Source: Bacteroidales bacterium (GTDB lineage: Bacteria; Bacteroidota; Bacteroidia; Bacteroidales; UBA6680). Taken from it: a stretch of 64,000 nucleotides of DNA. The stretch spans positions 1-64,000 of the forward strand of contig JAOARD010000064.1 in the NCBI GenBank assembly GCA_025210735.1, given 5' to 3'. This document shows, piece after piece, positions 1-64,000 of this stretch. Made by a program: the position numbers and the translations under genes. Below the pieces are notes generated by a model, which did not search any database, was not told where the DNA came from, and worked only from the letters and a program-made list of their open reading frames with translations. Position 1 is the first letter of the stretch; every line of letters starts with the position of its first letter.

Positions 1-1
1 G

Positions 2-610
2 ATTACTGCAACAGATAATAACTCAGCATCTACCATAAAAGCATTCAATATAAATGTAACTGATGTTAACGAATCTCCGGCCAATATAAATATTACAAAC
101 AGAGAGGTAGATGATAATGTGGCTGTAGGGTTTGAGGTAGGTCAGCTATTAGCAACCGATCCTGACAAAGGCGATGTTTTGAGTTACACAATAGCAGATA
201 ACAACTATTTTAATATTACAGGAGACAAACTTACAGTTAAAGGCGATCTTACAACTATAACGGCTGATAGTTATGATATCTCTGTAACAGTTACAGACAA
301 AGGCGGTTTAACAGTATCAGGAGATATAACAATAGATATTAATAAAACTAAACCAACAGATATATTAGATACAGATAATAATATGTTCAGAGTTTATCCT
401 AATCCTGTAAAAGATCAGTTATATATTGAGGTTGATTCCGATACAAAATACGATATCACTATAACAGACATAAGCGGAAATATAGTATATAGAGGTAATG
501 GATTTACGAAGTCAGAAGCAATAAATACCACTGGTTTAAAAAGAGGTGTATATATGGTAAGTATATACTTTTCAGGAAACAGACATGTAACCAAGGTTAT
601 TAAGAGATAG
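2..610 (+). CDS. C-terminal part of a secreted cadherin-like protein with T9SS sorting domain (5' end outside window)
   Basis: The frame is open from base 2, so the gene starts upstream of the window; the GTG at 119 is internal. The visible 202 residues hold the end of one cadherin-like repeat (DVNESPANI linker), a complete second repeat with the usual DPDKGD calcium-type loop, and then a type IX secretion system type A sorting domain (FRVYPNPVKDQLYIEV ... GLKRGVYMVSIYF, ending VTKVIKR). Family knowledge: such domains send the protein through the T9SS and are cut off at the surface, leaving an adhesin or surface protein. The function of the missing N-terminal part cannot be told. A strong terminator follows 21 bases after the stop. 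Confidence 0.9.
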   Translation: MTATDNNSASTIKAFNINVTDVNESPANINITNREVDDNVAVGFEVGQLLATDPDKGDVLSYTIADNNYFNITGDKLTVKGDLTTITADSYDISVTVTDKGGLTVSGDITIDINKTKPTDILDTDNNMFRVYPNPVKDQLYIEVDSDTKYDITITDISGNIVYRGNGFTKSEAINTTGLKRGVYMVSIYFSGNRHVTKVIKR

Positions 611-631
611 TGTAAAGCTATGTGTTTAAAG

Positions 632-664
632 AGGCTGTCCTTTAATTTTAGGACAGCCTTTAAA
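632..664 (+). terminator. Intrinsic terminator after the T9SS protein gene
   Basis: A perfect 10-bp inverted repeat (AGGCTGTCCT / AGGACAGCCT) with an 8-base loop lies at 632-659, followed by a short T-rich tail. It separates the plus-strand gene from the convergent peptide genes. Confidence 0.8.
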
Positions 665-704
665 CTTGTATATTAAAATCTATATAGTAGTATATAAAAT
701 ACTA

Positions 705-941
705 TTACATAGGGAATGGAAAATATCCACCATTAGGAACACAGTCGTCACCATTTCCTTCATATTGTCCAGGTATATCTCCGTCAGGACATAACTCGAA
801 ACATGAAGCATTATGTCTGTTTCCGTTTGTGTAACAGAAACATTTGCAATTTGCAGGAGGTTGTAGCTTTCCGCCAGTTACACTTTGTTGCTCTTTTTTG
901 CTAAGTTGCTTAGCACCTTTTAAATTGGTTAACTTTTTCAT
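705..941 (-). CDS. Double-glycine-leader cysteine-rich peptide precursor 1
   Basis: 78-residue precursor. Residues 1-24 form a leader ending LSKKEQQSVTGG, the double-glycine pattern that C39 peptidase domains cut; Bacteroidota natural-product precursors of this kind start MKKL..L..AK.LSK. The predicted core (about 54 residues) has six cysteines, three packed as CKCFC, then one and one around a HNASCFELC stretch and one near the end, and finishes with a glycine/proline/aromatic tail. It is a close paralogue of the peptide encoded next to it and lies downstream of the C39-like/VKOR/thioredoxin gene on the same strand. I infer a disulfide-rich secreted peptide (bacteriocin-like or signalling); activity is unknown. 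Confidence 0.85.
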   Translation of the reverse strand: MKKLTNLKGAKQLSKKEQQSVTGGKLQPPANCKCFCYTNGNRHNASCFELCPDGDIPGQYEGNGDDCVPNGGYFPFPM

Positions 942-1006
942 TACTTTGGTTTTTAATAAATTAATATTACCCGGTATTTTTCAGACCATCGGGCTTTAGT
1001 CTGTAA

Positions 1007-1258
1007 TTAGTCTATTGTTGGATAAGTTGGTAAAGGCTCATATCCTCCATTAGGATAGCAGTCATCTGTATTTCCAGGATATGCTCCAGGAATAGAACCA
1101 TCGTCGCATCTCTCAAAACATGAAGCGTCATGTCTGTTTCCGTTTGTATAACAGAAACATCTGCAATTTGCAGGAGGCATCTGTTTTCCTCCTGTTACAC
1201 TCTGTTGCTCTTTTTTGCTTAATACCTTAGCATTACGCAAATTTTTTAAATCTTTCAT
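1007..1258 (-). CDS. Double-glycine-leader cysteine-rich peptide precursor 2
   Basis: 83-residue precursor with the leader ending LSKKEQQSVTGG, identical over its last 12 residues to that of its neighbour. The predicted core keeps the six cysteines at the same spacing (CRCFCYTNGNRHDASC, then one C at +5 and one near the end) and differs mainly in the linker and in a longer C-terminal tail. Conservation of leader, cysteines and the YTNGNRH motif with variation elsewhere points to a recent tandem duplication. It lies between the first precursor and the processing/oxidation gene, all on the minus strand. No dedicated ABC exporter is visible in the window. Confidence 0.85.
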   Translation of the reverse strand: MKDLKNLRNAKVLSKKEQQSVTGGKQMPPANCRCFCYTNGNRHDASCFERCDDGSIPGAYPGNTDDCYPNGGYEPLPTYPTID

Positions 1259-1365
1259 TAGTAATAATTTAAAAAATCAATAATCCCCCGAACTAATTGT
1301 AGCTGTCGGGTTTTCAGCCAAAATCTATGGCTTAATTGCAATGTGTCAGGTTCTGGTTTTTTGTT

Positions 1366-2988
1366 TTATACTTGCTCTACAGTACTGTATACAAGTTGTT
1401 CGTTTAACTCTTCAATAATATCCTCAATAAAGTAACTAAGCTCATCTCTTTGGTACTCTGTAGGAAATGAGCGACCGTTAACCAGTATCTCCGGTGTAAA
1501 CATAATATCATTTGAATGGCACCACTTCTTATGTTTTATAAGAACATTAATGCCTGATGTGTCAGGACCGGTCAGTCGGCTGTCTAACCATTTAGATTTA
1601 TCATCAATATAATAAGCCTGATCTAAAGCACGAATAAAGCTCTTCTCAGATTCGTTATTATATATATCAATAAGGTGCATAGCAATGCGTGTATCTACAC
1701 TGTTTAAATCACTGATATTTACACTGAATCTTATATTTATCTGTACTCCGTTGTCCCATCTCTTTAGCAGATCGGTAACAATTCGGTGTGCCTCTTTACA
1801 ATGCCCGCAAAGCGGATTTGTAATAAGTACAATCTTAACAGGAGCACTATTACTTCTATCTCCAATAATTATATCAGTGGTATTATATATATTGGTGTCT
1901 ACTACAGGTTTACTGTTTATCAGAGACTTAAATATGTCATAATTCTTCTTAAACTGTGAATGATTTATACTTAACTCACGATAATCCTGAACGGTCTTTA
2001 ACAGAGGTTGTATAAAATACCATATTACAGAAACAGAGATGAGACTAAATAATAAAATGGAACTGTCATTTATAATATTCTCAGGTATAAATGATAAATT
2101 ATTAACTGATATTACACTAATAGCCTGAGTCCATAATACAGCAATTACACTCAGACATAACGGGCACCATTTCTGTACAATTATACGCTGATAATATATT
2201 GAGAACATTGTAAAAGGTATAACCGATACAGATATCAGTGCAATAAGATTTGAATTAGGACTGCCTGTAAAACCGTATATTATCCACGATAAACATACAG
2301 TTGCAAAATATACTATACCAATATCACTTAATCTTATATTCTCTGAGATTCTTGATCCTTTAGAGTTTAGTACATCTGTACAGCTTGTTTTTTTGTTTGT
2401 ATCGGCACATAATTTATTAAGCGTATCTGATTGCACTCCAATTTCGTGCTGCACTATTAATGAGCAGACTACAATACCCACTACAGAAAGTATAAAATGT
2501 ATATAATGAAACAGCGATACTCCGTTTATAACGAACAGAGTAACAATCATAGCTCCTGCTAAACCAATAAGAATTTTACTTATTACAGACCTGTTACTAC
2601 TCTTTATATCATAACTGTCCTCATCCTCAATAACCATTACTATACCAGACCATATATCGCAAAATTCATCTACCGACAGGTGCAATGAATCTTTTGTGTT
2701 GTGAGTTACTGTTACTCTGTTGCCATTTAACTCTACAAAACAGAAATGCTCATCGTTATTATATCTGCAATGTGCAATAAATGTTGATGGTAGTTCCGAA
2801 ACACTATCTCTGTCTGTGGACAACTCTACAGCAATACTCTTTATACCCATATGCAATAAACCCCCTGTCATAGAGTGTAAACTAGGATAGGATGGATGAC
2901 ATTCTAGCTGAAACTTTAACTCCTTCTCGTCAATTTTAATGTTGTTTCTCTTTAATAGTTGTTTTAGTACAGATGTTAATTCGTCCAT
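1366..2988 (-). CDS. C39-like / vitamin K epoxide reductase / thioredoxin fusion protein
   Basis: 540 residues with three modules. Residues 1-115 resemble the peptidase C39-like domain of Bacteroidota (ECHPSYPSLHS.TGGLLHMGI, with C30 and H81 in DEHFCFVE). Residues about 135-335 are a multi-helix VKOR domain with a C194..C203 pair and the WCPLC active-site motif (C275, C278). Residues about 365-530 are a DsbA/thioredoxin-like domain with NPLCGHCKEAH (C394, C397). Family knowledge: VKOR fused to thioredoxin makes disulfide bonds at the cell envelope. The C39-like part may bind or cut the double-glycine leaders of the two six-cysteine peptides encoded just downstream, so the protein is a good candidate for their oxidative folding. 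Whether the C39 part is catalytically active is uncertain because the usual C39 motif is altered. Confidence 0.85.
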   Translation of the reverse strand: MDELTSVLKQLLKRNNIKIDEKELKFQLECHPSYPSLHSMTGGLLHMGIKSIAVELSTDRDSVSELPSTFIAHCRYNNDEHFCFVELNGNRVTVTHNTKDSLHLSVDEFCDIWSGIVMVIEDEDSYDIKSSNRSVISKILIGLAGAMIVTLFVINGVSLFHYIHFILSVVGIVVCSLIVQHEIGVQSDTLNKLCADTNKKTSCTDVLNSKGSRISENIRLSDIGIVYFATVCLSWIIYGFTGSPNSNLIALISVSVIPFTMFSIYYQRIIVQKWCPLCLSVIAVLWTQAISVISVNNLSFIPENIINDSSILLFSLISVSVIWYFIQPLLKTVQDYRELSINHSQFKKNYDIFKSLINSKPVVDTNIYNTTDIIIGDRSNSAPVKIVLITNPLCGHCKEAHRIVTDLLKRWDNGVQINIRFSVNISDLNSVDTRIAMHLIDIYNNESEKSFIRALDQAYYIDDKSKWLDSRLTGPDTSGINVLIKHKKWCHSNDIMFTPEILVNGRSFPTEYQRDELSYFIEDIIEELNEQLVYSTVEQV

Positions 2989-3000
2989 GAGGATATAAAT

Positions 3001-3438
3001 ATGATCTTTAGTTAAATAACAATAAGTGAATAAGAATACTTATACTGTTTGGTGGATATAAATATATTCATCATAATGTATATGAACAAATAAAATTGTA
3101 ATTATTATATATTATTAATTGAGATTATGACTTTGTTGTATTGAAAAACAAAGGATTATATATGTGTTTGTAATTTATGCTTAACCAGTAGATAACAATA
3201 ATAATATCTGCTGTATGAATAAACCGTTATAAAGAGTGTGGAATCCTAAATATTTATCAATTTAAATAATATATATTGTACCATTAATAGTACTGTTAAC
3301 CATTGTGTTTAATAGTATATGTTATTATCTTAGTTTTAATGTTTGTGTTGATAATCAATTTTATACTTGTTAGTTTTAACAGGCCTTTGCCTATAATATT
3401 TTCATGTTATAGAAATTAAAGTGAATATTAATTCTGGT
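3001..3438. other. AT-rich gap between divergent genes
   Basis: About 440 bases of very AT-rich DNA between the minus-strand VKOR fusion gene and the plus-strand gene starting at 3501. I see no convincing reading frame or RNA gene, only the promoter listed separately. Confidence 0.6.
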
Positions 3439-3469
3439 TTTGCGGGTTGTTATTATTCCGTTATATTTG
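3439..3469 (+). promoter_or_regulatory. Bacteroidota sigma-A type promoter for the STAS-like gene
   Basis: A TTTGC box at 3439-3443 and a TATATTTG box at 3462-3469 (matching TAnnTTTG) are about 19 bases apart, the Bacteroidota -33/-7 layout. Because this promoter lies inside a possible upstream start at 3447, it fixes the start of the gene at 3501. Confidence 0.65.
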
Positions 3470-3500
3470 TATACTATTTTTAACAAAAACCATAACACTT

Positions 3501-3881
3501 ATGAAAGTTTTTCAGAGCACTAATTGCGACATAGAGATTATTGAAGAGAAAAAGTGTCTTATGCAGATTTGGAAAGGCTTTAGCAGCGCAGACAAATTCA
3601 GAGAAGCACAAAACAAAACCCTTGAGCTTTTTGCAAAACACAAATGCACAAACTTTATTTGTAATACTATTGATGCTGGTGCCTTAAAGAAAGAGGAGAC
3701 TGATTGGGCATCGGAGAATGTAACCCCTGCTTTAGCAAAAATGGGACTTAAACAGTTTAATGTTATTATTCCTAAGAGCGGATTTGCACAAATGGCTGTT
3801 GACAAAGTTGTAAAAGCTGATAAAGACGGATTAGTATTTAAGTACTACCCAACTGTTCAGGAAGCTATTGACAGTCTTTAA
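3501..3881 (+). CDS. Small SpoIIAA/STAS-like protein of unknown role
   Basis: 126 residues from ATG 3501 (MKVFQSTNCDIEI). An upstream in-frame start at 3447 is rejected because the promoter -7 box lies downstream of it. The pattern of an N-terminal strand pair (EKKCLMQIWKGF), a helix, FICNTIDAG, and a late FKYYPTVQEAIDSL helix resembles STAS/SEC14-like or SpoIIAA-like small proteins common in Bacteroidota, but no phosphorylatable serine motif is clear. It has its own promoter and terminator, so it is a single-gene unit. It sits next to a SpoIIE-type phosphatase gene on the other strand; a functional link is only a guess. Confidence 0.75.
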   Translation: MKVFQSTNCDIEIIEEKKCLMQIWKGFSSADKFREAQNKTLELFAKHKCTNFICNTIDAGALKKEETDWASENVTPALAKMGLKQFNVIIPKSGFAQMAVDKVVKADKDGLVFKYYPTVQEAIDSL

Positions 3882-3892
3882 AAAATATGAAT

Positions 3893-3918
3893 CCGGAGCA
3901 TTACACTCCGGGTTTTTT
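3893..3918 (+). terminator. Intrinsic terminator
   Basis: CCGGAG (3893-3898) pairs with CTCCGG (3906-3911) around a 7-base loop, followed by six Ts. It ends the gene at 3501 and abuts the stop codon of the convergent phosphatase gene. Confidence 0.8.
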
Positions 3919-5101
3919 ATATAAAACTAATATGAACCTCTTTTAAGAATTTCTCTTCTAAAATCTTTCCCATACGTTTTACCACAGTTCTTCTTATCTC
4001 AAGCTCAACAGGCAATGTAGGATCCTGGTGTGCTATATTTATTCGTGTACCTATAATAAAATGAATCTCATCGCTCTCTCTAAATAACGATACAATTTGA
4101 TCTGCCGGACCTTTGCCAAGTACAGTATTGTTATTCATAGATTCAAGTATTCTTCCGGCCTTGCTCAGAGTAAGAATACCCTCTGTAATCATCTCAGCAC
4201 TATCCATATGCGATATCGGAGGTAACTCATTATCTGTGAATTCAAACGAATCTACAATATCCTCACCAACACCATTTGCAATTATCTCTGCTGTTGTAGC
4301 TCCGCTGATAACCCTCTTACCATTAAAGTTTTTATATGCCGATATAAGCTCTTTATCCTTCTCCTTCTCATACGGAGGTCCTGTACATACAAGCAACTTT
4401 CGTGGCTCCCTGTAATATATAGATGCACAACTGGTATCATCCTTCGATTTATATATATCATTGGCAACAGCACGGTTTACAACCTTCTTGGCAAGATCAG
4501 AAGCCGATAATCTGGAATCTTTATTGAGCAAACCCGCAACATACTCCTGAGCATTCTCTAATCCCCAGCCAAACGGATATTTGTTTGTTCCAAGACCCGA
4601 CTGAGCAATACCATCAGACCAGAAAACAATCCTGTCGCCCTGTTGCAGCTCAAAACTACACGTATATATCTCCTTACCAGCATTCTTCTCGCTATTAAGA
4701 ATTATACACTGCCATGGCGGGTCAAAAATCTTATTATCTCTGAACACAGTTGTTCTCGGATTATCATATTCCAGAATGGTAATATCCTTGTTATTCTCAA
4801 TATCTATAATGGTAAATGTAGAGTAACTTATTTTGCGGACACTACAAACCGGCAGTGTATTCATAATAGTATCAGCTGTGGTTGCCGGATCTTTATGCTC
4901 TTTGGCAAAATTCAGAGCCATTGTAGCAGTAAGAGTAGCAAGTATATTTGCTTTAACTCCGTGCCCCATACCATCAGACAGTACTGTAATAATCCTGTCT
5001 TCGCCCTCTATCTTTTTAGATAAAAACACATCACCGCATATCCGTTCGCCGTCATGATTTTTCTGGGCGCAATCTATCTCTATGTAGAATGAGTTGTTCA
5101 T
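3917..5101 (-). CDS. SpoIIE/PP2C-type serine phosphatase linked to sensory hydrogenase
   Basis: 394 residues. The first 240 residues form a SpoIIE/PP2C fold: metal-binding SDGMGHGVKANILA near residue 42, and FWSDGIAQSGLG near residue 165. The remaining 150 residues (from LLVCTGPPYEKEKDKEL) are an extra domain of unknown function with a nucleotide-binding look that I cannot name. The start ATG overlaps the stop of the upstream sensory hydrogenase gene by four bases, so they are translationally coupled. Family knowledge: sensory (group C) [FeFe]-hydrogenases are often paired with such phosphatases. I infer that H2 or redox state sensed by the hydrogenase is passed on through protein dephosphorylation. 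Confidence 0.88.
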   Translation of the reverse strand: MNNSFYIEIDCAQKNHDGERICGDVFLSKKIEGEDRIITVLSDGMGHGVKANILATLTATMALNFAKEHKDPATTADTIMNTLPVCSVRKISYSTFTIIDIENNKDITILEYDNPRTTVFRDNKIFDPPWQCIILNSEKNAGKEIYTCSFELQQGDRIVFWSDGIAQSGLGTNKYPFGWGLENAQEYVAGLLNKDSRLSASDLAKKVVNRAVANDIYKSKDDTSCASIYYREPRKLLVCTGPPYEKEKDKELISAYKNFNGKRVISGATTAEIIANGVGEDIVDSFEFTDNELPPISHMDSAEMITEGILTLSKAGRILESMNNNTVLGKGPADQIVSLFRESDEIHFIIGTRINIAHQDPTLPVELEIRRTVVKRMGKILEEKFLKEVHISFI

Positions 5102-6972
5102 TTTCTTTCGGGCGATTTACCTGTTTTATATGATTGTATTATAGAGTTAAGCATCTGCTCTGTCTCAGAAGCCCCTTCACCAAGCAGGAATCCTATCTTC
5201 TGAACCATCTCCAGATTCTTATCAATAACCTCTGTTACACGATTTATAACCTCCTCTTTGCGTACATCAGGTGCATACATATCGCGAATAACAGCGCCAA
5301 CAATGTTGTGCTTCTTAATAGTAAATACCGATATATTCAACAACCCCTCGTTATACGGAACATCACGGTTTATAATCTCCTGATCGTTCTTAAGTACGTA
5401 TGTAAACAGATTGTAGAATGAGAATGGAAGTAGTGTCTTAAGATCGGCACCCACAAGTCCTGGTATAACCTCGTTAATCTCTTCGGCATCCTGCCCAAGA
5501 AGTCTGACAAAACTATTATTAGATTTAATAATCTTCAGATCGCGGTTAAGGATAATAACCCCTGCGGTAAGCTTCTCAAGCATCGACGAGTTTATCTCGT
5601 TAGCCTCCTCTGCTGCTGCCTTCTGTTTTAAAGCCTGTTGCTCAGAATCCTTAAGCTTATTCTGCATGCGCGACAACTTATCGTTTGTTGCCTTAAGCGT
5701 ATTTATATATTGCTGTCGGTTTTTTGTGGCAAAGGTCAGACACATATCGGTTTTAGCAAGTCCTTTAGCAACAGCCACGGCAAAATGCTCACACGACTCA
5801 TATCCGCAGGCACCACAACCCGATGCATGATTATCCTTCTCCTCTTTGCCAAGTATCTGAAGAATCTCATTTATCTTCTCCTGTGTTGGCTCCTTTATAC
5901 GCTGATCATTCTTCTCAAAAACGGCCTCTGTAATATCTACAGAGTACTTCTCTATATCCTTATCCCACTTATCGTGATCAAACTCCTTAAGCCTCTTGTT
6001 TGCATACTCAATAACTCTCGATCGTCTTATAAACCTCTCACCCCCCGCAGTTGTCCCCGGTCCCATAAGACAACCCTCACAGTAAAACAGGTTCATATGT
6101 CGTTGAATCTGATTTGCCGATGTCTCAAACTGTCTGGCAGCATCAAGTATACTGTTTCTTCCACGTACAGTTATTGTATTTCCAGTCAACAAATCCTCCT
6201 TTATACCCGCAGCCTGCAATATACCATTGCTTATAGGGTATAAAGATCCTTTGTTACCAAGTGGAGTATCAAATTCAGAGTACTCTAACGAACTCTCATT
6301 AATATTCTTCTCTTTAAACAGTTCACGTAGCTCAGTAAATGTAAGAACACTATCAATCTTAAACTCACCATCGTAACGTTTAATCTCCTCTTTATTTGCA
6401 ATACACGGCCCTATATACACAACCTTAGTATCCTTACCATACTTCTGCTTAACAACCTTGCAACTGGTTATCATTGGCGAAGCAATAGGCGCTAAATTAT
6501 CAATAAGCTCAGGATGAAACTTCTCTATAAGCTGAACTATTGCCGGACAATTTGCCGATAAGTAGTATTTACCTTTAGAGTTCTCAAACAGATCTTTATA
6601 CTTAGCTGCTACAATATCAGCACCGAATGATACCTCGTTTACATACTCAAATCCTAACGACTTGATCATCTGTACAAACTTACGGTAATCGGTAATATCA
6701 TGGAACTCACCTGATATACTAGGCGCCACAATTGCAGCCACCTTACTGCTGCTATCCAGCAGATCAAGTGTAATCTGTTTATGCGATCGGAACACAATAG
6801 CATCTGTAGGACATACATTAAGACACTGTCCGCAACCAATACATCTATTCTCTAAAATGTTGGCTTTGTTGTTCTTTGCAGGAACCTCAATTGCCTTTAC
6901 AGGGCACACCCTTACACACGCATAACACGATACGCATTTTTTTTGAATTACACTAAATAGTGGAGTATCCAT
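5098..6972 (-). CDS. Sensory [FeFe]-hydrogenase with PAS domain (HydS-like)
   Basis: 624 residues. Two [4Fe-4S] ferredoxin motifs (CVSCYACVRVCP, CIGCGQCLNVCP) at residues about 14-60, an H-cluster domain at about 75-350, a second FeS domain (GCGACGYESC..., residues about 385-420), a coiled coil and a PAS domain at about 470-590. H-cluster loops deviate from catalytic enzymes: L1 is SANCPAIV, L2 is GPCIANKEE, and L3 has CEGC (Cys-x2-Cys) instead of Cys-x3-Cys. No kinase or other output domain is present, so signalling probably runs through the phosphatase translated directly after it. Sensory group C assignment follows from the domain layout; the ligand set is inferred from known structures. 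Confidence 0.9.
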   Translation of the reverse strand: MDTPLFSVIQKKCVSCYACVRVCPVKAIEVPAKNNKANILENRCIGCGQCLNVCPTDAIVFRSHKQITLDLLDSSSKVAAIVAPSISGEFHDITDYRKFVQMIKSLGFEYVNEVSFGADIVAAKYKDLFENSKGKYYLSANCPAIVQLIEKFHPELIDNLAPIASPMITSCKVVKQKYGKDTKVVYIGPCIANKEEIKRYDGEFKIDSVLTFTELRELFKEKNINESSLEYSEFDTPLGNKGSLYPISNGILQAAGIKEDLLTGNTITVRGRNSILDAARQFETSANQIQRHMNLFYCEGCLMGPGTTAGGERFIRRSRVIEYANKRLKEFDHDKWDKDIEKYSVDITEAVFEKNDQRIKEPTQEKINEILQILGKEEKDNHASGCGACGYESCEHFAVAVAKGLAKTDMCLTFATKNRQQYINTLKATNDKLSRMQNKLKDSEQQALKQKAAAEEANEINSSMLEKLTAGVIILNRDLKIIKSNNSFVRLLGQDAEEINEVIPGLVGADLKTLLPFSFYNLFTYVLKNDQEIINRDVPYNEGLLNISVFTIKKHNIVGAVIRDMYAPDVRKEEVINRVTEVIDKNLEMVQKIGFLLGEGASETEQMLNSIIQSYKTGKSPERK

Positions 6973-6987
6973 TAAGTTCTGTTTTGT

Positions 6988-7239
6988 TTATCCTAAGTTC
7001 TCTTCTAAAATATTATATATATTGTTCTCAGACACCTGATTATACATAGTGCCGTTTATCTTTACCGATGGACCGTTATTACAGTCGCCAAAGCAATGCG
7101 CACCTTTAAACTCTACAGCGTCATTAAGCCCTTTCTCGTCGATAAATGATTTAACAATCTGGGTAACCTCTTTGTTCCCTCTTGAGAAACAAGAACTGCC
7201 CAGGCAAATAACTATCTCAATCTTCTCGCTATTCATCAC
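6988..7239 (-). CDS. Thioredoxin-like [2Fe-2S] ferredoxin
   Basis: 83 residues. Four cysteines in two pairs (CLGSSC near residue 12 and CFGDC near residue 49) in a thioredoxin-like fold, as in the C-terminal half of NuoE/HydC. First gene of the minus-strand operon with the sensory hydrogenase (15-base gap) and phosphatase. Known members pass single electrons to or from hydrogenase modules; here I infer it wires the sensory hydrogenase. A duplicate MM at the start leaves the exact start uncertain by one codon. Confidence 0.88.
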   Translation of the reverse strand: MMNSEKIEIVICLGSSCFSRGNKEVTQIVKSFIDEKGLNDAVEFKGAHCFGDCNNGPSVKINGTMYNQVSENNIYNILEENLG

Positions 7240-7628
7240 TATTAATTATCGTTTATTCAAAAATAGGAAAATATTTTATCTCATCCCCGCAATGACAGAA
7301 ATAACTTACTGTTCTGTATGTTTTTGTTGTTATCTCTTTATAACATGGTGTTTGTAACTATTGCTCAGATGAATAATAGCGCATACCAGATCAATATCAG
7401 TAACTATTTTTGTTAAATAAGACTTACATAACGTATAACAATTAGGCTTAAAATGGTGAATTTTCTATATTTGATGCCATTGAATAACCAGGCTATTGTT
7501 ATTTCACTAAAGTGGATGAAAATTTGTAAACAGTACTAATAATTGATTTCCATTTGATAGATTGCTTAACAATATAGTTGAGTAAAAAAACTAAACAATA
7601 CAGTGATATTCCCTAACAAAATAAAAAT
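7240..7628. promoter_or_regulatory. Divergent control region with minus-strand -7 box and palindromes
   Basis: Noncoding gap between the sensory-hydrogenase operon (leftward) and the immunity island (rightward). On the minus strand TATTTTTG (7258-7265 on plus as CAAAAATA) fits TAnnTTTG and would start the hydrogenase operon. At 7328-7345 TGTTAT-N6-ATAACA forms an 18-base inverted repeat that resembles, but is offset from, a Rex operator. TATATTTG at 7466-7473 is a plus-strand -7 candidate. No reading frame of interest. Confidence 0.45.
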
Positions 7629-8309
7629 ATGACTAAAATTATATTACCATCAGTATATAAGGAGTTTTACAGTAGATGTTTAGTGTCGAAACCAGAAAGT
7701 ATGATAGGCTCTGATCTTAGAACAGATTCAGATCAGTTAAATGATTGGGCTGTTGAACTGCTTGAGGAGATTGATGTAAAAAACTTTCTTGCAGATAATG
7801 ACTACGTATTTATGATGCATCAGGGATATATGTTCTGGTACTTTAAAGCCGATGGTAATCCAAACCCCGATGTATATTTTTATCATGAAGGAAGGTCAGA
7901 ACCAGAGAAGGAGTATCCGCTGGTAGAGTTTCTTTATAATTATCCGAATAGATTAAGCAATGAGACAAATAAGAAAAAGGAATGGGATAAAAAGGTTGAG
8001 TTTTACAAAGACTTGATAGATAATTATAATTGGCAACAGGCTCCTATGCTCAGTTTAATTGATAAATTTAAAGAAATCGGTTTCTGGGATAAATACTTTC
8101 CTTCTAATTCACATGAAGCTTTGGGACTAAGTACTGTTTATGATGATGTAAGATTTGAAAAATCTACGGTTTTTATACTGTACCGACCAAATGATGATAC
8201 ATTTGAGGTAACTTATTTGAACCCTGCAAGAGATGTTATTAAAATTGAAACCCATCAAAATAATATTGGTACAGCAGAGTTTAAAAAGATTGAGAATTGG
8301 ATTGACTAA
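7629..8309 (+). CDS. SMI1/KNR4 (SUKH) family immunity-like protein
   Basis: 226 residues. The N-terminal LPSVYKEFYSRCLVSKP region and the central MMHQGYMFWYFKADGNPNPDV motif followed by VEFLYNYPNRL are typical of SUKH-superfamily proteins, which neutralise polymorphic toxins by direct binding. First gene of a run of immunity-like genes (7629-14137) all on the plus strand with small gaps. No cognate toxin is visible in the window, so it may be an orphan defence gene against neighbours' effectors. Subfamily not settled. Confidence 0.7.
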   Translation: MTKIILPSVYKEFYSRCLVSKPESMIGSDLRTDSDQLNDWAVELLEEIDVKNFLADNDYVFMMHQGYMFWYFKADGNPNPDVYFYHEGRSEPEKEYPLVEFLYNYPNRLSNETNKKKEWDKKVEFYKDLIDNYNWQQAPMLSLIDKFKEIGFWDKYFPSNSHEALGLSTVYDDVRFEKSTVFILYRPNDDTFEVTYLNPARDVIKIETHQNNIGTAEFKKIENWID

Positions 8310-8397
8310 ACTAATCATCATTAAGAAATTTCTGGTATACTAGATAAATTTATGATATGAATTCTACTTATGTAAGTGGAAAACAAATTACAAACAG

Positions 8398-8826
8398 ATG
8401 CAGGAGAATAACTATACAAAACCAGTAAAAGATAGGTTTGAATATGATAGTAACGAACAGCATTGGATAGACTTTCCGTTTATTATATCAGCATCTGATT
8501 TTAAGACAATTGATTGGGATATATTTGAGAAACCGTATAATGATACTGTGAATAGCAGGCATGTGATAGAGGAGGAATCGGTTAAAGCAATATTAAATTA
8601 TGTTAAGGAGATTGGTTTCTTTAATAAAGAGGAATTTGATGATTTAGAATTTGGGATATTTGATATACAGCTAATATTAAAAGATTATCAGGTAGTTGAA
8701 TGTGTAACAAGTTATTTTGTTGATGAAGATGAGAATTCGAAGATATACTGGAAAGATATTTACGGAGTATGGAAAGCATATTATAAGAGTGGAGTAATTT
8801 ATAAAGTTGAAAGAGCTTATTATTAG
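8398..8826 (+). CDS. Unknown acidic protein in immunity island
   Basis: 142 residues, acidic and aromatic-rich (QHWIDFPFIISASDF near residue 21, IYWKDIYGVWKAYY near the end), single domain, no signal peptide or membrane segment. I do not recognise the family. Size, composition and position between a SUKH gene and an endonuclease V-like remnant suggest a further immunity protein. Starts at an ATG preceded by AAACAG, the same bases that precede several starts in this island. Confidence 0.6.
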   Translation: MQENNYTKPVKDRFEYDSNEQHWIDFPFIISASDFKTIDWDIFEKPYNDTVNSRHVIEEESVKAILNYVKEIGFFNKEEFDDLEFGIFDIQLILKDYQVVECVTSYFVDEDENSKIYWKDIYGVWKAYYKSGVIYKVERAYY

Positions 8827-8836
8827 AAGTGAAGAT

Positions 8837-9356
8837 ATGATTTTAGCATTTGATACATACTATTATAAGGATAAAGCAAAAACTGTTTGCGTTGAGTTTT
8901 CTGATTGGATAAATGATAAACCTGATAATATATATTCGGAGATAACAGAAGGAATCTCTGAATACGAACCCGGATCATTTTATAAGAGAGAACTTCCGTG
9001 TATACTAAGCCTTCTGAACAAGAAAGATTTAAGCAATGTGGATCTTATAATAGTTGATGGTTTTGTAATACTTGATGATTCCGGTAAACCAGGACTAGGT
9101 GGTCATTTAATATGATGCTCTTAATAAAAAGATTCCGGTTATTGGAGTTGCAAAGTCAAAATTCCATAGCAACCACAACAATGTAAAAGAGCTGTTAAGA
9201 GGAGAGAGTATAAAACCTCTGTATATTTCGGCAATAGGGTTAGAGTTAGAATCAGCCTTTAATCATATAAAGAATATGCATGGCAACTATAGAATGCCAA
9301 CCCTGCTGCAGATACTTGATACAGAGACAAAGAATATACCGGAAGAAGATAAATGA
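8837..9356 (+). pseudogene. Endonuclease V-like gene broken by a one-base frameshift
   Basis: From ATG 8837 the frame reads MILAFDTYYY (catalytic-type Asp), GSFYKRELPCIL (catalytic-type Glu), IIVDGFVILDDSGKPGLGGHL, all hallmarks of endonuclease V, then stops at 9115. In the next frame from 9111 the protein continues without a gap: YDALNKKIPVIGVAKSKFH and on to a stop at 9354-9356. Removing one A near 9110 restores a single frame of about 172 residues with HLYDAL across the join. Endonuclease V cleaves next to deaminated bases (inosine). The whole second half lacks stops, so the break is recent, a sequencing slip, or a slippage site. An earlier in-frame ATG at 8807 overlaps the preceding gene and is less likely. 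Confidence 0.75.
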
Positions 9357-9364
9357 TTAGATAA

Positions 9365-9820
9365 ATGACTTTTGAAGATATAAAAAACAAATACCCTGAC
9401 AGAGATCCTGCATTTCCTTTAAACCTTCCGGAGCCTGATGCTGATACATTGAACAGATTGATAGAGAAGTATAATTGTAAGTACCCTAAATCATTTATTG
9501 ATTTTCAGATAAAGTACTGCAAAGAGATACCGATAGGAGATTTTGCGTTTGAAGGATTGGGATTTGCGAACAATGAGTTAGATTTGTATATGAGTTTAGA
9601 GGAGGTTCTAAAAGATTATAGAGAGTTGAACTACCCGGAATATCTAACTCCTTTTAAACAAGATAACGGAGATTTTTGGTGTTTTGATAGTCGTGATTCT
9701 GATTCTGAACCACCAGTTGTTATTTGGGATCATAACAATAATAATGTTGAGACTGATTCTGATTTCAGATGGAGTAATTTTATTGATTGGATTGACAGAA
9801 CAATGAATGATGAAATCTAA
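9365..9820 (+). CDS. SMI1/KNR4 (SUKH-1) family protein
   Basis: 151 residues. LPEPDADTLNRLIEKYNCKYPKSFIDFQIKYC at the N-terminus, a central EEVLKDYRELNYPEYLTPF, DNGDFWCFDSRD..PPVVIWDHNN and a final FSWSNFIDWID-like stretch match SUKH-1 proteins, which are small immunity or regulatory proteins. Starts 8 bases after the endonuclease V-like remnant. Likely cytoplasmic. No toxin partner in view. Confidence 0.85.
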   Translation: MTFEDIKNKYPDRDPAFPLNLPEPDADTLNRLIEKYNCKYPKSFIDFQIKYCKEIPIGDFAFEGLGFANNELDLYMSLEEVLKDYRELNYPEYLTPFKQDNGDFWCFDSRDSDSEPPVVIWDHNNNNVETDSDFRWSNFIDWIDRTMNDEI

Positions 9821-9849
9821 TATTTAGTTCTGTACACATAAATATTATA

Positions 9850-10488
9850 ATGAAGAGTTTAAGTAAAAGAGCACTGAAGTTTCTCGAATCTAAAGAACGC
9901 GAAAAGATAGATTTAACTGAAGAGGAGATATCAGATGTCTTTAGAAATAACAAAATTGAAGCTACGCCTGAGCTGATAGACTTTGAACTGAATTTTGGCG
10001 GTTATATATTTTATTCAGGAAAAGAACCATTAAGGTTTGGGTTGATTAATGGTGGTGGTTATCCATTTAATACAAAGTTAGCAACGGTAGAGTATGATTT
10101 ATCAGACGATAATAATTACCATTTCAGTTGTTGTAAAACAAATTGTCAGATAGATTTAACACTTGATAGCAGAGGTCTCTTTTATGAAGATTACGAGGTT
10201 AAAAATTCATCGTTTTATAAAACTATTGAGGAGTTTGCTATTTGTGAAGAGGCTTTTAATTCAGGAATGAACATTGTATTTCATAACATGAAACTTAAAG
10301 AAGTAGTCTGTCCTGATAAAGAGTCTGGTTTTGAGTTAATCAGATCTGCATCAGATGATATCTGTAAGTGGTATGAAACTGATAATATGTTCTTATGTAT
10401 CAGAGATGGACACCTTACATTGTTGGGGAGAGATGATAGTGAATTATCAAATGAAGTTGATAGTATAACTGCAGATGATATGTGGTAA
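9850..10488 (+). CDS. Immunity-like protein, paralogue of the one at 13466
   Basis: 212 residues. Shares with the protein at 13466-14137 the start (LS.RA..(F/Y)L....R), a PE.IDFE..FGGY or KEFLKFQTLYSGY motif, a middle strand block, and the FY.TIEE(F/Y)A or FRKLIEEYAF motif near residue 120. This is a SUKH-like or immunity-domain pattern, though I cannot assign a subfamily. The last bases before the following micro-ORF repeat look like the worn end of another repeat copy, so the repeat abuts this gene directly. Confidence 0.65.
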   Translation: MKSLSKRALKFLESKEREKIDLTEEEISDVFRNNKIEATPELIDFELNFGGYIFYSGKEPLRFGLINGGGYPFNTKLATVEYDLSDDNNYHFSCCKTNCQIDLTLDSRGLFYEDYEVKNSSFYKTIEEFAICEEAFNSGMNIVFHNMKLKEVVCPDKESGFELIRSASDDICKWYETDNMFLCIRDGHLTLLGRDDSELSNEVDSITADDMW

Positions 10489-10497
10489 ACATTAAAG

Positions 10498-10530
10498 TCA
10501 TTTTGGCAAATGAAGAACAATTATAAGCGG
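10498..10530 (+). repeat. Truncated copy of the micro-ORF repeat
   Basis: The bases from about 10498 to 10530 (CATTTTGGCAAATGAAGAAC... then TTATAAGCGG) match the 3' end of the micro-ORF units at 53644-53822, including the L-A-N-E..Q-L-stop reading and the spacer before the next ATG. The 5' part is missing, replaced by the end of the upstream gene. Confidence 0.65.
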
Positions 10531-10617
10531 ATGAAACGAAGCATGAGAAATAATTTTCACACACACGAGAATGATTATTATGCAGAGTTCCATTTGACCA
10601 TTAAAAAGAAAAAATAA
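10531..10617 (+). CDS. Micro-ORF of the MKRSMR family (28 aa)
   Basis: 28 codons from ATG 10531 to TAA 10615-10617, reading MKRSMRNNFHTHENDYYAEF and then HLTIKKKK. It differs from the micro-ORF at 53553-53639 (43 kb away, other strand) by one amino acid and two silent changes. The ATG of the next gene (cREC protein) follows five bases after the stop, with the same ACAG spacer as in the other locus. The peptide is strongly basic, with a conserved HTH..D and EFHL core, no signal sequence and no membrane segment. No family known to me. Translation is inferred from codon-frame conservation only. Confidence 0.55.
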   Translation: MKRSMRNNFHTHENDYYAEFHLTIKKKK

Positions 10618-10621
10618 ACAG

Positions 10622-10963
10622 ATGAAAAAACTTTTTCTGGATGATGTAAGAACCATAGATATGGTCTACGATAAATCAATGGAATCGGAGTTTGATATAG
10701 TAAGAACATATAAGGATTTTGTTGACTATATAAGACGAAACGGATTGCCACACTTTATAAGCTTTGATAATGACTTGGGGCTGGATGAGAATGGGGAAGT
10801 AGCACCCGATGGATATGCCGCTGCAAAATGGTTAGTCTATGATTCAGGGTTAGATTTGATTAATCTGAAATTTAATGTACACTCTGCAAACCCTGTTGCA
10901 GCAAAACAGATAGAGGGACTGTTAAACAACTATATTAAACACCTTAAGCAGCTTTTACCTTAG
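10622..10963 (+). CDS. cREC (cyclic-phosphate-type receiver-like) domain protein
   Basis: 113 residues. LFLDDVR at the start, ISFDNDLGLDE near residue 47, DGYAAAKWLVYD near 60 and a late VHSANPVAAKQIEGLLNNY motif match the stand-alone receiver-like cREC family, in which the HS.NP motif is typical. Such domains are found next to phage-defence and immunity genes and are thought to bind or process cyclic phosphates; the exact reaction is unproven. Its ATG lies within the last bases of the micro-ORF repeat, so its translation initiation region is supplied by the repeat. Confidence 0.8.
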   Translation: MKKLFLDDVRTIDMVYDKSMESEFDIVRTYKDFVDYIRRNGLPHFISFDNDLGLDENGEVAPDGYAAAKWLVYDSGLDLINLKFNVHSANPVAAKQIEGLLNNYIKHLKQLLP

Positions 10964-10985
10964 CTATAATTTTAGTATAACGCAC

Positions 10986-11492
10986 ATGAACAAAAGAGTA
11001 TTAAAAAGAATGGTAATTGTATCTCTAATATTAGTTTTAATAGATCAGTTATTAAAAATATATGTATCTGCAAATCTTCAAATAGTTGGGCAGACCAGAG
11101 ATTTAATAGGAGATTTTCTGAGATTGTATCATGTATCAACAAGAGTTTCTATTTTGAACTTAACAGTTAATACAGCTATAGGTATACTGGCTGTGTATCT
11201 TCTTATACGCTTCTCAAGAAAAAAGCAGCAATCGGTACTATTTTTATATAGCCTGGCATTTATCTCAACAGGATTTCTGAGCCGTGTCTTTGATTTAGTA
11301 ACAATCGGACATTTTGGCAATACAATTTCTGGAGGATACAATCTGATAACCATTGATCCTCTGTATATAAATTTTTATATGTTTACAACCTATGTAAGTT
11401 TTTCGTCAATAGTATTACATGCAGGCGTGTTTACTTTAACATACACACTTATTACTAATTTTATTAAAAAACTATCTGAAAACAGATACTAA
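10986..11492 (+). CDS. Divergent signal peptidase II (LspA-like) membrane protein
   Basis: 168 residues with four predicted membrane helices. The start (IVSLILVLIDQLLKIYV) carries the DQ.LK motif of lipoprotein signal peptidase, and STGFLSRVFDLVTIGHF corresponds to the GG..GN..DR region with the first Asp kept but the Asn lost. The second catalytic Asp could be in LITIDPLYINFYMF. It is unlikely to be the housekeeping LspA; its position among immunity-like genes suggests an accessory role. Alternative: a non-catalytic LspA-fold protein. Confidence 0.6.
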   Translation: MNKRVLKRMVIVSLILVLIDQLLKIYVSANLQIVGQTRDLIGDFLRLYHVSTRVSILNLTVNTAIGILAVYLLIRFSRKKQQSVLFLYSLAFISTGFLSRVFDLVTIGHFGNTISGGYNLITIDPLYINFYMFTTYVSFSSIVLHAGVFTLTYTLITNFIKKLSENRY

Positions 11493-11504
11493 ACATACAA
11501 CAAC

Positions 11505-12413
11505 ATGAAAAAAACAGGATGGGAGATAGATAATATCTTAATAGCCCTTGAAAATAATTCGAATGATGTAGCTGAGTTCTGTAAAGACAATCCTCTTAGT
11601 TGTATAAACAGTGACAAAAGTATGGTTGCAATAATACGAAAACACAACTACTGTATTGATGGAGATGCAGTTAATATGCTTTCAGCAAAACCATATGGCG
11701 ATGATGGACATTGGGGATTAACCGTGATTGATTTAAACCGCAAAAACGACAGAATAAGAGAGGTTCCTGTTCCAGAGAACTTCAATTACAAAACAGTAAC
11801 CATTATTGATCAATCTGTACATATTAAGACTGATGAGAAGGAACTGATTACAAACTTTAATGAGTTAGACAGGCTTTTTCCGTTTATACATAATTATACC
11901 GAGAGTGAACTTACAGATGTATTTAACTCACTTAAAAATGATGTAGTTGAAAAAGAGAAGATTGTAAGAAAATTACCAAAGGAGGACTCTATAGAGATAA
12001 AAGAGATAGGAACCATTAAACTGAATGAGGATAAAGATCAATTCTCTGTAAATGCATTGTGGTTGTGTAAATCAATTGAACTGGAGTTTCCGGTTGATAA
12101 TAACGGAGAGGTAACTCAGGGGATTGAAACAGTTAAAGAGTTATGGAAACATCAGAGTGTGTGGGACGATAAAGCAAAGAGATATGCTGCCGGTAAACTA
12201 CTTGATCTTAAAAACGAGGTTTGGTTTGATGATGATGAAAAAGAGATAAATACAACACAATTTATAAACAGAATGCAACTTGAAGCGTTAATACTATCTG
12301 AAGAGGGATGTTTTGAGTTTGTATTTGATGACGGAGACCTGTTTTGGGGACACTATATTCAGGTATTTGGAAATATAAATGAGGGCTTAACAGATGCAAT
12401 ATTTGGGGGGTAG
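11505..12413 (+). CDS. Two-domain protein with C-terminal DUF2262
   Basis: 302 residues. The first 140 residues (a mixed domain with DDGHWGLTVIDL and a middle EVPVPENFNY) are not recognised. From about residue 160 the protein matches DUF2262: KLNEDKDQFSV, W.K..VWDDKAKRYAAGKLL, WFDDDEKEI and a final EFVFDDGDLFWGHYIQVFGNIN-type motif ending AIFGG. DUF2262 proteins are commonly found among immunity genes of polymorphic toxin loci. Starts 12 bases after the LspA-like gene, so probably co-transcribed. Confidence 0.75.
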   Translation: MKKTGWEIDNILIALENNSNDVAEFCKDNPLSCINSDKSMVAIIRKHNYCIDGDAVNMLSAKPYGDDGHWGLTVIDLNRKNDRIREVPVPENFNYKTVTIIDQSVHIKTDEKELITNFNELDRLFPFIHNYTESELTDVFNSLKNDVVEKEKIVRKLPKEDSIEIKEIGTIKLNEDKDQFSVNALWLCKSIELEFPVDNNGEVTQGIETVKELWKHQSVWDDKAKRYAAGKLLDLKNEVWFDDDEKEINTTQFINRMQLEALILSEEGCFEFVFDDGDLFWGHYIQVFGNINEGLTDAIFGG

Positions 12414-12509
12414 AGAGTGTAATATGCAATTAATATATACTCCTGTAAATTGGATAAACACCAGACATCTTATGTGTGATTTATTGTAATAACAAATAAC
12501 TTATTTGAT

Positions 12510-13367
12510 ATGATTGAATCAATAATGTCTGAATGTAAAAACGGAGAGATACTAAAGCTACTCTATTCCGGCAATTTTAACAGAGTAATTAAGCTCACAA
12601 ATAATAAAACTCCTATAATAAAGAGATTATTACACTTTAAAGAGGAGGAAAAAGGCAATAGTGCATTCGCCAATAATATACTCAATGCCTGTCTTAGAGG
12701 CAGACTTAAGCCAAACAGCTACTCAAAAATTCGGGAACTCAGATTTAAACACGATTTTATTGATGAACTGAGCGAGTTGGTAAGAGCACTGCTTGTACTA
12801 GAGAACTATAAAGAGGCTTTAGAATATGAGAGAGTGTTGGCTCTTACTATTCTTGAGTGCGTTACAGACGGGGCTGCCTATATAGAGAGGAACTCTGACG
12901 ATTATCCGCAAAATCCAATAAATGGTAAAATATGGATAGATGGAGCTGCGCTCAGAACAAAGGCAGATGAGATGTCGCACTACTATAAGAGAAAAAATGA
13001 TGATAAAAATGAGTTGCAATCACTATTCCTAAAAGGTAAAATAACAAATACAATAATGAATCACTATCCAAACCTGATTGGACCCGATATGATTGCAATT
13101 GCCAATAAGTTAGAACAGGTTGGTAATACAGAAAAGGCAAAACAGTTTTATGATTCTGTAGAGGCTGACTTCACCGAATTTGTTTCTGAGTTAGAAGACG
13201 ATATTGAAGAGGGAGAATATGATATTAGCAATGAAGATATTGTAATAGTACAATCGTTGATTTATGCATTAGAGGGATTAGATAGGTTGAATGAAGATAT
13301 AAACGAAGATAAGTTGTTTAGGGCTAAACATACACTGATGAAATTAGAGGAGATGTTATCGGCATAA
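12510..13367 (+). CDS. All-helical (TPR-like) protein of immunity island
   Basis: 285 residues, predicted entirely helical with tetratricopeptide-like pairs (LVLENYKEALEYERVLALTIL near 110; AIANKLEQVGNTEKAKQFYD near 205) and an acidic tail (ELEDDIEEGEYD). No signal peptide. It could belong to helical immunity families such as Imm49, but I cannot confirm that. Position between the DUF2262 gene and a SUKH-like gene supports an immunity role. Confidence 0.55.
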   Translation: MIESIMSECKNGEILKLLYSGNFNRVIKLTNNKTPIIKRLLHFKEEEKGNSAFANNILNACLRGRLKPNSYSKIRELRFKHDFIDELSELVRALLVLENYKEALEYERVLALTILECVTDGAAYIERNSDDYPQNPINGKIWIDGAALRTKADEMSHYYKRKNDDKNELQSLFLKGKITNTIMNHYPNLIGPDMIAIANKLEQVGNTEKAKQFYDSVEADFTEFVSELEDDIEEGEYDISNEDIVIVQSLIYALEGLDRLNEDINEDKLFRAKHTLMKLEEMLSA

Positions 13368-13465
13368 ATGTAATAGTACAATCATATCTGATTGTAGAAT
13401 ATATTATAGTAATATTGTTTGATAAATTTTATAACAAAACCATTCTATTAAATATTTAATAGAAT

Positions 13466-14137
13466 ATGAGCTTGTCAGACAGAGCTGTAGAGTATCTGGG
13501 TACATTAAAAAGAGATAATAACTGCATTACTGATGAATCAGAAACAGAGCAATATCTTATTAATAATAATGTACAACCTTATAAAGAGTTCCTGAAATTT
13601 CAGACACTATATTCAGGATATCAACTTACAATAAAGGATGATCCAAATAACACTTTCTTAGCATCGCTGTTTACCAGAGAACAGATTAAAACCAACAATA
13701 CACTTGATATTGAACTGGCAGGAGACAGGTTTGTTGAGGTTTGTGGCGAACATAAAACAGCACAATTTACATTTTTTCTTACAGACAAAGGGGAGGTTTG
13801 CACGCTTGATGATGATGGTTTGTCAAACATTATATACAGCTCATTCAGGAAACTTATAGAGGAGTATGCCTTTAAAAGTGAGATATCCTGTATGTATTCA
13901 GATCCATACTACTACAATCTGAAAAATGAGCAAGAGTTAACTGAGTTGATGAACAAAGAGTTTGAGATTATTAAGGAGTGTACAGACAATTATAATATAT
14001 GGTGGCAAAATGCCGATCTGATAGCCAATAAGGGAATGTTTCTTGATGGCGATGAGGCATATTTTCATCTGTATGGAATAAACAGAACCTATTGTGATAA
14101 ATTTATTGAACAGCTAAAAAGCAAGGAGATACTTTAG
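13466..14137 (+). CDS. Immunity-like protein, paralogue of the one at 9850
   Basis: 223 residues. Clearly related to the protein at 9850-10488: same opening (MSLSDRAVEYLGTLKR), KEFLKFQTLYSGYQL, a central strand block with QFTFFLTDKGEVCTLDDDG, and FRKLIEEYAF. The C-terminal third (YNIWWQNADLIANKGMFLDGDEAYFHLYG) parallels KWYETDNMFLCIRDGHLTLLG of the paralogue. Last gene of the immunity island. A SUKH-like fold is likely but not certain. Confidence 0.65.
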   Translation: MSLSDRAVEYLGTLKRDNNCITDESETEQYLINNNVQPYKEFLKFQTLYSGYQLTIKDDPNNTFLASLFTREQIKTNNTLDIELAGDRFVEVCGEHKTAQFTFFLTDKGEVCTLDDDGLSNIIYSSFRKLIEEYAFKSEISCMYSDPYYYNLKNEQELTELMNKEFEIIKECTDNYNIWWQNADLIANKGMFLDGDEAYFHLYGINRTYCDKFIEQLKSKEIL

Positions 14138-14676
14138 TTTTATCAATACATAAAACAATACTTACGTTTAACTGTTATTGATATTGAACTATTCCTTATT
14201 AAATTGAGTAAGAGTAATCATAACTATCGCGACGGTAAAAACTGTATACACTGCAAAGGTAAAGAGTGTAAAAGAGTATTTTGTATTTTCAGATACACAA
14301 AACTCAGAAATCTGCTATCAAAAATTAGTTTAAGAAAATAGTTATAAATAGCCCTTTATATAAATAATATTGCCCCACAAAAGAAATCTATCTATTGTAT
14401 GTAATTATCAATAACTGTTTTATGGGCAATTAAAACATCTTCTGAATATTCTGAATTATTTTTATGGGCACTATAGTTTATACATGCTCTATTCTCTTTA
14501 AGTAAAAGAGAATTAACATATACATGAGTTTTAAATTATTTATAATTCATAAAAGTAAAAATGATTAGTGCTATGTAATGTATACTCTCTATTGCATAAA
14601 AATAAAACCATAACTATTGACTTTATATATATTTAGCTGTAACTTATTTATATAATAATATAAAACAGATATATAG
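14138..14676. other. Noncoding AT-rich gap ending the immunity island
   Basis: About 540 bases with no convincing gene. It contains a perfect 9-bp hairpin (ATTCTCTTT / AAAGAGAAT, 14491-14513, 5-base loop) without a T tail, and two copies of TTTTATGGGCA at about 14421 and 14460. A short cysteine-bearing frame near 14226-14340 has no good start and is not called. Confidence 0.5.
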
Positions 14677-15321
14677 ATGACCCAAAGCATTAGAAAAACA
14701 TCAATAGCACACAAACTGGATTATGCCAGAAATGTAATTGATATTATTAGTAAACCTGATATACTTAACCTGTTGAATAACTATGGCTTTACAGTAAATA
14801 AAGTAGAGGGATTAGAAGATAACCTACAGGAGGTATACAGATGTATTGAGAGTCAGAACGCCAGACGTAACGATTTGCATAATGCAAACAAAATATTTAC
14901 CAAAATACGCCTTAAACTGGTAGAGAGAGTAAAAGAAGATATTGCTTTATGCAAGATTGCATTTATGTATCAATCAGAAAGTAAAAAATTTATTCCTGTA
15001 AATTTAAAGAGTAGCCCTTTTGTTGAGTGGTTCTCAGAAAGTGTGCGCTTTTATAACTGGATTCTGGAAAAACCAGAGGTTATGACTATAGTTATGGAGT
15101 ATAAAATGTCTGCGGAGAATATAAATACTACACTAAAAGAGTTTGAGAAACTGAGAAATCAGGAAGAGAAGAGGGTATTAAGCAAACATCTCTCAATGAG
15201 AGCAACCGATGAACGAAACAAGGTGCTTAACCGCTTAATAATGGATTGTAGAAAAGTAGTAGCACTTGCAAAATTAAGCCTGGGTAATGATCATGCACTA
15301 ATAAAGAGACTTAAGGTATAA
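14677..15321 (+). CDS. Unknown helical protein upstream of the hydrogenase operon
   Basis: 214 residues, basic, predicted mostly alpha-helical with long amphipathic helices (for example the stretch IFTKIRLKLVERVKEDIALC near residue 80). No signal peptide, membrane helix or known motif. It has its own 209-base gap to the hydrogenase operon, so it is probably not part of that operon. I do not recognise it; a structural or DNA-binding role cannot be excluded. Confidence 0.6.
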   Translation: MTQSIRKTSIAHKLDYARNVIDIISKPDILNLLNNYGFTVNKVEGLEDNLQEVYRCIESQNARRNDLHNANKIFTKIRLKLVERVKEDIALCKIAFMYQSESKKFIPVNLKSSPFVEWFSESVRFYNWILEKPEVMTIVMEYKMSAENINTTLKEFEKLRNQEEKRVLSKHLSMRATDERNKVLNRLIMDCRKVVALAKLSLGNDHALIKRLKV

Positions 15322-15471
15322 GTGTGTGTAAGATTATAGCTACATACAGATAAACTGGAATAATTCATTACCCTAACAGTTATCTTAACTGCAAACAGTC
15401 ATGCTTCTGCTGTTACCGTAACCATTGGCTTTGGGCGTTCTCTCCCTGTTTAGAATATGTCTTTGTAGTAA

Positions 15472-15490
15472 TATATTTGTTTTTAAACAA
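15472..15490 (+). promoter_or_regulatory. Promoter -7 box of the hydrogenase operon with overlapping palindrome
   Basis: TATATTTG at 15472-15479 fits the TAnnTTTG box, 52 bases before the hydC start. It overlaps an inverted repeat TTGTTT-TT-AAACAA (15477-15490), a possible operator. The arm spacing is shorter than the 18-base Rex site upstream of rex, so I do not call it a Rex site. Confidence 0.4.
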
Positions 15491-15530
15491 TTAAATAATA
15501 TCTTTAGTAGGTCAAGAAATCGTTAATTTT

Positions 15531-15983
15531 ATGGATGATGACCTTCTGAAACTGCTCGATATCTATCCGCGTAGAGAGAAAAGATATCTTATTCCGGCAC
15601 TGCAAACCGTGCAGGATAAATTAGGATATATTAGCAAAGATAGTGTAACAACAATTAGTAAATACCTTGATATACCACCATCGGCGGTATATAGCGTTGC
15701 AAGTTTTTATAATCAATTTTGGTTTCAACCGCGTGGTAAGAATCACATACGAGTATGTAACGGTACAAGCTGTCATATCAGAAAAAATGCTATGCTTATT
15801 GATTTTCTGGAGAAGAACTACAACCTGAGTCCATCTTCGGTTACAAAAGACACTAAGTTTAGCCTTGAGCTTGTGCCATGTCTGGGAGGATGTGCTCATG
15901 GACCAGTGATAAGCATTAACAATGAGTACTTTGCGGAGGTGGATGTCGATTTCTTAAAGAAGAAACTCACTGAAATTGATTAA
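15531..15983 (+). CDS. hydC: NuoE-like subunit of electron-bifurcating [FeFe]-hydrogenase (HydC)
   Basis: 150 residues. An N-terminal helical bundle (IYPRREKRYLIPALQTVQDKLG) followed by the thioredoxin-like [2Fe-2S] domain with CNGTSC (near residue 80) and CLGGC (near residue 122), the four NuoE ligands. Known role: carries electrons between the HydB flavin and other clusters of the HydABC complex in the cytoplasm. First gene of a tight plus-strand operon; hydB starts 2 bases after its stop. Confidence 0.92.
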   Translation: MDDDLLKLLDIYPRREKRYLIPALQTVQDKLGYISKDSVTTISKYLDIPPSAVYSVASFYNQFWFQPRGKNHIRVCNGTSCHIRKNAMLIDFLEKNYNLSPSSVTKDTKFSLELVPCLGGCAHGPVISINNEYFAEVDVDFLKKKLTEID

Positions 15984-15985
15984 CC

Positions 15986-17938
15986 ATGTCTATTACTGAT
16001 ACTGAATATATAAAAGAGGCACTGAGTAAAGCCACTCAGGTAGAGAACAGGGAGACCTATAGTGCTGAATTTGCCGATAAGCACAAATATGTTACCCGAA
16101 CCAAGGTTAAGAGACCTCAGATTGGGGTAGAGTTCTCTTCATCGTCAATTATTGCGGGGGCTGATAAAATACTTGAAACTATAACTGAATATATTGAAGA
16201 CAGAGAGATAGATGCCGATATATACAGATGTGGTTCAGTTATGCTATCAACATCAGATGTAGTTATATCTGTACAGATGCCGGGCAAATGCCGACTATTT
16301 TTTGAGCGTGTTAAAACCTTTGATGTAAACCTTATATTAGATGCTGTTCTTAACAACTTTGCACCGGAAACAAACCTGTTGGGGCAGTATATTGCAGACG
16401 ATCTTGAACCATGGTTTGATGTACCGGCACTGCGCGATCACATCTTCTTTAAAGGACAACGAAGAGCATTGATAAAAGATGCAGGATTCATAAATCCGGA
16501 GAGTATTACAGAGTATATAGCAACAGGTGGTTACGCTGCATTTCTTAGAACCATATCATTCAGCAGACCTGAGGATGTTTATCGTCAGATAATGGAGAGC
16601 GGACTTAGAGGTCGTGGTGGCGGAGGTTACCCTACATATAAAAAATGGAAATCTGTAATAGATACAGATGCAGCAGTAAAGTACCTTATATGTAATGCCG
16701 ATGAGAGCGATCCGGGTGCATTTATGGACCGAGCACTGATAGAGAATAACCCGCATAGCCTGCTTGAGGGTATTGCAATAACAGCATATGCAAACAACAT
16801 AAACAATGTAATAATATATATCCGTAATGCATATACTCTGGCTGTAGAACGATTACAGAAAGCCATAAACGATGCATATGAGAACGGAATATTCGGATTT
16901 GATATCTTCTTTAGCGGATATAATATTAATGTGCAGGTGGTACTTGGTGCCGGAGCGTATGTATGCGGAGAGGAGACTGCACTTATACAGAGTGTTACCG
17001 GAAACAGAGCCATGCCACAGGTACGTCCGCCGTATCCTGTTACAAACGGATATAATGGTGCGCCAACGCTTGTGCACAATTGCGAAACACTGGCAAATGT
17101 TAAACTAATAATAGATAAAGGCGTTGATTGGTACCGTGGAATATCGCCTGAAAAAGCAAGTACAGGAACAAAACTATTCTCGGTATGTGGCGACTCTCTA
17201 TACAATGGCGTTGTAGAGGTGCCTTTTGGAACAGTGCTTCAGGATATGGTAAACAGTACGCTTGGCGATATTAAAGATGAAGGTAAACTTAAAGCTGTGC
17301 AACTAGGCGGTCCGGCAGGAGGAATACTAGATCCGGATAGTAAAAAAATTATACTCGATTATGAAGATCTGCGTTACCTTAATGGCGATCTGGGATCGGG
17401 AGGAATAACCCTTTTGTCAGAAGATGTATGCCTTATAGATCTTGTAAAATACCATATGAGTTTTATTAAGAGCGAGAGTTGCGGAAAGTGTATCCCTTGC
17501 CGCGAAGGTTCCAGACAGATATACCGTGTGCTTAGTGATATTACCAGAAAACCCGATAAGGACGATAAACAATCGACATTAGAGAGATTTAAAGGTATTA
17601 TACAGCTTGAGAATCTGGCTAAGGTAATGCAAAGTACATCGTTATGCGGTTTAGGTAAAACGGCGGCAACTCCGGTTTTAAGTACACTTAAGTGGTTTCG
17701 TAAAGAGTATGAAGAGCACATATTTGAGCGATCGTGTCCGTCTGGTACATGCGTAGGGTTACGTACATATGTAATAGATATTGATATGTGTACAGGATGC
17801 GGAGCATGTCTTAAACGATGTAAGTATAAAGCAATTATAGGATCACCAAAGCTGCCTTACTATATTGTAGAGGACAGGTGTGTTGGGTGTGGAGCATGTT
17901 TTAACGTATGTAAGTTTAGCGCTGTAAAAGTAAAGTAA
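15986..17938 (+). CDS. hydB: NuoF-like NAD/FMN subunit of [FeFe]-hydrogenase (HydB)
   Basis: 650 residues. Residues 1-120 are a thioredoxin-like N-terminal domain with only two cysteines (YRCGSV, MPGKC), so its usual [2Fe-2S] cluster is probably lost. Residues about 190-410 bind FMN and NAD(H) (GLRGRGGGGYPTYKKW, CNADESDPGAFMDR, GAGAYVCGEETAL). An SLBB segment follows, then the [4Fe-4S] motif SCGKCIPCREG ... LCGLG, and two C-terminal [4Fe-4S] ferredoxin motifs (CTGCGACLKRCK, CVGCGACFNVCK). Known role: site where electrons from NADH and ferredoxin meet in flavin-based electron bifurcation. hydA begins 3 bases downstream. Confidence 0.93.
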   Translation: MSITDTEYIKEALSKATQVENRETYSAEFADKHKYVTRTKVKRPQIGVEFSSSSIIAGADKILETITEYIEDREIDADIYRCGSVMLSTSDVVISVQMPGKCRLFFERVKTFDVNLILDAVLNNFAPETNLLGQYIADDLEPWFDVPALRDHIFFKGQRRALIKDAGFINPESITEYIATGGYAAFLRTISFSRPEDVYRQIMESGLRGRGGGGYPTYKKWKSVIDTDAAVKYLICNADESDPGAFMDRALIENNPHSLLEGIAITAYANNINNVIIYIRNAYTLAVERLQKAINDAYENGIFGFDIFFSGYNINVQVVLGAGAYVCGEETALIQSVTGNRAMPQVRPPYPVTNGYNGAPTLVHNCETLANVKLIIDKGVDWYRGISPEKASTGTKLFSVCGDSLYNGVVEVPFGTVLQDMVNSTLGDIKDEGKLKAVQLGGPAGGILDPDSKKIILDYEDLRYLNGDLGSGGITLLSEDVCLIDLVKYHMSFIKSESCGKCIPCREGSRQIYRVLSDITRKPDKDDKQSTLERFKGIIQLENLAKVMQSTSLCGLGKTAATPVLSTLKWFRKEYEEHIFERSCPSGTCVGLRTYVIDIDMCTGCGACLKRCKYKAIIGSPKLPYYIVEDRCVGCGACFNVCKFSAVKVK

Positions 17939-17941
17939 ATA

Positions 17942-19594
17942 ATGGGTACTATCAGATTAGATATAGATAACAGAATTGTTGAGGTAGAGAAGGGGCAAAC
18001 CATTCTTGAGGTTCTTAATGAGTGCGGAATTAATGTACCAACACTCTGTTATTTAAAAAAATATAGTCCGCTCGGAGCATGTCGCCTATGTGTTGTAGAG
18101 GTTGAGAACGAGCAGGATCTGATACCTTCATGTTCGCATATTGCCGAGGATGGTATGAAGGTTAAAACACATTCAGCAAAGGTGTTACAGGCTCGTAGGG
18201 TACTTGTGCAGATGTTGTTGGCAAATCATCCTGACGACTGTTTGTATTGCGAAAAGAATAAGAAGTGTGAGCTTCAGAGTCTGGCAGAGAGTCTGGGTGT
18301 ACTGGAGCGCAGAAATCGTAAACCATTCACAAGTAAAAAACTTGATCTGTCAAGCCCGTCAATAGTTCACGATCCGGATAAATGTGTGTTGTGTGGTCGT
18401 TGTGTAAGGGTATGTGAAACAGAGATGCTTGTTTCGGCAGTAAACTTTACCTCAAGAGGCGATAAAACGCAGGTAGAGGCACCGTTTAGTGCCGGACTTA
18501 ATTTCTCTGACTGCATACATTGCGGATTATGCATACGCTTGTGTCCAACAGCATCGTTAAGAGATAAAAACAGAGTAAATGATATTATAGAGGCGTTGAA
18601 TAATCGCGATAACAGGGTTATAATAAACTATTCGCCTGCTGTTGCATATACAATTGCTCACTACTTTAATATACGTAATAAGCGCGAGGCTTTTGGGTTG
18701 TTAAACAGCTCGTTGCGTAATATCGGATTCTATCGTGTGTTTGATGGTACCGCAGGTATCGATCTCTCTATGTGGCGCATAGCAAAAGAGTTAAAAGAGA
18801 GGATAGATAGTGGTGAGGGGTTACCCCTTATAAGTACTCTGTGTCCGTCATGGACAAAGTATGCAGAGAGTTTCTACCCTGAACTTAAACCAAATATGTC
18901 GGTAACATCATCGGGGCAGCAGATTCTTGGTAAACTTATAAAGCGCGATTTTGCCAGACATAACAATATTAATTCAGAGAATATTGTAAACGTATCTGTA
19001 CAGACATGTACATCGGGTAAATATCTTGCCGATAAGCCACAGATGACAACATCAGGTATTCACGATATTGATGTTGTAATAACCACACGAGAGCTTGTGC
19101 AGATGATACAGCTTTTCGGTATAGATCTTGATAAGAGTAGTGTAAGCAATGCCGATACACCATTTAACACAAAATCAACCTCGGCAATGTTGTCGAATGT
19201 TGTGGGAGGCACCACCGAGGGTATTCTCAGAACACTATACTATCTTATTACCGGAGAGGATTTCAGAGGTGATAAGATGATAGATTTTAAGCAATCGGAC
19301 GGGTATAAGATACACCAGATTAAGATTGCAGATAACAGTTTTAAGGTTGCAGTGGTTAATGGGCTTAAATATTTTGAGTTGATGAAGAAGGAGACAGATA
19401 TCTCTGAACTGCTGTTTATTGAGATTACTGTTTGCGAGAGTGGATGTGTAAATGGTGGCGGGCAGCCATTATCGCTTGATGATAAGATTTGTAAGAGTAT
19501 CTCACGTGAGTTTATGAAGATTGATGAGAACGATGTGATATCGGTATCGTATAAAAACCCGGAGATACAGCCATATATAACTATAGAGGAATAG
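17942..19594 (+). CDS. hydA: [FeFe]-hydrogenase catalytic-type subunit (HydA) with altered active-site loops
   Basis: 550 residues. N-terminal NuoG-like [2Fe-2S] domain (C36, C47, C50, C64), a His/Cys [4Fe-4S] motif (HPDDCLYCEKNKKC), two ferredoxin [4Fe-4S] motifs (CVLCGRCVRVC, CIHCGLCIRLC), then the H-cluster domain from about residue 215. Loop 1 is STLCPSW where catalytic enzymes have TSCCP.W: the proton-transfer cysteine is replaced by Leu. Loop 2 is QTCTSGKY instead of MPCTAKK; loop 3 is TVCESGCVNGGGQP, with both Cys present. The four [4Fe-4S]H ligands are thus kept while several residues around the diiron site differ. Part of the hydCBA operon. Activity may be slow, biased or changed. 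Confidence 0.88.
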   Translation: MGTIRLDIDNRIVEVEKGQTILEVLNECGINVPTLCYLKKYSPLGACRLCVVEVENEQDLIPSCSHIAEDGMKVKTHSAKVLQARRVLVQMLLANHPDDCLYCEKNKKCELQSLAESLGVLERRNRKPFTSKKLDLSSPSIVHDPDKCVLCGRCVRVCETEMLVSAVNFTSRGDKTQVEAPFSAGLNFSDCIHCGLCIRLCPTASLRDKNRVNDIIEALNNRDNRVIINYSPAVAYTIAHYFNIRNKREAFGLLNSSLRNIGFYRVFDGTAGIDLSMWRIAKELKERIDSGEGLPLISTLCPSWTKYAESFYPELKPNMSVTSSGQQILGKLIKRDFARHNNINSENIVNVSVQTCTSGKYLADKPQMTTSGIHDIDVVITTRELVQMIQLFGIDLDKSSVSNADTPFNTKSTSAMLSNVVGGTTEGILRTLYYLITGEDFRGDKMIDFKQSDGYKIHQIKIADNSFKVAVVNGLKYFELMKKETDISELLFIEITVCESGCVNGGGQPLSLDDKICKSISREFMKIDENDVISVSYKNPEIQPYITIEE

Positions 19595-19611
19595 TGTAGA
19601 AAGAATTTGGT

Positions 19612-21606
19612 ATGGATGAGTTTGGAAAAATAGAAGAGAAACTGGTATTTACCATTAAGGAGCTTTGCAGGGTTTGTTATACATGCGTAAGAGAGTGTCC
19701 GGCAAAGGCAATTAAGATTGCCAATGGTCAGGCAGAGGTAATTGAAGACAGATGTATAGCTTGTGGTAACTGTGTTAAGGTATGTAGCCAGAATGCAAAG
19801 CAGTTCAGGGATGAACGCGCCGATGTAAAAGATATACTAAAAAAGGAGAAGAAGGTGGTGGCTATTGTGGCACCAAGTTTTCCGGCAGAGTTTATGGAGC
19901 TTGACAACCATAAAATATTGGTTGGCATGGTAAGGGCTTTTGGATTTTACAGGGTATGCGAGGTAGGTTTTGGTGCCGATCTTGTTGCTGCTAAATATAA
20001 AGAGCTATACAGTTCCGATCTGCCAATGAAATATATATCGTCAGACTGTCCGGCAATAGTTAAGTATGTAGAGATGTATCATCCGGAACTGGCCGATAAT
20101 CTTGCTCCATACGTATCGCCAATAGTTGCTATGGCACGTGTAGTCCGCAAGCATCATGGCGATGATACAAGGATTGTATTTATAGGCCCTTGTGTTGCCA
20201 AGAAGAATGAGTCTGATGAGATTGATGCAGTAATTACATTTAAGGAGCTGCGTGCAATGCTTAATATGCAAAACATTACGCCCGATAAGGTTTCGCCATC
20301 GGAGTTTGATCTGCCACGTGCCGGAAGAGGTGCAATATTCCCAATTACGCGTGGTCTTATGCAAACGGTGCAGATTCAGGACGATTTCTCAGACGGTAAC
20401 CTGATTGTGGCAGAGGGACGATTGAACTTTCAGGAGGCACTTAACGAGTTTGAGAACGGATTGTTAAACGATCAGCATCTTGAGCTTTTGTGTTGTGAGG
20501 GATGTATAATGGGACCCGGAATATCATCGGGTGGTAAACGTTTTGCCAGACGTGCCTATGTGAGTAACTATGTAAAAAAGAAGTTATCTGACGATGAGAT
20601 AGAGATATGGAAGCAGCAGTTTGATATATACAGCTCAATAGATCTGTCGCGCACATTTAAAACCAACGATATGCGCAGCCCTATTCCAAAACGCGATAAG
20701 ATAGACGAAACGCTTAAGGAGATGGGTAAGGTAGAGCCAAAGGATCATCTGAATTGTGGAGCTTGTGGTTACTATACATGTGAGAAACATGCAATTGCAA
20801 TTGTAGAGGGGCTGGCTGAGGTTGAGATGTGTCTGCCTTATGCACTGGAGCAGCTACACACTATGGTTGAGGATCTGGCAGATACAAATACAAAGCTGGC
20901 TTCTATGAAACAGGCTCTTAAACAGTCAGAGAAGCTTGCGCATATGGGACAGTTATCGGCAGGTATTGCACATGAGCTTAATAATCCGCTGGGTGTGGTT
21001 ACAATGTATGCAAACATACTTCTTGATGAGACATCAGAAGATCATCCTGTATATAACGATCTTAAGCTTATTGTAGATCAGGTAGACAGATGCCGGAATA
21101 TAGTTGGAGGATTGCTGAATTTTGCCAGAAAAAATCAGGTGCAACTTGCAGATTGCAGTGCTGTTGATATGGTTAATAAGAGCCTGAAATCTGTTATCTT
21201 CCCTGATAATATAAAGTGTGTGGTTAAGAACGATATCAGACATACATCAATAAGAATAGATGAGGAGCAGATGATACAGGCACTGACCAATATATTTAAG
21301 AATGGTGTAGAGGCTATGCCTGAAGGAGGTAAACTTTCTATTGAACTTGTGGAAGATAATGACTATATTATATTTGAAATATCAGACACGGGTATGGGAA
21401 TACCAGAAGATATGCAATCGAAGATATTTGAGCCGTTTTTTACAACAAAAGGTATTGGAAAGGGTACCGGCCTGGGACTTGCAACAACGTATGGAATAAT
21501 TAAGATGCACAAAGGAAAAATTGAGGTGTATTCAAATACAAACGCAGAAAAAGGCAGCACGGGAACAACCTTTACTGTCTTTCTGCCTAAAAAATTAACA
21601 TCATGA
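19612..21606 (+). CDS. Sensory [FeFe]-hydrogenase fused to histidine kinase
   Basis: 664 residues. Two [4Fe-4S] motifs (CRVCYTCVRECP, CIACGNCVKVC), H-cluster domain with L1 SSDCPAIV, L2 GPCVAKKNE and L3 LLCCEGCIMGPG, a second FeS domain (NCGACGYYTCEKHA near residue 382), a coiled coil, then a HisKA H-box (GQLSAGIAHELNNPLG near residue 450) and a full HATPase with N, G1 (DTGMGIPE) and G2 (GKGTGLGLA) boxes. Family knowledge: this is the group C, kinase-linked sensory hydrogenase layout. I infer it senses H2 or reductant and phosphorylates the receiver protein whose ATG overlaps its stop by four bases. Confidence 0.92.
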   Translation: MDEFGKIEEKLVFTIKELCRVCYTCVRECPAKAIKIANGQAEVIEDRCIACGNCVKVCSQNAKQFRDERADVKDILKKEKKVVAIVAPSFPAEFMELDNHKILVGMVRAFGFYRVCEVGFGADLVAAKYKELYSSDLPMKYISSDCPAIVKYVEMYHPELADNLAPYVSPIVAMARVVRKHHGDDTRIVFIGPCVAKKNESDEIDAVITFKELRAMLNMQNITPDKVSPSEFDLPRAGRGAIFPITRGLMQTVQIQDDFSDGNLIVAEGRLNFQEALNEFENGLLNDQHLELLCCEGCIMGPGISSGGKRFARRAYVSNYVKKKLSDDEIEIWKQQFDIYSSIDLSRTFKTNDMRSPIPKRDKIDETLKEMGKVEPKDHLNCGACGYYTCEKHAIAIVEGLAEVEMCLPYALEQLHTMVEDLADTNTKLASMKQALKQSEKLAHMGQLSAGIAHELNNPLGVVTMYANILLDETSEDHPVYNDLKLIVDQVDRCRNIVGGLLNFARKNQVQLADCSAVDMVNKSLKSVIFPDNIKCVVKNDIRHTSIRIDEEQMIQALTNIFKNGVEAMPEGGKLSIELVEDNDYIIFEISDTGMGIPEDMQSKIFEPFFTTKGIGKGTGLGLATTYGIIKMHKGKIEVYSNTNAEKGSTGTTFTVFLPKKLTS

Positions 21607-22007
21607 CAAATAATAATATTGATCTGCTGATAGTAGATGATGACAGAGACATTCTGTTCCAGAGCAAGGTGTTTTTTGAGAAATCAGGGTATAGTGTTGT
21701 AACGGCGGACTCACAGCAAGAGGCTCAGATGTATCTTGAGACAGAGAAGCCGGATGTGGCAATCTTTGATCTTATGATGGAGAATGACGATAGTGGGTTT
21801 ATACTTAGCTATCTGCTTAAGAGAAAATATCCGGAAGTACCGGTAATAATTTTAACAGCAGTAGCCTCTGAGACAGGTGTTGCATTTAGTCTCGGTAGTC
21901 CGTCGGAGAGGGAATGGATTAAGGCCGATGCATATTTTGAGAAAGGAACAGAACTGAAAGCTATTGATACGCAGATACGGAAGTTTCTGGGTAAAACAGA
22001 TGAGTAA
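21603..22007 (+). CDS. Single-domain response regulator
   Basis: 134 residues, a single receiver domain: acidic pocket IVDDDRD, phospho-accepting Asp in VAIFDLMMEN (near residue 59), Thr in IILTAV. No DNA-binding output. It overlaps the hydrogenase-kinase stop codon (ATGA), so it is the direct partner of that kinase and probably passes phosphate or binds a target protein such as the next kinase. Confidence 0.92.
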   Translation: MTNNNIDLLIVDDDRDILFQSKVFFEKSGYSVVTADSQQEAQMYLETEKPDVAIFDLMMENDDSGFILSYLLKRKYPEVPVIILTAVASETGVAFSLGSPSEREWIKADAYFEKGTELKAIDTQIRKFLGKTDE

Positions 22008-22021
22008 TTTATTTTAGTTGT

Positions 22022-23152
22022 ATGAACAGGATTAAGATATTGGTAGTTGACGACGAGTTTGGAATAAGAGCCGGAATAGAGCGGATTTTAAAGAATCATA
22101 CTATAAGCTATCCGTTTTTGGAAGAGGATATAGACTTTGATATACTGATTGCAGAAACGGGTGAGCAGGCAGTTGAAATTATTGATGAGAATGTGCCGGA
22201 GATAATTCTGCTTGACAATAAGTTGCCCGGTATTCAGGGTGTAGAGGTGCTAAAGTATGTAAATGCAAAGTATCCTGACATATTGGTAATGATGATTACG
22301 TCGTATGCATCGCTTGATCTGGCTGTTGAGGCAACATATCGTGGCGCATGGGATTTTGTTCCAAAGCCTTTTACGCCACAGGAGCTGAAGGCATCCATTG
22401 AGAATGCTGCCAAGCATCTGTATCTTAAACGTATGACATCTAAGTTGCATCAGGATGGTAAGCAGATACGTTTCCAGTTTCTGTCGGTATTGTCGCATGA
22501 GCTTAAATCGCCTATTAATGCTGTTGAGGGTTATCTTAAGATGCTACAGAATCGTGATCTTGGCGATAGTATGGATGACTACAATGAGGTTGTTGAACGT
22601 TCGTTGGTTCGTATTAATGGTATGCGTACGCTTATACTAGATCTGCTTGATCTTACAAAGATAGAGACAGGCAGTAAGATGCGTAAACTAGAGAATGTTG
22701 TCATTAAGGAGCTGTTTGCTGATGCTGTGGATACAATTACCCCGTATGCAATACAGAAAGATATCACTATTGGTGTTGAACATGACGATGATATGGTTGT
22801 TTTTGCCGATAGAGAAGAGCTGCTTATAATATTAAATAACCTGCTATCTAATGCTGTTAAATATAATAAAGCCGGAGGAGAGGTTTGGCTAAGGGCAACC
22901 TGCATTAATGAGTCGTGGCGTTTACAGGTAGAGGATACTGGTGTAGGAATGACAAAGCAGGAGCAGAAAAAACTGTTTGGAGAGTTTGTACGTTTTAAGA
23001 ATCCTAAAGCAGAAGGTGTAAATGGTAGTGGCTTAGGATTATCAATAGTAAAAAAGATGGTTGAGTTTTATAGTGGTGGTATAGAGGTGCATAGCGAGCC
23101 TGATGAGGGCACAGTGTTTACAATTGTTTTTCCAAAAGCTTGTCAGGAATAA
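22022..23152 (+). CDS. Receiver-histidine kinase hybrid (REC-HisKA-HATPase)
   Basis: 376 residues. N-terminal receiver domain (VVDDEFG, phospho-Asp in IILLDNKLPG, Thr in MMITSYAS, Lys in FVPKPFTP), then HisKA with FQFLSVLSHELKSPINAVEG and HATPase with LSNAVKYNKAGG, DTGVGMT and GSGLGLSIVKKM. No membrane segment. Third member of a kinase-receiver-kinase relay beginning at the sensory hydrogenase, so it may be a second input node. No DNA-binding output is encoded here, so the final target lies elsewhere. Confidence 0.92.
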   Translation: MNRIKILVVDDEFGIRAGIERILKNHTISYPFLEEDIDFDILIAETGEQAVEIIDENVPEIILLDNKLPGIQGVEVLKYVNAKYPDILVMMITSYASLDLAVEATYRGAWDFVPKPFTPQELKASIENAAKHLYLKRMTSKLHQDGKQIRFQFLSVLSHELKSPINAVEGYLKMLQNRDLGDSMDDYNEVVERSLVRINGMRTLILDLLDLTKIETGSKMRKLENVVIKELFADAVDTITPYAIQKDITIGVEHDDDMVVFADREELLIILNNLLSNAVKYNKAGGEVWLRATCINESWRLQVEDTGVGMTKQEQKKLFGEFVRFKNPKAEGVNGSGLGLSIVKKMVEFYSGGIEVHSEPDEGTVFTIVFPKACQE

Positions 23153-23174
23153 ATAATTGTTATTTTTGTAACAG
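23140..23174 (+). promoter_or_regulatory. rex promoter with candidate Rex operator
   Basis: TTG at 23140-23142 and TATTTTTG at 23161-23168 give a -33/-7 pair. Across the -7 box lies TTGTTA-N6-TAACAG (23157-23174), which matches the known Rex operator pattern TTGTTA-N6-TAACAA except for the last base. Binding there would block the promoter, so rex is probably autoregulated by the NADH/NAD+ ratio. Confidence 0.6.
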
Positions 23175-23207
23175 TGATAGTTGTAGTTTATTATAATTGA
23201 GTTAAGC

Positions 23208-23840
23208 ATGAATTTACCGGAAAGGACTATTGAGAGACTAAGTGAGTACAGAAGAAGTTTATTGAATTGGTTATCGTCAGGTAGTACGCATATCTTTTCG
23301 CATGAATTGGCTAAACTTCATAATATTACACCTGTTCAGGTTCGTAGAGATATTATGCTTATTGGTTATTCAAGTGTTAAGAAAAAGGGGTATGATGTTA
23401 AGGATCTGATAACCGAGATAGGTAAGATAATTGACTCAGACGAGGGGCTTAACGTAGCTGTTCTTGGTATGGGTAATCTGGGACGCGCGGTAACTACATA
23501 CTTTAACGGAAAGCGCTCTAAGATGCGTATTGTTGCAACATTTGATGTTGATCAGACAAAGATAGGCAGGGTTATATCCGGTGTAAATTGCTATCACATT
23601 AACGATCTTAAGAAGATAATAGCAGAGAAGAATATAAGTATTGGTGTTATTACCACACCAACCGATACTGCCAATAATATTGCAGAAGATCTTGTTGTTG
23701 CCGGAATAAAGGGGATAATGAACTTTACAACTATTCCACTAAATGTGTCATCGAATGTATATCTTGAGGAGTACGATATGATTACCTCGCTTGAGAAGGT
23801 TGCCTATTTTGTAAAGAAGCATAACTCTAATGTGAGATAG
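23208..23840 (+). CDS. rex: Redox-sensing transcriptional repressor Rex
   Basis: 210 residues, the usual length. N-terminal winged helix (residues 1-80, VQVRRDIMLIGY) and a Rossmann NAD-binding domain with GMGNLGRA near residue 91, then the domain-swapped C-terminal helix (VAYFVKKHN). Known role: Rex binds DNA when NAD+ is high and lets go when NADH rises, controlling fermentation and hydrogenase genes. Its place right after the hydrogenase and sensor genes fits NADH-linked control of that operon. The ribF-like gene follows with one base between. Confidence 0.93.
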   Translation: MNLPERTIERLSEYRRSLLNWLSSGSTHIFSHELAKLHNITPVQVRRDIMLIGYSSVKKKGYDVKDLITEIGKIIDSDEGLNVAVLGMGNLGRAVTTYFNGKRSKMRIVATFDVDQTKIGRVISGVNCYHINDLKKIIAEKNISIGVITTPTDTANNIAEDLVVAGIKGIMNFTTIPLNVSSNVYLEEYDMITSLEKVAYFVKKHNSNVR

Positions 23841-23841
23841 T

Positions 23842-24753
23842 ATGCAGGTACATTACAGCTTGGATAACCTGAATATAAGTAACAGTGTTGTTACTGTAGG
23901 ATCGTTTGACGGGGTTCATTTCGGACATGCTGTAATAATAAATCGTATAAATGAGCTTGCACGTAAAATGGGAGGGCAGAGTGTTGTTTTTACTTTCTAT
24001 CCGCATCCGCGCAAGGTGTTATATCCCGATTCAAAAGGAAAAGATCTTAAGATGATTACCACAATAGAGGAGAAGATACCTCTGTTAGAGAAACTTGGTC
24101 TTGATCATCTTGTGGTAGCTCCGTTTACACACAGTTTCTCAGAACTTACATCAACAGAATTTGTAAGGCAGATTCTTGTACAGAAACTTAATGCAGTATG
24201 TGTTGTGGTGGGGTTTAATCACTTTTTTGGACATAACAGAACCGGAGATTTTAGTCTTTTACATCTGCTTGGCGATGAGTTGAATTTTAAGGTTGAAGAG
24301 ATTCCTGAGCAGGATGTTCAGAATGAGACTGTAAGTTCAACTACAATAAGAAAATCGTTGGAAAGGGGTAGGATAGGTCGCGTTAATGCATATCTAGATC
24401 ACTACTATTTTGTATTCTCGGTGATAGATAACGCTGAGGTTCCGACTGGTTGGTTCTGCGAATCGCGTGCATCGTTCTGTATAGATGATGATGATAAGCT
24501 GTTGCCTCCGTTTGGAGCATATGCTGTAACTGTATTCTATAATAATTTGGAGTATAAGGCTATGGCATGGCATAATATAAAGAATGAGAACCAGTTTTTC
24601 CTGGAATTTATAGACGAGGTGTCTGTTACAGAAGGGGAGAGTATATCGGTAGTATTCCATAAAAAGCTTTTTGTATCAGACAGCGAGTATAATGGAACTT
24701 TTATAAAGGATCTGAAAAAAAGTTATCAGGTTGTTTCTGAACTTATCTACTAA
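23842..24753 (+). CDS. RibF-like FAD synthetase with degenerate riboflavin kinase half
   Basis: 303 residues. The N-terminal FMN adenylyltransferase part is intact: VTVGSFDGVHFGH, FTFYPHPRKVL, GFNHFFGHNRTGD, and VSSTTIRKSLERG at the end. The C-terminal riboflavin kinase part keeps the overall length (ending FIKDLKKSYQ) but lacks the G..LGFPTAN motif: the matching region reads DNAEVPTGWFCES. I infer a protein that can make FAD from FMN but probably cannot phosphorylate riboflavin. Next to rex and the flavin-containing hydrogenase operon; a second, complete RibF is expected elsewhere in the genome. Confidence 0.8.
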   Translation: MQVHYSLDNLNISNSVVTVGSFDGVHFGHAVIINRINELARKMGGQSVVFTFYPHPRKVLYPDSKGKDLKMITTIEEKIPLLEKLGLDHLVVAPFTHSFSELTSTEFVRQILVQKLNAVCVVVGFNHFFGHNRTGDFSLLHLLGDELNFKVEEIPEQDVQNETVSSTTIRKSLERGRIGRVNAYLDHYYFVFSVIDNAEVPTGWFCESRASFCIDDDDKLLPPFGAYAVTVFYNNLEYKAMAWHNIKNENQFFLEFIDEVSVTEGESISVVFHKKLFVSDSEYNGTFIKDLKKSYQVVSELIY

Positions 24754-24884
24754 CCATTTTATCAATAATATCAGGCAGATCTGAGGAGTATTTTCAGAGT
24801 TACCTGTTTATAGTTACAGCTGTTGAGTATCAATTTAGGTATATACACCTCTGTATTGAATCAGGATATCAATAAAATTTGTAT

Positions 24885-24910
24885 AACACATATTTTAAGG
24901 TGTGTTTTTA
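24885..24910 (+). terminator. Intrinsic terminator after ribF-like gene
   Basis: AACACA (24885-24890) pairs with TGTGTT (24901-24906) around a 10-base loop, running into a T-rich tail. Confidence 0.5.
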
Positions 24911-24965
24911 TTGGCTTTCTTGCATTACCTTTTTTATATTTGTCTCCTCTTACTATAAGAGGAGA
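24911..24965 (+). promoter_or_regulatory. cys promoter with 10-bp perfect palindrome at the transcript start
   Basis: TTG (24911-24913) and TATATTTG (24935-24942) form a promoter. Directly after the -7 box is TCTCCTCTTA-CTA-TAAGAGGAGA (24943-24965), a perfect 10-bp inverted repeat with a 3-base centre. It covers the expected transcription start and first transcribed bases, so it can act as a repressor operator or as a 5' hairpin of the mRNA. Confidence 0.6.
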
Positions 24966-24994
24966 AATTTATTAATAAGGAGGTAGCCTGTAAG

Positions 24995-25567
24995 TTGGAA
25001 AAACATATTGAGGCACATAATGTTGAGAGACCATTTGTTGTTTGGATGACAGGATATAGTTCAAGCGGCAAAACTACTATAGCAAACGGGTTAAGGCGTA
25101 AATTGTCTGATATAGGCATCAGGAGTGAGGTTCTTGATGGTGATATAGTACGAAGAGATATATCAAATGATCTGGGGTTTTCTCATACAGACAGGATTGA
25201 GAATATCAGACGTGTAGCAAATGTTGCTGCAGATAAACTAAATCAGGGAGTTGTTGTAATAGTCAGTCTTATAAGCCCGTATAATGAGGGACGATTATTA
25301 GCCAAAGAGATATGTGGAAGTGACAGATTTATAGAGACATTTATTCATTCGCCTATTGATGTTTGCGAAAGTAGAGATGTTAAGAATCTGTATAAAAAGG
25401 CCAGAAAGGGTCTTATTGAAAACTTTACAGGTATAAGTGATATTTATCAGGAACCACAGAATCCGGATGTTGTAATTCCTACCAATACATTAACTGTTGA
25501 TGAGAGTGTTGGAATGCTATTTGATTTTGTTGTAAACCGAATAGGAATTGGAGGTTTATGTTCTTGA
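24995..25567 (+). CDS. cysC: Adenylylsulfate kinase
   Basis: 190 residues. P-loop GYSSSGKTT at residue about 15, LDGDIVRRDISNDLGFS, and ENFTGISDIYQEPQNPDVVI, all CysC motifs. Converts APS to PAPS with ATP in the cytoplasm. The frame begins at a TTG (24995) preceded by AAGGAGG at 24977-24983, a strong Shine-Dalgarno sequence that is unusual in Bacteroidota; no better ATG is available upstream of the conserved region. First gene of the cysC-cysD-cysN operon. Confidence 0.92.
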   Translation: MEKHIEAHNVERPFVVWMTGYSSSGKTTIANGLRRKLSDIGIRSEVLDGDIVRRDISNDLGFSHTDRIENIRRVANVAADKLNQGVVVIVSLISPYNEGRLLAKEICGSDRFIETFIHSPIDVCESRDVKNLYKKARKGLIENFTGISDIYQEPQNPDVVIPTNTLTVDESVGMLFDFVVNRIGIGGLCS

Positions 25568-25603
25568 CAACCTGTTTTTTGAGATTAAAATTTGGATCGA
25601 TAT

Positions 25604-26509
25604 ATGAAGAAATATAATTTGAACCACCTGAGAGAACTAGAGGCAGAATCTATCTATGTTATGAGAGAGGTTGCTGCTCAGTTTGAAAATCCTGTAATGC
25701 TTTTTTCGGGAGGAAAGGACTCTATTGTAATGTTTTTTCTTGCGCGTAAAGCTTTCTTCCCTTCACGTATACCATTTACTATGTTGCATATTGATACCGG
25801 ACATAACTTTCCGGAAACAATAGAGTATCGCGACTGGTTAATGAAGGAGTATGATGCGCGTCTTGAGGTAAAATATGTTCAGGACTCTATAGATAGTGGT
25901 AAAGCTGTAGAAGAGAAAGGCTTTAATGCAAGTAGAAATCTGCTGCAAACAGTTACTCTGCTTGATGCACTAGAGTCGTTAAAAGTTGATGCTGCTATTG
26001 GTGGCGGAAGACGTGATGAAGAGAAGGCGAGAGCTAAAGAGCGTTTCTTTTCGCACAGAGACGAGTTTGGTCAGTGGGATCCTAAGAACCAGCGTCCGGA
26101 GTTGTGGAATATCTTTAATGGTAAAAAGAATATGGGTGAACATTTTAGAGTTTTCCCTATCAGTAACTGGACAGAGATGGATGTATGGCAGTATATCTAT
26201 ATGGAGAATATACCTATTCCTAATCTCTACTTTACTCATAAAAGAGAGGTGTTTAACAGAGACGGAGTTTGGTTGGCAAATAGTCCGTATATAAACCTTA
26301 AACCAACTGAAGAGATTGAAATGCGCGAGGTTCGTTGTCGTACTATTGGTGATATGACCTGTACGGGTGTAGCTCTTTCGCAGGCAAACTCATTAGAAGA
26401 TATTATTCAGGAGGTTGCTGCTTCAAGAGTAACAGAGCGTGGCGGACGTGCTGATGATAAACGTTCTGAGGCTGCTATGGAGGACAGAAAGAAAGAGGGA
26501 TATTTCTAA
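25604..26509 (+). CDS. cysD: Sulfate adenylyltransferase subunit 2
   Basis: 301 residues from ATG 25604 (MKKYNLNHLRELEAESIYVMREV, the usual CysD start); an in-frame TTG 12 bases earlier is less likely. PP-loop motif LFSGGKDSIVM near residue 38, IGGGRRDEEKARAKERFFS, and FNGKKNMGEHFRVFPISNWTE-type segment near 190 are diagnostic. With CysN it makes APS from sulfate and ATP. No PAPS or sulfite reductase gene is next to the operon, so the activated sulfate could serve sulfation as well as cysteine synthesis. Confidence 0.94.
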   Translation: MKKYNLNHLRELEAESIYVMREVAAQFENPVMLFSGGKDSIVMFFLARKAFFPSRIPFTMLHIDTGHNFPETIEYRDWLMKEYDARLEVKYVQDSIDSGKAVEEKGFNASRNLLQTVTLLDALESLKVDAAIGGGRRDEEKARAKERFFSHRDEFGQWDPKNQRPELWNIFNGKKNMGEHFRVFPISNWTEMDVWQYIYMENIPIPNLYFTHKREVFNRDGVWLANSPYINLKPTEEIEMREVRCRTIGDMTCTGVALSQANSLEDIIQEVAASRVTERGGRADDKRSEAAMEDRKKEGYF

Positions 26510-26529
26510 AATTACTGAAACACAGACCA

Positions 26530-27837
26530 ATGGAATTAAATAACGATATTGTAGTTAAACAAGAATATAACGGAAAAGATACTGGGTATCTTGATATGGA
26601 ACTTTTACGATTCACTACAGCAGGTAGTGTTGACGATGGTAAGAGTACATTAATCGGACGTCTGCTTTATGATTCAAAAGCAATATTTGAGGATCAGATG
26701 GATGCTATTGAGCAGGCTAGTTTAAGAAAGGGTGATGAGCATGTAAACCTTGCGCTGTTAACCGATGGTCTTAGAGCTGAGAGAGAGCAGGGTATTACTA
26801 TTGATGTTGCATACAGATATTTTGCAACACCAAAGCGTAAGTTTATTATTGCTGATACTCCAGGACATATTCAGTACACCAGAAACATGGTTACAGGAGC
26901 ATCAACTGCAAATGCAGCTGTAATACTTGTTGATGCACGTAATGGTGTAGTTGAACAGACTATAAGACATACATATATAGCCTCACTATTACAGATTCCG
27001 CACATTATTATATGTGTAAATAAGATGGATCTTGTTGATCATAGCGAAGAGGCTTTTAATAATATAGTTAAGGATTTTGGTGCATTCTCTGAGAAACTGG
27101 ACTGTAAGGATGTACGATTTGTTCCTATAAGTGCCTTAAACGGAGATAATGTTGTTGACAGATCAACCAATATGGATTGGTATGATGGTCCAACGTTGAT
27201 CTATCTGTTAGAGAACTTGTATATTGCAAACGACCATAACCTTACTAATGCACGTTTTCCGGTTCAGTATGTTGTTCGTCCGCAATCTAATGACTATCCT
27301 GATTACAGAGGATATGCAGGACGTATTGCAGGAGGAGTGATGAAGAAAGGAGAGAAAGTAATGGTTCTTCCATCAGGATTTACCTCTGAGATTGATGCTA
27401 TTGATCTTCTGGGAACTGATCTTGAAGAGGCTTACCCTCCACAATCTGTAACAATTACCCTTAAGGATGATATTGATATCAGCAGAGGAGATATGATTGT
27501 TAAGGAAGAAGATGTTCCTAATGTAAGTCAGGATATTGACCTTATGGTATGTTGGTTGCATGAGCGTCCTATGGTTTTGGGTGGTAAGTACGCTGTAAAG
27601 CATACCTCAAGCGATGTAAGATGTATGATTAAGGATGTTAATTATAAGGTTAATATTAATAATCTTGAACATAATACAGAGGATAAGAGTATAGGACTTA
27701 ATGAGATTGCAAGTATCAGAATAAGAACTACAAAACCACTTTTCTACGATTCATATAAGAAGAATAGAATATCGGGTAGCTTGATTATAATTGATGAGGC
27801 TACAAATGAGACTGTTGGTGCCGGAATGATTATTTAA
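26530..27837 (+). CDS. cysN: Sulfate adenylyltransferase subunit 1 (GTPase)
   Basis: 435 residues. EF-Tu-like GTPase: GSVDDGKSTLIGRLLYD (P-loop near residue 32), DTPGHIQYTRNM, and NKMDLVDHSEEAF; two beta-barrel domains follow. No fused CysC domain, consistent with the separate cysC gene. GTP hydrolysis drives APS formation by CysD. Last gene of the operon, followed by a terminator. Confidence 0.94.
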   Translation: MELNNDIVVKQEYNGKDTGYLDMELLRFTTAGSVDDGKSTLIGRLLYDSKAIFEDQMDAIEQASLRKGDEHVNLALLTDGLRAEREQGITIDVAYRYFATPKRKFIIADTPGHIQYTRNMVTGASTANAAVILVDARNGVVEQTIRHTYIASLLQIPHIIICVNKMDLVDHSEEAFNNIVKDFGAFSEKLDCKDVRFVPISALNGDNVVDRSTNMDWYDGPTLIYLLENLYIANDHNLTNARFPVQYVVRPQSNDYPDYRGYAGRIAGGVMKKGEKVMVLPSGFTSEIDAIDLLGTDLEEAYPPQSVTITLKDDIDISRGDMIVKEEDVPNVSQDIDLMVCWLHERPMVLGGKYAVKHTSSDVRCMIKDVNYKVNINNLEHNTEDKSIGLNEIASIRIRTTKPLFYDSYKKNRISGSLIIIDEATNETVGAGMII

Positions 27838-27859
27838 TAATAATTATATATTATACAGA

Positions 27860-27887
27860 CTGCTCAAGGGTTCCTTGGGCAGTTTTT
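27860..27887 (+). terminator. Intrinsic terminator of the cys operon
   Basis: CTGCTCAAGG (27860-27869) pairs with CCTTGGGCAG (27873-27882), one G-U pair, 3-base loop, then five Ts. Confidence 0.8.
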
Positions 27888-27900
27888 GGTTTTAGATAAT

Positions 27901-28940
27901 GCTCTGTCAACGAAAATGGTTGGTGTTGTACCTTTCTGGTCTCATAGCTCTTATCAACACTGTCTCAGGAGTGATTTCAAAATCAAATTCATCCATCTCA
28001 CGGTACCATGACAGGTAATTATGTAGATATTTCGTTGCCACTCCTCTGAATCGTACCATCCAAACCTGTAAATCGAATTGATATTTCTGAACATTCTTTA
28101 TATGTACAACATCCTTCTTTACAGATTCCTGTTTAGGTATACTCAATACACCATGTCTTACACTATTTTCCTTTGTATACTTCAGATACACTGCTTTATT
28201 CTGACTACAAAATAGAGAGTCTCTTGTAAGTAGTCTTGATAAGTCAGGCTTAATTTTATCAGCACTGAATCTATAGAAAATATCATCAAATGTATTTTTA
28301 CCTCTGTCTCTGCAAAACAGTGTAAATACCCTGCTCTTTGAAGGAATATGTTTTGATGATTTGTATCCTCTTTTTCGTGGTTTTCTTCTTAATTTCTTAC
28401 TCCCTTTATCCGACCATGCAAATATCAGTTCATTTACTTCTACTATACCCGATAGTATCTCTGGTTTTATCTCATTTACATTCTGTAAGAACCTATGTCG
28501 CCACCGGAATGATGTATTTTTATGAACTCCACATTTTGCTGCTGCTTTTCTTATGCTTAAGCCATTCTTCAGACATTTTGCATATTCAAGCCATCGTCCT
28601 TTTTTGTGTAGGTTGGCTAGTGGAGTTCCTGTTAGAGTATTAAATGTTTTCTCACAATCTTTACATTTATAACGTTGTAGATCATTTCTTATACCCCACT
28701 TTTGAATAGATTGTGATTTACAATACGGACAACTGATATCTCCACAATTCTCATTTAACAGACGTGATACAAATTTAATTGAATCTCTTTTCTCAATAGC
28801 TTCTTTTAACTGATAATAACTCCTTGAATCAAGATCGTTAACAGATGCTAAAAGCTTAACAATGTTCTTTGATCTCATATCCTTTTTTGTTTGTATACGA
28901 GATTATTTCTATAAGGTTCAACCCAAATCGCCCACAGAGC
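27901..28940 (-). mobile_element. IS1595-like insertion sequence, degenerate
   Basis: About 1.04 kb containing one transposase gene. Ends carry an imperfect terminal repeat: GCTCTGT at 27901-27907 and, inverted, at 28934-28940, with further matches (CGA, then GGTTG) over about 23 bases, roughly 15 of 23 identical. I find no 8-bp target duplication next to the ends (TAGATAAT versus TATTCTGA). With the altered transposase this looks like an old, probably immobile copy. Confidence 0.7.
27907..28878 (-). CDS. IS1595-family transposase with substituted catalytic residues
   Basis: 323 residues, full length. N-terminal zinc ribbon (CPYCKSQSIQKWG ... CKDC) and helix-turn-helix (LSIRKAAAKCGVHKNTSFRWRHRFL), then the RNase-H-like core. 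Compared with the family pattern from memory, VEVDE reads VEVNE, LCSDG reads FCSQN and the KYLENYLGW glutamate region reads KYLHNYLSW, so all three DDE positions appear changed. The frame is otherwise intact, which is odd for a dead gene. Either a recent loss of activity or a protein kept for DNA binding. The stop codon lies inside the left terminal repeat. Confidence 0.8.
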   Translation of the reverse strand: MRSKNIVKLLASVNDLDSRSYYQLKEAIEKRDSIKFVSRLLNENCGDISCPYCKSQSIQKWGIRNDLQRYKCKDCEKTFNTLTGTPLANLHKKGRWLEYAKCLKNGLSIRKAAAKCGVHKNTSFRWRHRFLQNVNEIKPEILSGIVEVNELIFAWSDKGSKKLRRKPRKRGYKSSKHIPSKSRVFTLFCRDRGKNTFDDIFYRFSADKIKPDLSRLLTRDSLFCSQNKAVYLKYTKENSVRHGVLSIPKQESVKKDVVHIKNVQKYQFDLQVWMVRFRGVATKYLHNYLSWYREMDEFDFEITPETVLIRAMRPERYNTNHFR

Positions 28941-29030
28941 TATTCTGATTTACGAAATAACAATACCAAACAGTAGAATCAAATCATTCAACCCTGTGAA
29001 AATCAAAAAATAAAAGGTGTGTTTTAACTC

Positions 29031-29816
29031 TTAAAACAGGCGCTTAATTATTCTTAGTTTATGTGTATATGTATCACGCTCTTTGTTGAATATCCCTTGA
29101 TGATCAAAACTGTCAATACGAACACTTCCGGATGCATGTATTATAGATTTGTTATTAAGTAATATTCCAACATGTACAATATTACCCTCTTCGTTGTCAA
29201 AGAATGCAATATCTCCCGGATTAGCAGATTCAACAAAACTTATTGTTGTACCTATATCTACCTGTTTAGATGTATCTCTTGGTAGAAAAATACCGTGCTG
29301 TTTATACACCATCTGAACAAGACCAGAACAATCTATACCATATTTAGTCTTTCCACCCCATAGGTATGGAGCATTTATATATTCAAGAGATGTTTTTACA
29401 ATGCTTGCTCCGGTAGGCTCTTTATCAGCAATGTTAATTGGCTCGTCCAATCTATAGAACTTGTCATTAAACGTAAAATAGAAGTCACTTATCTCAAAAG
29501 GAACAGAGGCTCCTTGCGGAAGGAACATCTTCTGATCGTTTGGGGTATGAACTGTATGACTGCTTTTAAGAATAGTTTTATGACATTGATACAGGCTGTT
29601 AAATGTATCTGTATCAATTACTGTAAACATCTTATTATCTATCCAACCATAATAGTTATCATCGGCAAGGGTAACCTTTGACCATTTTATAGACTGTTCC
29701 TTAATAAGGAATAGCTCGCCGAAGAGTACCTGACTGGTCATCTCGCTTCTCTCATCAGGTTCTTTTCTAACAGGAATAATACTGCATGTTGCAACTCCGT
29801 ATTTTGGCTCTGTCAT
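29031..29816 (-). CDS. NlpC/P60 family cell-wall peptidase with SH3-like N-terminus
   Basis: 261 residues. Residues 1-130 form SH3-like binding modules (VRKEPDERSEMTSQVLFGE). Residues 135-261 are an NlpC/P60 domain with catalytic Cys in YGIDCSGLVQMVYKQHG, His in NIVHVGILLNN and a third polar residue in IIHASGSVRI. No obvious signal peptide, which is common in Bacteroidota members of this family. Known activity: cleavage of gamma-D-glutamyl-diamino acid bonds in peptidoglycan fragments. A single-gene unit next to the IS element. Confidence 0.9.
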   Translation of the reverse strand: MTEPKYGVATCSIIPVRKEPDERSEMTSQVLFGELFLIKEQSIKWSKVTLADDNYYGWIDNKMFTVIDTDTFNSLYQCHKTILKSSHTVHTPNDQKMFLPQGASVPFEISDFYFTFNDKFYRLDEPINIADKEPTGASIVKTSLEYINAPYLWGGKTKYGIDCSGLVQMVYKQHGIFLPRDTSKQVDIGTTISFVESANPGDIAFFDNEEGNIVHVGILLNNKSIIHASGSVRIDSFDHQGIFNKERDTYTHKLRIIKRLF

Positions 29817-30151
29817 TTTGGTCGAGTTTTAAATTAATAAGTTAGTTGTCCTGTTACCATATCTGTTTATGGTAATGTTGGGTAATAATATAATAGATGA
29901 AGGTAGAATAATTGTTTCATATATTCAAAATCATCATCTGTTTTTTATAGTATAATAACTACCGAAAGTCAAAAATGTTGCATCTGATGTAATATTAGGG
30001 AGGTATGAAGCTGTGTTCAATAGTAATTTATCTATTAATGGTTACTTGGTACTCTTAAATTCTGTTTTTTTAGGCGATATAATAAGAAAGTAATACATTG
30101 TTTTGTTAATCTCTTAATAAACATAGAATTATAGCCGATTAATAAATTTAT
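29817..30151. other. Noncoding gap upstream of the blaI-like operators
   Basis: About 335 AT-rich bases between the divergent NlpC/P60 and blaI-like genes. I see no gene or RNA here; the operator and promoter elements at its right end are listed separately. Confidence 0.5.
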
Positions 30152-30169
30152 CTACGTAAATTATCGTAA
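30152..30169 (+). promoter_or_regulatory. Distal BlaI-type operator
   Basis: CTACGTAAATTATCGTAA at 30152-30169 matches the operator at 30208-30225 at 14 of 18 positions, with TACG/CGTA arms. Centre-to-centre distance is 56 bases. Confidence 0.55.
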
Positions 30170-30175
30170 TTAAAC

Positions 30176-30226
30176 TTTGTTTGTAAAATAATATCTATAT
30201 ATTTGTATTACGAAAATGTTCGTAAT
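30176..30226 (+). promoter_or_regulatory. blaI-blaR promoter with overlapping operator palindrome
   Basis: TTTG at 30176-30179 and TATATTTG at 30198-30205 form the promoter (18-base spacing). Immediately after the -7 box lies ATTACGAA-AATG-TTCGTAAT (30207-30226), a perfect 8-bp inverted repeat at the transcription start. The site fits dyad operators of BlaI/MecI repressors in position and size, implying autoregulation. Confidence 0.65.
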
Positions 30227-30241
30227 TAAATAATACAACAG

Positions 30242-30628
30242 ATGCAAAAATACAAACCAACAGATAGCGAACTTGAAATACTTCAGATTTTATGGACTGA
30301 AGGAGAGTGTACAGTCAGAGAGATTTATGAAAAATTAAAAGATAAACGTAATATAGGATATACCACAACATTAAAAACTATGCAGATAATGTTTGAAAAG
30401 GGTATCCTCTCTCGCGAAAAAAGCAAAAGAACACATTTATATAAGGCTGAACTAAAGAAAGAGGAAACAGAGAGAGTAATGGTGAGTAAGCTGTTAAATT
30501 CTGTTTTTGAAGGATCTGCGGTTAAGCTTGTAATGCGTGCTTTAGGTTCAAACAAAACCAGCAAAGAGGAGCTGGAGAAGATTAAGGATCTTATTGATGA
30601 GATTGAAAAAGAGGGTGATAAGCAATAA
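30242..30628 (+). CDS. BlaI/MecI/CopY family repressor
   Basis: 128 residues. Winged helix (YKPTDSELEILQILWTEGECTVREIYEKL, GYTTTLKTMQIMFEKGIL) followed by the dimerisation helices (VMVSKLLNSVFEGSAVKLVMRAL). Family knowledge: the protein represses its own operon and is cleaved or released when the membrane sensor encoded next is triggered. Gap to the M56 gene is 9 bases. Two operators upstream support autorepression. No beta-lactamase gene is nearby. Confidence 0.9.
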   Translation: MQKYKPTDSELEILQILWTEGECTVREIYEKLKDKRNIGYTTTLKTMQIMFEKGILSREKSKRTHLYKAELKKEETERVMVSKLLNSVFEGSAVKLVMRALGSNKTSKEELEKIKDLIDEIEKEGDKQ

Positions 30629-30637
30629 ATCGGTATT

Positions 30638-33031
30638 ATGGACTTTAATATATTTTCGTTAGAGATATCAAAAGCAATAGGATGGGCTGTTGTACACAGT
30701 GTATGGCAGATAATTCTTATATCAATAGTTGTAAAATCGGTTCTTTTAATGTTTAAAAAGAGTTCGCCTGTTATAAAGTACAGGATTGTTTTTACAGCAC
30801 TGCTTACAACGTTTGTAGCATTTGTATCAACATTTGCGTGGTATTATACACGTACACTTGTGCCTGAAGAGGCTGTAAATTATAAGTTTATTGTTTTTGA
30901 GAATACCAGCGAGATATATCAAAGTTCGTTTATTGATACACTTTCGTCGTTTATCGACTCTAATACACATATTATAGTTCTTATATGGACTGTTGGAATA
31001 TTATTGTATCTGTTGAAAATTATTTTTGGATTTGTATATGTTGAGCATATCAAAAAGTACAATACAATACAAATTCAGGATTCGTTTATTGAGAAGTTTA
31101 ACAGACTGAGAGACAAGATTGGTGTAAATAAACTTGTACGCTTTCTTGAATCAGGATCTGTTAATGTACCTATGGTAGTAGGACATTTTAAACCTGTATT
31201 GCTTATACCTGCAGGAATGCTTTCAGGACTGTCTTACAGCCATATTGAGGCAATTGTGGCACATGAACTGGCACATGTTTATCGTAACGATTTTATTGTA
31301 AACCTGTTTGTTGCTATAATTGAATCACTGTTTTTCTTTCACCCGCTTATGTGGTGGATGACTACAATACTTGAAGATGAGAGAGAGAAATGTTGTGACG
31401 ATATTGCTATATCTGTTACCGGCGATAAATTACTATATGCTAAAGCACTTGCATCTGTTGTTGAATATAGTAATGTAAAGCCATACTTAGCTCTGTCGTT
31501 CTCAGGTAATAAAGAAAAGTTGTATTTGCGTATATCGCGACTATTAAAAGAGACCAATATGAAAACGAGTATAAGAGAAAAAATAATATTACCTGTAGCA
31601 CTAATTTTAATTTGTACTACACTGGCCTTTACAACAAATGATAAAACTAATAACGAGAAATACATTGATGAAGAACCGTCAATAGCTGAAACTGATCAGC
31701 ATACTATAGTTACTTCTACATCAACAAGTACAAGCAGTAGTAGTACTAAAAGTGATAAAGAGAAGAAGAAAAAGAAAAAAATTACTGCTAAATCGGATAT
31801 AAAGAAATCTTCATCTAAAATAAAATCTGGTGATAACGTAAAGGTTAAGATGAAAGATGGTAAGATTGAAGAGCTTGTTATTAATGGAAAAGTAATTGAT
31901 GAGAAGGATTATGATAAGTATGCCGGAGATATAAACAACAATAGTGTGACCCTAACCAGTGGCGATGGTAAATATGTTCAGACAAAATCTGTTGTGGTAA
32001 CTCACACTGATTCTGATAATGAGCAGGTATTCCGTAATATAAGCGATGGCGATAATGTATCGGTAACAATGTCAACGGGTAATGTAAAAGAGCTTATAGT
32101 TAACGGGAAAGTAATTGAGGAGAAGGATCATGATGCATATATTGTTAATGACGATGGGGAGCATATATACCTATCTGATGATGATGGTAAAACAGTGGTT
32201 AAATCTAAAAAGATAGTTATACAGAATAAGAATGGAAAATCAAATATCACTATACATAAAAAAGTTGATGGTGATAAGCTATATGTAAAGATGACTGATG
32301 GTGAGGTTGTTAAGATTAAAGTTAATGGCAAGGTAATACCTGAAAAAGATTATCATAAATATGAGCACCATATTACCGATGTTGATAAAGTATCAGATAA
32401 AGATATTAAGAGAGCCCGAAAAGACATTAAAAGAGCTAAGAAGGATATTGAACGTGCTGAGAAAGAGATAGAGAAGGCTAAGGAGCAGATGGAGGTTGAT
32501 AAAGAGAAGATTGAAGCTGAGCTTGAAAGAGTTGAAGAGGAGTTAGAAAAGAGCCGGGTGAAAGTTGAGCATGAAGTTGGATATGAAAAAGATAATTTAG
32601 AAATTGTTGAAGAGGTAGAGATTGAGAAGGAAGAACTTGACGAAATTGAAGAGGCAAGAAGAGAGTTGGAGAGGGTTAAGAACTCTAAGAAGAGTGTAGA
32701 ATATCATAAAGACAAAGCGGTTAATGTAGATAAAGTTATGAGAACTGTTGAGACAGCTGTAGAGCGTGTTGATGTTGAGCATATTGCTGATGTTATAGAA
32801 TTTGCAGTAGAGAATATTGATATGGAGAGAGTTGTTGATAATATAGAATTATCTATTGATGCTGTAGATTCATTTATTAATGAAAAAGTATTGAATAACA
32901 ACGATGATAATACAACAATATATGTTAAGAGCAAGAAGAAGGTTAAAAAGCAGAAGGAGTTAAAAAGTAAGAAGAAACTGAAGCCACAAAAAGAGTTAAA
33001 AAAACAGAAAGAAGAGAAAAAGTTGAAATAG
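30638..33031 (+). CDS. M56 (BlaR1-like) membrane metallopeptidase with three repeats and a charged coiled coil
   Basis: 797 residues. Four membrane helices and an M56 zinc peptidase: HELAH at 209-213, DEREKCCDDIA near 247 and a fourth membrane helix near 317-333. No penicillin-binding sensor domain. Instead a Ser/Thr/Lys linker (355-395) leads to three related modules at about 397-428, 470-502 and 543-575, each with a V.M..G...L.(V/I)NGKVI.EKD pattern, then a highly charged coiled coil (about 580-690) and a Lys-rich tail. Known role of the core: signal-triggered cleavage of the BlaI-type repressor. The extra part is presumably periplasmic and may sense an unknown ligand. Confidence 0.9.
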   Translation: MDFNIFSLEISKAIGWAVVHSVWQIILISIVVKSVLLMFKKSSPVIKYRIVFTALLTTFVAFVSTFAWYYTRTLVPEEAVNYKFIVFENTSEIYQSSFIDTLSSFIDSNTHIIVLIWTVGILLYLLKIIFGFVYVEHIKKYNTIQIQDSFIEKFNRLRDKIGVNKLVRFLESGSVNVPMVVGHFKPVLLIPAGMLSGLSYSHIEAIVAHELAHVYRNDFIVNLFVAIIESLFFFHPLMWWMTTILEDEREKCCDDIAISVTGDKLLYAKALASVVEYSNVKPYLALSFSGNKEKLYLRISRLLKETNMKTSIREKIILPVALILICTTLAFTTNDKTNNEKYIDEEPSIAETDQHTIVTSTSTSTSSSSTKSDKEKKKKKKITAKSDIKKSSSKIKSGDNVKVKMKDGKIEELVINGKVIDEKDYDKYAGDINNNSVTLTSGDGKYVQTKSVVVTHTDSDNEQVFRNISDGDNVSVTMSTGNVKELIVNGKVIEEKDHDAYIVNDDGEHIYLSDDDGKTVVKSKKIVIQNKNGKSNITIHKKVDGDKLYVKMTDGEVVKIKVNGKVIPEKDYHKYEHHITDVDKVSDKDIKRARKDIKRAKKDIERAEKEIEKAKEQMEVDKEKIEAELERVEEELEKSRVKVEHEVGYEKDNLEIVEEVEIEKEELDEIEEARRELERVKNSKKSVEYHKDKAVNVDKVMRTVETAVERVDVEHIADVIEFAVENIDMERVVDNIELSIDAVDSFINEKVLNNNDDNTTIYVKSKKKVKKQKELKSKKKLKPQKELKKQKEEKKLK

Positions 33032-33084
33032 TGTAGTATTACTACATTCCCATAGACTTATAAAACCTAGTCAGATAATTAAAC

Positions 33085-33125
33085 AAAAATACCCGGTTGA
33101 CAGATATAATCAATCGGGTATTTTT
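33085..33125. terminator. Bidirectional terminator between convergent genes
   Basis: AAAAATACCCG (33085-33095) pairs with CGGGTATTTTT (33115-33125); A run on one side and T run on the other allow termination from both strands. Confidence 0.8.
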
Positions 33126-33152
33126 ATGTTATAAATATTTGTAAACCTGTTC

Positions 33153-34358
33153 TTAACTATTGTGTTTGGTGCTGTTAAACCATAATATAGCATCAATTAT
33201 CATGGGCAACATTGCTGAATTATGCGATTCGCCTTCAAGTATTACGGTAGCAACAGACGAGTTATCAGAACTACTCTTTTTGAGTGTATGCTCTGCATCA
33301 AACATCATTTTTAGCGGTATATTGATATCCTCAGCACCATGATAAAGTTTTATAGCTGAATGTAACTCCCAATCTTCAATACTGTTTCTTGTCAGATATT
33401 TCTTTATATAACTGTCTTTATAGTTCTTTTTGTAAAAACTATCAGTAAACAGACTCTTAACATTGGTAGATAAATCTCTGTTTATCTGGTTACCTGAATG
33501 ATAACCGTCAAATAGCGAAGGTACTTTTCTATTATAAGGCGACCTGAAAATTGTATTCAGATTGAAATTATGATTGTAGTTATTTGTGTATGTATTAAGC
33601 AAATTTGCAATATAATATGGTTCTGAGTACTCATTATTACTCATTATATAATCCAGCATAATATTCAGATTATAAGGACCTCCACCTGCAGCAGTACATT
33701 TAACCTTAAAATGATCTGTTTGAGTTTCCAGATATTGTAAGGTATTAATTGTAGCCCATGCACCTTGCGAATACCCAATAAGGTACAGATTGTTATTAAT
33801 ATGCTTTTTCTGTTCCTTAACTATCTCTTCTGCTGCATATAGCATATCAATTACCGAAGGTGTTGTTTCATTTTTAAGCATGTAAGGATGCTTAATATAT
33901 TCAGATGTTCCAAATCCGGGATAATCAGCTATTGCAACAACATACCCCATTGATGCAATAGTTGTCATAGATTGATAAACAATATTATTAGGAGATTTTG
34001 ACGGAGCTTCAGAGTAGAGAGTATTTGTAAAGTTCTGAAAACTGAGAACAGGAACCTCTTCATCTGTCTGAGGTACAGATATCAAGCCGGATGCCGTAAT
34101 AGTTTTACCATGATATGTAGTCTTATAAGTAACCTTATATATATCAATATTGTACTTTATCTCCGACTTTATATCATTAATCTTTGATGAGTAGAGCGAG
34201 AATATATTTATCATATCGCTGCTCTGTTGTATGCTTTTAGAGTCAATTTTTTTGTAATCAACTAATTTTAATCTGTTTGCCGATTCTTGATTATCTTTTT
34301 TACAGCTGATTAATACCGCAAGTAAAAACAGTAAGATAATGGTAACTTTTGTTTTCAT
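33153..34358 (-). CDS. Alpha/beta-hydrolase lipoprotein (secreted lipase-like)
   Basis: 401 residues. Lipoprotein signal (IILLFLLAVLISC, Cys at about residue 19). Alpha/beta-hydrolase core with oxyanion region ADYPGFGTSEYIKHPY, nucleophile GYSQGAWATI near residue 196, acid DxN..IPLKM region (GAEDINIPLKMMF) and His in EGESHNSAM. Resembles bacterial secretory lipases and cell-surface peptidase-like esterases. Single gene, convergent with the M56 gene. Substrate unknown. Confidence 0.85.
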   Translation of the reverse strand: MKTKVTIILLFLLAVLISCKKDNQESANRLKLVDYKKIDSKSIQQSSDMINIFSLYSSKINDIKSEIKYNIDIYKVTYKTTYHGKTITASGLISVPQTDEEVPVLSFQNFTNTLYSEAPSKSPNNIVYQSMTTIASMGYVVAIADYPGFGTSEYIKHPYMLKNETTPSVIDMLYAAEEIVKEQKKHINNNLYLIGYSQGAWATINTLQYLETQTDHFKVKCTAAGGGPYNLNIMLDYIMSNNEYSEPYYIANLLNTYTNNYNHNFNLNTIFRSPYNRKVPSLFDGYHSGNQINRDLSTNVKSLFTDSFYKKNYKDSYIKKYLTRNSIEDWELHSAIKLYHGAEDINIPLKMMFDAEHTLKKSSSDNSSVATVILEGESHNSAMLPMIIDAILWFNSTKHNS

Positions 34359-34525
34359 GTCTTTTAATCTACTTTAAATATGATATATAGAAGATGGTTT
34401 TACACTTCTTTTATCTATTATACACTAATAATTTTGCCAATACGTCTACATAAATAAAGTTACCTTAAATTATCCCGAATACAGCCAAAAAAAGGTTGAT
34501 CTATGTTACCTTTTCAAAAATTTTT

Positions 34526-34561
34526 ACAAAAAAAAAGATCTCCTTGCTTAAGGGAGATCTT
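34526..34561 (-). terminator. Intrinsic terminator of the BFD-like gene
   Basis: AAGATCTCC (34535-34543) and GGAGATCTT (34553-34561) form a perfect 9-bp stem; the A run at 34528-34536 gives the T tail on the minus strand. Confidence 0.8.
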
Positions 34562-34584
34562 CCTGCTTTTGACAAAAGTTCTAA

Positions 34585-34764
34585 CTATGCATTAACCTCG
34601 TCTAATATATCTACTAAGAAATCCTGACAACCACCACATGCTGTAGCAGCAAGTGTAACATCCTGAATCTGTTCAGGAGTTGTCAGTCCCTCTTTTTTAA
34701 TAGCATTTACTATTGCACTTGTAGTAACATTCATACAAGAACATATTACCTGATCCTCTTCCAT
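34585..34764 (-). CDS. BFD-like [2Fe-2S] protein
   Basis: 59 codons from ATG 34764 to TAG 34585-34587. Contains ICSCMNVTTSAIVNAIKKE near residue 7 and ATACGGCQDFLVDIL near residue 41, i.e. C-x-C and C-x2-C pairs of the bacterioferritin-associated ferredoxin/NifU-middle type [2Fe-2S] fold. A purine-rich GAGGAG sequence precedes the start and a terminator follows. Stand-alone small BFD proteins deliver electrons or sense iron; partner unknown here. Confidence 0.85.
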   Translation of the reverse strand: MEEDQVICSCMNVTTSAIVNAIKKEGLTTPEQIQDVTLAATACGGCQDFLVDILDEVNA

Positions 34765-35521
34765 TTTTACTCCTCTTTTAGTTTTAAATATCCTATAAAC
34801 AATAGCCAGCAGAATTGGTTCAATGCATAGTATTATATGTGTATTTATAAGATAAGCAGATTCTGAAATGTCCGTTTTATATAAATAAACTCAGGTATGT
34901 CAGTTTGTATAAATAATGATTAAAGTTCTGTAATTGTGTTTCTCTATTTTATGTTACGGGTTATTACAATAAAGTTTTTTTGAGATTACTTTCTTTAATA
35001 TTTTACTCTTAATCTGAATTTATAGTATGTTTTTTCAGCTACTGTTTTGTCTCTAAAAATTTTTAAAAGATACTTTTTTACCTGAAAAAGATGATTTTTG
35101 AGATTCAAACAGACCTTTTTTCTACATTTTTGATGCGTAAAAAAAATTGAACGATGTTCCCTGAATAATTTGATACCATATCTCTGGTAAAATCGATGTT
35201 TCCGCAATATTTTATATCGACAAAACTATTTTAAGCCTACTTTTTTCTATAAAAAACTGACAAAATGTCTCGGAATTGGAGTTCCGGCTTTATTTTACTT
35301 CAAAAAAAACTGTGAAATCGATGTTTTTTCAATAAAAAAGGTCGATTTTAAATCGTTTACGGATTTTTCAATTCGTTGAACATTACCTGTATTGACAACT
35401 TGTCAGGAAATTATAGCGGGAACATCGATTTTAATTGTTTAACCGATATAAAATATACAATGAACTATCTTAAAATTATTTTTTGGATATATCGGCTGTG
35501 TTATACTCATATCGCAATTAT
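34765..35521. other. Long AT-rich gap with repeated ATCGATGTT motifs
   Basis: About 750 bases without a convincing gene. It has three copies of AAATCGATGTT: 35189-35200 and 35315-35325 on the plus strand, and 35421-35432 on the minus strand (AACATCGATTTT). A related AACGATGTT lies near 35152. The AT-rich 70-codon frame at 34995-35207 on the minus strand looks like chance. The motifs lie downstream of the MutS-like gene and upstream of the BFD gene on the minus strand. Confidence 0.5.
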
Positions 35522-37054
35522 CTAAACGGGTACTTTTTCAGAACTTATCTGTTCTGAAATCTCAATAGCCTCATTAATCAGATCTGTAGGATAACCATTT
35601 AGCTTAAGTATTTTTATGGCATTTCTGTTCCTGAGTTTACCCGGCTTAAGTTTATAGTCAAAATCTATGTTTTGATCATCTACCTTTTCACTGAAGTGGT
35701 ACAGGTCATACTCCATATTTAACATATCTGCCAGCTCAATATCGTGTGTTGATACAAATACAATATTACTGTTTTTTGTGAGGTAGGAGAGAACCGCTTT
35801 ACCAGCAGCAATACGCTCAACAGTATTTGTTCCTTTAAATATCTCATCCAGAAGAAATATAGATTGTGTATTATCCTGACTATCCGAGATCATCTCTTTT
35901 ATAGTTAGTACCTCCTCAAAATAGTAGCTCTTACTGTTCATCAGATCGTCGCTTATGCGTATTGCAGAGAATAGTTTTAAACGGGGTATAGTTATTGATT
36001 TTGCAAAACAGGTATTTAGAGTTAATCCGGTTATAATATTAACACCTATGCTCCTTATAAATGTAGTTTTACCAGACATGTTTGAACCTGTTAGCAGTAC
36101 CGATTTGTCATCAACATTTATACTGTTTGCAACACAACCATCTATTAACGGGTGATAAACCTCTTTAGCCTCTATCTTGTTGCCTTCTATTATAGGTAAA
36201 CAGTATCTGTCTGATTCATATCTTAACGATGCTATAGATATTAATGAGTCAATTTCGCCAACAAAGCAGAACAGATCCTCAATCTGTTGTTGTTTGCTGT
36301 TTAATCTTTTCAGGATACTAAATAGTAATATTGGTTCAAGCAGAAACATTGTTTTTACTAGCTCAAGAACAGCCCATACAATAGCCTCAAAGTCGCTTTG
36401 TAAACGTGCTTCAAGCTGAAAGAACGACATCCTGTTGCGTACTTGATTAATTATCTTTACAGACTCATTTAGTTTAGGGTTTAACCTGCTAAGCAATAGG
36501 TTTTTGTTCAGGTTTACTGCCACCCTCTTTAGCTTAAGTAGTTGAGGTATCGATCCCAGATACTGATACAGATTTTTTTTGTTCCAATAGTGTAGTCCAA
36601 GATTTACAATAAATATTGCCAGAACTACAAATATCATATGTACGTTAAAGGGTAAAAGAATAAGTGATATCAGGCTCAATACAGATAATATCTTAACAAC
36701 CGGAAACCATTTTGGAGGTTTCATATGGGGTTCCTGAAATAGCGATGAAAGATAGTATGCATCGTCTTTGTTTAATTTGCTTAGCTCTTTTTGTGTGTTG
36801 GTTCTTAGTTCATTATTATTGGTAAGTTCTTCTATAATCTCCTCTTTCAGATTCTGATTATTGTCATCTTTTGGAATATTCCTGAGTTTATTATACAGAT
36901 ATTGTTCCCCAACTTTAGATTTTGTTCTGTCTAAATACATAAACAACTCTTGCATATCCAGATCGTTACATGTTTTATCAGATAATACCTGTAACGAATC
37001 TCTATTATCTATGTTTCTGAAGTATCTCTCAATTAACTCAAAGTTGTAGGACAT
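35522..37054 (-). CDS. Membrane-anchored MutS-like ATPase
   Basis: 510 residues from ATG 37054 (MSYNFELIERYF); an upstream in-frame start adds 19 unlikely residues. N-terminal helical region, two membrane helices at about 120-165 (VVKILSVLSLISLILLPF and the following segment), a MutS core/lever helix region, then the MutS ATPase: Walker A GSNMSGKTTFIRSIG, Walker B SIFLLDEIFKGTNTVERIAA, and the following FVSTHDIELADML. There is no mismatch-recognition domain and no MutS2 Smr domain. Similar TM-bearing MutS-like proteins occur in Bacteroidota; role unknown, perhaps DNA handling at the membrane. Confidence 0.85.
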   Translation of the reverse strand: MSYNFELIERYFRNIDNRDSLQVLSDKTCNDLDMQELFMYLDRTKSKVGEQYLYNKLRNIPKDDNNQNLKEEIIEELTNNNELRTNTQKELSKLNKDDAYYLSSLFQEPHMKPPKWFPVVKILSVLSLISLILLPFNVHMIFVVLAIFIVNLGLHYWNKKNLYQYLGSIPQLLKLKRVAVNLNKNLLLSRLNPKLNESVKIINQVRNRMSFFQLEARLQSDFEAIVWAVLELVKTMFLLEPILLFSILKRLNSKQQQIEDLFCFVGEIDSLISIASLRYESDRYCLPIIEGNKIEAKEVYHPLIDGCVANSINVDDKSVLLTGSNMSGKTTFIRSIGVNIITGLTLNTCFAKSITIPRLKLFSAIRISDDLMNSKSYYFEEVLTIKEMISDSQDNTQSIFLLDEIFKGTNTVERIAAGKAVLSYLTKNSNIVFVSTHDIELADMLNMEYDLYHFSEKVDDQNIDFDYKLKPGKLRNRNAIKILKLNGYPTDLINEAIEISEQISSEKVPV

Positions 37055-37170
37055 AATATTCAATCTTGTAAAGTATAAAAGTAAATCAATTTTAAGAAAT
37101 GACAGTATCAATAAAAGAGATATTTTCTTAACTCCAACTAAAGCTATTAAATGAGGAATGATTTTGAAGT

Positions 37171-37296
37171 ACGTAATAACATGCGTTAAATAAAGGATTA
37201 CAAGAAATATTAATTACATTTGTTAGAACAATAAAAACAACTACACGAATTGGTTTGATAAACTGAACTGGTTGGTTTATCATGACGTTATTGGGC
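37171..37296 (+). other. attC-like recombination site 1 (left edge of cassette array)
   Basis: The right core GTTATTGGGC (37287-37296) begins the first cassette. A possible left core AATAAC lies at 37175-37180, pairing with GTTATT; the left boundary is uncertain (AACAAT at 37227 is an alternative). Confidence 0.4.
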
Positions 37297-37307
37297 AATA
37301 AAAAGCA

Positions 37308-38483
37308 ATGAATAGACATAAAGAAATATTAGATAAAATTATCGCTAATAGAAACGAAACATCTCTTGTTTCATCTGCTTCATCTGTTAAAAACAAAGAT
37401 GATATTGATAAAATGTCAATTTTTAGCATATTGAGTTTAAATAAAAATAGGTTTTCGGAAGAAGGAATTGCTATTATCGAAACACTTGAGCAAGATAACG
37501 AGTTTCCATATCAAGATTTATATAAAAGTCTTAAATGGAAGTTGATTTGTTTAACCAATATTCAAGATGTTTTAAGTGGTGCTATATATGATCATGTAGA
37601 CAAAGACGTAATGGGGTCAAGAAATTATTTTTTCTATGAAGGATTACACTTGTTAAGAGAATATTTTTATTGTGGGTTCAATAATTACCTATCTGCAGCA
37701 GAACACCTGTTAAGAACATTTGTGGAATTCAATATTAAACAATGTTATTTTGAATATGTGTGTGAAAAGCAGAATTCTTTTATACCATTAAAGGAATATT
37801 TTAAAAATGGGGTAAGTATTTCGGCATTAAAAATGTCAAATAAGTTTCTACCACAAGACGAAATATCAAAGCCTGTTAAGAAGAGAATTCAGATGTTGCT
37901 AAAATCACTATCAAATAAATCTTCCCATGCATATAAACCGATTGATTCTATCAGAGGTAGTGGTAAGCTCAGACATGAATACTCTGTAGATACAATAGTG
38001 TTTTGGATGAATTTAAATAGTTCATTAACTACTGTTTTATGGTCTTACTTCATTACAAAACCAGCATTGTTTAATCCGAAAGATATTCCGAGGAAATTTG
38101 GGTTTAGTCCTCCTATGGGAATTTTTATATCTGATTTTCAATACCAGGCTGTTGTCAATTCTCTGAGTCCAGAAGATTTGAAGATTTTTAAAGAATATGC
38201 TATGCAGACTAATGAAATCAAGGTATTCAATAAATATTACGAGAATCAAAAGGACTTAACAGACGATGAAATTTGGGAAACATTTAATGGAGAAAAACTT
38301 CCTGAAAGTATTTCTGATGGGTATGTAGTTTCTCTTATAAAGATGAGAACAATGGTTGAGATGTTATCTTCGTTGTGCACATTTGATGCGCAAAAAGATA
38401 TTGATGAGTCGCTTGAACCTCTATTATATAAATTGTCAGATTATTCATGGTGGAAAGACAACTATCTAAACTTAAATAATTAA
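37308..38483 (+). CDS. Unknown cytoplasmic protein in attC-bounded cassette 1
   Basis: 391 residues, mostly helical, no signal peptide or membrane segment. Contains a long charged N-terminus and a conserved-looking LHLLREYFYCGFNNYLSAAE block near residue 113 followed by KSLSNKSSHAYKPI near 205. I do not recognise a catalytic motif; the LREY..G..N..SA..LLR pattern could be a HEPN-like helical domain but this is weak. It is the only gene between two attC-like sites and starts 20 bases after the cassette boundary, as cassette genes do. Confidence 0.65.
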   Translation: MNRHKEILDKIIANRNETSLVSSASSVKNKDDIDKMSIFSILSLNKNRFSEEGIAIIETLEQDNEFPYQDLYKSLKWKLICLTNIQDVLSGAIYDHVDKDVMGSRNYFFYEGLHLLREYFYCGFNNYLSAAEHLLRTFVEFNIKQCYFEYVCEKQNSFIPLKEYFKNGVSISALKMSNKFLPQDEISKPVKKRIQMLLKSLSNKSSHAYKPIDSIRGSGKLRHEYSVDTIVFWMNLNSSLTTVLWSYFITKPALFNPKDIPRKFGFSPPMGIFISDFQYQAVVNSLSPEDLKIFKEYAMQTNEIKVFNKYYENQKDLTDDEIWETFNGEKLPESISDGYVVSLIKMRTMVEMLSSLCTFDAQKDIDESLEPLLYKLSDYSWWKDNYLNLNN

Positions 38484-38484
38484 A

Positions 38485-38565
38485 GCCCATAACAATTGCT
38501 TATATGCAATATGCCTGCCTCAGGCGAAACACAGGCACACTTTGAATAGCCTAGTCGTTGTCGGT
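38485..38565 (+). other. attC-like recombination site 2
   Basis: Starts with GCCCATAAC (38485-38493), which pairs with the first bases of its own cassette (GTTATTGGGC at 37287-37296), and ends with GTTGTCGGT (38557-38565). Inside is a stem TGCCTG/CAGGCA. Starts one base after the stop codon's TAA, as attC sites do. Confidence 0.55.
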
Positions 38566-38629
38566 AATTAAGACGAAACATTGACAAGTAATGAAGCAAA
38601 TTGATATTTGAAAAAAATAAAGTATAAAA

Positions 38630-39277
38630 ATGGATACAATAAATATACAAGTAGCTTTTTTCTTAAAAGAAGATTACAATAAACCTATAGAAAAGCTTTC
38701 TATTCTTATTCAAGAAGCGTTTGGACAACCAGAAAGGTTAAATTACATACCAATTGATAACTCTGCACCAAGTGAATTACCTCGACTTGAAATACTATTT
38801 AAGTCTTGTAGAATTCAGGCTTCAAAAAATCGCATTGATTTGTTTTTAAATACAGTTGAAAGCTATAACGAAAATATTGAATTCTTTAATAACATAGATT
38901 ATCGTTCGCTTGGGATTCAAATAAGGAGAATAGGATTTGTTAGAACATATTTTACTGAAAAGGAAGTAATTGATTCAAAAAAATTGTTAGCTGAGGATTT
39001 ACAAGAAATTGAGCTAAAAGAAATCAATCTAAGAATTAATGTAGAAAAGGAAGTTTTAAGTAAACAATGTAATAATATTGAGCAATTAGAGTTTGGAGAA
39101 AGGGTTGATTTAAAGCTAGATGGCAAAAAGGAAAGGCAAAAAGGATGCTTTGTAAGACGAGATATAAACACATTGAATGAAATCATACTTGAATTAGTAA
39201 AAGATGACAGGAAAAGTTTGATAGATAAATTCTATGAAATGAGTGAAGAGTTCACATTAAAGAAAAAATTAGATTAA
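38630..39277 (+). CDS. Unknown protein, first gene of cassette 2
   Basis: 215 residues, mixed alpha/beta, with no signal peptide. The N-terminus (INIQVAFFLKEDYNKPIEKLSILIQEAFG) and the second half (helical, Lys/Glu rich) match nothing I know. It is followed after 2 bases by a membrane-protein gene in the same attC-bounded unit, so the two are co-translated. The pair layout (soluble partner plus membrane partner) is typical of small defence or toxin systems, but no catalytic motif supports that. Confidence 0.6.
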   Translation: MDTINIQVAFFLKEDYNKPIEKLSILIQEAFGQPERLNYIPIDNSAPSELPRLEILFKSCRIQASKNRIDLFLNTVESYNENIEFFNNIDYRSLGIQIRRIGFVRTYFTEKEVIDSKKLLAEDLQEIELKEINLRINVEKEVLSKQCNNIEQLEFGERVDLKLDGKKERQKGCFVRRDINTLNEIILELVKDDRKSLIDKFYEMSEEFTLKKKLD

Positions 39278-39279
39278 TT

Positions 39280-39921
39280 ATGGCAAATAATAATTCTAGC
39301 AGTTCAACAGGTGGTACATCTTCAACAGCAGGTTCACAAGGTATAACTTCAACATCACAACAACCGATAAATACTGTTACTCAAAACTATTTGAATCACA
39401 TTCAGCAACAGCAAACTGCTCTTGAGAATAGAATAAATAGTTCCACTCAAGAATTAACGAAAATAAAAACAGATATAAAAAATCAATCAACTAGAAATAT
39501 TGAGGTAATTGGTATTTTTTCTTCTGTTCTTGCTTTGTTGATTATAAATGTAAATATCGTTGCGTCTGCAAAAGATATTTTATCTGCAATACTGTTAATA
39601 ATAGGTCTTACTGCATCTGTTTCTGTTTTCGCATTGCTGATTCATTACTTTTTTAATACTCATGTTCTAAATCCGTTGAATAAATATTTTTGGATTCCTA
39701 TAACTATTCTAGGATTACTGCTAATTGTTGGGATTTTAGCAGAAACGAATGTTTTACATTTAAAAGATTTTACAGGAGAAAAGTCAAAATCGAAGGAAAA
39801 TATTGTAATTAACAATACTATTGAAGGCCAAAAGAACCAATTTACGGAATCAAGTGATACTATAAAGACAACTATTCATCAGACTTTAAAAATTAATGGT
39901 GATACCGTGTTGATAGAATAA
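39280..39921 (+). CDS. Three-helix membrane protein with coiled coil, second gene of cassette 2
   Basis: 213 residues. A Ser/Thr/Gln-rich disordered N-terminus (1-38), a coiled coil (about 38-70), three membrane helices (about 74-95, 98-125, 135-155) and a polar C-terminal tail. No known domain. Co-translated with the preceding gene, whose stop is 2 bases upstream, and ends 2 bases before the next attC-like site. Possibly a membrane effector partnered with the first gene. Confidence 0.65.
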   Translation: MANNNSSSSTGGTSSTAGSQGITSTSQQPINTVTQNYLNHIQQQQTALENRINSSTQELTKIKTDIKNQSTRNIEVIGIFSSVLALLIINVNIVASAKDILSAILLIIGLTASVSVFALLIHYFFNTHVLNPLNKYFWIPITILGLLLIVGILAETNVLHLKDFTGEKSKSKENIVINNTIEGQKNQFTESSDTIKTTIHQTLKINGDTVLIE

Positions 39922-39923
39922 CT

Positions 39924-40019
39924 ACCACCAACAATAAATATAGGTAATGCGGGACGGTTTAGTAAATTTGAACTTTAGAGCAATTAATAAACAATATAGC
40001 GGTTTGATAGGTTGGTGTT
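39924..40019 (+). other. attC-like recombination site 3
   Basis: Left core ACCACCAAC (39924-39932) is close to the complement (ACCGACAAC, 7 of 9) of the start of cassette 2 and pairs with the right core GTTGGTG (40011-40017). It shares AACAAT...TATA.G.AAT with site 2 just inside the left core. Confidence 0.5.
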
Positions 40020-40033
40020 TCAAAATGTTATTC

Positions 40034-41209
40034 TTAGTTTATCTGGTTATGCATTATATTCTCAGATCTGTATTGTGCTGGTGTTTTGCCTGTTTCTCTC
40101 TTAAATGAGTTATAGAATGCCGATTTTGAGTTAAAGCCAGCCTCAAATCCAATTGCGCTATATGTGTAGTTTATATACTTCCTGTTATTAAGAATTCTGA
40201 TAGCCTCGTTCACTCTGTAGGCATTAACAAACTCGTAAAAGTTCTTGTTAAACACATCGTTAATAACCTGCGATATCTGATGCGAGTTTACTCCGGTAAT
40301 ACTCTCCATATCTTTAATTCGCAGTTGTGGTTTCAGGTATGGTTTCTCATTATCCATACACTCTGTAAGTTTTTTGCTTATCTCCTCTGCCTGAGTGTCT
40401 GTTAGGGTAGATTTTGCATACTTCACAGCCTGCTTATCATCTGTTTTTTTGCTGCCCCATGCGTCAATTAGCTGGTTAATATATTTGTTAGAGGTTATAG
40501 CATCGTAACCAATAAGTAGTATAGTAGCAGAGTATAACAGATAGAATATCTGAAATAGTATTTTGTAGTGCTCAAATCCGTACAAGGTCATATATACAAC
40601 TATAAATTCGGCAAAGTATGTTATAAATGATACCTTAATAAGCAGTTGAGTAAGATGTAGATCTGTTTTTTGAATATCAGACAGTTGCTCTTTAATCTTG
40701 CTATTGTACTTCTTAAGCTCATTTAATGCAGCAATAAGAAAGGCGGTATTTAATACTATCTCAAAGTTCCACTCCCAGATATTTTCTGATATATCTGAAA
40801 CAAGTGTACCGTACTGTTTAAAATCAACAAGTTTTTCTGTTGGTTGCAATATATAATAAGGCAGATACGACAGTATAGCAATAACAAAAGGAACTATTAG
40901 TAGTATATCTGTTTTGCGAAGTATAAACTTACGTTCCGATTGATTTCTTGCATACATATATATCAGCATTCCGTACAGCATAGAGAATGGCTCTGTAATG
41001 TACAGTAACGATGAAAAATCTTTTAAGTAATATTGCGTTAAGGCTTGTATGGCAAGCTCTATAATGGTTATAGCTACAAATATTGTTAGCGGAATATATC
41101 TGCCAAAGTTCCTGCTTAATCTGATAAGAAAAAACAGAACTACTAACCCCACAGGTATATTTAGTAGCAAATTAATTGCAGATAGATCAACTCCTTTAAT
41201 AAGATACAT
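40034..41209 (-). CDS. AraC-family regulator with multi-pass membrane N-terminus
   Basis: 391 residues. Six or seven membrane helices in residues 1-240, a linker, and a C-terminal AraC DNA-binding domain (ITGVNSHQISQVINDVFNKNFYEFV; AIGFEAGFNSKSAFYNSFKRETGKTPAQYR). This layout is common in Bacteroidota for regulators sensing an envelope signal. No target is obvious; the next minus-strand gene downstream is beyond the attC array. Its end lies within 15 bases of the array's right border. Confidence 0.88.
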   Translation of the reverse strand: MYLIKGVDLSAINLLLNIPVGLVVLFFLIRLSRNFGRYIPLTIFVAITIIELAIQALTQYYLKDFSSLLYITEPFSMLYGMLIYMYARNQSERKFILRKTDILLIVPFVIAILSYLPYYILQPTEKLVDFKQYGTLVSDISENIWEWNFEIVLNTAFLIAALNELKKYNSKIKEQLSDIQKTDLHLTQLLIKVSFITYFAEFIVVYMTLYGFEHYKILFQIFYLLYSATILLIGYDAITSNKYINQLIDAWGSKKTDDKQAVKYAKSTLTDTQAEEISKKLTECMDNEKPYLKPQLRIKDMESITGVNSHQISQVINDVFNKNFYEFVNAYRVNEAIRILNNRKYINYTYSAIGFEAGFNSKSAFYNSFKRETGKTPAQYRSENIMHNQIN

Positions 41210-41403
41210 GTTTGATATACTTTTAGTTTATCTGTTTTATGAGATAGACGGTGTTGTATATGTAAAGATATTAATAGACTGTATAAACAGCAATAAACAC
41301 CGTAATATTTATCTGTACAGATAGTAAATTGTGATGTTTAGGGAGTAACAAAATTGGTTATTTACTGTGTGTGATCTATTTTAACCTATAGTGTAATATA
41401 AAA

Positions 41404-41430
41404 AAAGGGAGCTCTTAGCGAACTCCCTTT
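41404..41430 (-). terminator. Intrinsic terminator of dsbD
   Basis: AAAGGGAG (41404-41411) pairs with CTCCCTTT (41423-41430); the preceding A run gives the minus-strand T tail. Confidence 0.8.
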
Positions 41431-41485
41431 GAACAAACTGAAATATTCAAATACTTGAACTTTATAACAAAATATCTTAATTAAA

Positions 41486-43531
41486 TTATTGTCTCTTTTT
41501 AAACTCCTCAAGTGCTTTGTCAAGGAACTCTACAAAATTATCTACATCAAGATCGTATGCCTGAGGATCAACAAGTAGTTTTCCGTTAGTATCAAGAGGC
41601 ACATAATATGGCTGAGCATTTACGTTAAATCTTGATATCTGGAAGTCTGAATACTTTTTACCAAGCGTCTTCTTTACCTTACCATCAACGGTACTTGTAA
41701 CCCAATCCTCTTCTGGTAGCTTGGTTTTGTCGTCAACATACAGAGCAATTATAATGAAATCCTCTTTAAGTCTTTTAAGTACTCTTGGATCAGACCATAC
41801 TTTTGCCTCCATCTCTCTACAGTTTACACATCCGTGACCTGTGAAGTCAATGAAAACAGGTTTGTTCTTCTCTTTAGCACACTTTAACCCTTGTTCGTAG
41901 TCGAAATATCCTTTTAAACCATGTTCTAAGTGTAGAAAATCAGAGTATTTAGGCTTCTCACATAACCCTGATTCTCCATTTTTGCCATCCATCACTATTG
42001 AGTTGTTTCTTACAATAGCTTTAATATCAAAATCGTGCGTTGTTTGTGGTGGCAAATATCCTGACAGAGCTTTTAATGGTGCTCCGAACATACCAGGGAA
42101 AAGGTATACAGCAAATGTAAATGATGCGATTGCTAAGAATAGTCTTGGTACACCAATATGTGGAATATCACTATCATGAGCAAATTTTAATTTACCAAGT
42201 AGGTACATTCCCAATAAAGTAGCAATAACTACCCATATAGCAATATATATCTCTCTATCTAAATATCCCCAGTGGTAAGTCTGGTCTACAACACTTAGGA
42301 ATTTAAATGCAAATCCTAACTCAATAAAACCTAATACAACCTTAACAGTATTTAGCCAACCTCCTGATTTTGGTAATTTACTTAATAGTGATGGGAATAT
42401 TGCAAATATTGTAAATGGTAATGCAAATGCTAATGAGAATCCTAACATCCCTATAATAGGCCCAATTACCTGTCCTGTTGCTGACTCAACTAAAATAGAA
42501 CCTACAAATGGTCCTGTACATGAGAATGATACTACTACAAGTGTTAGTGCCATAAAGAATGGTCCGAATATACCCCCTTTATCTACCTGAGCATCTGATT
42601 TATTTGCAATCCATGATGGCAGTGTAATCTCAAACATTCCAAAGAATGATGCTGCAAATATTATGAATATCAGGAAGAAAATCATATTAGGTATCCAGTG
42701 TGTACTCAACAGATTAGCAAATGAAGCTCCCAATGTTACAGCAACCACAGTACCTACTATTGTATATATTCCTATAATTGAGAATCCGAAAAACAGTGCT
42801 TTACGAATAGCTTTTGCTCTGTTCTCGCTACCATGCATAAAGAACGATACTGTCATAGGTATCATTGGGAATACACATGGTGTAGCAATTGCAAAAAGAC
42901 CAGCTAAAAAAGCTGCAAAGAATATAAACCAAAGAGACGCGTTAGATTTCTCGTCGGTTGATGTTTGTACATCAACTTCTGTTTTTTCTGATTTCTCTAT
43001 TAGGGCATCTATTGCCTTCTCTTTTTGCTCCTTTATCTCATTCTCATCTTTTTTTACAGCTAAAGCTTCTGCGTCTTTGTTAAAGACAAAAACCTTCTCC
43101 TCATCAAGAAACAGACACTGAGCATCGTCACAAACCTGATACTCAATAATAGCCTTTACATTAACTTTTTTATCTGTAGTAAGCTTAATTCTCTGCTTAA
43201 ACAGAGCTTTGTCAGAGAAGTATGTGATATCCATCTCAAATGTCTTATCATACATCTTATGAATCTCACTTAGCTGTTCAGTTTTACCAACTAATTCGTA
43301 TCCATTAGGCTCCTCAAAAATAATACTTGTAGGAACAGGCCCTCCATCAGGCAGATCCATTGTGTATAGATGCCAGTTTGTCTCTAGAGTAGCTTCAAAT
43401 GTAAGCTCGTACTCTTTATCTGCAACTTTCTTAGAGTTGTACTTCCATTTAACAGGTTTAAGAACCTGTGCAGTGGCAAGAAAAGTTATTGCACTTAATA
43501 GCAATAATGAAGATATAAGTCTTTTCCTCAT
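41486..43531 (-). CDS. dsbD: Thiol:disulfide interchange protein DsbD
   Basis: 681 residues. Signal peptide (1-21), N-terminal DsbD domain (IEYQVCDDAQCLF cysteine pair near residue 132), eight membrane helices in the middle with CVFPMIPMTVSFF and SFSCTGPFVGSIL cysteines, and a C-terminal thioredoxin domain with GHGCVNCREMEAKVW near 575. Known role: moves electrons from cytoplasmic thioredoxin to periplasmic proteins. A single-gene unit with its own terminator. Confidence 0.93.
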   Translation of the reverse strand: MRKRLISSLLLLSAITFLATAQVLKPVKWKYNSKKVADKEYELTFEATLETNWHLYTMDLPDGGPVPTSIIFEEPNGYELVGKTEQLSEIHKMYDKTFEMDITYFSDKALFKQRIKLTTDKKVNVKAIIEYQVCDDAQCLFLDEEKVFVFNKDAEALAVKKDENEIKEQKEKAIDALIEKSEKTEVDVQTSTDEKSNASLWFIFFAAFLAGLFAIATPCVFPMIPMTVSFFMHGSENRAKAIRKALFFGFSIIGIYTIVGTVVAVTLGASFANLLSTHWIPNMIFFLIFIIFAASFFGMFEITLPSWIANKSDAQVDKGGIFGPFFMALTLVVVSFSCTGPFVGSILVESATGQVIGPIIGMLGFSLAFALPFTIFAIFPSLLSKLPKSGGWLNTVKVVLGFIELGFAFKFLSVVDQTYHWGYLDREIYIAIWVVIATLLGMYLLGKLKFAHDSDIPHIGVPRLFLAIASFTFAVYLFPGMFGAPLKALSGYLPPQTTHDFDIKAIVRNNSIVMDGKNGESGLCEKPKYSDFLHLEHGLKGYFDYEQGLKCAKEKNKPVFIDFTGHGCVNCREMEAKVWSDPRVLKRLKEDFIIIALYVDDKTKLPEEDWVTSTVDGKVKKTLGKKYSDFQISRFNVNAQPYYVPLDTNGKLLVDPQAYDLDVDNFVEFLDKALEEFKKRQ

Positions 43532-43678
43532 AATTATTTGTATAGTTACTTTGAATTGTTGGATTCAAAAATAGTTTTTTTTTTAAATAAATTATAAAAA
43601 ATACTACATATTTATATTATTAGATATATACCCTCTTTAGTAATAATAATCATATGTGCATTAACACATAAACAAAAA

Positions 43679-43704
43679 AGAGGTGCTCTTGTTTGAACAC
43701 CTCT
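43679..43704 (-). terminator. Intrinsic terminator of the ABC export operon
   Basis: AGAGGTG (43679-43685) pairs with CACCTCT (43698-43704); an A run lies at 43674-43679. Confidence 0.75.
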
Positions 43705-43730
43705 AATTAATAGTATGTTGAATGTTAATT

Positions 43731-44894
43731 TTAGTCCTCTAAAGTTGCTTTTATCTTTCTGATTTTGAATGATAAAATGGTGATACTTATTATAAAAGAT
43801 ACGCCTGCTATCAGCCCAAGTGCAACCATCTCGTTGTGTGCATCTGATAGGCTACCATTAAGGAATGTTAATTTTCTGAATAGTTCGAGAAAATGTGTTA
43901 ATGGTATGCAGTTTGCAAAATACTGTACAGCTTCGGGCATAAGATATGTTGGCCATGTATAACCGCTCAGAATAAAACTAGGAGCAGCAATAACCATTAA
44001 TATCTCTGTTGCTTTTAACTGGTTTGGTATTATTATGCTAACCACAAAGCCAAGGAATATCATTGATAGGGTGAATATAAATCCGGCAAATATTATAGAT
44101 CCGTATGATGTTGTGAGTGGGATCTTGAATATAGGGAACATAACAGCTGTAGCACCCCATACCAGTGTTCCTAAAATAAGGAATGGCACTGCTTTAAGAA
44201 TCATTATCTGCAGGGCATTGTATTTATATTTTAATATCTCGCCAAGTGTTTTCTCTTCAAACTCACGTGCAAAACAGAGAGCTACAGCCAACAGAAATAC
44301 CTGTTGCATTACTGTACCCATCATTCCGGGCCACAGGAATGTCATATAGTTACCACTCTGGTTAAAGAATCTGGTATAGTTTGCTTTAAAAGGCTCATAC
44401 TTCTCAAGAGCATATTGTGGTGTAGAACCTTTCTTTTTAAGAGCCTCTATCTCTATACCAGCATTTAACACACCAAAAACCACCTGTAGTGCTTTGGCAG
44501 AGTAGTTTGCTGTAAGTATGTTCGATGTATTTATATCTACATTTATCTCCGGATGTTTGCCTTGCAGCAGATCTCCCTCAAAACGTTCAGGAATAGTTAC
44601 AACAGCCACATATTTATCTGATCTGAACTCCTCTTTTACATCTACACCTGAATATTTAACGCTGGTAGCCTCAATCTGAGTATTATCGTTTATTGCATCA
44701 ATAATACGGATACTCATAGGGGAGTTATCAAGATCAACCACCATAACCGGAAGGTTATCGGCTTGTGCTTTTCTGTATACAAATCCCATAAGTACACCAT
44801 AAAATATTGGTGCAGCAAAGAATATTGCCAGAACAACCCGGTTTGAGAATATCTGTCTGAACTCCCTTAGTAATAGTTGCCAGAAGTTTTTCAT
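43731..44894 (-). CDS. ABC-2 type transporter permease (YhhJ-like)
   Basis: 387 residues from ATG 44894 (MKNFWQLLLREFRQIF); an earlier in-frame start overlaps the upstream gene and is less likely. One N-terminal membrane helix, a large periplasmic domain (MVVDLDNSPMSIRIIDAI), then five C-terminal helices with the ABC-2 signature FILSGYTWPTYLMP...PLTHFLELFRKL. Third gene of an operon with an HlyD-type adaptor and TolC-type channel, so part of a tripartite drug or peptide exporter. No ATPase gene is visible next to it, which is unusual. Confidence 0.88.
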   Translation of the reverse strand: MKNFWQLLLREFRQIFSNRVVLAIFFAAPIFYGVLMGFVYRKAQADNLPVMVVDLDNSPMSIRIIDAINDNTQIEATSVKYSGVDVKEEFRSDKYVAVVTIPERFEGDLLQGKHPEINVDINTSNILTANYSAKALQVVFGVLNAGIEIEALKKKGSTPQYALEKYEPFKANYTRFFNQSGNYMTFLWPGMMGTVMQQVFLLAVALCFAREFEEKTLGEILKYKYNALQIMILKAVPFLILGTLVWGATAVMFPIFKIPLTTSYGSIIFAGFIFTLSMIFLGFVVSIIIPNQLKATEILMVIAAPSFILSGYTWPTYLMPEAVQYFANCIPLTHFLELFRKLTFLNGSLSDAHNEMVALGLIAGVSFIISITILSFKIRKIKATLED

Positions 44895-44901
44895 TGTATA
44901 A

Positions 44902-45864
44902 TTACTTTTTAGCAACACTATTAAGAATAGCTGTTGTTTCGGTTAAAAGATCTTTTGCAACGTTCATATCGGCTGGTTTTACCCTTATTTCATATATAGC
45001 TTCGCCTAACTCGTAGTTTGGGAATGCACTTGCCTTCTGTGCATATCGCGGTAGTTGACGTAATTGATATATTGTACCTTTAACATCTCTGTTCTCAAAA
45101 GGGATGTTTACAGTAACCTGCATACCCGTTTTAAAGTTTACCGCACTACTCTCTGGTAACGTGAATCTGAAATATGTTGAGTTTGACTCGTATCCTGTGA
45201 ATAGTGTATAACCTGGTAAAGCAAGCTCTCCTGTACGTAGGGCAATTGTCTGTATCTGCATATCTTTTGGTGCAACAACATATCTTTCGTTAAATGCTAC
45301 AGTAGCCTCCTGTACAGCACCTTCGGCTCTCATCATCTGTCCGTATGCCATCTTAACTTTCTCGTTACGTACACCTTTCATTGCCTCTTCTCTTTGAGCT
45401 TCAGTAGCCTCAAACTGAGCTTTTGCACCCTGATACTTCATGTAAACCTCATCATGTTTCTGTGCCGATACAAGTGAATCTGTATACAGATTGCTTATTC
45501 TGTTGTATGACTTACGTGCAAACTCATACTGCTCCTTTGTAGCTTCGTATTTTGCATTTATCTGTTTAAGCTGATTCTCTGTTGCACCATTCAGAGCCAT
45601 CTGATACTGTGCTTCAGCTGAATAAAGAGCTCCTTTGGCCTGTTTAAGTTTAGCTTCAACCTCTGGTATATCAATAAGAGCCAGTGTATCGCCTTTAGAT
45701 GCATAATCAGACTCGCTTACCATATATTTAATTACCCTTCCCGGAACCTTTGAAGCTACAGATACAACGTCGTTTTTTACTTTTCCTACGTTTTGGTATT
45801 TTACCTTGTTATGACATGCGTTAAGTGTCAGTATTGCTATTATAAATATTATTGTATTTCTCAT
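44902..45864 (-). CDS. HlyD-family membrane fusion lipoprotein
   Basis: 320 residues from ATG 45864 (MRNTIIFIIAILTLNAC, a lipobox ending at Cys17). Barrel-sandwich hybrid halves (VVSVASKVPGRVIKYMVSESDYASKGDTLALID and the late RTGELALPGYTLFTG), a long coiled-coil hairpin between, and a C-terminal beta-barrel. Bridges the inner-membrane permease to the outer channel. Gap to the permease start is 7 bases. Confidence 0.9.
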   Translation of the reverse strand: MRNTIIFIIAILTLNACHNKVKYQNVGKVKNDVVSVASKVPGRVIKYMVSESDYASKGDTLALIDIPEVEAKLKQAKGALYSAEAQYQMALNGATENQLKQINAKYEATKEQYEFARKSYNRISNLYTDSLVSAQKHDEVYMKYQGAKAQFEATEAQREEAMKGVRNEKVKMAYGQMMRAEGAVQEATVAFNERYVVAPKDMQIQTIALRTGELALPGYTLFTGYESNSTYFRFTLPESSAVNFKTGMQVTVNIPFENRDVKGTIYQLRQLPRYAQKASAFPNYELGEAIYEIRVKPADMNVAKDLLTETTAILNSVAKK

Positions 45865-45955
45865 AATTATAGTTTGTCTGTTTGTATAAGGGGGGCGCAA
45901 CCTTTATCAGGCTGCCACCAACCCCGATGTATGCCTGCTTAATAGATCCTAATTA

Positions 45956-47317
45956 TTAATTTATTGGCATATGTCCTATATTAAGTTTACCTGTAGCTTC
46001 AAGCATATTAAGTGTCATCATACGTTGATTCTGAACAGCTTTCAGGTATTCCAGTTCAGATTGCTGAAGCTGAGTTTCTGCCTCTAATCTCTCTGATATC
46101 TTAATTAAACCCTCTCTGTACTCCTTAATAGAGATTCTCAGATAGTGTTTAGCCTCTTCTTTAACCTCATGTTTTAACTCAACCTGCTCTAATGCAACGT
46201 TATAATCAACCATTGTTTTTGACAGGTTTAGTCGCATAAGCTCTTTAGCATTATCAAGATCGTTTTGTGCTTCCAGTAAATCGAGTTTTGCCTGCGACGA
46301 TTTGTGATGTGTATGAAATCCATCAAATAGTGTCCATCTTAATCCTACACCAACAACTGCAACAGGGTTAATTTTAGCTTCAATGCCATTGCTTCTGTTC
46401 TCTGATATCTTGGCATAACGAACTGTACCCAAGGCAACAACTTTTGGCATATAACCTGAGTAAGTAGATTTTAGTTTATATTTTTTTGCAATAATTGATT
46501 CGTTAAGTGCATGCACCTCCGGTCTGTTATCTATTGCATTATCACTCTCTACACCAGCCCACAGGTTAAAATCAACCTTCATTGTATTCAGCTTCTCTTT
46601 TGTTACTCCGGTAAGCTGATTTAGTCTTATAAGAACAAGATCCTTTTTTCCTCTTAACTCAATCTGTTTAGATTTTAGTTTTAACGATGCAATCTTAATC
46701 TTTCTTAAAGCAAATGCTGTAATCAATCCCTCTTTTAGAGCTCGTTCTGCAATTTTTGTCTCTTCAGCAAGTCTGTCGGCACTTGCCTGAAGCACTTTTT
46801 CTGCTTGTCTTATTACAGCTAATCTGTCATGAAACAGAACTGTCTCTTTTATTACCTTCGATCGCTCTACCTTAACCATCTCGGTTTGTGCCATAGCTTT
46901 ATGCTTTAGAGCTTTCATTCCGTATGTAGCTTTAAATCCTGTAAACAGAATCCAGGATGCATCAGCTCCCGCATCCCATACGTTTGCACCATCAAGGTTA
47001 AGTGTTTTAGAGTATCTGCCATCGTAAGGCAGTATAGGAATAATGTTAGGTACAGTGAAATCCAGATCAGTTTTGGCTTTCATAAAAGCGTACCCTCCTC
47101 CAACAGATATCTTAGGAAAGAAAACATTTCTTACGGTCTTTCTTTCAATCTCTGTTTTTTCAACCTCCATCTCTCTGTTTGCAACACTGTAACTCTTATC
47201 AATAGCTCTTGTTATAAGAGTATCAAGTGTTAAGCTGCCAATGTTATGCAAATCTTCCTGTTGTGCATAAGCAGAGGTGAAGATTGTTGCTAACAATATA
47301 AAAATTGCTTTTTTCAT
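45956..47317 (-). CDS. TolC-family outer membrane efflux protein
   Basis: 453 residues with a signal peptide (1-18). Two repeats of the outer membrane efflux fold: the first with LITRAIDKSYSVANREMEVE, the second with LDLLEAQNDLDNAKELMRLN and the final QLQQSELEYLKAVQNQRMM helix. Forms the outer-membrane channel of the exporter encoded with the two downstream genes. First gene of the operon. Confidence 0.9.
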   Translation of the reverse strand: MKKAIFILLATIFTSAYAQQEDLHNIGSLTLDTLITRAIDKSYSVANREMEVEKTEIERKTVRNVFFPKISVGGGYAFMKAKTDLDFTVPNIIPILPYDGRYSKTLNLDGANVWDAGADASWILFTGFKATYGMKALKHKAMAQTEMVKVERSKVIKETVLFHDRLAVIRQAEKVLQASADRLAEETKIAERALKEGLITAFALRKIKIASLKLKSKQIELRGKKDLVLIRLNQLTGVTKEKLNTMKVDFNLWAGVESDNAIDNRPEVHALNESIIAKKYKLKSTYSGYMPKVVALGTVRYAKISENRSNGIEAKINPVAVVGVGLRWTLFDGFHTHHKSSQAKLDLLEAQNDLDNAKELMRLNLSKTMVDYNVALEQVELKHEVKEEAKHYLRISIKEYREGLIKISERLEAETQLQQSELEYLKAVQNQRMMTLNMLEATGKLNIGHMPIN

Positions 47318-47689
47318 TTGTGAACAGTAAAAAAATTATAGGCGAATAAATAATGGCTGCAAATATATGTAATAAGACTAGTATTTTCGAACAAATATAT
47401 CAAATGTTTTAAAAATTTACATTAACAATATCTTTTGATTGATTTTTTGCGATTATTTGTTTCGGAATATTATTGTTTCAACAACATTTATTATGTACTT
47501 TAGCGGTTCTCTTTTTTTTTCTGTGCATTGTATTGAACCTTTTGCGTAGGTTTTGCATTAAAGAGATGTGTGGCTTTTTATAAAGCCGGTGAAGAGATTT
47601 ATTTTTTAGAAAGTATTAATTACAGATGATATAATTTGCTTTAGCCCTAACACCTTAGAACAATATCATCTGTATAAAGAAGATATTAT
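47318..47689. promoter_or_regulatory. Divergent promoter region between tolC-like and pfk genes
   Basis: About 370 bases. On the minus strand TATATTTG boxes (CAAATATA on plus at 47360-47367 and 47392-47399) fit the -7 consensus for the export operon. No clear -33/-7 pair was found for pfk. No gene seen. Confidence 0.4.
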
Positions 47690-48790
47690 ATGAAGAAAAG
47701 AGTATTAATACTAACCGGAGGAGGAGATTGCCCGGGTTTAAATGCTGTTATCAGAGCAGTTGTTAAGCGTGCATCGCAGGAGAAAGACTGGGAAGTTATT
47801 GGTAGCGTGCAATCGTTTGATGGAATATTAAGAGAACCAACAGAGATAATGGTTCTTGATGAGAAGAGCGTATCGGGAATACATTTCAGAGGAGGAACTA
47901 TATTAGGGACAACCACAAAAGGAGGTCCGTTTGAATGGCCATATAAGAAACCTGATGGAACATGGGGTTCTGTTGACAGATCGGACGAGATGCTTAAGAA
48001 GCTTAGCTACATGGGTATTGATGCCGTTATTAATATTGGAGGAGACGGATCGCAGAAGATTTCGCAAGCACTATATGAGAAAGGATGCAATATAATAGGT
48101 GTACCAAAGACTATTGATAATGATCTGTCGGCAACAGACTTTACATTTGGTTTTCAGACAGCAGTACAGGTTGCAACAGAGGGTGTTGACAAACTTGTTA
48201 CCACTGCAGCCAGCCACAACAGGGTTATGATTCTTGAGGTGATGGGACGTGAAGCAGGATGGATTGCTCTGCATGCATCTATTGCCGGAGGAGCTGAGGT
48301 TTGTCTTATACCTGAGATACCATATGATGTAGATAAGGTTCTGGAGAAGATAAATGCAAGATTTGATAATAGTGGTAAAGGTTTTGCTAATATTGTTATT
48401 GCAGAAGGGGCAATACCAAAAGATGGTACTGCTGTTCATAGAAAGAGTAGTGAGATAGGGTATAAGAACAAAGTGTACGGTGGTATAGCTTATAAACTTC
48501 AGGAGCAACTTAAGGATGCCGGAATGGAGTGGGATACTCGTGTAACAGTTCTGGGACACCTTCAGAGAGGTGGTGTGCCTGTAGCTTATGACAGAGTTCT
48601 TGCATCGCAGTTTGGAGTTAAAGCTTTTGAGATGGTTCTTAATAAAGATTTCGGAAAGATGGTTGCTTATCGTCATCCGGAGATTATTGGAGTACCATTC
48701 AGTGAGGCTATAAGTCGTTACAATTTTGTTGAGAAAGATTCGTACCTTCTTAAGACCGCAAGAGGTCTGGGGATTAACCTGGGGGATTAA
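47690..48790 (+). CDS. pfkA: 6-phosphofructokinase
   Basis: 366 residues. LTGGGDCPGLNAVIRAVV, IGGDGSQKIS, PKTIDNDLSATDFTFGF and MGREAGWIALHASI. The residue after GGD is Gly, as in ATP-dependent enzymes, but the next loop reads PKTIDND with Lys as in pyrophosphate-dependent enzymes and mixed-type group III enzymes. Catalyses phosphorylation of fructose 6-phosphate in glycolysis; ATP is the likely donor. Single gene with a terminator. Confidence 0.92.
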   Translation: MKKRVLILTGGGDCPGLNAVIRAVVKRASQEKDWEVIGSVQSFDGILREPTEIMVLDEKSVSGIHFRGGTILGTTTKGGPFEWPYKKPDGTWGSVDRSDEMLKKLSYMGIDAVINIGGDGSQKISQALYEKGCNIIGVPKTIDNDLSATDFTFGFQTAVQVATEGVDKLVTTAASHNRVMILEVMGREAGWIALHASIAGGAEVCLIPEIPYDVDKVLEKINARFDNSGKGFANIVIAEGAIPKDGTAVHRKSSEIGYKNKVYGGIAYKLQEQLKDAGMEWDTRVTVLGHLQRGGVPVAYDRVLASQFGVKAFEMVLNKDFGKMVAYRHPEIIGVPFSEAISRYNFVEKDSYLLKTARGLGINLGD

Positions 48791-48873
48791 TCTGAGCTGA
48801 ATTTTAAATTCTGATTTAGTTATAATTGTAGTATACACACCATAATTCATAATAAATCACAATGTTATAAAAG

Positions 48874-48903
48874 GGAAATCCTGTAACGGGATTTCCTTTT
48901 TTT
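48874..48903 (+). terminator. Intrinsic terminator of pfk
   Basis: GGAAATCC (48874-48881) pairs with GGATTTCC (48889-48896), 7-base loop, followed by seven Ts. Confidence 0.85.
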
Positions 48904-49034
48904 GTGCATGATTAGTGAGGTTTTGTCTGTTTTATATAATAATACTGTTTCAGTAAAAATAATATTAGCAATTCTTTAATAATTTTGTTCTGATTACGTT
49001 ATCAGATTATAGATTAAATTTTACAATAGTTATT

Positions 49035-49781
49035 ATGAAAATAAACTTACTGCTTGTACTGTTTTTTGTAACAGTATGTAATGTGTTGTGTGAAGATAGA
49101 ATTAAGGTAAACATTCCCACAGTTGATTCGGAGGCCGATTATGTGTGGAGAACAATTATTGATATCGACTTTTTTGAGAAGAACAGATACAGTGTTGGTC
49201 TGCCAAAAGGTGATATTATTGAGCAACTTAAGGAAAAATCCAGAAAAAAGAAGCTTACTGATAAGGATTACTCTGACCTGAAAAGGTTTATGAAGGATAG
49301 CATATATAATGCAGATGATTATAAAATGGGTTATAAAGCTGTTGCAGACAGAGTTGATATGCTGAACAGGATGATTGATAAGCTTTTTAATGGTAAATAT
49401 AACTGGAACTTTAAGAGGTTTGATATATACAATATTAATCTTACTCTTTATGGTCCGGGCGGAAGTTATAATCCGGATAAAGGGGAGGTGTTAATTTACA
49501 CAACAACAAAAGGTGGCTTTAAACAGTATCTTAATCCGGTTTATACAATAATACATGAGATTGTACATATTGGTATTCAGGAGTCGTTGATTAACAGATA
49601 TAAAGTACCACATGCAATGAAAGAGAGGATAGTAGATAATATTGTAATGTTGTATTTTGGCAATGACTTACCCGGTTACAGGATTCAGAACATGGGCGAT
49701 ATGCGTATTGATAAATATCTGAAGAGTACTGGTGATATTAAGAAGCTTAATGATAATATAACCAAGGCTTTAAAAGAATAA
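49035..49781 (+). CDS. Secreted zinc-metallopeptidase-like protein
   Basis: 248 residues. Signal peptide (1-19, LLLVLFFVTVCNVLC), then an alpha-helical domain and a central YTIIHEIVHIGIQ motif (HExxH) near residue 177, followed by KERIVDNIVMLYFG with an Glu positioned like the third ligand of gluzincins. Ends with helices. I infer a periplasmic or secreted peptidase; substrate unknown. Single gene, sharing a bidirectional terminator with the TonB receptor gene. Confidence 0.7.
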   Translation: MKINLLLVLFFVTVCNVLCEDRIKVNIPTVDSEADYVWRTIIDIDFFEKNRYSVGLPKGDIIEQLKEKSRKKKLTDKDYSDLKRFMKDSIYNADDYKMGYKAVADRVDMLNRMIDKLFNGKYNWNFKRFDIYNINLTLYGPGGSYNPDKGEVLIYTTTKGGFKQYLNPVYTIIHEIVHIGIQESLINRYKVPHAMKERIVDNIVMLYFGNDLPGYRIQNMGDMRIDKYLKSTGDIKKLNDNITKALKE

Positions 49782-49808
49782 AAAAAGAGGGGTATAGCCC
49801 CTCTTTTT
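49782..49808. terminator. Bidirectional terminator between convergent genes
   Basis: AAAAAGAGGGG (49782-49792) and CCCCTCTTTTT (49798-49808) form a perfect 11-bp stem with a 5-base loop. Confidence 0.9.
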
Positions 49809-49828
49809 GATATGTATTAACTGTTTGG

Positions 49829-52228
49829 TTAAACCTTTAATCTTAAGCCAATAATAAAATTACGTCCCGGTGCAACTATACCCGATGAATATGTTCTGTA
49901 TCGTTTATCGAATATATTCTCAAGTGCAGCATTAACAATTATATTTTTAGTAACAAAGTAGTTAACCTTAATATTTGCTGTATACCATGATGGAGAATAT
50001 GGATTACCATTGCCATCAGTTGCATATATCTGTGGTTTCTCTCTCTCAACCGGAGCAAGATTGTCATATGATACCTCACCATGATAGTTAAAATAGACAT
50101 CTGTTTTAACTTTCTTGCTATTTATAAACAGGTGTGTTGATCCGAAAAGAGGGGATACATGACGAAGAGGATTACCTTCTTTGTCTTCACCATCGGTATA
50201 TGTGATATCAGATTTAAGAGACATAAAGTTTGTTAAATCAGCCTTTAACGAAGCACTTACGCCATAAATATTAGCATAATCCTTATTTACTAAAGCCTTT
50301 ACGGCAGACTGTGTACCATCATCTTCGGTTATAACAGTTTGACCCTGATATGTAAAGTCATCTTTTACTATAGCATTGTTAAGATGAGTATAGAAACCGG
50401 ATACACTTAGCTGTATTTTATCAATAAGTGTTTTGGTGATACCTATCTCTGCATTATATGCGTACTCCGGATCAAGATTACTGTTGGGTACAACAATAGC
50501 ATCGTCATCGTAGTTAAACACCTTAGCCAGGTCATCAATATTTGGTGCACGATAACCTGATGAGAGGTTAAGGTTAAGTTGTGTGCTGCTGTTAGGACTG
50601 TATGCCAATCCTGCACTACCATTAAGAGCACCCATATTAATGCTTACATCGTTTGTAAGAAACGGAAAATCAGCACTGTTCTCAGGTTTAGGTATGTTGA
50701 CATTTATATAGCTATATCTTGCACCTGCCATAAGGAACAGATTTTTAGCCATCTGATACTTATAGTTTGCATAAAGTGCAGCCGTTGCATACTTAGAGTC
50801 ATCCGGATATCTTGATCCTGTAGGATATGTAGATGAATTAAAAACAGACTTTTTTATTGCAACAGAGTTTATTGTATTAAAAACACCTTCAACCCCGTAG
50901 TACAACGTCTTTTTACTGTTTATCTTCTTATCTGCATCTATGTTTAAGGTGTAAACGTTAACCTTCTCCTCTTGCGATCTCTTTTTGCCGGAGTTCAACT
51001 TTCTGTCATATCTGCTCTCTTCATATAACTGATGTGCAGCAAGCATTCTTATATGATCTGCCATAATCTTTTTTCCCGAAAATGTAGCAGATATATTGTT
51101 CATCATCCATTTCTGAGGTCCGTAATACCATTCGGCATAAACTGGTTTTCCTACTTTCTCCTTTACAAGTCTGTCGTATCTGGGAACATCTGATGTTTGA
51201 GTATATATAAATGAGTATGTAAGATCCCATGTATCGTTTGGTTTAAACCTTACCTTTTGCAGAAAGTTTCTTTGACTATAACCTGAGAATCGTTGCTTTT
51301 CAGGATCGTCATTTTTAATAACCTTATCTGTACCATTCTCTCTTATTACATAGTGCTTTTTAAGATACTCATCAGGACCATTCGATCCCATTTTCAGATC
51401 ATCGAATTTACTATATGAGAATGCTGATGCAATAGCCCATTTACCAACACCTGTGTTTATTGAGGCGTGCCATGTTCCTTCCTGATTTGCAGAAGAGAAT
51501 CTTGTCATTGCATCGCCCTCAAATCTAATCTCATCTGATGTTGATAATCTTGGTTTAAGCAGATGAAAATCCATTACACCACCTAAAGCATCACTTCCGT
51601 ACATTACACTTCCGGGTCCAAGAACAATCTCAGTTGTCTCAATAGTATTAGGATCTATTGAGATAATGTTCTGCAGATTTCCTGCTCTGTAAATAGCGTT
51701 GTTCATCCTTACTCCATCAACCACAATAAGAACCTTATTGGCAGAGAATCCTCTTATCATAGGGCTTCCTCCTCCTAACTGACTCTTTTGTACATATATC
51801 TGTCCATGATCAGATATAATATCGGCTGATGTTTGTGAGTTACCCAGTTTTATATGCTCAGGCTTAATACTTACAATTTTTGCCGGAATCTCTTGTCTGC
51901 GTTCCTGCCATTTACTTGCAGAAACTACTACCTCATTTATTGAGAATACAGACTCCTTGAGATGTACCTTATAGTCCATCTCTATTATCTGATCAGGTGT
52001 AAATGTAAGTTCAGTATACCCAAGCATTCTGAAGGTAATAAACTTTGAACCCTTATAATCATCAAGGTTAACTTTTCCCTCTCTGTTTGTTAGTGCAGAA
52101 TATTTACTACTTAAAACAGAAACCCCGGGTAATGTATTACCTGTGGTTTTATCGTATACAGTAATCTCTTGTGCGTATACGGTTATGGTAAGTAGTAGAA
52201 TAGTTAGTACTGTTAATACTCTCTTCAT
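49829..52228 (-). CDS. TonB-dependent outer membrane receptor
   Basis: 799 residues. Signal peptide (1-19), carboxypeptidase-like beta-sandwich (20-95, ITVYDKTTGNTLPGVSVLSS), plug domain (about 115-235, INEVVVSASKWQERRQEIPAKI, IRGFSANKVLIVVDGVRMNNA, GPGSVMYGSDALGG), and a 22-strand barrel ending in FIIGLRLKV. The plug pattern resembles receptors for haem, cobalamin or siderophores of the hemoglobin receptor type. No partner lipoprotein next door. Single-gene unit. Confidence 0.92.
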   Translation of the reverse strand: MKRVLTVLTILLLTITVYAQEITVYDKTTGNTLPGVSVLSSKYSALTNREGKVNLDDYKGSKFITFRMLGYTELTFTPDQIIEMDYKVHLKESVFSINEVVVSASKWQERRQEIPAKIVSIKPEHIKLGNSQTSADIISDHGQIYVQKSQLGGGSPMIRGFSANKVLIVVDGVRMNNAIYRAGNLQNIISIDPNTIETTEIVLGPGSVMYGSDALGGVMDFHLLKPRLSTSDEIRFEGDAMTRFSSANQEGTWHASINTGVGKWAIASAFSYSKFDDLKMGSNGPDEYLKKHYVIRENGTDKVIKNDDPEKQRFSGYSQRNFLQKVRFKPNDTWDLTYSFIYTQTSDVPRYDRLVKEKVGKPVYAEWYYGPQKWMMNNISATFSGKKIMADHIRMLAAHQLYEESRYDRKLNSGKKRSQEEKVNVYTLNIDADKKINSKKTLYYGVEGVFNTINSVAIKKSVFNSSTYPTGSRYPDDSKYATAALYANYKYQMAKNLFLMAGARYSYINVNIPKPENSADFPFLTNDVSINMGALNGSAGLAYSPNSSTQLNLNLSSGYRAPNIDDLAKVFNYDDDAIVVPNSNLDPEYAYNAEIGITKTLIDKIQLSVSGFYTHLNNAIVKDDFTYQGQTVITEDDGTQSAVKALVNKDYANIYGVSASLKADLTNFMSLKSDITYTDGEDKEGNPLRHVSPLFGSTHLFINSKKVKTDVYFNYHGEVSYDNLAPVEREKPQIYATDGNGNPYSPSWYTANIKVNYFVTKNIIVNAALENIFDKRYRTYSSGIVAPGRNFIIGLRLKV

Positions 52229-52370
52229 TAAAATTTATATTTTTTCTTATTGTATTTCAATTATTGTTCCGAAAATAAAACCTCAGTGAATTTAATTATG
52301 TGTTAAATGGTTAAGGTTTTGTTTATCAGTGCCGTAATTGAAACGATTATTTTACGCAGTTTGTAATAGT

Positions 52371-52916
52371 TTAATATTGTTTAGTATATGGTTTGTACTT
52401 TGGAGGCACAAATATATTACCAATATATGACTCTGTCAATATATTATTGTAGAATGTATTTTTGCATACATATCTGAAATATGGTACTGTTTTAACTATA
52501 TCAGTTACATTGTATTTTAATTTTATAAATTGAGTAATGTTTCTTGTTTTCTCTTTCTGTACAGGATCTTTTACCAGAAAAATATCTGTTAATCTGCTAA
52601 GGTTTTTAAACAGGTTAGACTCCTTTACATCATGAATACATACATAGTGAATACTATCTGATTCGGCTTTATACCTTATAACGTCATACATCTCATTATT
52701 AAACATGAACTCTTTTTCTGGCTTTGTCCATTTTAGCTGATTAGCTTGTTTATATGTAAATGAGAATTTAATCTGCTTCTCTACCGGAACACCCAGTTTA
52801 ATAGCTGTTTTCACCTCCTTGCGTGCGGCAAAGCGTTGTATTTTAAAGCATACGTATGGTGCTGTTATCAGATAACAGAATAGTGTGAGCAATATTATGG
52901 AGAGTAGCTTATTCAA
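52371..52916 (-). CDS. Unknown membrane-anchored protein
   Basis: 181 residues. One N-terminal membrane anchor (LLSIILLTLFCYLITAPYVCFKI), then a charged periplasmic or cytoplasmic domain (VEKQIKFSFTYKQANQLKW; ESDSIHYVCIHDV). No known motif. It follows the membrane PD-(D/E)XK-like gene by 17 bases and is the last gene of the Lnb/micro-ORF/NERD operon. Confidence 0.6.
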   Translation of the reverse strand: MNKLLSIILLTLFCYLITAPYVCFKIQRFAARKEVKTAIKLGVPVEKQIKFSFTYKQANQLKWTKPEKEFMFNNEMYDVIRYKAESDSIHYVCIHDVKESNLFKNLSRLTDIFLVKDPVQKEKTRNITQFIKLKYNVTDIVKTVPYFRYVCKNTFYNNILTESYIGNIFVPPKYKPYTKQY

Positions 52917-52933
52917 TTTTTATCAAAGTGTAT

Positions 52934-53548
52934 TTATCGTTTTCTCCAGAACAGTGCAACCCTTATTGCAATTATAATACCAATAACAATTTTTAGATAT
53001 ATATACGGTAGTGCTATAGCAGTAATAATAAATACTCCGGCTATTGTATACAGAATTCTGTTATCATTGTCATCCTCTTTTGTGGTATCAGGGAACTCTA
53101 TTTTTTTAAGTAATCTGTTGTCTACATCAAGCAGAAATACACCATCGCAATCAAATGCCTGAGAATATTCCAGTATCTGTCGGCGTGTTGATGAGTTAGT
53201 AATCTGCGGTGCTGATTTTCCGGTTTTGGCCTCAACAACATACTGTTTACCATCTTTTTTTGCAATAAAATCGGCTATAATAGATATCTTAATATCCTTT
53301 CCGTTCTCTTTTATATAGTATTCGCGTTCGCTCTGCTCTTCAACTATTTTGAAACCATTCTTTTTAAGAAAAACGGCTGCTTTTTTCTCTCCTTCAATTC
53401 CTCTGTTAAGCCTCTGCTGTTTTTTGTATTGTCTGTTCCACTCTTTAAACTTTAGCCTTAGTATCGCAAATAGCAAAAGAACAACAACAATAGCAATTAT
53501 TATAAGTTCAATATTAGATACCGAAGCACTTTCAAGTAGTTGTTTCAT
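52934..53548 (-). CDS. Membrane-anchored NERD/PD-(D/E)XK nuclease-like protein
   Basis: 204 residues. One N-terminal membrane helix (13-29) and two at the C-terminus (about 165-200). The middle domain shows a NERD/restriction-endonuclease pattern: G.EGEKKAAVFLKKNGF (Glu), IADFIAKKDGKQYVVEAKTG (Asp and E-x-K) and TRRQILEYSQAF. Active-site residues look intact. Could cleave DNA at the membrane or be a repair/defence factor. Its ATG (53548) is the last part of the micro-ORF repeat, five bases after the micro-ORF stop. Confidence 0.75.
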   Translation of the reverse strand: MKQLLESASVSNIELIIIAIVVVLLLFAILRLKFKEWNRQYKKQQRLNRGIEGEKKAAVFLKKNGFKIVEEQSEREYYIKENGKDIKISIIADFIAKKDGKQYVVEAKTGKSAPQITNSSTRRQILEYSQAFDCDGVFLLDVDNRLLKKIEFPDTTKEDDNDNRILYTIAGVFIITAIALPYIYLKIVIGIIIAIRVALFWRKR

Positions 53549-53552
53549 CTGT

Positions 53553-53639
53553 TTATTTTTTCTTTTTAATGGTCAGATGGAACTCCGCATAATAATCATT
53601 CTCGTGTGTGTGAAAATTCTTTCTCATGCTTCGTTTCAT
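53553..53639 (-). CDS. Micro-ORF 1 of the tandem array (28 aa)
   Basis: 28 codons, ATG 53639 to TAA 53553-53555. Begins MKRSMRKNFHTHENDYYAEF and ends HLTIKKKK. Nearly identical to the micro-ORF at 10531. The NERD-like gene's ATG follows after the ACAG spacer. Basic, soluble, no known domain. Confidence 0.55.
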   Translation of the reverse strand: MKRSMRKNFHTHENDYYAEFHLTIKKKK

Positions 53640-53643
53640 CTGT

Positions 53644-53730
53644 TTATAATTGTTTTTCTTTTGCCAGATGGAACTCGCATTTATTATCATCTCCGTGTGT
53701 GTGAATGACTATTCTCATGCTTCGTTTCAT
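53644..53730 (-). CDS. Micro-ORF 2 of the tandem array (28 aa)
   Basis: 28 codons, ATG 53730 to TAA 53644-53646. Begins MKRSMRIVIHTHGDDNKCEF and ends HLAKEKQL. Keeps the MKRSMR, HTH.(D/N)D and CEFHL blocks but changes the residues between, compared with micro-ORF 1. Micro-ORF 1 starts five bases after its stop. Confidence 0.55.
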   Translation of the reverse strand: MKRSMRIVIHTHGDDNKCEFHLAKEKQL

Positions 53731-53822
53731 CAGTTTATAATTGTTTTTTCATTTGCCAGATGGAACTCGCATTTATAATCATCTCCGTGTGTGTGAATGA
53801 CCATTCTCATGCTTCGTTTCAT
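53730..53822 (-). CDS. Micro-ORF 3 of the tandem array (30 aa)
   Basis: 30 codons, ATG 53822 to TGA 53730-53732. Begins MKRSMRMVIHTHGDDYKCEF. A one-base insertion near its end shifts the frame so that it ends in TIIN and overlaps the next ATG (TGATG). First of the array after the Lnb gene. Confidence 0.5.
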   Translation of the reverse strand: MKRSMRMVIHTHGDDYKCEFHLANEKTIIN

Positions 53823-53875
53823 CTTTTTATTGTTGTTTTCTAAATTTGTCAGATGGAAAGATTAATATCTGATTA

Positions 53876-55063
53876 TTATTTAGCCTTAAACATCTTAACA
53901 TGTTTTATTGCTCTTATAAGGAATATTATTATTAGTGGGAAAAAAGCACTGTTAAATTCCTGAGGTAGAAGACTCCATCCTATAGTTGCAATAATAAGTG
54001 TAACAATAAAAGCATACCTGAGAATGATCCACATTTTAGATACTCTTTTATGCAGAAATGCAATAGCAAGTGGCGATAACCACAGCAGATTAAGATTATA
54101 TGCAGAGTAGATATGTTGCGTGAATAACCACGTAAACAGCAAAGCAATACCAATAATAGCATTTAGCGACCATATTGTTTTATCAAGAAGATTGCTATAA
54201 CTATTTTTCCTGAAACCAATATATGTTATTATTAAGATTATAAATGCAATAACCGATGTAATAAACAGAGGTTTTGTGTAGAAAGGAATATTTATTGATT
54301 GCTCATGTTTTCGGGGTAATATTAATCTGGCTTCGTAAACAAGAGGCTCTTTATTACCGTTAATATCTATCTGAGAGTTTGAGTATATATCTCTTAAATA
54401 TTCCGGTAGAAATGTACTCTGCTTTGGATGTGTCTTTAGGTCACTCTTCCAGCCAAGGATAATATCAGATCCTAATTTTACCCATGGCATCTGATTGTTG
54501 ATGTATGGTTTCATTAAACCTCTGAAACCATTATCAGTGTTTACATCTGTGTAGTTATATACTATATCATCTTTTAGTATAATATCAAAAACGTCAACAA
54601 CCTTTGTAGCACAGTTATTTCTGAAGTAATCATACTCATAACTCATGTTCTCTGGTTTTGCATTCTCCTGCAGAAAATCAAAAACCTCTTGTCTTTTCTC
54701 CAGAGGCAGGTTCAATTTTTGCTCATATACAGATCTGTTGAAGTATCGGTAGTAATCGGCAAACCGTGTCATAGATTCTCTTTGAAGTCTGTAACTTGGT
54801 TTACCAATAATAAAGTTACTATAGAAGTTAGGATCGTTAAAATTGAATACACCGTAGTTGTATGCCAGATCAAATCCTTTTACAGGATCGTAAACTCTGA
54901 TAGCTGTGTGTCCGAAGGCAGTATAGAATTCCGTTCCTGAAGAACATGTGAGGAGACTGACCACAGATTTTTCTGATAACCTCTGTGCAGATAAACTCTG
55001 AACTGTAATTGTTATCGTGAAAATAAGTATAAAAATATATCTATATCGTTTCAAGAATATCAT
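53876..55063 (-). CDS. Lnb/DUF4105 family lipoprotein N-acylation-type protein
   Basis: 395 residues. Signal peptide (about 1-26), then the DUF4105/Lnb periplasmic domain with LTCSSGTEFYTAFGHTAIRV (Cys and His), FNFNDPNFYSNFIIGKPSYRL and YDYFRNNCATKVVD (second Cys), followed by five membrane helices in the C-terminal half. Lnb proteins of Bacteroides have been reported to N-acylate lipoproteins, replacing Lnt. First gene of the operon that continues with the micro-ORF array, about 54 bases apart. Confidence 0.85.
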   Translation of the reverse strand: MIFLKRYRYIFILIFTITITVQSLSAQRLSEKSVVSLLTCSSGTEFYTAFGHTAIRVYDPVKGFDLAYNYGVFNFNDPNFYSNFIIGKPSYRLQRESMTRFADYYRYFNRSVYEQKLNLPLEKRQEVFDFLQENAKPENMSYEYDYFRNNCATKVVDVFDIILKDDIVYNYTDVNTDNGFRGLMKPYINNQMPWVKLGSDIILGWKSDLKTHPKQSTFLPEYLRDIYSNSQIDINGNKEPLVYEARLILPRKHEQSINIPFYTKPLFITSVIAFIILIITYIGFRKNSYSNLLDKTIWSLNAIIGIALLFTWLFTQHIYSAYNLNLLWLSPLAIAFLHKRVSKMWIILRYAFIVTLIIATIGWSLLPQEFNSAFFPLIIIFLIRAIKHVKMFKAK

Positions 55064-55355
55064 AATTTAATCTAAATATTACATATAAACACACGAAAAT
55101 AGTCACATTTTATAATATAATCTACTATTTAACCATACTTTTTACTGACTACATATAGTTGTATAAAAAGGATTGATTCTTGTTTAAAATGAATCTATAT
55201 TTATTTGAGAAATGATCTATATATATTACATATATAATGTATTATACCGGTTGGGTGTGCTTGTTGTTAAATTGTAAACAATATAACATATAACTCACTA
55301 TTGTTTTAAGTGCATTATGTTATATGTTTATAGAAACTAATTTACACACGCATTC

Positions 55356-57011
55356 ATGGAAATTAATAAAAGTATTCAGAACCTGTTTAATAACTTAAAG
55401 ATCTCGCACAAGAATAATCTTGTAATCGGGACTATTGTTATTTCAGTTGCTATTGCAGCTGTAATATCTTACAGAGGAAATCAAAGGTTAGTAGACTCTG
55501 CATCAGATGAATTTGCTATAGTGCTTGACTCTACAGAGAGAGTAAAGGTAAAAACAGCTACAGAGGTTATTGCAAAAACATTGGCAATAGGAATTACGGA
55601 GAATAATATTACCGACCCGGATTCGCTTTACGCTTTCTTTAGTCTCTATCTTGATAATCTAAGATTTGAAGAGGATGAATCGGCATACTATTTTGTGTAT
55701 AATAAAAATACAGTGGCTTATACAGCTGAAAATAAAAAATACGAGGGAACTACTCTGCCGGATTCTAAACGATATAATCAGGCAAAAAATGGTGGAGGAT
55801 TTACCTACGGATATTATGAACGTCCCGGACATGGAAAGGTAAAAAAACTACTGTACGGAACAATGATTGGAGATACTGATTACTGGATTGGTACAGGAAC
55901 ATATCTTGATACATTTAAGAAAACAGAGAAGGATGTTAATGATGTAATAACAGACACCCTTAAAGCTACCACGATACGTTTGGTTCTGGTAGGGTCGCTT
56001 ATTTTTATCCTTATTACTGTTATAGTGCTTAGTATTCAGCGTTCAATTGTAAAACCAATTAATAAGATAATAAAAGCAACCGATAATATGTCGTTAGGAA
56101 TGCTTGATACAATAAAACACAAAACTAACGACGAGTTTAAACTTATAATAAACTCACTTAATAACCTTGTATCTAATCTCAGAAAAACCTCTGATTTTGC
56201 AAAGGATATAGGAAAAGGCGACTTTACAACCGAGTTTGAAAGAGCTTCTGATAAAGATGTTTTAGGAGAGTCGTTATTAGATATGAGAGATAGCCTGATT
56301 AATGCAAAAGAGGCTGAGAAAAAGAGAGCTGAAGAGGAGGATAACAGAAACTGGACAATGAAAGGATATTCTAATATTGCTGATATACTACGTAAAAGTC
56401 AGCACGATATATCTATTCTTACAAATGAGGTGTTAACAGAGATTATTAACTATTCAGGATTTAATCAGGGAGGAATATTTATAATTGATAACGAGGATAA
56501 AGATCTGTTTAACCTTACAGCCTCATATGCATATAACAGGAAGAAGTTTTTAGAGAAACAGATACATAAGGGCGAGGGACTTGTAGGAACCTGTGCAATT
56601 GAACAGAAGACTATATATATGAAGGATATTCCTGACGATTATATTACTATAAGTTCCGGATTAGGCGATGCAACACCTGGTAACCTTATTATTGTACCTA
56701 TGATGTCTGATGACCGACTACTTGGAGTACTTGAGTTGGCATCTTTTACTGAGATAGAAAAGCATAAACGCGATTTTATAGAGAAGAGTGCAGAAGATAT
56801 AGCAGCAACAATATTATCGGCTCAGATTGCAATAAATACCTCTAAGCTGCTTGAAAAATCAAAAGAACAGGCAGAAGAGTTAGCAAGTCAGGAAGAGGAG
56901 ATGCGTCAGAACATGGAGGAGTTACAATCTACTAACGAGGAGTGGCACAGAAAAGAAGAATCTATGACCCGTGAAATTGCTGAACTTAAAAAGGAGTTAG
57001 GAAGAGAGTAA
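55356..57011 (+). CDS. Cache-HAMP-GAF sensor protein without output domain
   Basis: 551 residues. Membrane helix at about 19-40, a periplasmic single Cache-type domain (about 45-195, FEEDESAYYFVYNKNTVAYT, GYYERPGHGKVKKLLYGT), a second helix at about 208-226, HAMP (SIVKPINKIIKATDNM), a second HAMP-like segment, GAF (about 350-490, GQGGIFIIDNEDKDLFN-type) and a C-terminal coiled coil rich in E and K (about 495-551). No kinase, cyclase or phosphatase. It could signal by protein contact. Upstream of the methyltransferase and eCIS-like genes. Confidence 0.85.
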   Translation: MEINKSIQNLFNNLKISHKNNLVIGTIVISVAIAAVISYRGNQRLVDSASDEFAIVLDSTERVKVKTATEVIAKTLAIGITENNITDPDSLYAFFSLYLDNLRFEEDESAYYFVYNKNTVAYTAENKKYEGTTLPDSKRYNQAKNGGGFTYGYYERPGHGKVKKLLYGTMIGDTDYWIGTGTYLDTFKKTEKDVNDVITDTLKATTIRLVLVGSLIFILITVIVLSIQRSIVKPINKIIKATDNMSLGMLDTIKHKTNDEFKLIINSLNNLVSNLRKTSDFAKDIGKGDFTTEFERASDKDVLGESLLDMRDSLINAKEAEKKRAEEEDNRNWTMKGYSNIADILRKSQHDISILTNEVLTEIINYSGFNQGGIFIIDNEDKDLFNLTASYAYNRKKFLEKQIHKGEGLVGTCAIEQKTIYMKDIPDDYITISSGLGDATPGNLIIVPMMSDDRLLGVLELASFTEIEKHKRDFIEKSAEDIAATILSAQIAINTSKLLEKSKEQAEELASQEEEMRQNMEELQSTNEEWHRKEESMTREIAELKKELGRE

Positions 57012-57070
57012 TGTAAAAGTTAAATTGTTTACGAAACCTTATGTAAGCTTAAAGATAAATTACAGAGAAT

Positions 57071-57102
57071 AAAACGTGTTGTATTATGCAGCACGTTTTT
57101 TT
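57071..57102 (+). terminator. Intrinsic terminator
   Basis: AAAACGTGTTG (57071-57081) pairs with CAGCACGTTTT (57089-57099) with one G-U pair, followed by Ts. Confidence 0.75.
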
Positions 57103-57241
57103 ATATACCTATAGTTGATGAACTATATTTTTTAACGTAAGTAACTTTTGAAAGTTATGTTTTTTTTATATATTTATTATAAGTAATCTTATACAGTATT
57201 GTACGTAGCTGTATTTTATATATTTAAGACATAACTAGTGC

Positions 57242-57844
57242 ATGAATTTAATAGAAAAAGCCACAATTCTTCATTACCATAAATATTCTGATATAAATAA
57301 GAACCATAATATTGAATCGGGTGTTGATTTATATGATACAGACAGGCATATACGATACTCTGTACTAAGCAAAATTGCTGACCTGAATAATAGCTCTGTA
57401 CTTGACGCCGGATGCGGGACAGCTGGATTTTTGGAATATCTGGACAAACTGTATAATGGAATAATGTACACCGGACTTGATATTAATGATGAATTTGTAA
57501 AAGAGGCATCAGAAAAATATAAACACAGAGACAAATGTAACTTCTATCAATGCGACTTCTCAAAGGTACTTATCCCTCAATATGACTATGTATTTGCTTC
57601 AGAGTCTTTGTCGTATAATGTTGCAGACGATATTTATCATATAAAGACTATAGAGAGGCTATTTCATATTGCACAAAAGGCATTTGCATTTAATATGCTG
57701 GATAGCAATTTTGGTCACCATGTGTTGCTTAAAGGGTATAATAAAGAGGATATTCTGTTATACTGCAAAAAACTATGTAGTAAGGTAGAGTGTATTGATA
57801 ATTATCTGGATAATGATTTTACAATAATCATGTATAAGGAGTAA
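57242..57844 (+). CDS. Class I SAM-dependent methyltransferase
   Basis: 200 residues. SAM-binding motif SVLDAGCGTAGFLEYL near residue 51, acidic residue in YTGLDINDEFVKEAS, and FASESLSYNVADDIYHI in the substrate region. Soluble. The AAA+ ATPase gene follows after 2 bases, so the two are co-translated, suggesting a role linked to the injection system or its regulation. Substrate unknown. Confidence 0.85.
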   Translation: MNLIEKATILHYHKYSDINKNHNIESGVDLYDTDRHIRYSVLSKIADLNNSSVLDAGCGTAGFLEYLDKLYNGIMYTGLDINDEFVKEASEKYKHRDKCNFYQCDFSKVLIPQYDYVFASESLSYNVADDIYHIKTIERLFHIAQKAFAFNMLDSNFGHHVLLKGYNKEDILLYCKKLCSKVECIDNYLDNDFTIIMYKE

Positions 57845-57846
57845 CT

Positions 57847-59220
57847 ATGAGTAATAATAACGGAGTTCAGATAAGTAGTAATGGAGTAGATGCATCAGTA
57901 GTTAGCAGAGCATTTCTTGAGAACTATATTAACTGGTTCTCGAAAGTACTTGATGTTTCTGTTAAACTCTATTTCGGACAGGAGTGCAGTGTTAATTCTA
58001 TATATGATATAAAAGAACCGGATGACAAGTTACTTGATGTAATTGCTGGTAATAGTAATCTTACATACGATGAAAAAATAGTTCTGCTTCTGTCTGTAAT
58101 GCCACATATAAGACCACAGGTTCTTGATACATTTTTTATTACAAATACGGTCTTTAACAGATCGTTTACTGAGTTTGGAGGCTGCATTGGTAAAAATCAT
58201 ACAGGATTTTTGCCAACAGGAGAGACGGCCGCATTTATACTTGCAGGTAATAATATAGAGAAACGTTTTGAGCTACTTAAGATTTTTGACAGGGAGCACT
58301 TCTTTTTTAAGAATAATATACTTGTGGTTGATAATGTTGGAACAGGAGAACCTTTTTTAAGCGGAGCTATTAAGGTAACAGGTGAGTTCCTTACACGTTT
58401 AACAACAGGCGAAGAGCATAAACCAGACTATAGTATAAGCTTTCCGGCCAAACGTGTTACAACACCCCTTAATTGGGATAGTTTGGTATTACCGCACGAT
58501 GTAATAGACGATATTCAAGATATCAATACATGGATTGCCGCAAAGAGTACAATAATGGATAAGTGGCAGCTTAACCGTATAATAAAACCGGGTTATCGTT
58601 GTCTGTTTTATGGTCCTCCGGGAACAGGAAAAACACTAACAGCTACACTATTGGGTAAACGAAATCAAATGGATGTTTACAGAGTAGATTTATCGATGAT
58701 AATATCAAAGTATATTGGTGAAACAGAGAAGAATCTGGCTAATATCTTTGATCAGGCTGTAAATAAGAACTGGATTCTGTTTTTTGACGAAGCCGATGCG
58801 CTATTTGGAAAGCGAACACAAGCAGGGAATTCTAACGACAGACATGCAAATCAGGAGGTTGCATATCTGTTGCAGCGCATTGAGGATTTTCCGGGGGTGG
58901 TTGTGTTGGCAACAAACCTAAAATCGAATATAGACGAAGCCTTTGCAAGACGATTTCAATCTGTAATATATTTTCCGTTACCCGATTCAGATCTGAGATA
59001 CAAGTTATGGAAAAGAATGCTGCCTGAAACGTGGATAGAGAATAGTGATATTGATCTTAGAGGAATATCATCTGAATATGAGCTGTCTGGTGGAGCAATG
59101 ACAAATGTTGTACGGTACTGTGCATTAAAGATTGTATCAAGAGAGATGACAAGCATAGATATGCAGCTGCTGTTTGAAGGAATTAGAAAAGAACTATATA
59201 AAGAGGGCAAGATGATTTAA
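57847..59220 (+). CDS. eCIS-associated AAA+ ATPase
   Basis: 457 residues. Helical N-terminal domain (1-150, including FLPTGETAAFILAGN), then an AAA+ module: Walker A GPPGTGKTLTATLLG near residue 257, Walker B ILFFDEADALFGKRT near 311, sensor/arginine motif NIDEAFARRFQSVIYFPLPD, and a C-terminal small domain. This layout matches the Pvc15/Afp15-type ATPase of extracellular contractile injection systems. Known or suggested role: assembly or disassembly of the contractile apparatus. Confidence 0.88.
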   Translation: MSNNNGVQISSNGVDASVVSRAFLENYINWFSKVLDVSVKLYFGQECSVNSIYDIKEPDDKLLDVIAGNSNLTYDEKIVLLLSVMPHIRPQVLDTFFITNTVFNRSFTEFGGCIGKNHTGFLPTGETAAFILAGNNIEKRFELLKIFDREHFFFKNNILVVDNVGTGEPFLSGAIKVTGEFLTRLTTGEEHKPDYSISFPAKRVTTPLNWDSLVLPHDVIDDIQDINTWIAAKSTIMDKWQLNRIIKPGYRCLFYGPPGTGKTLTATLLGKRNQMDVYRVDLSMIISKYIGETEKNLANIFDQAVNKNWILFFDEADALFGKRTQAGNSNDRHANQEVAYLLQRIEDFPGVVVLATNLKSNIDEAFARRFQSVIYFPLPDSDLRYKLWKRMLPETWIENSDIDLRGISSEYELSGGAMTNVVRYCALKIVSREMTSIDMQLLFEGIRKELYKEGKMI

Positions 59221-59249
59221 CCAAATTTGAAAACATAAACTATACTGTA

Positions 59250-61289
59250 ATGATATCAAATACCCTTAAAAAAGTATATATAACATTAATACTAATTGTC
59301 AGTTTGCTGTGTAATATATCAGCAACAAACAAACATGCTACACTACTTGAAGCGTATGACCTTTATGCTCCAATGAAACATCGTACATTATTACAGTGGG
59401 ATGAATACATAAAAAAAACACCAGCTCTGTCTAATCAGATGGGGTACTATTTTAATCATCTGGCAAGTGCTGAAGACAACTATATGATATACCCTTTCTG
59501 GATGGGAAGAGAGTATAAAGAGATACCTGCCGATACAAAACTGGGAACTATTAAGAGACTGGGATATCTGGGCTATATACTAAACGGAAAGACCGGAGAA
59601 TCTGTAACAACATATTCATGGGCAACAGAGAATGTTGTAGATGCAGATATCTTTAAAAAGATACCAATAGACCTTATACTATTTTGCAGAAGTAAAGCAC
59701 ATACAGAGTTGTTTTTATCATCAGATTCTCTTCAGACAATATGCATAAAAGATTTTTACTCAAAGATAGAACGTAAAAAAAAGAAGTACAGAAAAGCAGA
59801 TGGAGTTAATATATACTTTCCGGAGTTTAACATAAAACAGACTAACCAGTTACTGAAATTTGTAAATGCACTATCTGAATACGGACAGAATGTAACCGGA
59901 TATGGCAAAGGTATGTTTGTAATAAATGTTACATTTCCGTTTAAACTTAAAAGACACAGGGTTAAACTCTCACTGATAAGTGAGGCTGTTGATGAGGTAT
60001 ACTATGCTGATTATAATAGTTTTGGTATTGAGATAGAACAGAAAGAACCAGCAAAACCTCCCAAACCCATAGAACCAAGTTTAATAGAGACTATACCATT
60101 TCTTAAAGCATATGACAGATACATACCTTATGGTTATAGAAACTCTAAGGAGTGGAGCACAATACGTAATAAGTTCTCGCAACACTATAATGAGATTTAT
60201 ACCTATAAATATCAGGCACGCAGTAAAAGAAAATATAATTATATGGTATATCCTTTCTGGATGGGAGCATCATATAAAAATGTGTTTACTGGTAAAATAA
60301 GTAATATAGAGCGATTTGGATATATGGGTTATATAGTTAATCCGTATAATGGTAATGCAGATCTTTCAAATTCATGGGACAATACAAATATTCTTGACTC
60401 AAAACATATGAAACATATACCTGCTGATCTTATGGTGATTTGCAGAGGAGAGAAAGCTACAGATATGTTTCTTGAATCAGACTCATCGCAATTGCGATGT
60501 ATAGAGAACATGTTTGAGATGATGAATCGTGATAGTAAACGTAAAGAGTCAGGAAGAAAACAGAGGTTAAGGAATCCAAATGGTATTAATATCTACTTTC
60601 CGGATTACTCATTTAAGAAAAAGAGAGCATTTGTACAGTTTGTGAAATCTATAGTGCTTGTAAACAGAAGTATTAAAGATAGTACAAAGAGTAAAGGATA
60701 TAATATATGTGTTACTTTTCCTGAGCAGGCAAAAACAGAAACGCCCTTTTTATCAAGTGTATTACAATATGCTGATAGTGTATATTTTACTGATTATAGT
60801 CAGTTTGGGTTCAATATGTCAAATACAGGTATATTCTGTAAAGCAACCGATACAACATTAATATTCAGACGTATATATAATCAGTTTCTGATGGCGAGAT
60901 TTAAATTAAAGTATAATCCTGCAAAGGAAGGAGATAGTTCAATAGCCGCAATTATTAAACGAGGAAACCCAAGTAATGATTGGGAATATTATATGTTTGC
61001 AATAGTTATAATATTGATAATTTTTCTTATCAGCCCGGTGGCATATTACAGAGTTTGCACCTTTCAGACAATTGTTAAAAACTACTCTGTAGGTGTAATG
61101 TTACTGCTGTTTATGGCAATTCTTGAGATAATTATTCTTACAATGTTTATGATAGAGAATATGTCCGGAGAACAGATTCTTATAAATATTGATAATTCGT
61201 CCAGTTTATATCTTTTACTGTTGCCAATAGCTCTGGCTGCAATATACCCTTTGGTAAAAATATCTAAGAGGCAAGTACAAAAGCCGTGA
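59250..61289 (+). CDS. Membrane-anchored protein with two degenerate GH18-like domains
   Basis: 679 residues. Signal peptide (1-26). Two repeats of about 235 residues (30-264, 283-527) share Y(D)LYAP/YDRYIP, the YM(I/V)YPFWMG block, RLGYLGYILN, a SWxxxN block and a DGVNIYFPEF (184-193) / NGINIYFPDY (444-453) motif. That last motif sits where GH18 chitinases have DGxDxDxE, but the catalytic residues are changed to Asn, Tyr and Pro. After residue about 590 there are three membrane helices. I infer a glycan-binding or scaffold protein. Fold assignment is from pattern only. Confidence 0.7.
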   Translation: MISNTLKKVYITLILIVSLLCNISATNKHATLLEAYDLYAPMKHRTLLQWDEYIKKTPALSNQMGYYFNHLASAEDNYMIYPFWMGREYKEIPADTKLGTIKRLGYLGYILNGKTGESVTTYSWATENVVDADIFKKIPIDLILFCRSKAHTELFLSSDSLQTICIKDFYSKIERKKKKYRKADGVNIYFPEFNIKQTNQLLKFVNALSEYGQNVTGYGKGMFVINVTFPFKLKRHRVKLSLISEAVDEVYYADYNSFGIEIEQKEPAKPPKPIEPSLIETIPFLKAYDRYIPYGYRNSKEWSTIRNKFSQHYNEIYTYKYQARSKRKYNYMVYPFWMGASYKNVFTGKISNIERFGYMGYIVNPYNGNADLSNSWDNTNILDSKHMKHIPADLMVICRGEKATDMFLESDSSQLRCIENMFEMMNRDSKRKESGRKQRLRNPNGINIYFPDYSFKKKRAFVQFVKSIVLVNRSIKDSTKSKGYNICVTFPEQAKTETPFLSSVLQYADSVYFTDYSQFGFNMSNTGIFCKATDTTLIFRRIYNQFLMARFKLKYNPAKEGDSSIAAIIKRGNPSNDWEYYMFAIVIILIIFLISPVAYYRVCTFQTIVKNYSVGVMLLLFMAILEIIILTMFMIENMSGEQILINIDNSSSLYLLLLPIALAAIYPLVKISKRQVQKP

Positions 61290-61470
61290 TATAGTTTTAT
61301 TATAACCTGTATGCTAATAGGTGTGTAATTTACGTACAGGTATATTGCTGGTGTTTAATGGTATAACAATGATTATGGATGTAAAAAAAGTGATTTTTTA
61401 TACATAAATATAGTTTTAAAGGTTATTAATTTTTGCGAAATTAACATATAGAATCATAACCCACACTTAT

Positions 61471-62919
61471 ATGCATAAACTAAAAAGTATTTATGACAGA
61501 TTGAGCATATTTGATAAATCGTTTCTTGATATGTATTATAAGCTTAAGCTTGATAACAAATCAAAACGATGGAAATTCTATCAAAAGCTCAAAGGTATTA
61601 CTTCTAAATCACAGAATGAGTTTAATAATGAGTTACAGGAAACCTCAAGTGGTGCTATGTCTCAGATTAAACGTCGTGTGAAAAACGATATTGAATCGGT
61701 TATACTGTTCCGTCTGCTTAACGGTACCGATTCAGATGATAAAAACAGTAAACATATGCTTTACAGAAACCTGATTCTTGCAGAATATTATCTTGAAAAT
61801 GAGATGTTCGACGATTGCAGAAAGAAACTGAATCAGGTAAGCAGAATTGTTGATAACGACTCATTTATGTGCGAGAAATTACTCTATAACGAGTTACAGG
61901 GTAAGCTGGAATCGGTTCTTGGAAAACAGACCGATACTATGTTGTATAATGATACATTAAGTACCCTTAAAACTATAGAGTTACGTGTAGCAGGAGAGAT
62001 GGAGCTATCCGGATTTGCAGACTCTAAATTTGAAACAAATAAGGTATTTAAAAGAGGCTATGACAAAGATGGTATTATAATGCAGGACTACTACCGTGAT
62101 GTTGTTATACCAACCAGACGCATTATTAAAAAGGAGTGGAAGGAACAGAATTACGAGAAAGCTCTTGAAGGTGTACGCGACCTGTATAACGATGTTGGAG
62201 GCAAGTGTCCGGACTATAAACAGATTGAACTTGAATGTTTGATATATCAGTCGCGACTGAATGTTTATATGAGGTTGTATGATGAAAATATCAGAGTATT
62301 TGATAAGATTACCAGCGATTACAAATTAAATGCAGAGCACAGAAAAGAGTTAAATACGCTAAGGTTTATGGCATCGTTTCTTGATGGATACCTTGAGGAT
62401 TGCAAAACAATTTATGGTCATATGCTTTCTGATCGTACAGCATTTCTTAACCCTAACGATATAGGATTGTTACGTTATTTCAAATGCCTTATACTGTTTT
62501 GGAACGGAAAGTACAGCGATATGCGTAACGTTATTGCAGGTGAGTCAAAACTGTTTTCGTTACCAGATAATGTTGGTGTTAATGTGAGATTGCTTGAGAT
62601 GTATTCACTTATTGTTGAGGGTGATTATGAACTATGTAAATATAGATTAGAGTCGTTCAGACAAGCTATAAACCGACGTATTACAACGGTATCAGTGAGG
62701 TATCATCTCATAGAACGATTACTGTATAGTATAATTACAACAGGTAATACAAATAAGGTTTGGAACAAATATAATAAACTGAAAGAGACATACGGATCAG
62801 ATGATGTGAGGTTTAATCAGGATATAGAAGGATATGAGTTAGTATCTGTTGAGGAGTTTGTGTCTCTGTATGAGATGAAGACAGTAAGTATAGAACAAGA
62901 GAAAAAGACATATGTATGA
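61471..62919 (+). CDS. Helical-repeat protein of the eCIS locus
   Basis: 482 residues, nearly all helical, TPR/HEAT-like (for example EQNYEKALEGVRDLYNDVGG near 228 and repeated LLEMYSLIVEGDYELC pairs). No signal peptide or membrane segment. A family I cannot name; its position directly before the Pvc16/DUF4255 gene, overlapping by four bases, ties it to the injection-system operon. Confidence 0.7.
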   Translation: MHKLKSIYDRLSIFDKSFLDMYYKLKLDNKSKRWKFYQKLKGITSKSQNEFNNELQETSSGAMSQIKRRVKNDIESVILFRLLNGTDSDDKNSKHMLYRNLILAEYYLENEMFDDCRKKLNQVSRIVDNDSFMCEKLLYNELQGKLESVLGKQTDTMLYNDTLSTLKTIELRVAGEMELSGFADSKFETNKVFKRGYDKDGIIMQDYYRDVVIPTRRIIKKEWKEQNYEKALEGVRDLYNDVGGKCPDYKQIELECLIYQSRLNVYMRLYDENIRVFDKITSDYKLNAEHRKELNTLRFMASFLDGYLEDCKTIYGHMLSDRTAFLNPNDIGLLRYFKCLILFWNGKYSDMRNVIAGESKLFSLPDNVGVNVRLLEMYSLIVEGDYELCKYRLESFRQAINRRITTVSVRYHLIERLLYSIITTGNTNKVWNKYNKLKETYGSDDVRFNQDIEGYELVSVEEFVSLYEMKTVSIEQEKKTYV

Positions 62920-63479
62920 TCTATAGCTCATTTAAGACTCTATCTGATAAACTTAACGAATATCTGAAAGGTATTTATAATACACCTGAAGATATGGTTG
63001 TTGTTGCAGCCGTAGGACAGGATACAGGATTAGACTCAGCTGAAAATCAGAATAGAATTGTACTCTCTTTATTGAATATTGAGCGTGAAACATCAATGGG
63101 AATAGCACCTTCATACAGGAGCAGATCAGATAAAACAGTCTCGTTAAATACATCGCCATGGCATCTGAACCTGTATTTTATAGCATCAGCAATATATACA
63201 GACAAGCAGTATTTGCAATCGTTAAAAGTACTGTCAAGCGTTATTAAATTCTTTCAGAGTAAGAATGTATACTTTATATCAGATAAGAACATTAAAATAA
63301 CCATTGAGTCTGTTAATGTAAACTATCAGGAGCTTACTAACCTGTGGAGTGTTATGGGAGGACACTATTACCCATCGGTTGTAGGAAAAATACGAATGCT
63401 TACAATTGATTCTGAAGAGGTTTCAGGAGTAAGACATGTTAATGAAAACGTTAAACCGGAACTACATAAAAATGAGTGA
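62916..63479 (+). CDS. Pvc16/DUF4255-family eCIS tail protein
   Basis: 187 residues. The DUF4255 (Pvc16_N) pattern: IYSSFKTLSDKLNEYLKG, then NRIVLSLLNIERETSM, PWHLNLYFIASAIYTDKQYLQSLKVLSSVIKFFQ, and LTNLWSVMGGHYYPSVVGKIRMLT. Known homologues (Afp16/Pvc16) cap the tail and set sheath length in extracellular contractile injection systems. Overlaps both neighbours. This is the marker that identifies the locus as eCIS rather than T6SS. Confidence 0.9.
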   Translation: MIYSSFKTLSDKLNEYLKGIYNTPEDMVVVAAVGQDTGLDSAENQNRIVLSLLNIERETSMGIAPSYRSRSDKTVSLNTSPWHLNLYFIASAIYTDKQYLQSLKVLSSVIKFFQSKNVYFISDKNIKITIESVNVNYQELTNLWSVMGGHYYPSVVGKIRMLTIDSEEVSGVRHVNENVKPELHKNE

Positions 63480-64000
63480 TTTTATAGAATTATACAGAAT
63501 TGAGGTTATGCATGACTACTATCGTGATGCATGTTGCGGAGATATTATTGTTGTACCAACAAAAGAGTGTTTACGATATATACATAATCTCGAACTTTTT
63601 ATAAGACAGGACTATAAAAACAGATGGTTGATATGTGCACGTAACTCAGATATTGATATTGAGAGAATTAAAACGGTTATAGCTGGTAACGATACTAAAC
63701 TGGAATTCTATCTTGAGTATAACAATCCTGAGTTCTTTCTTTATACCGACTGGCCAAACTATAAACCACATTTGCAATACCTCTTTAGCACCGATGATGT
63801 AGATACAATAAAAGATGATCGTACCATTAAGTTTGGAGTTACAGAGTCGTCAGACGTAGTTGTGTGTAGAGTTGATAATGAACAGTATAAAGTTAATAAC
63901 GGTAGCATTGCAATACTAAGCCTTAGTCTGTCGTCAGATATATTTGATACAGAGAAGATAGCAGAAAACAATGTTGTTAATGTAAAGATTCTGTTTAACT
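63472..64000 (+). CDS. Unknown eCIS-locus protein (3' end outside window)
   Basis: The frame starts at ATG 63472, overlapping the DUF4255 gene stop, and is open to the end of the window. The visible 176 residues (MSDFIELYRIEVMHDYYRD, WLICARNSDIDIERI, FLYTDWPNYKPHLQYLF) match nothing I recognise. Overlap and position indicate a component of the injection system operon. Confidence 0.75.
   Translation, partial: MSDFIELYRIEVMHDYYRDACCGDIIVVPTKECLRYIHNLELFIRQDYKNRWLICARNSDIDIERIKTVIAGNDTKLEFYLEYNNPEFFLYTDWPNYKPHLQYLFSTDDVDTIKDDRTIKFGVTESSDVVVCRVDNEQYKVNNGSIAILSLSLSSDIFDTEKIAENNVVNVKILFN

Follow-up and report, generated by a model that had tools for sequence, protein, structure and literature searches.

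A C39-like/VKOR/thioredoxin fusion encoded upstream of cysteine-bearing double-glycine peptides in Bacteroidota: a candidate leader-guided disulfide-forming system

Gene content of the locus

The window, which is the whole stretch of 64,000 nucleotides that was analyzed computationally, corresponds to positions 1–64000 of contig C24 of its genome. Three genes are transcribed from the minus strand in the order 540-aa fusion protein, 83-aa double-glycine (GG) precursor A, and 78-aa GG precursor B. The initial annotation had described two duplicated six-cysteine GG precursors and a fusion of a C39-like domain, a VKOR and a thioredoxin (Trx) domain; the corresponding open reading frames were found exactly where it had placed them. 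The features of the unit are as follows.

611–704, minus strand: strong hairpin at the end of the unit (folding energy -25.1 kcal/mol; z -5.44; none of 200 shuffles as good)
705–941, minus strand: GG precursor B, 78 aa, core of 54 aa with six Cys
1007–1258, minus strand: GG precursor A, 83 aa, core of 59 aa with six Cys
1366–2988, minus strand: C39-like/VKOR/DsbA-type thioredoxin fusion, 540 aa, six predicted transmembrane (TM) helices
2614–2988, minus strand: C39-like domain of the fusion (residues 1–125), PCAT1 peptidase fold, protease Cys absent
2527–2586, minus strand: extra N-terminal TM helix (residues 135–154), taken from the helix list of the AlphaFold2 model, preceding the first VKOR helix
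2089–2517, minus strand: VKOR domain (residues 158–300) with the loop pair C194/C203 and C275-x-x-C278
1405–1914, minus strand: DsbA/ScsC-type thioredoxin domain (residues 359–528) with C394-x-x-C397 and T498-P499

Precursors A and B are 76% identical, and each possesses a 24-residue leader ending in SVTGG. The cores are acidic; they contain 4 and 3 Lys plus Arg residues and 8 and 6 Asp plus Glu residues in A and B, respectively. The sister species within the genus (G001; loci L009/L044, Bacteroidales bacterium UBA6680) has all three genes in the same order. Compared to the sister, 74 of 83 residues are identical in peptide A (dN 0.063, dS 0.93, dN/dS approximately 0.07), 74 of 78 in peptide B (dN 0.029, dS 0.46, dN/dS approximately 0.06), and 388 of 540 in the fusion (dN 0.174, dS 1.97). 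At the protein level, the peptides are more conserved than the enzyme. The maintained gene order and the low dN/dS values of the peptides indicate that the reading frames are not due to chance and that the genes are real. In a third genome of the genus (G002), neither the fusion nor a peptide was found.

For the peptide, which the initial annotation regarded as possibly cysteine-knot-like, the predicted structure is a poor model with a mean pLDDT of 54.8. The two peptides scored 18.4 and 16.9 with TIGR04149 (NCBIfam, cut-off 25) and 22 and 15.5 with PF14406 (Pfam Bacteroidetes precursor peptides, cut-off 25), and thus reached neither threshold; Pfam matches to Adt-1 and LcnG-beta were below cut-off as well. 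When nine related peptides were scanned against NCBIfam, none scored above any cut-off. In agreement with the initial annotation, no immunity gene adjoining the peptides is visible in the list of open reading frames.

The hairpin at 611–704 is probably a two-way terminator common to the unit and to the plus-strand gene ending at 610; it was not among the matches of a consensus scan. The start of the contig cuts the plus-strand gene (2–610), so that just the C-terminal end of its T9SS-sorted product, with cadherin-like/Ig-like repeats, is present. Hairpins are weak in 1259–1365 (z -1.69) and 942–1006 (z -0.87), and a promoter scan found 18 matches compared to 18.7 expected.

Association with cysteine-bearing GG peptides and with an exporter

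A search in 393 genomes of the order yielded matches in 16 genomes at 22 places; larger stretches were taken for 12 of these places, plus three more. Scanning a genome collection at the species level returned 99 relatives, and the best 80 of the 99 were made into loci. Near relatives and the sister species (L044) are among these loci, which are not independent. The titles of these best 80 name Bacteroidales, Flavobacteriaceae, Saprospiraceae, Chitinophagaceae and other Bacteroidota. In plasmid records, related proteins are mostly annotated just as "vitamin K epoxide reductase family protein".

GG peptides were detected by means of a self-made regular expression, and four of the 80 loci with less than 300 bases downstream were dropped from the downstream count. 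A GG peptide with at least two Cys, located on the same strand and starting at most 1 kb downstream of the fusion, was found in 68 of the remaining 76 loci (from the best 80 of 99); none lies within this distance in the other eight. Comparable peptides occur at most 1 kb upstream of the fusion in one of the best 80 loci, and on the opposite strand, at any position, in seven of them. The number of Cys is even in 230 of 249 distinct cores (4 Cys in 107, 6 in 103, 8 in 16, and 2 in 4 cores) and odd in 19; after clustering of the cores at 45% identity, it is even in 120 of 131. Even numbers are to be expected from paired disulfides. The initial annotation had proposed that secreted GG peptides have a disulfide-forming system of their own, and had named as evidence against it a failure of peptides and VKOR fusion to co-occur in other genomes. 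They do co-occur: 68 of 76 loci have the peptide immediately downstream of the fusion, and the proposal is supported by this arrangement.

With 15 peptides, L066 contains the largest array among the loci. In L066, L063, and L090 (Tenacibaculum), 10–15 divergent GG peptides have near-identical leaders and very different cores, and these arrays show signs of diversification, in contrast to the conserved pair of the window. In Parabacteroides distasonis (L149, NZ_OY725766.1), the fusion is followed by a 59-aa open reading frame, a DUF4369 protein, a LanC-like protein, two glycosyltransferase-like proteins and a PCAT; this is a possible cluster for a disulfide-containing and sugar-modified peptide in a gut species. 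A plasmid of Spirosoma oryzicola (L152) carries the fusion, two glycosyltransferases, a six-Cys GG peptide (9972–10160), a PCAT and HlyD. In L150 (6568–8113), the C39-like domain and the VKOR-Trx part are annotated as two overlapping reading frames, which reflects either a frameshift or a true split. A second, partial VKOR/Trx-like reading frame adjoins the fusion in L034 (10835–11389); it has stops in the wider frame and is perhaps a decaying duplicate.

In the genome of the window, Peptidase_C39 has three matches, namely one PCAT on contig C50 and two fusions. The C50 locus encodes the PCAT, HlyD, a paralogous fusion (27% identical) and two four-Cys GG peptides. The earlier statement that no exporter is in view therefore holds for the locus; the genome as a whole does encode one. 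The notion of a self-contained system, which had also been put forward, was rejected: The C39-like domain contains no catalytic Cys and is thus not the leader protease; processing and export need a PCAT, and the only PCAT of the genome is located on another contig. The simplest assumption is that this single PCAT probably exports the peptides of the window in trans. With an assembly completeness of 97.7%, a gene may have been missed. A scan of genome contigs with one protein gave 15 candidate stretches, none of which was confirmed.

The initial annotation had advised a search for PCAT-type exporters near the pair in other genomes. A downstream stretch of 6 kb or more is available in 66 loci (from the best 80 of 99). 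A PCAT is in view in 43 of these; in the other 23, which include the window's sister and related Bacteroidales, none is in view. In each of the 21 genomes behind 22 of these 23 loci, one or more strong C39 matches fall in frames of 702–762 aa, which corresponds to a PCAT by size, as judged from the C39 part without the ATPase part. The sister species, to which the 23rd locus belongs, has one PCAT-sized frame of 742 aa. PCATs export bulky modified peptides, and a folded core of 54–59 residues is therefore plausible as cargo. Near the four-Cys GG peptides of C50 (L013, 4346–8349), several proteins of approximately 290 aa with signal-like N-termini and similar openings are encoded, which are candidate partner or immunity proteins.

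Domain architecture and predicted orientation of the fusion

The fusion scores above the Pfam cut-offs for Peptidase_C39 (39.2 bits), VKOR (PF07884; 54.6 bits, curated cut-off 27.5) and Thioredoxin_4 (29.9 bits). An AlphaFold2 model based on 46 sequences has a mean pLDDT of 85.8 and a pTM of 0.63. By means of VIA-align, residues 1–125 were matched to the PCAT1 peptidase (Z 14.5, 123 aligned, rmsd 3.0), residues 158–300 to Synechococcus VKOR 4nv2 (Z 13.1, rmsd 2.8, 135 aligned), and residues 360–528 to ScsC 5idr_C (Z 17.5, rmsd 2.5, 160 aligned); the VKOR domain also matched human VKOR 6wv3 (Z 12.9). The table of matches consists mostly of Trx and C39 folds, and the absence of other folds from it carries no meaning. 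Conservation was deduced from alignment A4, which comprises the window protein and sequences from 45 of the 80 loci, picked for full length and diversity. The CxxC and the loop Cys pair of the VKOR (PF07884) are present in 46 of 46 fusions, and all six redox Cys (194, 203, 275, 278, 394, 397) are invariant. Judged from these residues, the disulfide relay of the fusion is intact.

The protease Cys of the C39-like domain was absent from all 15 fusions that reach its column in an alignment with the genome's own PCAT, a sixteenth being truncated; alignment A2 contains 14 of these 16, with the truncated L040 and the cut L043 excluded. In A4, it is absent from all 30 rows reaching the column. The other 16 rows begin past this column, and in them the part from the likely start Met to the match is free of Cys. 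In L096, one Cys stands two columns beyond the protease position. The column of the protease His is occupied by His in only six of the 46 fusions. A function as leader protease was rejected because neither the 15 nor the 30 sequences reaching the column have the catalytic Cys. Since the C39 fold has been kept and the catalytic Cys is gone, we infer that the domain is a leader-binding pseudo-protease. According to the structure match, the C39-like domain of HlyB likewise has a degenerate C39 fold; it is used for substrate binding, and it is part of an ABC exporter, unlike the domain of the fusion.

The structural match to VKOR begins at residue 157–158, and in the model a confidently predicted helix (135–154) stands before it. 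With six TM helices, the C39-like and the Trx domain would have to be located on the same side of the membrane. Lys plus Arg residues average 10.7 near the C39-like, CxxC, and Trx ends compared to 1.2 in the opposite loops, with the same sense in 46 of 46 fusions. The ten residues preceding the CxxC are more positive than loop 2–3 in 44 of 46 fusions, with two ties; this pattern was also found in 11 of 11 further fusions, which include the window protein and its paralogue again. As a control, 32 of the VKORs without a C39-like domain on the loci retrieved were used: Three of them have the fusion-like pattern and 29 the opposite one (Fisher p approximately 1e-15, not corrected for relatedness). 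Four VKOR-like proteins without loop Cys, which were set apart from the controls, all have the usual pattern, and in the alignment Synechococcus VKOR carries positive charge in loop 2–3. The three C39-less VKORs that share the fusion-like charges (L127, L137, L175) are possibly further inverted VKORs.

Another family of the order (f26) has a match in 66 of 149 genomes. Most of its frames comprise 333–361 aa and are too short to accommodate a Trx domain. For this family, 32 Trx-less loci were examined; L025 and L239 are the same place, and L217 was excluded as it is identical to L026. The charges of these C39-VKORs have the fusion-like sense in 32 of 32 cases. In 30 of the 32 loci, the gene immediately upstream, on the same strand, encodes a short thioredoxin, mostly of 97–100 aa. 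In 27 of 31 of these separate thioredoxins, the Trp of the WCxxC motif is already residue 21, too close to the N-terminus for a signal peptide to precede the fold. The gene that follows downstream codes, in 26 of the 32 loci, for a leader-like mini-protein; nearly all of these mini-proteins have no or one Cys, and the split branch may serve another substrate or job. The unit of signal-less thioredoxin, Trx-less C39-VKOR and short leader-like protein is seen in L024–L026 and L218–L246. The short proteins of these units contain a motif like LSPLELNxxRFSxKHTVLTP, and each looks like a leader retained without a core.

The extra TM helix and the reversed charge bias, neither of which is mentioned in the initial annotation, change the likely place of disulfide formation. 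On the basis of the positive-inside rule, helix parity and the gene neighbor, i. e. the extra helix, the swapped charges and the apparently signal-less thioredoxin of the Trx-less relatives, the C39-like domain, the VKOR site and the thioredoxin most likely all face the cytoplasm. A precedent for a cytoplasm-facing VKOR is the enzyme from Aeropyrum pernix, which, in work by Hibender from 2017, is said to act in two compartments; unlike the fusion family, it is archaeal and comes without a peptide system. Hatahet and Ruddock have reportedly engineered inverted disulfide enzymes.

Proposed mechanism, alternatives and relation to known systems

With moderate confidence, we regard the fusion and its peptides as a leader-guided disulfide-forming system that acts before export by a separate PCAT. 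The dead C39-like protease domain would grip the GG leader of the precursor, and the thioredoxin domain would oxidize the cysteines of the core. The fused VKOR would re-oxidize the thioredoxin and hand the electrons to quinone. The oxidized precursor would go to the separate C39 exporter (PCAT), which would cleave it after GG prior to secretion. Once secreted, the mini-proteins probably serve as bacteriocin-like products or in signalling. With regard to the compartment, we lean slightly towards a cytoplasmic leader-directed disulfide synthase, in which an inverted quinone-coupled VKOR, a leader-binding pseudo-protease and a thioredoxin would locally beat the reducing cytosol. Such a synthase would correspond, for disulfides, to the leader-guided lanthipeptide synthetases and would, in the same reading, serve hypervariable mini-protein arrays across Bacteroidota.

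The main rival explanation, which we consider rather unlikely, assumes a VKOR that is oriented as usual: The C39-like domain would be periplasmic together with the VKOR site and the thioredoxin, and the peptides would be oxidized during or after export, as the thiol oxidoreductases of bacteroidetocins or BdbA/BdbB of sublancin are thought to act. Known bacterial VKOR-Trx enzymes work outside the cytoplasm, the periplasm is the ordinary oxidizing place, the best structural matches of the Trx domain are periplasmic ScsC/DsbA proteins, and HlyD-linked export could meet a periplasmic oxidase. However, the 125-residue N-terminal domain would then have to be exported, and it has no visible signal peptide. 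Moreover, the charges would be on the wrong side in all 46 fusions, opposite to 29 of 32 other VKORs, and the separate thioredoxins of the Trx-less relatives start at the fold. It is highly improbable that the cysteines serve another modification, i. e. thioether formation or metal binding, given their even number in 230 of 249 cores and the VKOR/Trx partner. No enzyme of this kind was recognized beside the peptides of the window (reading frames to 9 kb, neighbors partly scanned), although the leaders weakly match Bacteroidetes modified-peptide families, of which the NCBIfam one is named rSAM-modified, and the Parabacteroides locus adds LanC-like and glycosyltransferase genes.

We consider it highly improbable that the fusion acts in immunity or quality control, or that it is a general oxidase of the envelope merely adjoining peptide genes. 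The lack of a visible immunity gene beside the peptides would fit this explanation, whereas the catalytic Cys conserved in 46 of 46 fusions, the nearly constant position directly upstream of GG peptides and the presence of two fusions in two GG-peptide loci of one genome argue against it. In addition, the bacteroidetocin thiol oxidoreductase conferred no immunity, according to the extracts of PMC6671954.

The closest known systems are the bacteroidetocins and the sublancin-type glycocins; the comparison drew on extracts of PMC6671954, PMC10352776, PMC4336743, PMC6405829, and PMC12453122. As described in the extracts of PMC6671954, bacteroidetocins (class IIf) carry four Cys behind a GG leader and come with a dedicated thiol oxidoreductase and a PCAT. 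Deletion of the thiol oxidoreductase weakens the toxin, an immunity gene was not found, and Bacteroides are said to be without general disulfide machinery. The GG leader, the Cys-bearing peptide, the dedicated oxidase, the C39 exporter and the lack of a detected immunity gene are thus common to both systems. In contrast to the 15-residue leader and the 42-aa mature peptide with four Cys of bacteroidetocins, the precursors of the window have 24-residue leaders and cores of 54–59 aa with six Cys, and so differ in all three respects. Instead of a separate 5-TM protein and a thiol oxidoreductase, one C39-like/VKOR/Trx fusion is encoded, and the exporter is located on another contig rather than adjacently; neither a PCAT nor a 5-TM gene lies directly beside the peptides of the window. 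In sublancin and related glycocins, a leader precursor, a peptidase-type ABC exporter and dedicated Trx-like and DsbB-like enzymes (BdbA/BdbB) are found as well. According to the extracts, however, the latter are separate proteins, a glycosyltransferase is added, the oxidase has no fused C39-like pseudo-protease, and a reversed orientation is not described. The Synechococcus VKOR-Trx fusion (3KP9/4NV2) combines a VKOR fold with a C-terminal Trx domain like the protein of the window, but contains neither a C39-like domain nor the extra first helix. The general idea of a dedicated oxidase for leader peptides is already known. A literature search, whose coverage mostly excluded subscription papers, found no paper on a C39-like/VKOR fusion, and for the C39-like/VKOR/Trx architecture, its breadth and its apparent inversion, no description was found in the literature searched.

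The proposed system would account for how Bacteroidota produce a large number of secreted mini-proteins with disulfides that have gone unstudied. A truly cytoplasm-facing oxidase would break the rule that bacterial structural disulfides are made outside the cytosol, and would constitute a natural portable tool for the folding of disulfide peptides in the cytoplasm.

Follow-up and report, generated by a model that had tools for sequence, protein, structure and literature searches.

The window analyzed here is a 64-kb stretch of a Bacteroidales genome. At two loci on opposite strands it carries copies of a ~91-bp unit that run up to the start codon of a gene, together with remnants of older copies. 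The relevant features are the following.

8301–8397, + strand: probable old, degenerate copy that runs up to ATG 8398, the start of the ORF 8398–8826 (weak match, 27.5 bits, E 0.0035)
10499–10530, + strand: 3′ remnant of an older copy (CATTTTGGCAAATGAAGAACAATTATAAGCGG), matching in sequence the tail of other units
10531–10621, + strand: full 91-bp element copy (ATGAAACGAAGC...ATAAACAG), adjoining the cREC ATG (nhmmer/cmsearch, 110.7 bits, E 4e-19)
10587–10596, + strand: internal guide GTTCCATTTG, complementary to the 3′ junction with one T.G wobble and one conserved A.C mismatch (covariation over copies)
10619–10626, + strand: 3′ junction in the sequence, CAG of the element end followed by ATGAA of the start codon and target
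10622–10963, + strand: cREC host gene (profile match to PF20274, E 1e-23), its start codon abutted by the element
52934–53548, − strand: host gene of the second locus, its start occupied in the window and empty in UBA6680 (filled/empty comparison)
53549–53639, − strand: second locus, copy 3, adjoining the ATG of 52934–53548 (116.6 bits)
53640–53730, − strand: second locus, copy 2 (sequence match)
53731–53822, − strand: second locus, copy 1 (110.3 bits)
53823–53859, − strand: second locus, remnant of an older copy in the sequence (TTTCCATCTGACAAATTTAGAAAACAACAATAAAAAG)

The original prediction described 10498–10621 as a full unit plus a truncated copy, the unit ending with ACAG at the downstream ATG, and this is what the region contains: the unit at 10531–10621 terminates in ...TAA-ACAG, the cREC gene begins with its ATG (10622) at the very next base, and the truncated copy is the remnant at 10499–10530. 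The open reading frame noted earlier opens within this remnant (ATG 10510), outside the full unit. The near identity reported for the two loci was confirmed: 10531–10621 and 53549–53639, the last unit of the 53.5-kb array, differ by exactly three substitutions, AAG>AAT (K>N) and the silent changes GCG>GCA and CTG>TTG. To judge from its weak match, 8301–8397 is probably a third, degenerate copy in the window. An endonuclease-V-like gene recognized by eye at 8835–9357 (+ strand) is seemingly frame-broken near 9110, with VDGFVILDDSGKPGLGGHLI in one frame and KIPVIGVAKSKFHSN in another.

A dispersed repeat with fixed ends

The "micro-ORF" of the window is a member of a ~91-bp dispersed repeat present in roughly 200 copies in this Bacteroidales genome (5.63 Mb, 76 contigs). 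The 35-residue translation of the unit matches more than 150 places, and a search for the 17 leading bases of the unit that allowed two mismatches gave 181 occurrences, compared with 5 for a reversed control pattern; these counts put the repeat far beyond chance. The motif formed by the guide and tail (see below) occurs 170 times, compared with 0 for its control. In ~0.8 Mb of sequence around copies, drawn from this genome and from twelve loci of a second genome (G002), nhmmer delimited 233 sharply bounded copies, which form 178 arrays with one to four members each; the genome copy number is based on the motif counts together with the loci around copies. Copies have fixed ends, running from ATGAAAC to AACAG or ACAT. 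High-copy, intergenic, palindromic, and non-coding, the repeat has the traits of REP-type sequences. A search of Rfam 15 with the element returned no family at or above the gathering score.

Seven contigs of G002 (C28, C85, C94, C113, C186, C187, and C189; loci L217 and L218) terminate in head-to-head palindromic element copies with the same end, which are probably assembly artifacts due to the repeat, and many further contig ends also fall within element copies. At a separate locus (L028, 1472–2667), three copies lie ~550 bp apart, each followed by AGGTTAAAGCCC/AGGTTAAGGCTC in place of ATGA, as if a longer segment had been duplicated together with the element.

A covariance model built from 60 copies and run over 149 genomes sampled from the order detected the family in 48 of them, with at least 27 matches in several. 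This wide spread is visible only with the covariance model, a protein-level search of 38 other genomes of the order having given no match. From 14 other genera we read 55 copies, 53 of them with a readable junction. A related 2.9-Mb genome (G042, probably G001) carries a version of its own that is 111 bp long and again lies directly before ATGAAA; in the related species' version the center is 20 nt longer and contains other residues and some stops. Copies also lie directly before phage gene starts in two phage contigs (L122, 8771–8859; L318, which has Mu-like genes, 766–867), and a prophage-like sequence (L022) carries one as well. Given its presence in two phage contigs, phages may ferry the element between hosts. 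No match was obtained by blastn of plasmid and phage records, exact-motif scans of viral contigs yielded one contig for each of two motifs, and no relative of an element-bearing phage gene with an empty site was found.

Placement at start codons and movement

Of 119 arrays whose 3′ end is intact and followed by an ATG, 100 (84%) have an ORF of 60 codons or more beginning there, compared with 174 gene starts among 586 element-free non-coding ATGAA sites (30%; binomial p = 1e-34). A second sample, chosen by DNA motif rather than by frame, gave about 33 of 40, and the copies from other genera 42 of 55. Host genes whose N termini could be recognized by inspection include lysS, clpB, lpxB, dapF, hisH, argG, purH, the gene for UDP-glucose dehydrogenase, and many encoding signal peptides; no common theme was visible among the N termini inspected. 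The remaining arrays, which have no gene start, also sit at ATGA(A) with the same junction, and ATGA is therefore a target even without a gene. A few right-hand sites read ATGAG, ATGAT, or ATGAC where the left-hand site is ATGAA.

Placement could in principle be the work of selection alone, with insertion at any ATGA and loss of all copies except those at start codons. The copies at ATGAA sites that start no gene agree with this, and insertions within coding sequence would be lost. However, the youngest quartile of copies is already at gene starts in 34 of 43 cases (79%), compared with the 30% expected from non-coding ATGAA sites, and we regard selection alone as a rather doubtful account. ATGA by itself does not account for the bias toward gene starts.

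The claim that the repeat has moved or been copied was borne out by several lines of evidence. In UBA6680 (L114, apparently identical with genome G002/G041), the site before gene 52934–53548 is empty and reads ...CATACC followed directly by ATGAAACAACTCCTC; in the window, three units are present, followed by ATGAAACAACTACTT. Four further filled/empty pairs (L038/L177, L024/L171, L019/L163, and L077/L175) have flanks that can be aligned up to the ATG; other, older sites are shared. A sister species thus contains clean empty sites in which the same ATG stands, and the repeat is not fixed at both window loci, the 53.5-kb site being empty in UBA6680. We conclude that the repeat has moved, because near-identical copies precede unrelated genes and because empty sites in a sister species, phage copies, tandem arrays, and a nested insertion were found. 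In the nested insertion one subfamily lies inside another, and the ATGA-type element has host GAGA(A) kept on its left and ATAA(A) on its right; this appears to be a single ancestral event. The compound element is present at several loci (L055, L058, L032, and L111), as if it had spread as one unit.

The further proposal, that the repeat supplies a translation start to whatever lies downstream, was not supported. Since the empty sites already carry the ATG, the element enters at a start codon that was there before it and can replace no more than the leader ahead of it. Searches of the openly readable full-text literature yielded no account of a bacterial repeat tied to start codons.

The internal guide and its covarying junction

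Positions 57–66 of the unit, GTTCCATNNN, are complementary to the unit's own 3′ junction, N′N′N′ followed by ATGAA, and, if the NNN is left aside, also to ATGAAAC, with which the unit begins. Guide and junction covary in seven NNN combinations: this genome has CTG/CAG and ATG/CAT, G042 and G062 have ACG/CGT, other genera have GTG/CAC and CCG/CGG, and TTG/CAA and AAG/CTT are rare. Perfect guide/junction complements number 125, compared with 75 expected if the two were independent; in other genera, 45 of 53 readable junctions pair perfectly, with five pair types. The guide/junction helix was the only one predicted by unconstrained RNAalifold, and it is paired in 94%, versus 88% in shuffled and 27–54% in slid controls. 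Double-change cells in the helix numbered 28 versus 11.5 in shuffles; as copies are related, these cells are not independent events, and the stronger argument is therefore the number of pair types and their recurrence across genera. The left stem is compensated as well (GCCA/TGGC, GCAT/ATGC, CCAC/GTGG, and CCCA/TGGG), and its position 4 is invariably an A.C mismatch. Folding energies of single-unit DNA hairpins were unexceptional (z −1.5 to +0.6), and the structural claim hence rests on covariation and not on energy.

Perfect pairing declines with the age of copies, from 47 of 51 in the youngest quartile to 25 of 53 in the oldest (p = 9e-6 for halves). This loss suggests that pairing serves movement rather than host regulation, so that it would be required for the element to move. 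Chimeric copies with mismatched guide and junction (CTG/CAT, ATG/CAG) likewise sit at start codons. The base just ahead of the target tends to vary with the guide (with CTG guides, 19 G and 22 T; with ATG guides, 1 G and 14 T; p = 0.01, for 56 sites possibly contaminated by old remnants), as expected if the guide reads the target. The element thus apparently picks its sites by base-pairing, via a short built-in guide.

Nearest-copy differences are spread evenly over the three codon positions (46/53/59) and include 8 stops versus 6 expected; recent substitutions comprise 37 synonymous (34 expected) and 121 non-synonymous (124 expected) changes. The core is out of frame in 73 of 183 cases (40%). 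Because of the lack of a substitution signature and the frequency of out-of-frame cores, the unit is not coding. Neither the frame conservation nor the synonymous excess of a protein gene was found, and the coding micro-ORF put forward in the original prediction was rejected. The repeat is a mobile non-coding element, not a gene.

These data also bear on the idea that the repeat is a cis-acting translational regulator, a mobile leader in which a translated micro-ORF opens a guide/AUG hairpin that hides the host start codon. Such a role would suit the placement exactly before start codons, the covering of the AUG by the guide/junction helix, and a micro-ORF that stops 4 nt before the host ATG or overlaps it. 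It is at odds with the absence of coding selection and the out-of-frame cores, with a pairing that decays with age instead of being maintained by the host, with mismatched chimeras at start codons, with host genes sharing no visible theme, and with the lack of an Rfam match; we consider it improbable, and an effect on expression of the host gene is possible as a side effect.

Slightly less probable still is mobilization by a DDE transposase as a miniature inverted-repeat element, for which ATGAA would be a 5-bp target-site duplication. The repeat is indeed small, dispersed, and without a gene of its own, and ATGAA is found at both ends of the insert. There are, however, no terminal inverted repeats: the inverted repeat has one arm at the 5′ end and the other inside the element, and the 3′ tail does not pair with the 5′ end. 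The few sites with ATGAG, ATGAT, or ATGAC on the right and ATGAA on the left, and the dissimilar flanks of the nested insertion, are also unlike a true duplication. A duplicated micro-gene for a leader peptide or a small antitoxin/toxin-like peptide, suggested by the ORF of ~28–35 codons in the best copies, can practically be discounted, given the flat codon-position and substitution tests, stops at the neutral rate, frequent frameshifts, and the longer center of the related species' version, with its other residues and stops.

Proposed mechanism and relation to known systems

The sequence data point to a REP-like and IS200/IS605-like single-strand mini-element, non-autonomous and moved by an enzyme acting in trans, whose guide likely directs insertion at ATGA start codons. 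As in IS200/IS605 single-strand transposition, the guide would determine where the element is cleaved and where it inserts. The substrate would be a folded single strand, or a circle joining the 3′ end to the 5′ end, which is cut beside the ATGA that pairs with the guide and is then inserted at a different ATGA; the joint of such a circle would read ...AACAG followed by ATGAAACG, which is the joint found in tandem arrays. Of the two flanking tetranucleotides, the host would contribute the left and the element the right. The flanks of the nested copy (GAGA left, ATAA right) fit this geometry of one host and one element flank, and look like one event. Insertion beside the element's own ATGAAAC would produce tandem arrays. 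Because an A-rich leader and ATGA form the end of the element, a start codon and a Bacteroidota-like initiation region stay with the host gene, and insertion is for this reason probably nearly harmless.

The enzyme supplied in trans would most likely be a Y1 HUH protein. Of the 149 sampled genomes, 42 of the 48 that carry the element encode Y1_Tnp proteins versus 61 of 101 without it (p = 6e-4), as do 13 of 13 genomes with strong element matches; no Y1_Tnp was among the matches listed for six genomes with weak, degenerate element matches. This correlation may reflect merely genome size or general mobile-DNA load. A linked RAYT-like transposase, which the original prediction had envisaged, did not materialize, the Y1 genes of the genome being unlinked to the element and associated with other palindromes. 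In the Y1 loci examined (G000–G002 and nine other genomes), no Y1 gene was flanked by the element, and the one clear copy near a Y1 gene lies ~1 kb off, at the start of another gene. Searching for an autonomous long copy, with the ends placed around a gene, at 30 loci of the same genome with an unmatched left or right end gave only ordinary or degenerate copies. Neither a linked nor an autonomous mobilizer was thus found in the loci examined. The RAYT-like Y1 protein encoded in the genome has 181 aa and the motifs SHVH, WQ, and YVHNNP; a second candidate Y1 protein of the genus, of IS200 type, has 151 aa. Genes for such 181-aa proteins (G000:C1, L159 and L161; G002:C30, L157) have GC-rich palindromes on either side (CTCGCTGGTTCGAGCTTGTAGCTCGG / GAGCTATCAGCTCGAACCAGC), which apparently constitute a separate REP family.

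With REP/RAYT systems the element shares its character of small imperfect palindromes, non-autonomous, intergenic, and in high copy, with a short guide-like motif, as well as a genome encoding a Y1 protein of subclass-2.6 size and motif. It differs from them in its greater length (91–111 bp), its head-to-tail arrays, its exact placement at start codons, and the covariation between its 10-nt guide and its junction. The GT[AG]G foot tetranucleotide of REP is absent from the element consensus, and a cognate tnpA-REP gene flanked by repeat copies was not found in the same Y1 loci; the subclass-2.6-like genes here carry the different, GC-rich palindrome and not the element. TnpA-Y1 subclass 2.6 (RAYT group 5) of Bacteroidetes is described as flanked by "atypical secondary structures" without GTAG (PMC6006769), and these structures are the nearest printed hint of the repeat.

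In IS200/IS605 elements, internal guides select the cleavage and target site, the 4–5-nt target is kept on one side, and no ordinary duplication arises; guide-selected cleavage is also the model proposed for REP (PMC6006769, PMC8266576). Our element would resemble IS608, ISDra2, and their mini-derivatives in inserting next to a target and in having an internal guide that pairs with the cleavage or target site. It has no internal transposase, a single guide serves both ends, pairing extends over ~8–10 nt instead of 4, and the target is ATGA at start codons. ATGA flanks it on both sides, compared with the insertion of IS200/IS605 3′ of a short target without duplication.

Rickettsia palindromic elements insert in frame and spare gene function (PMC10969869). 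They resemble the element as small palindromic mobile DNA tolerated by host genes; unlike it, they lie inside ORFs and add a peptide, whereas the element stands immediately ahead of the ORF and contributes no peptide. BOX, RUP, SPRITE, and Correia-type repeats are similarly dispersed, intergenic, and non-coding, and are usually elements with terminal inverted repeats moved by DDE enzymes; we know of none that is fixed to start codons or has a guide covarying with its target. Integron attC sites were rejected, as the core boxes RYYYAAC...GTTRRRY do not fit ends that read ATGAAAC...GTTCCAT.

The element thus behaves like a REP or an IS200-type mini-element, yet falls outside the definition of REP (no GTAG foot, no flanked RAYT) and that of miniature elements with terminal inverted repeats. 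On balance we favor, with some reserve, a class of mini-elements spanning Bacteroidales and their phages, whose guide is tuned to ATGA starts. Start codons would serve as safe harbors: the start is re-formed and the element brings its own leader, so that hundreds of copies could accumulate even before essential genes, and changes in guide and terminus would create subfamilies with new targets. Mobile DNA must land without killing its host, and this element lands on start codons and leaves them in place. Its readable target guide, coevolving with the terminus, is a natural record of retargeting (seven pair types), and through it site-finding in single-strand transposition becomes testable. For annotation, the lesson is that such genomes contain "micro-ORFs" by the hundred that are transposon DNA, and that the repeats break assemblies. 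For the hosts, foreign leaders have been placed ahead of hundreds of genes at once.
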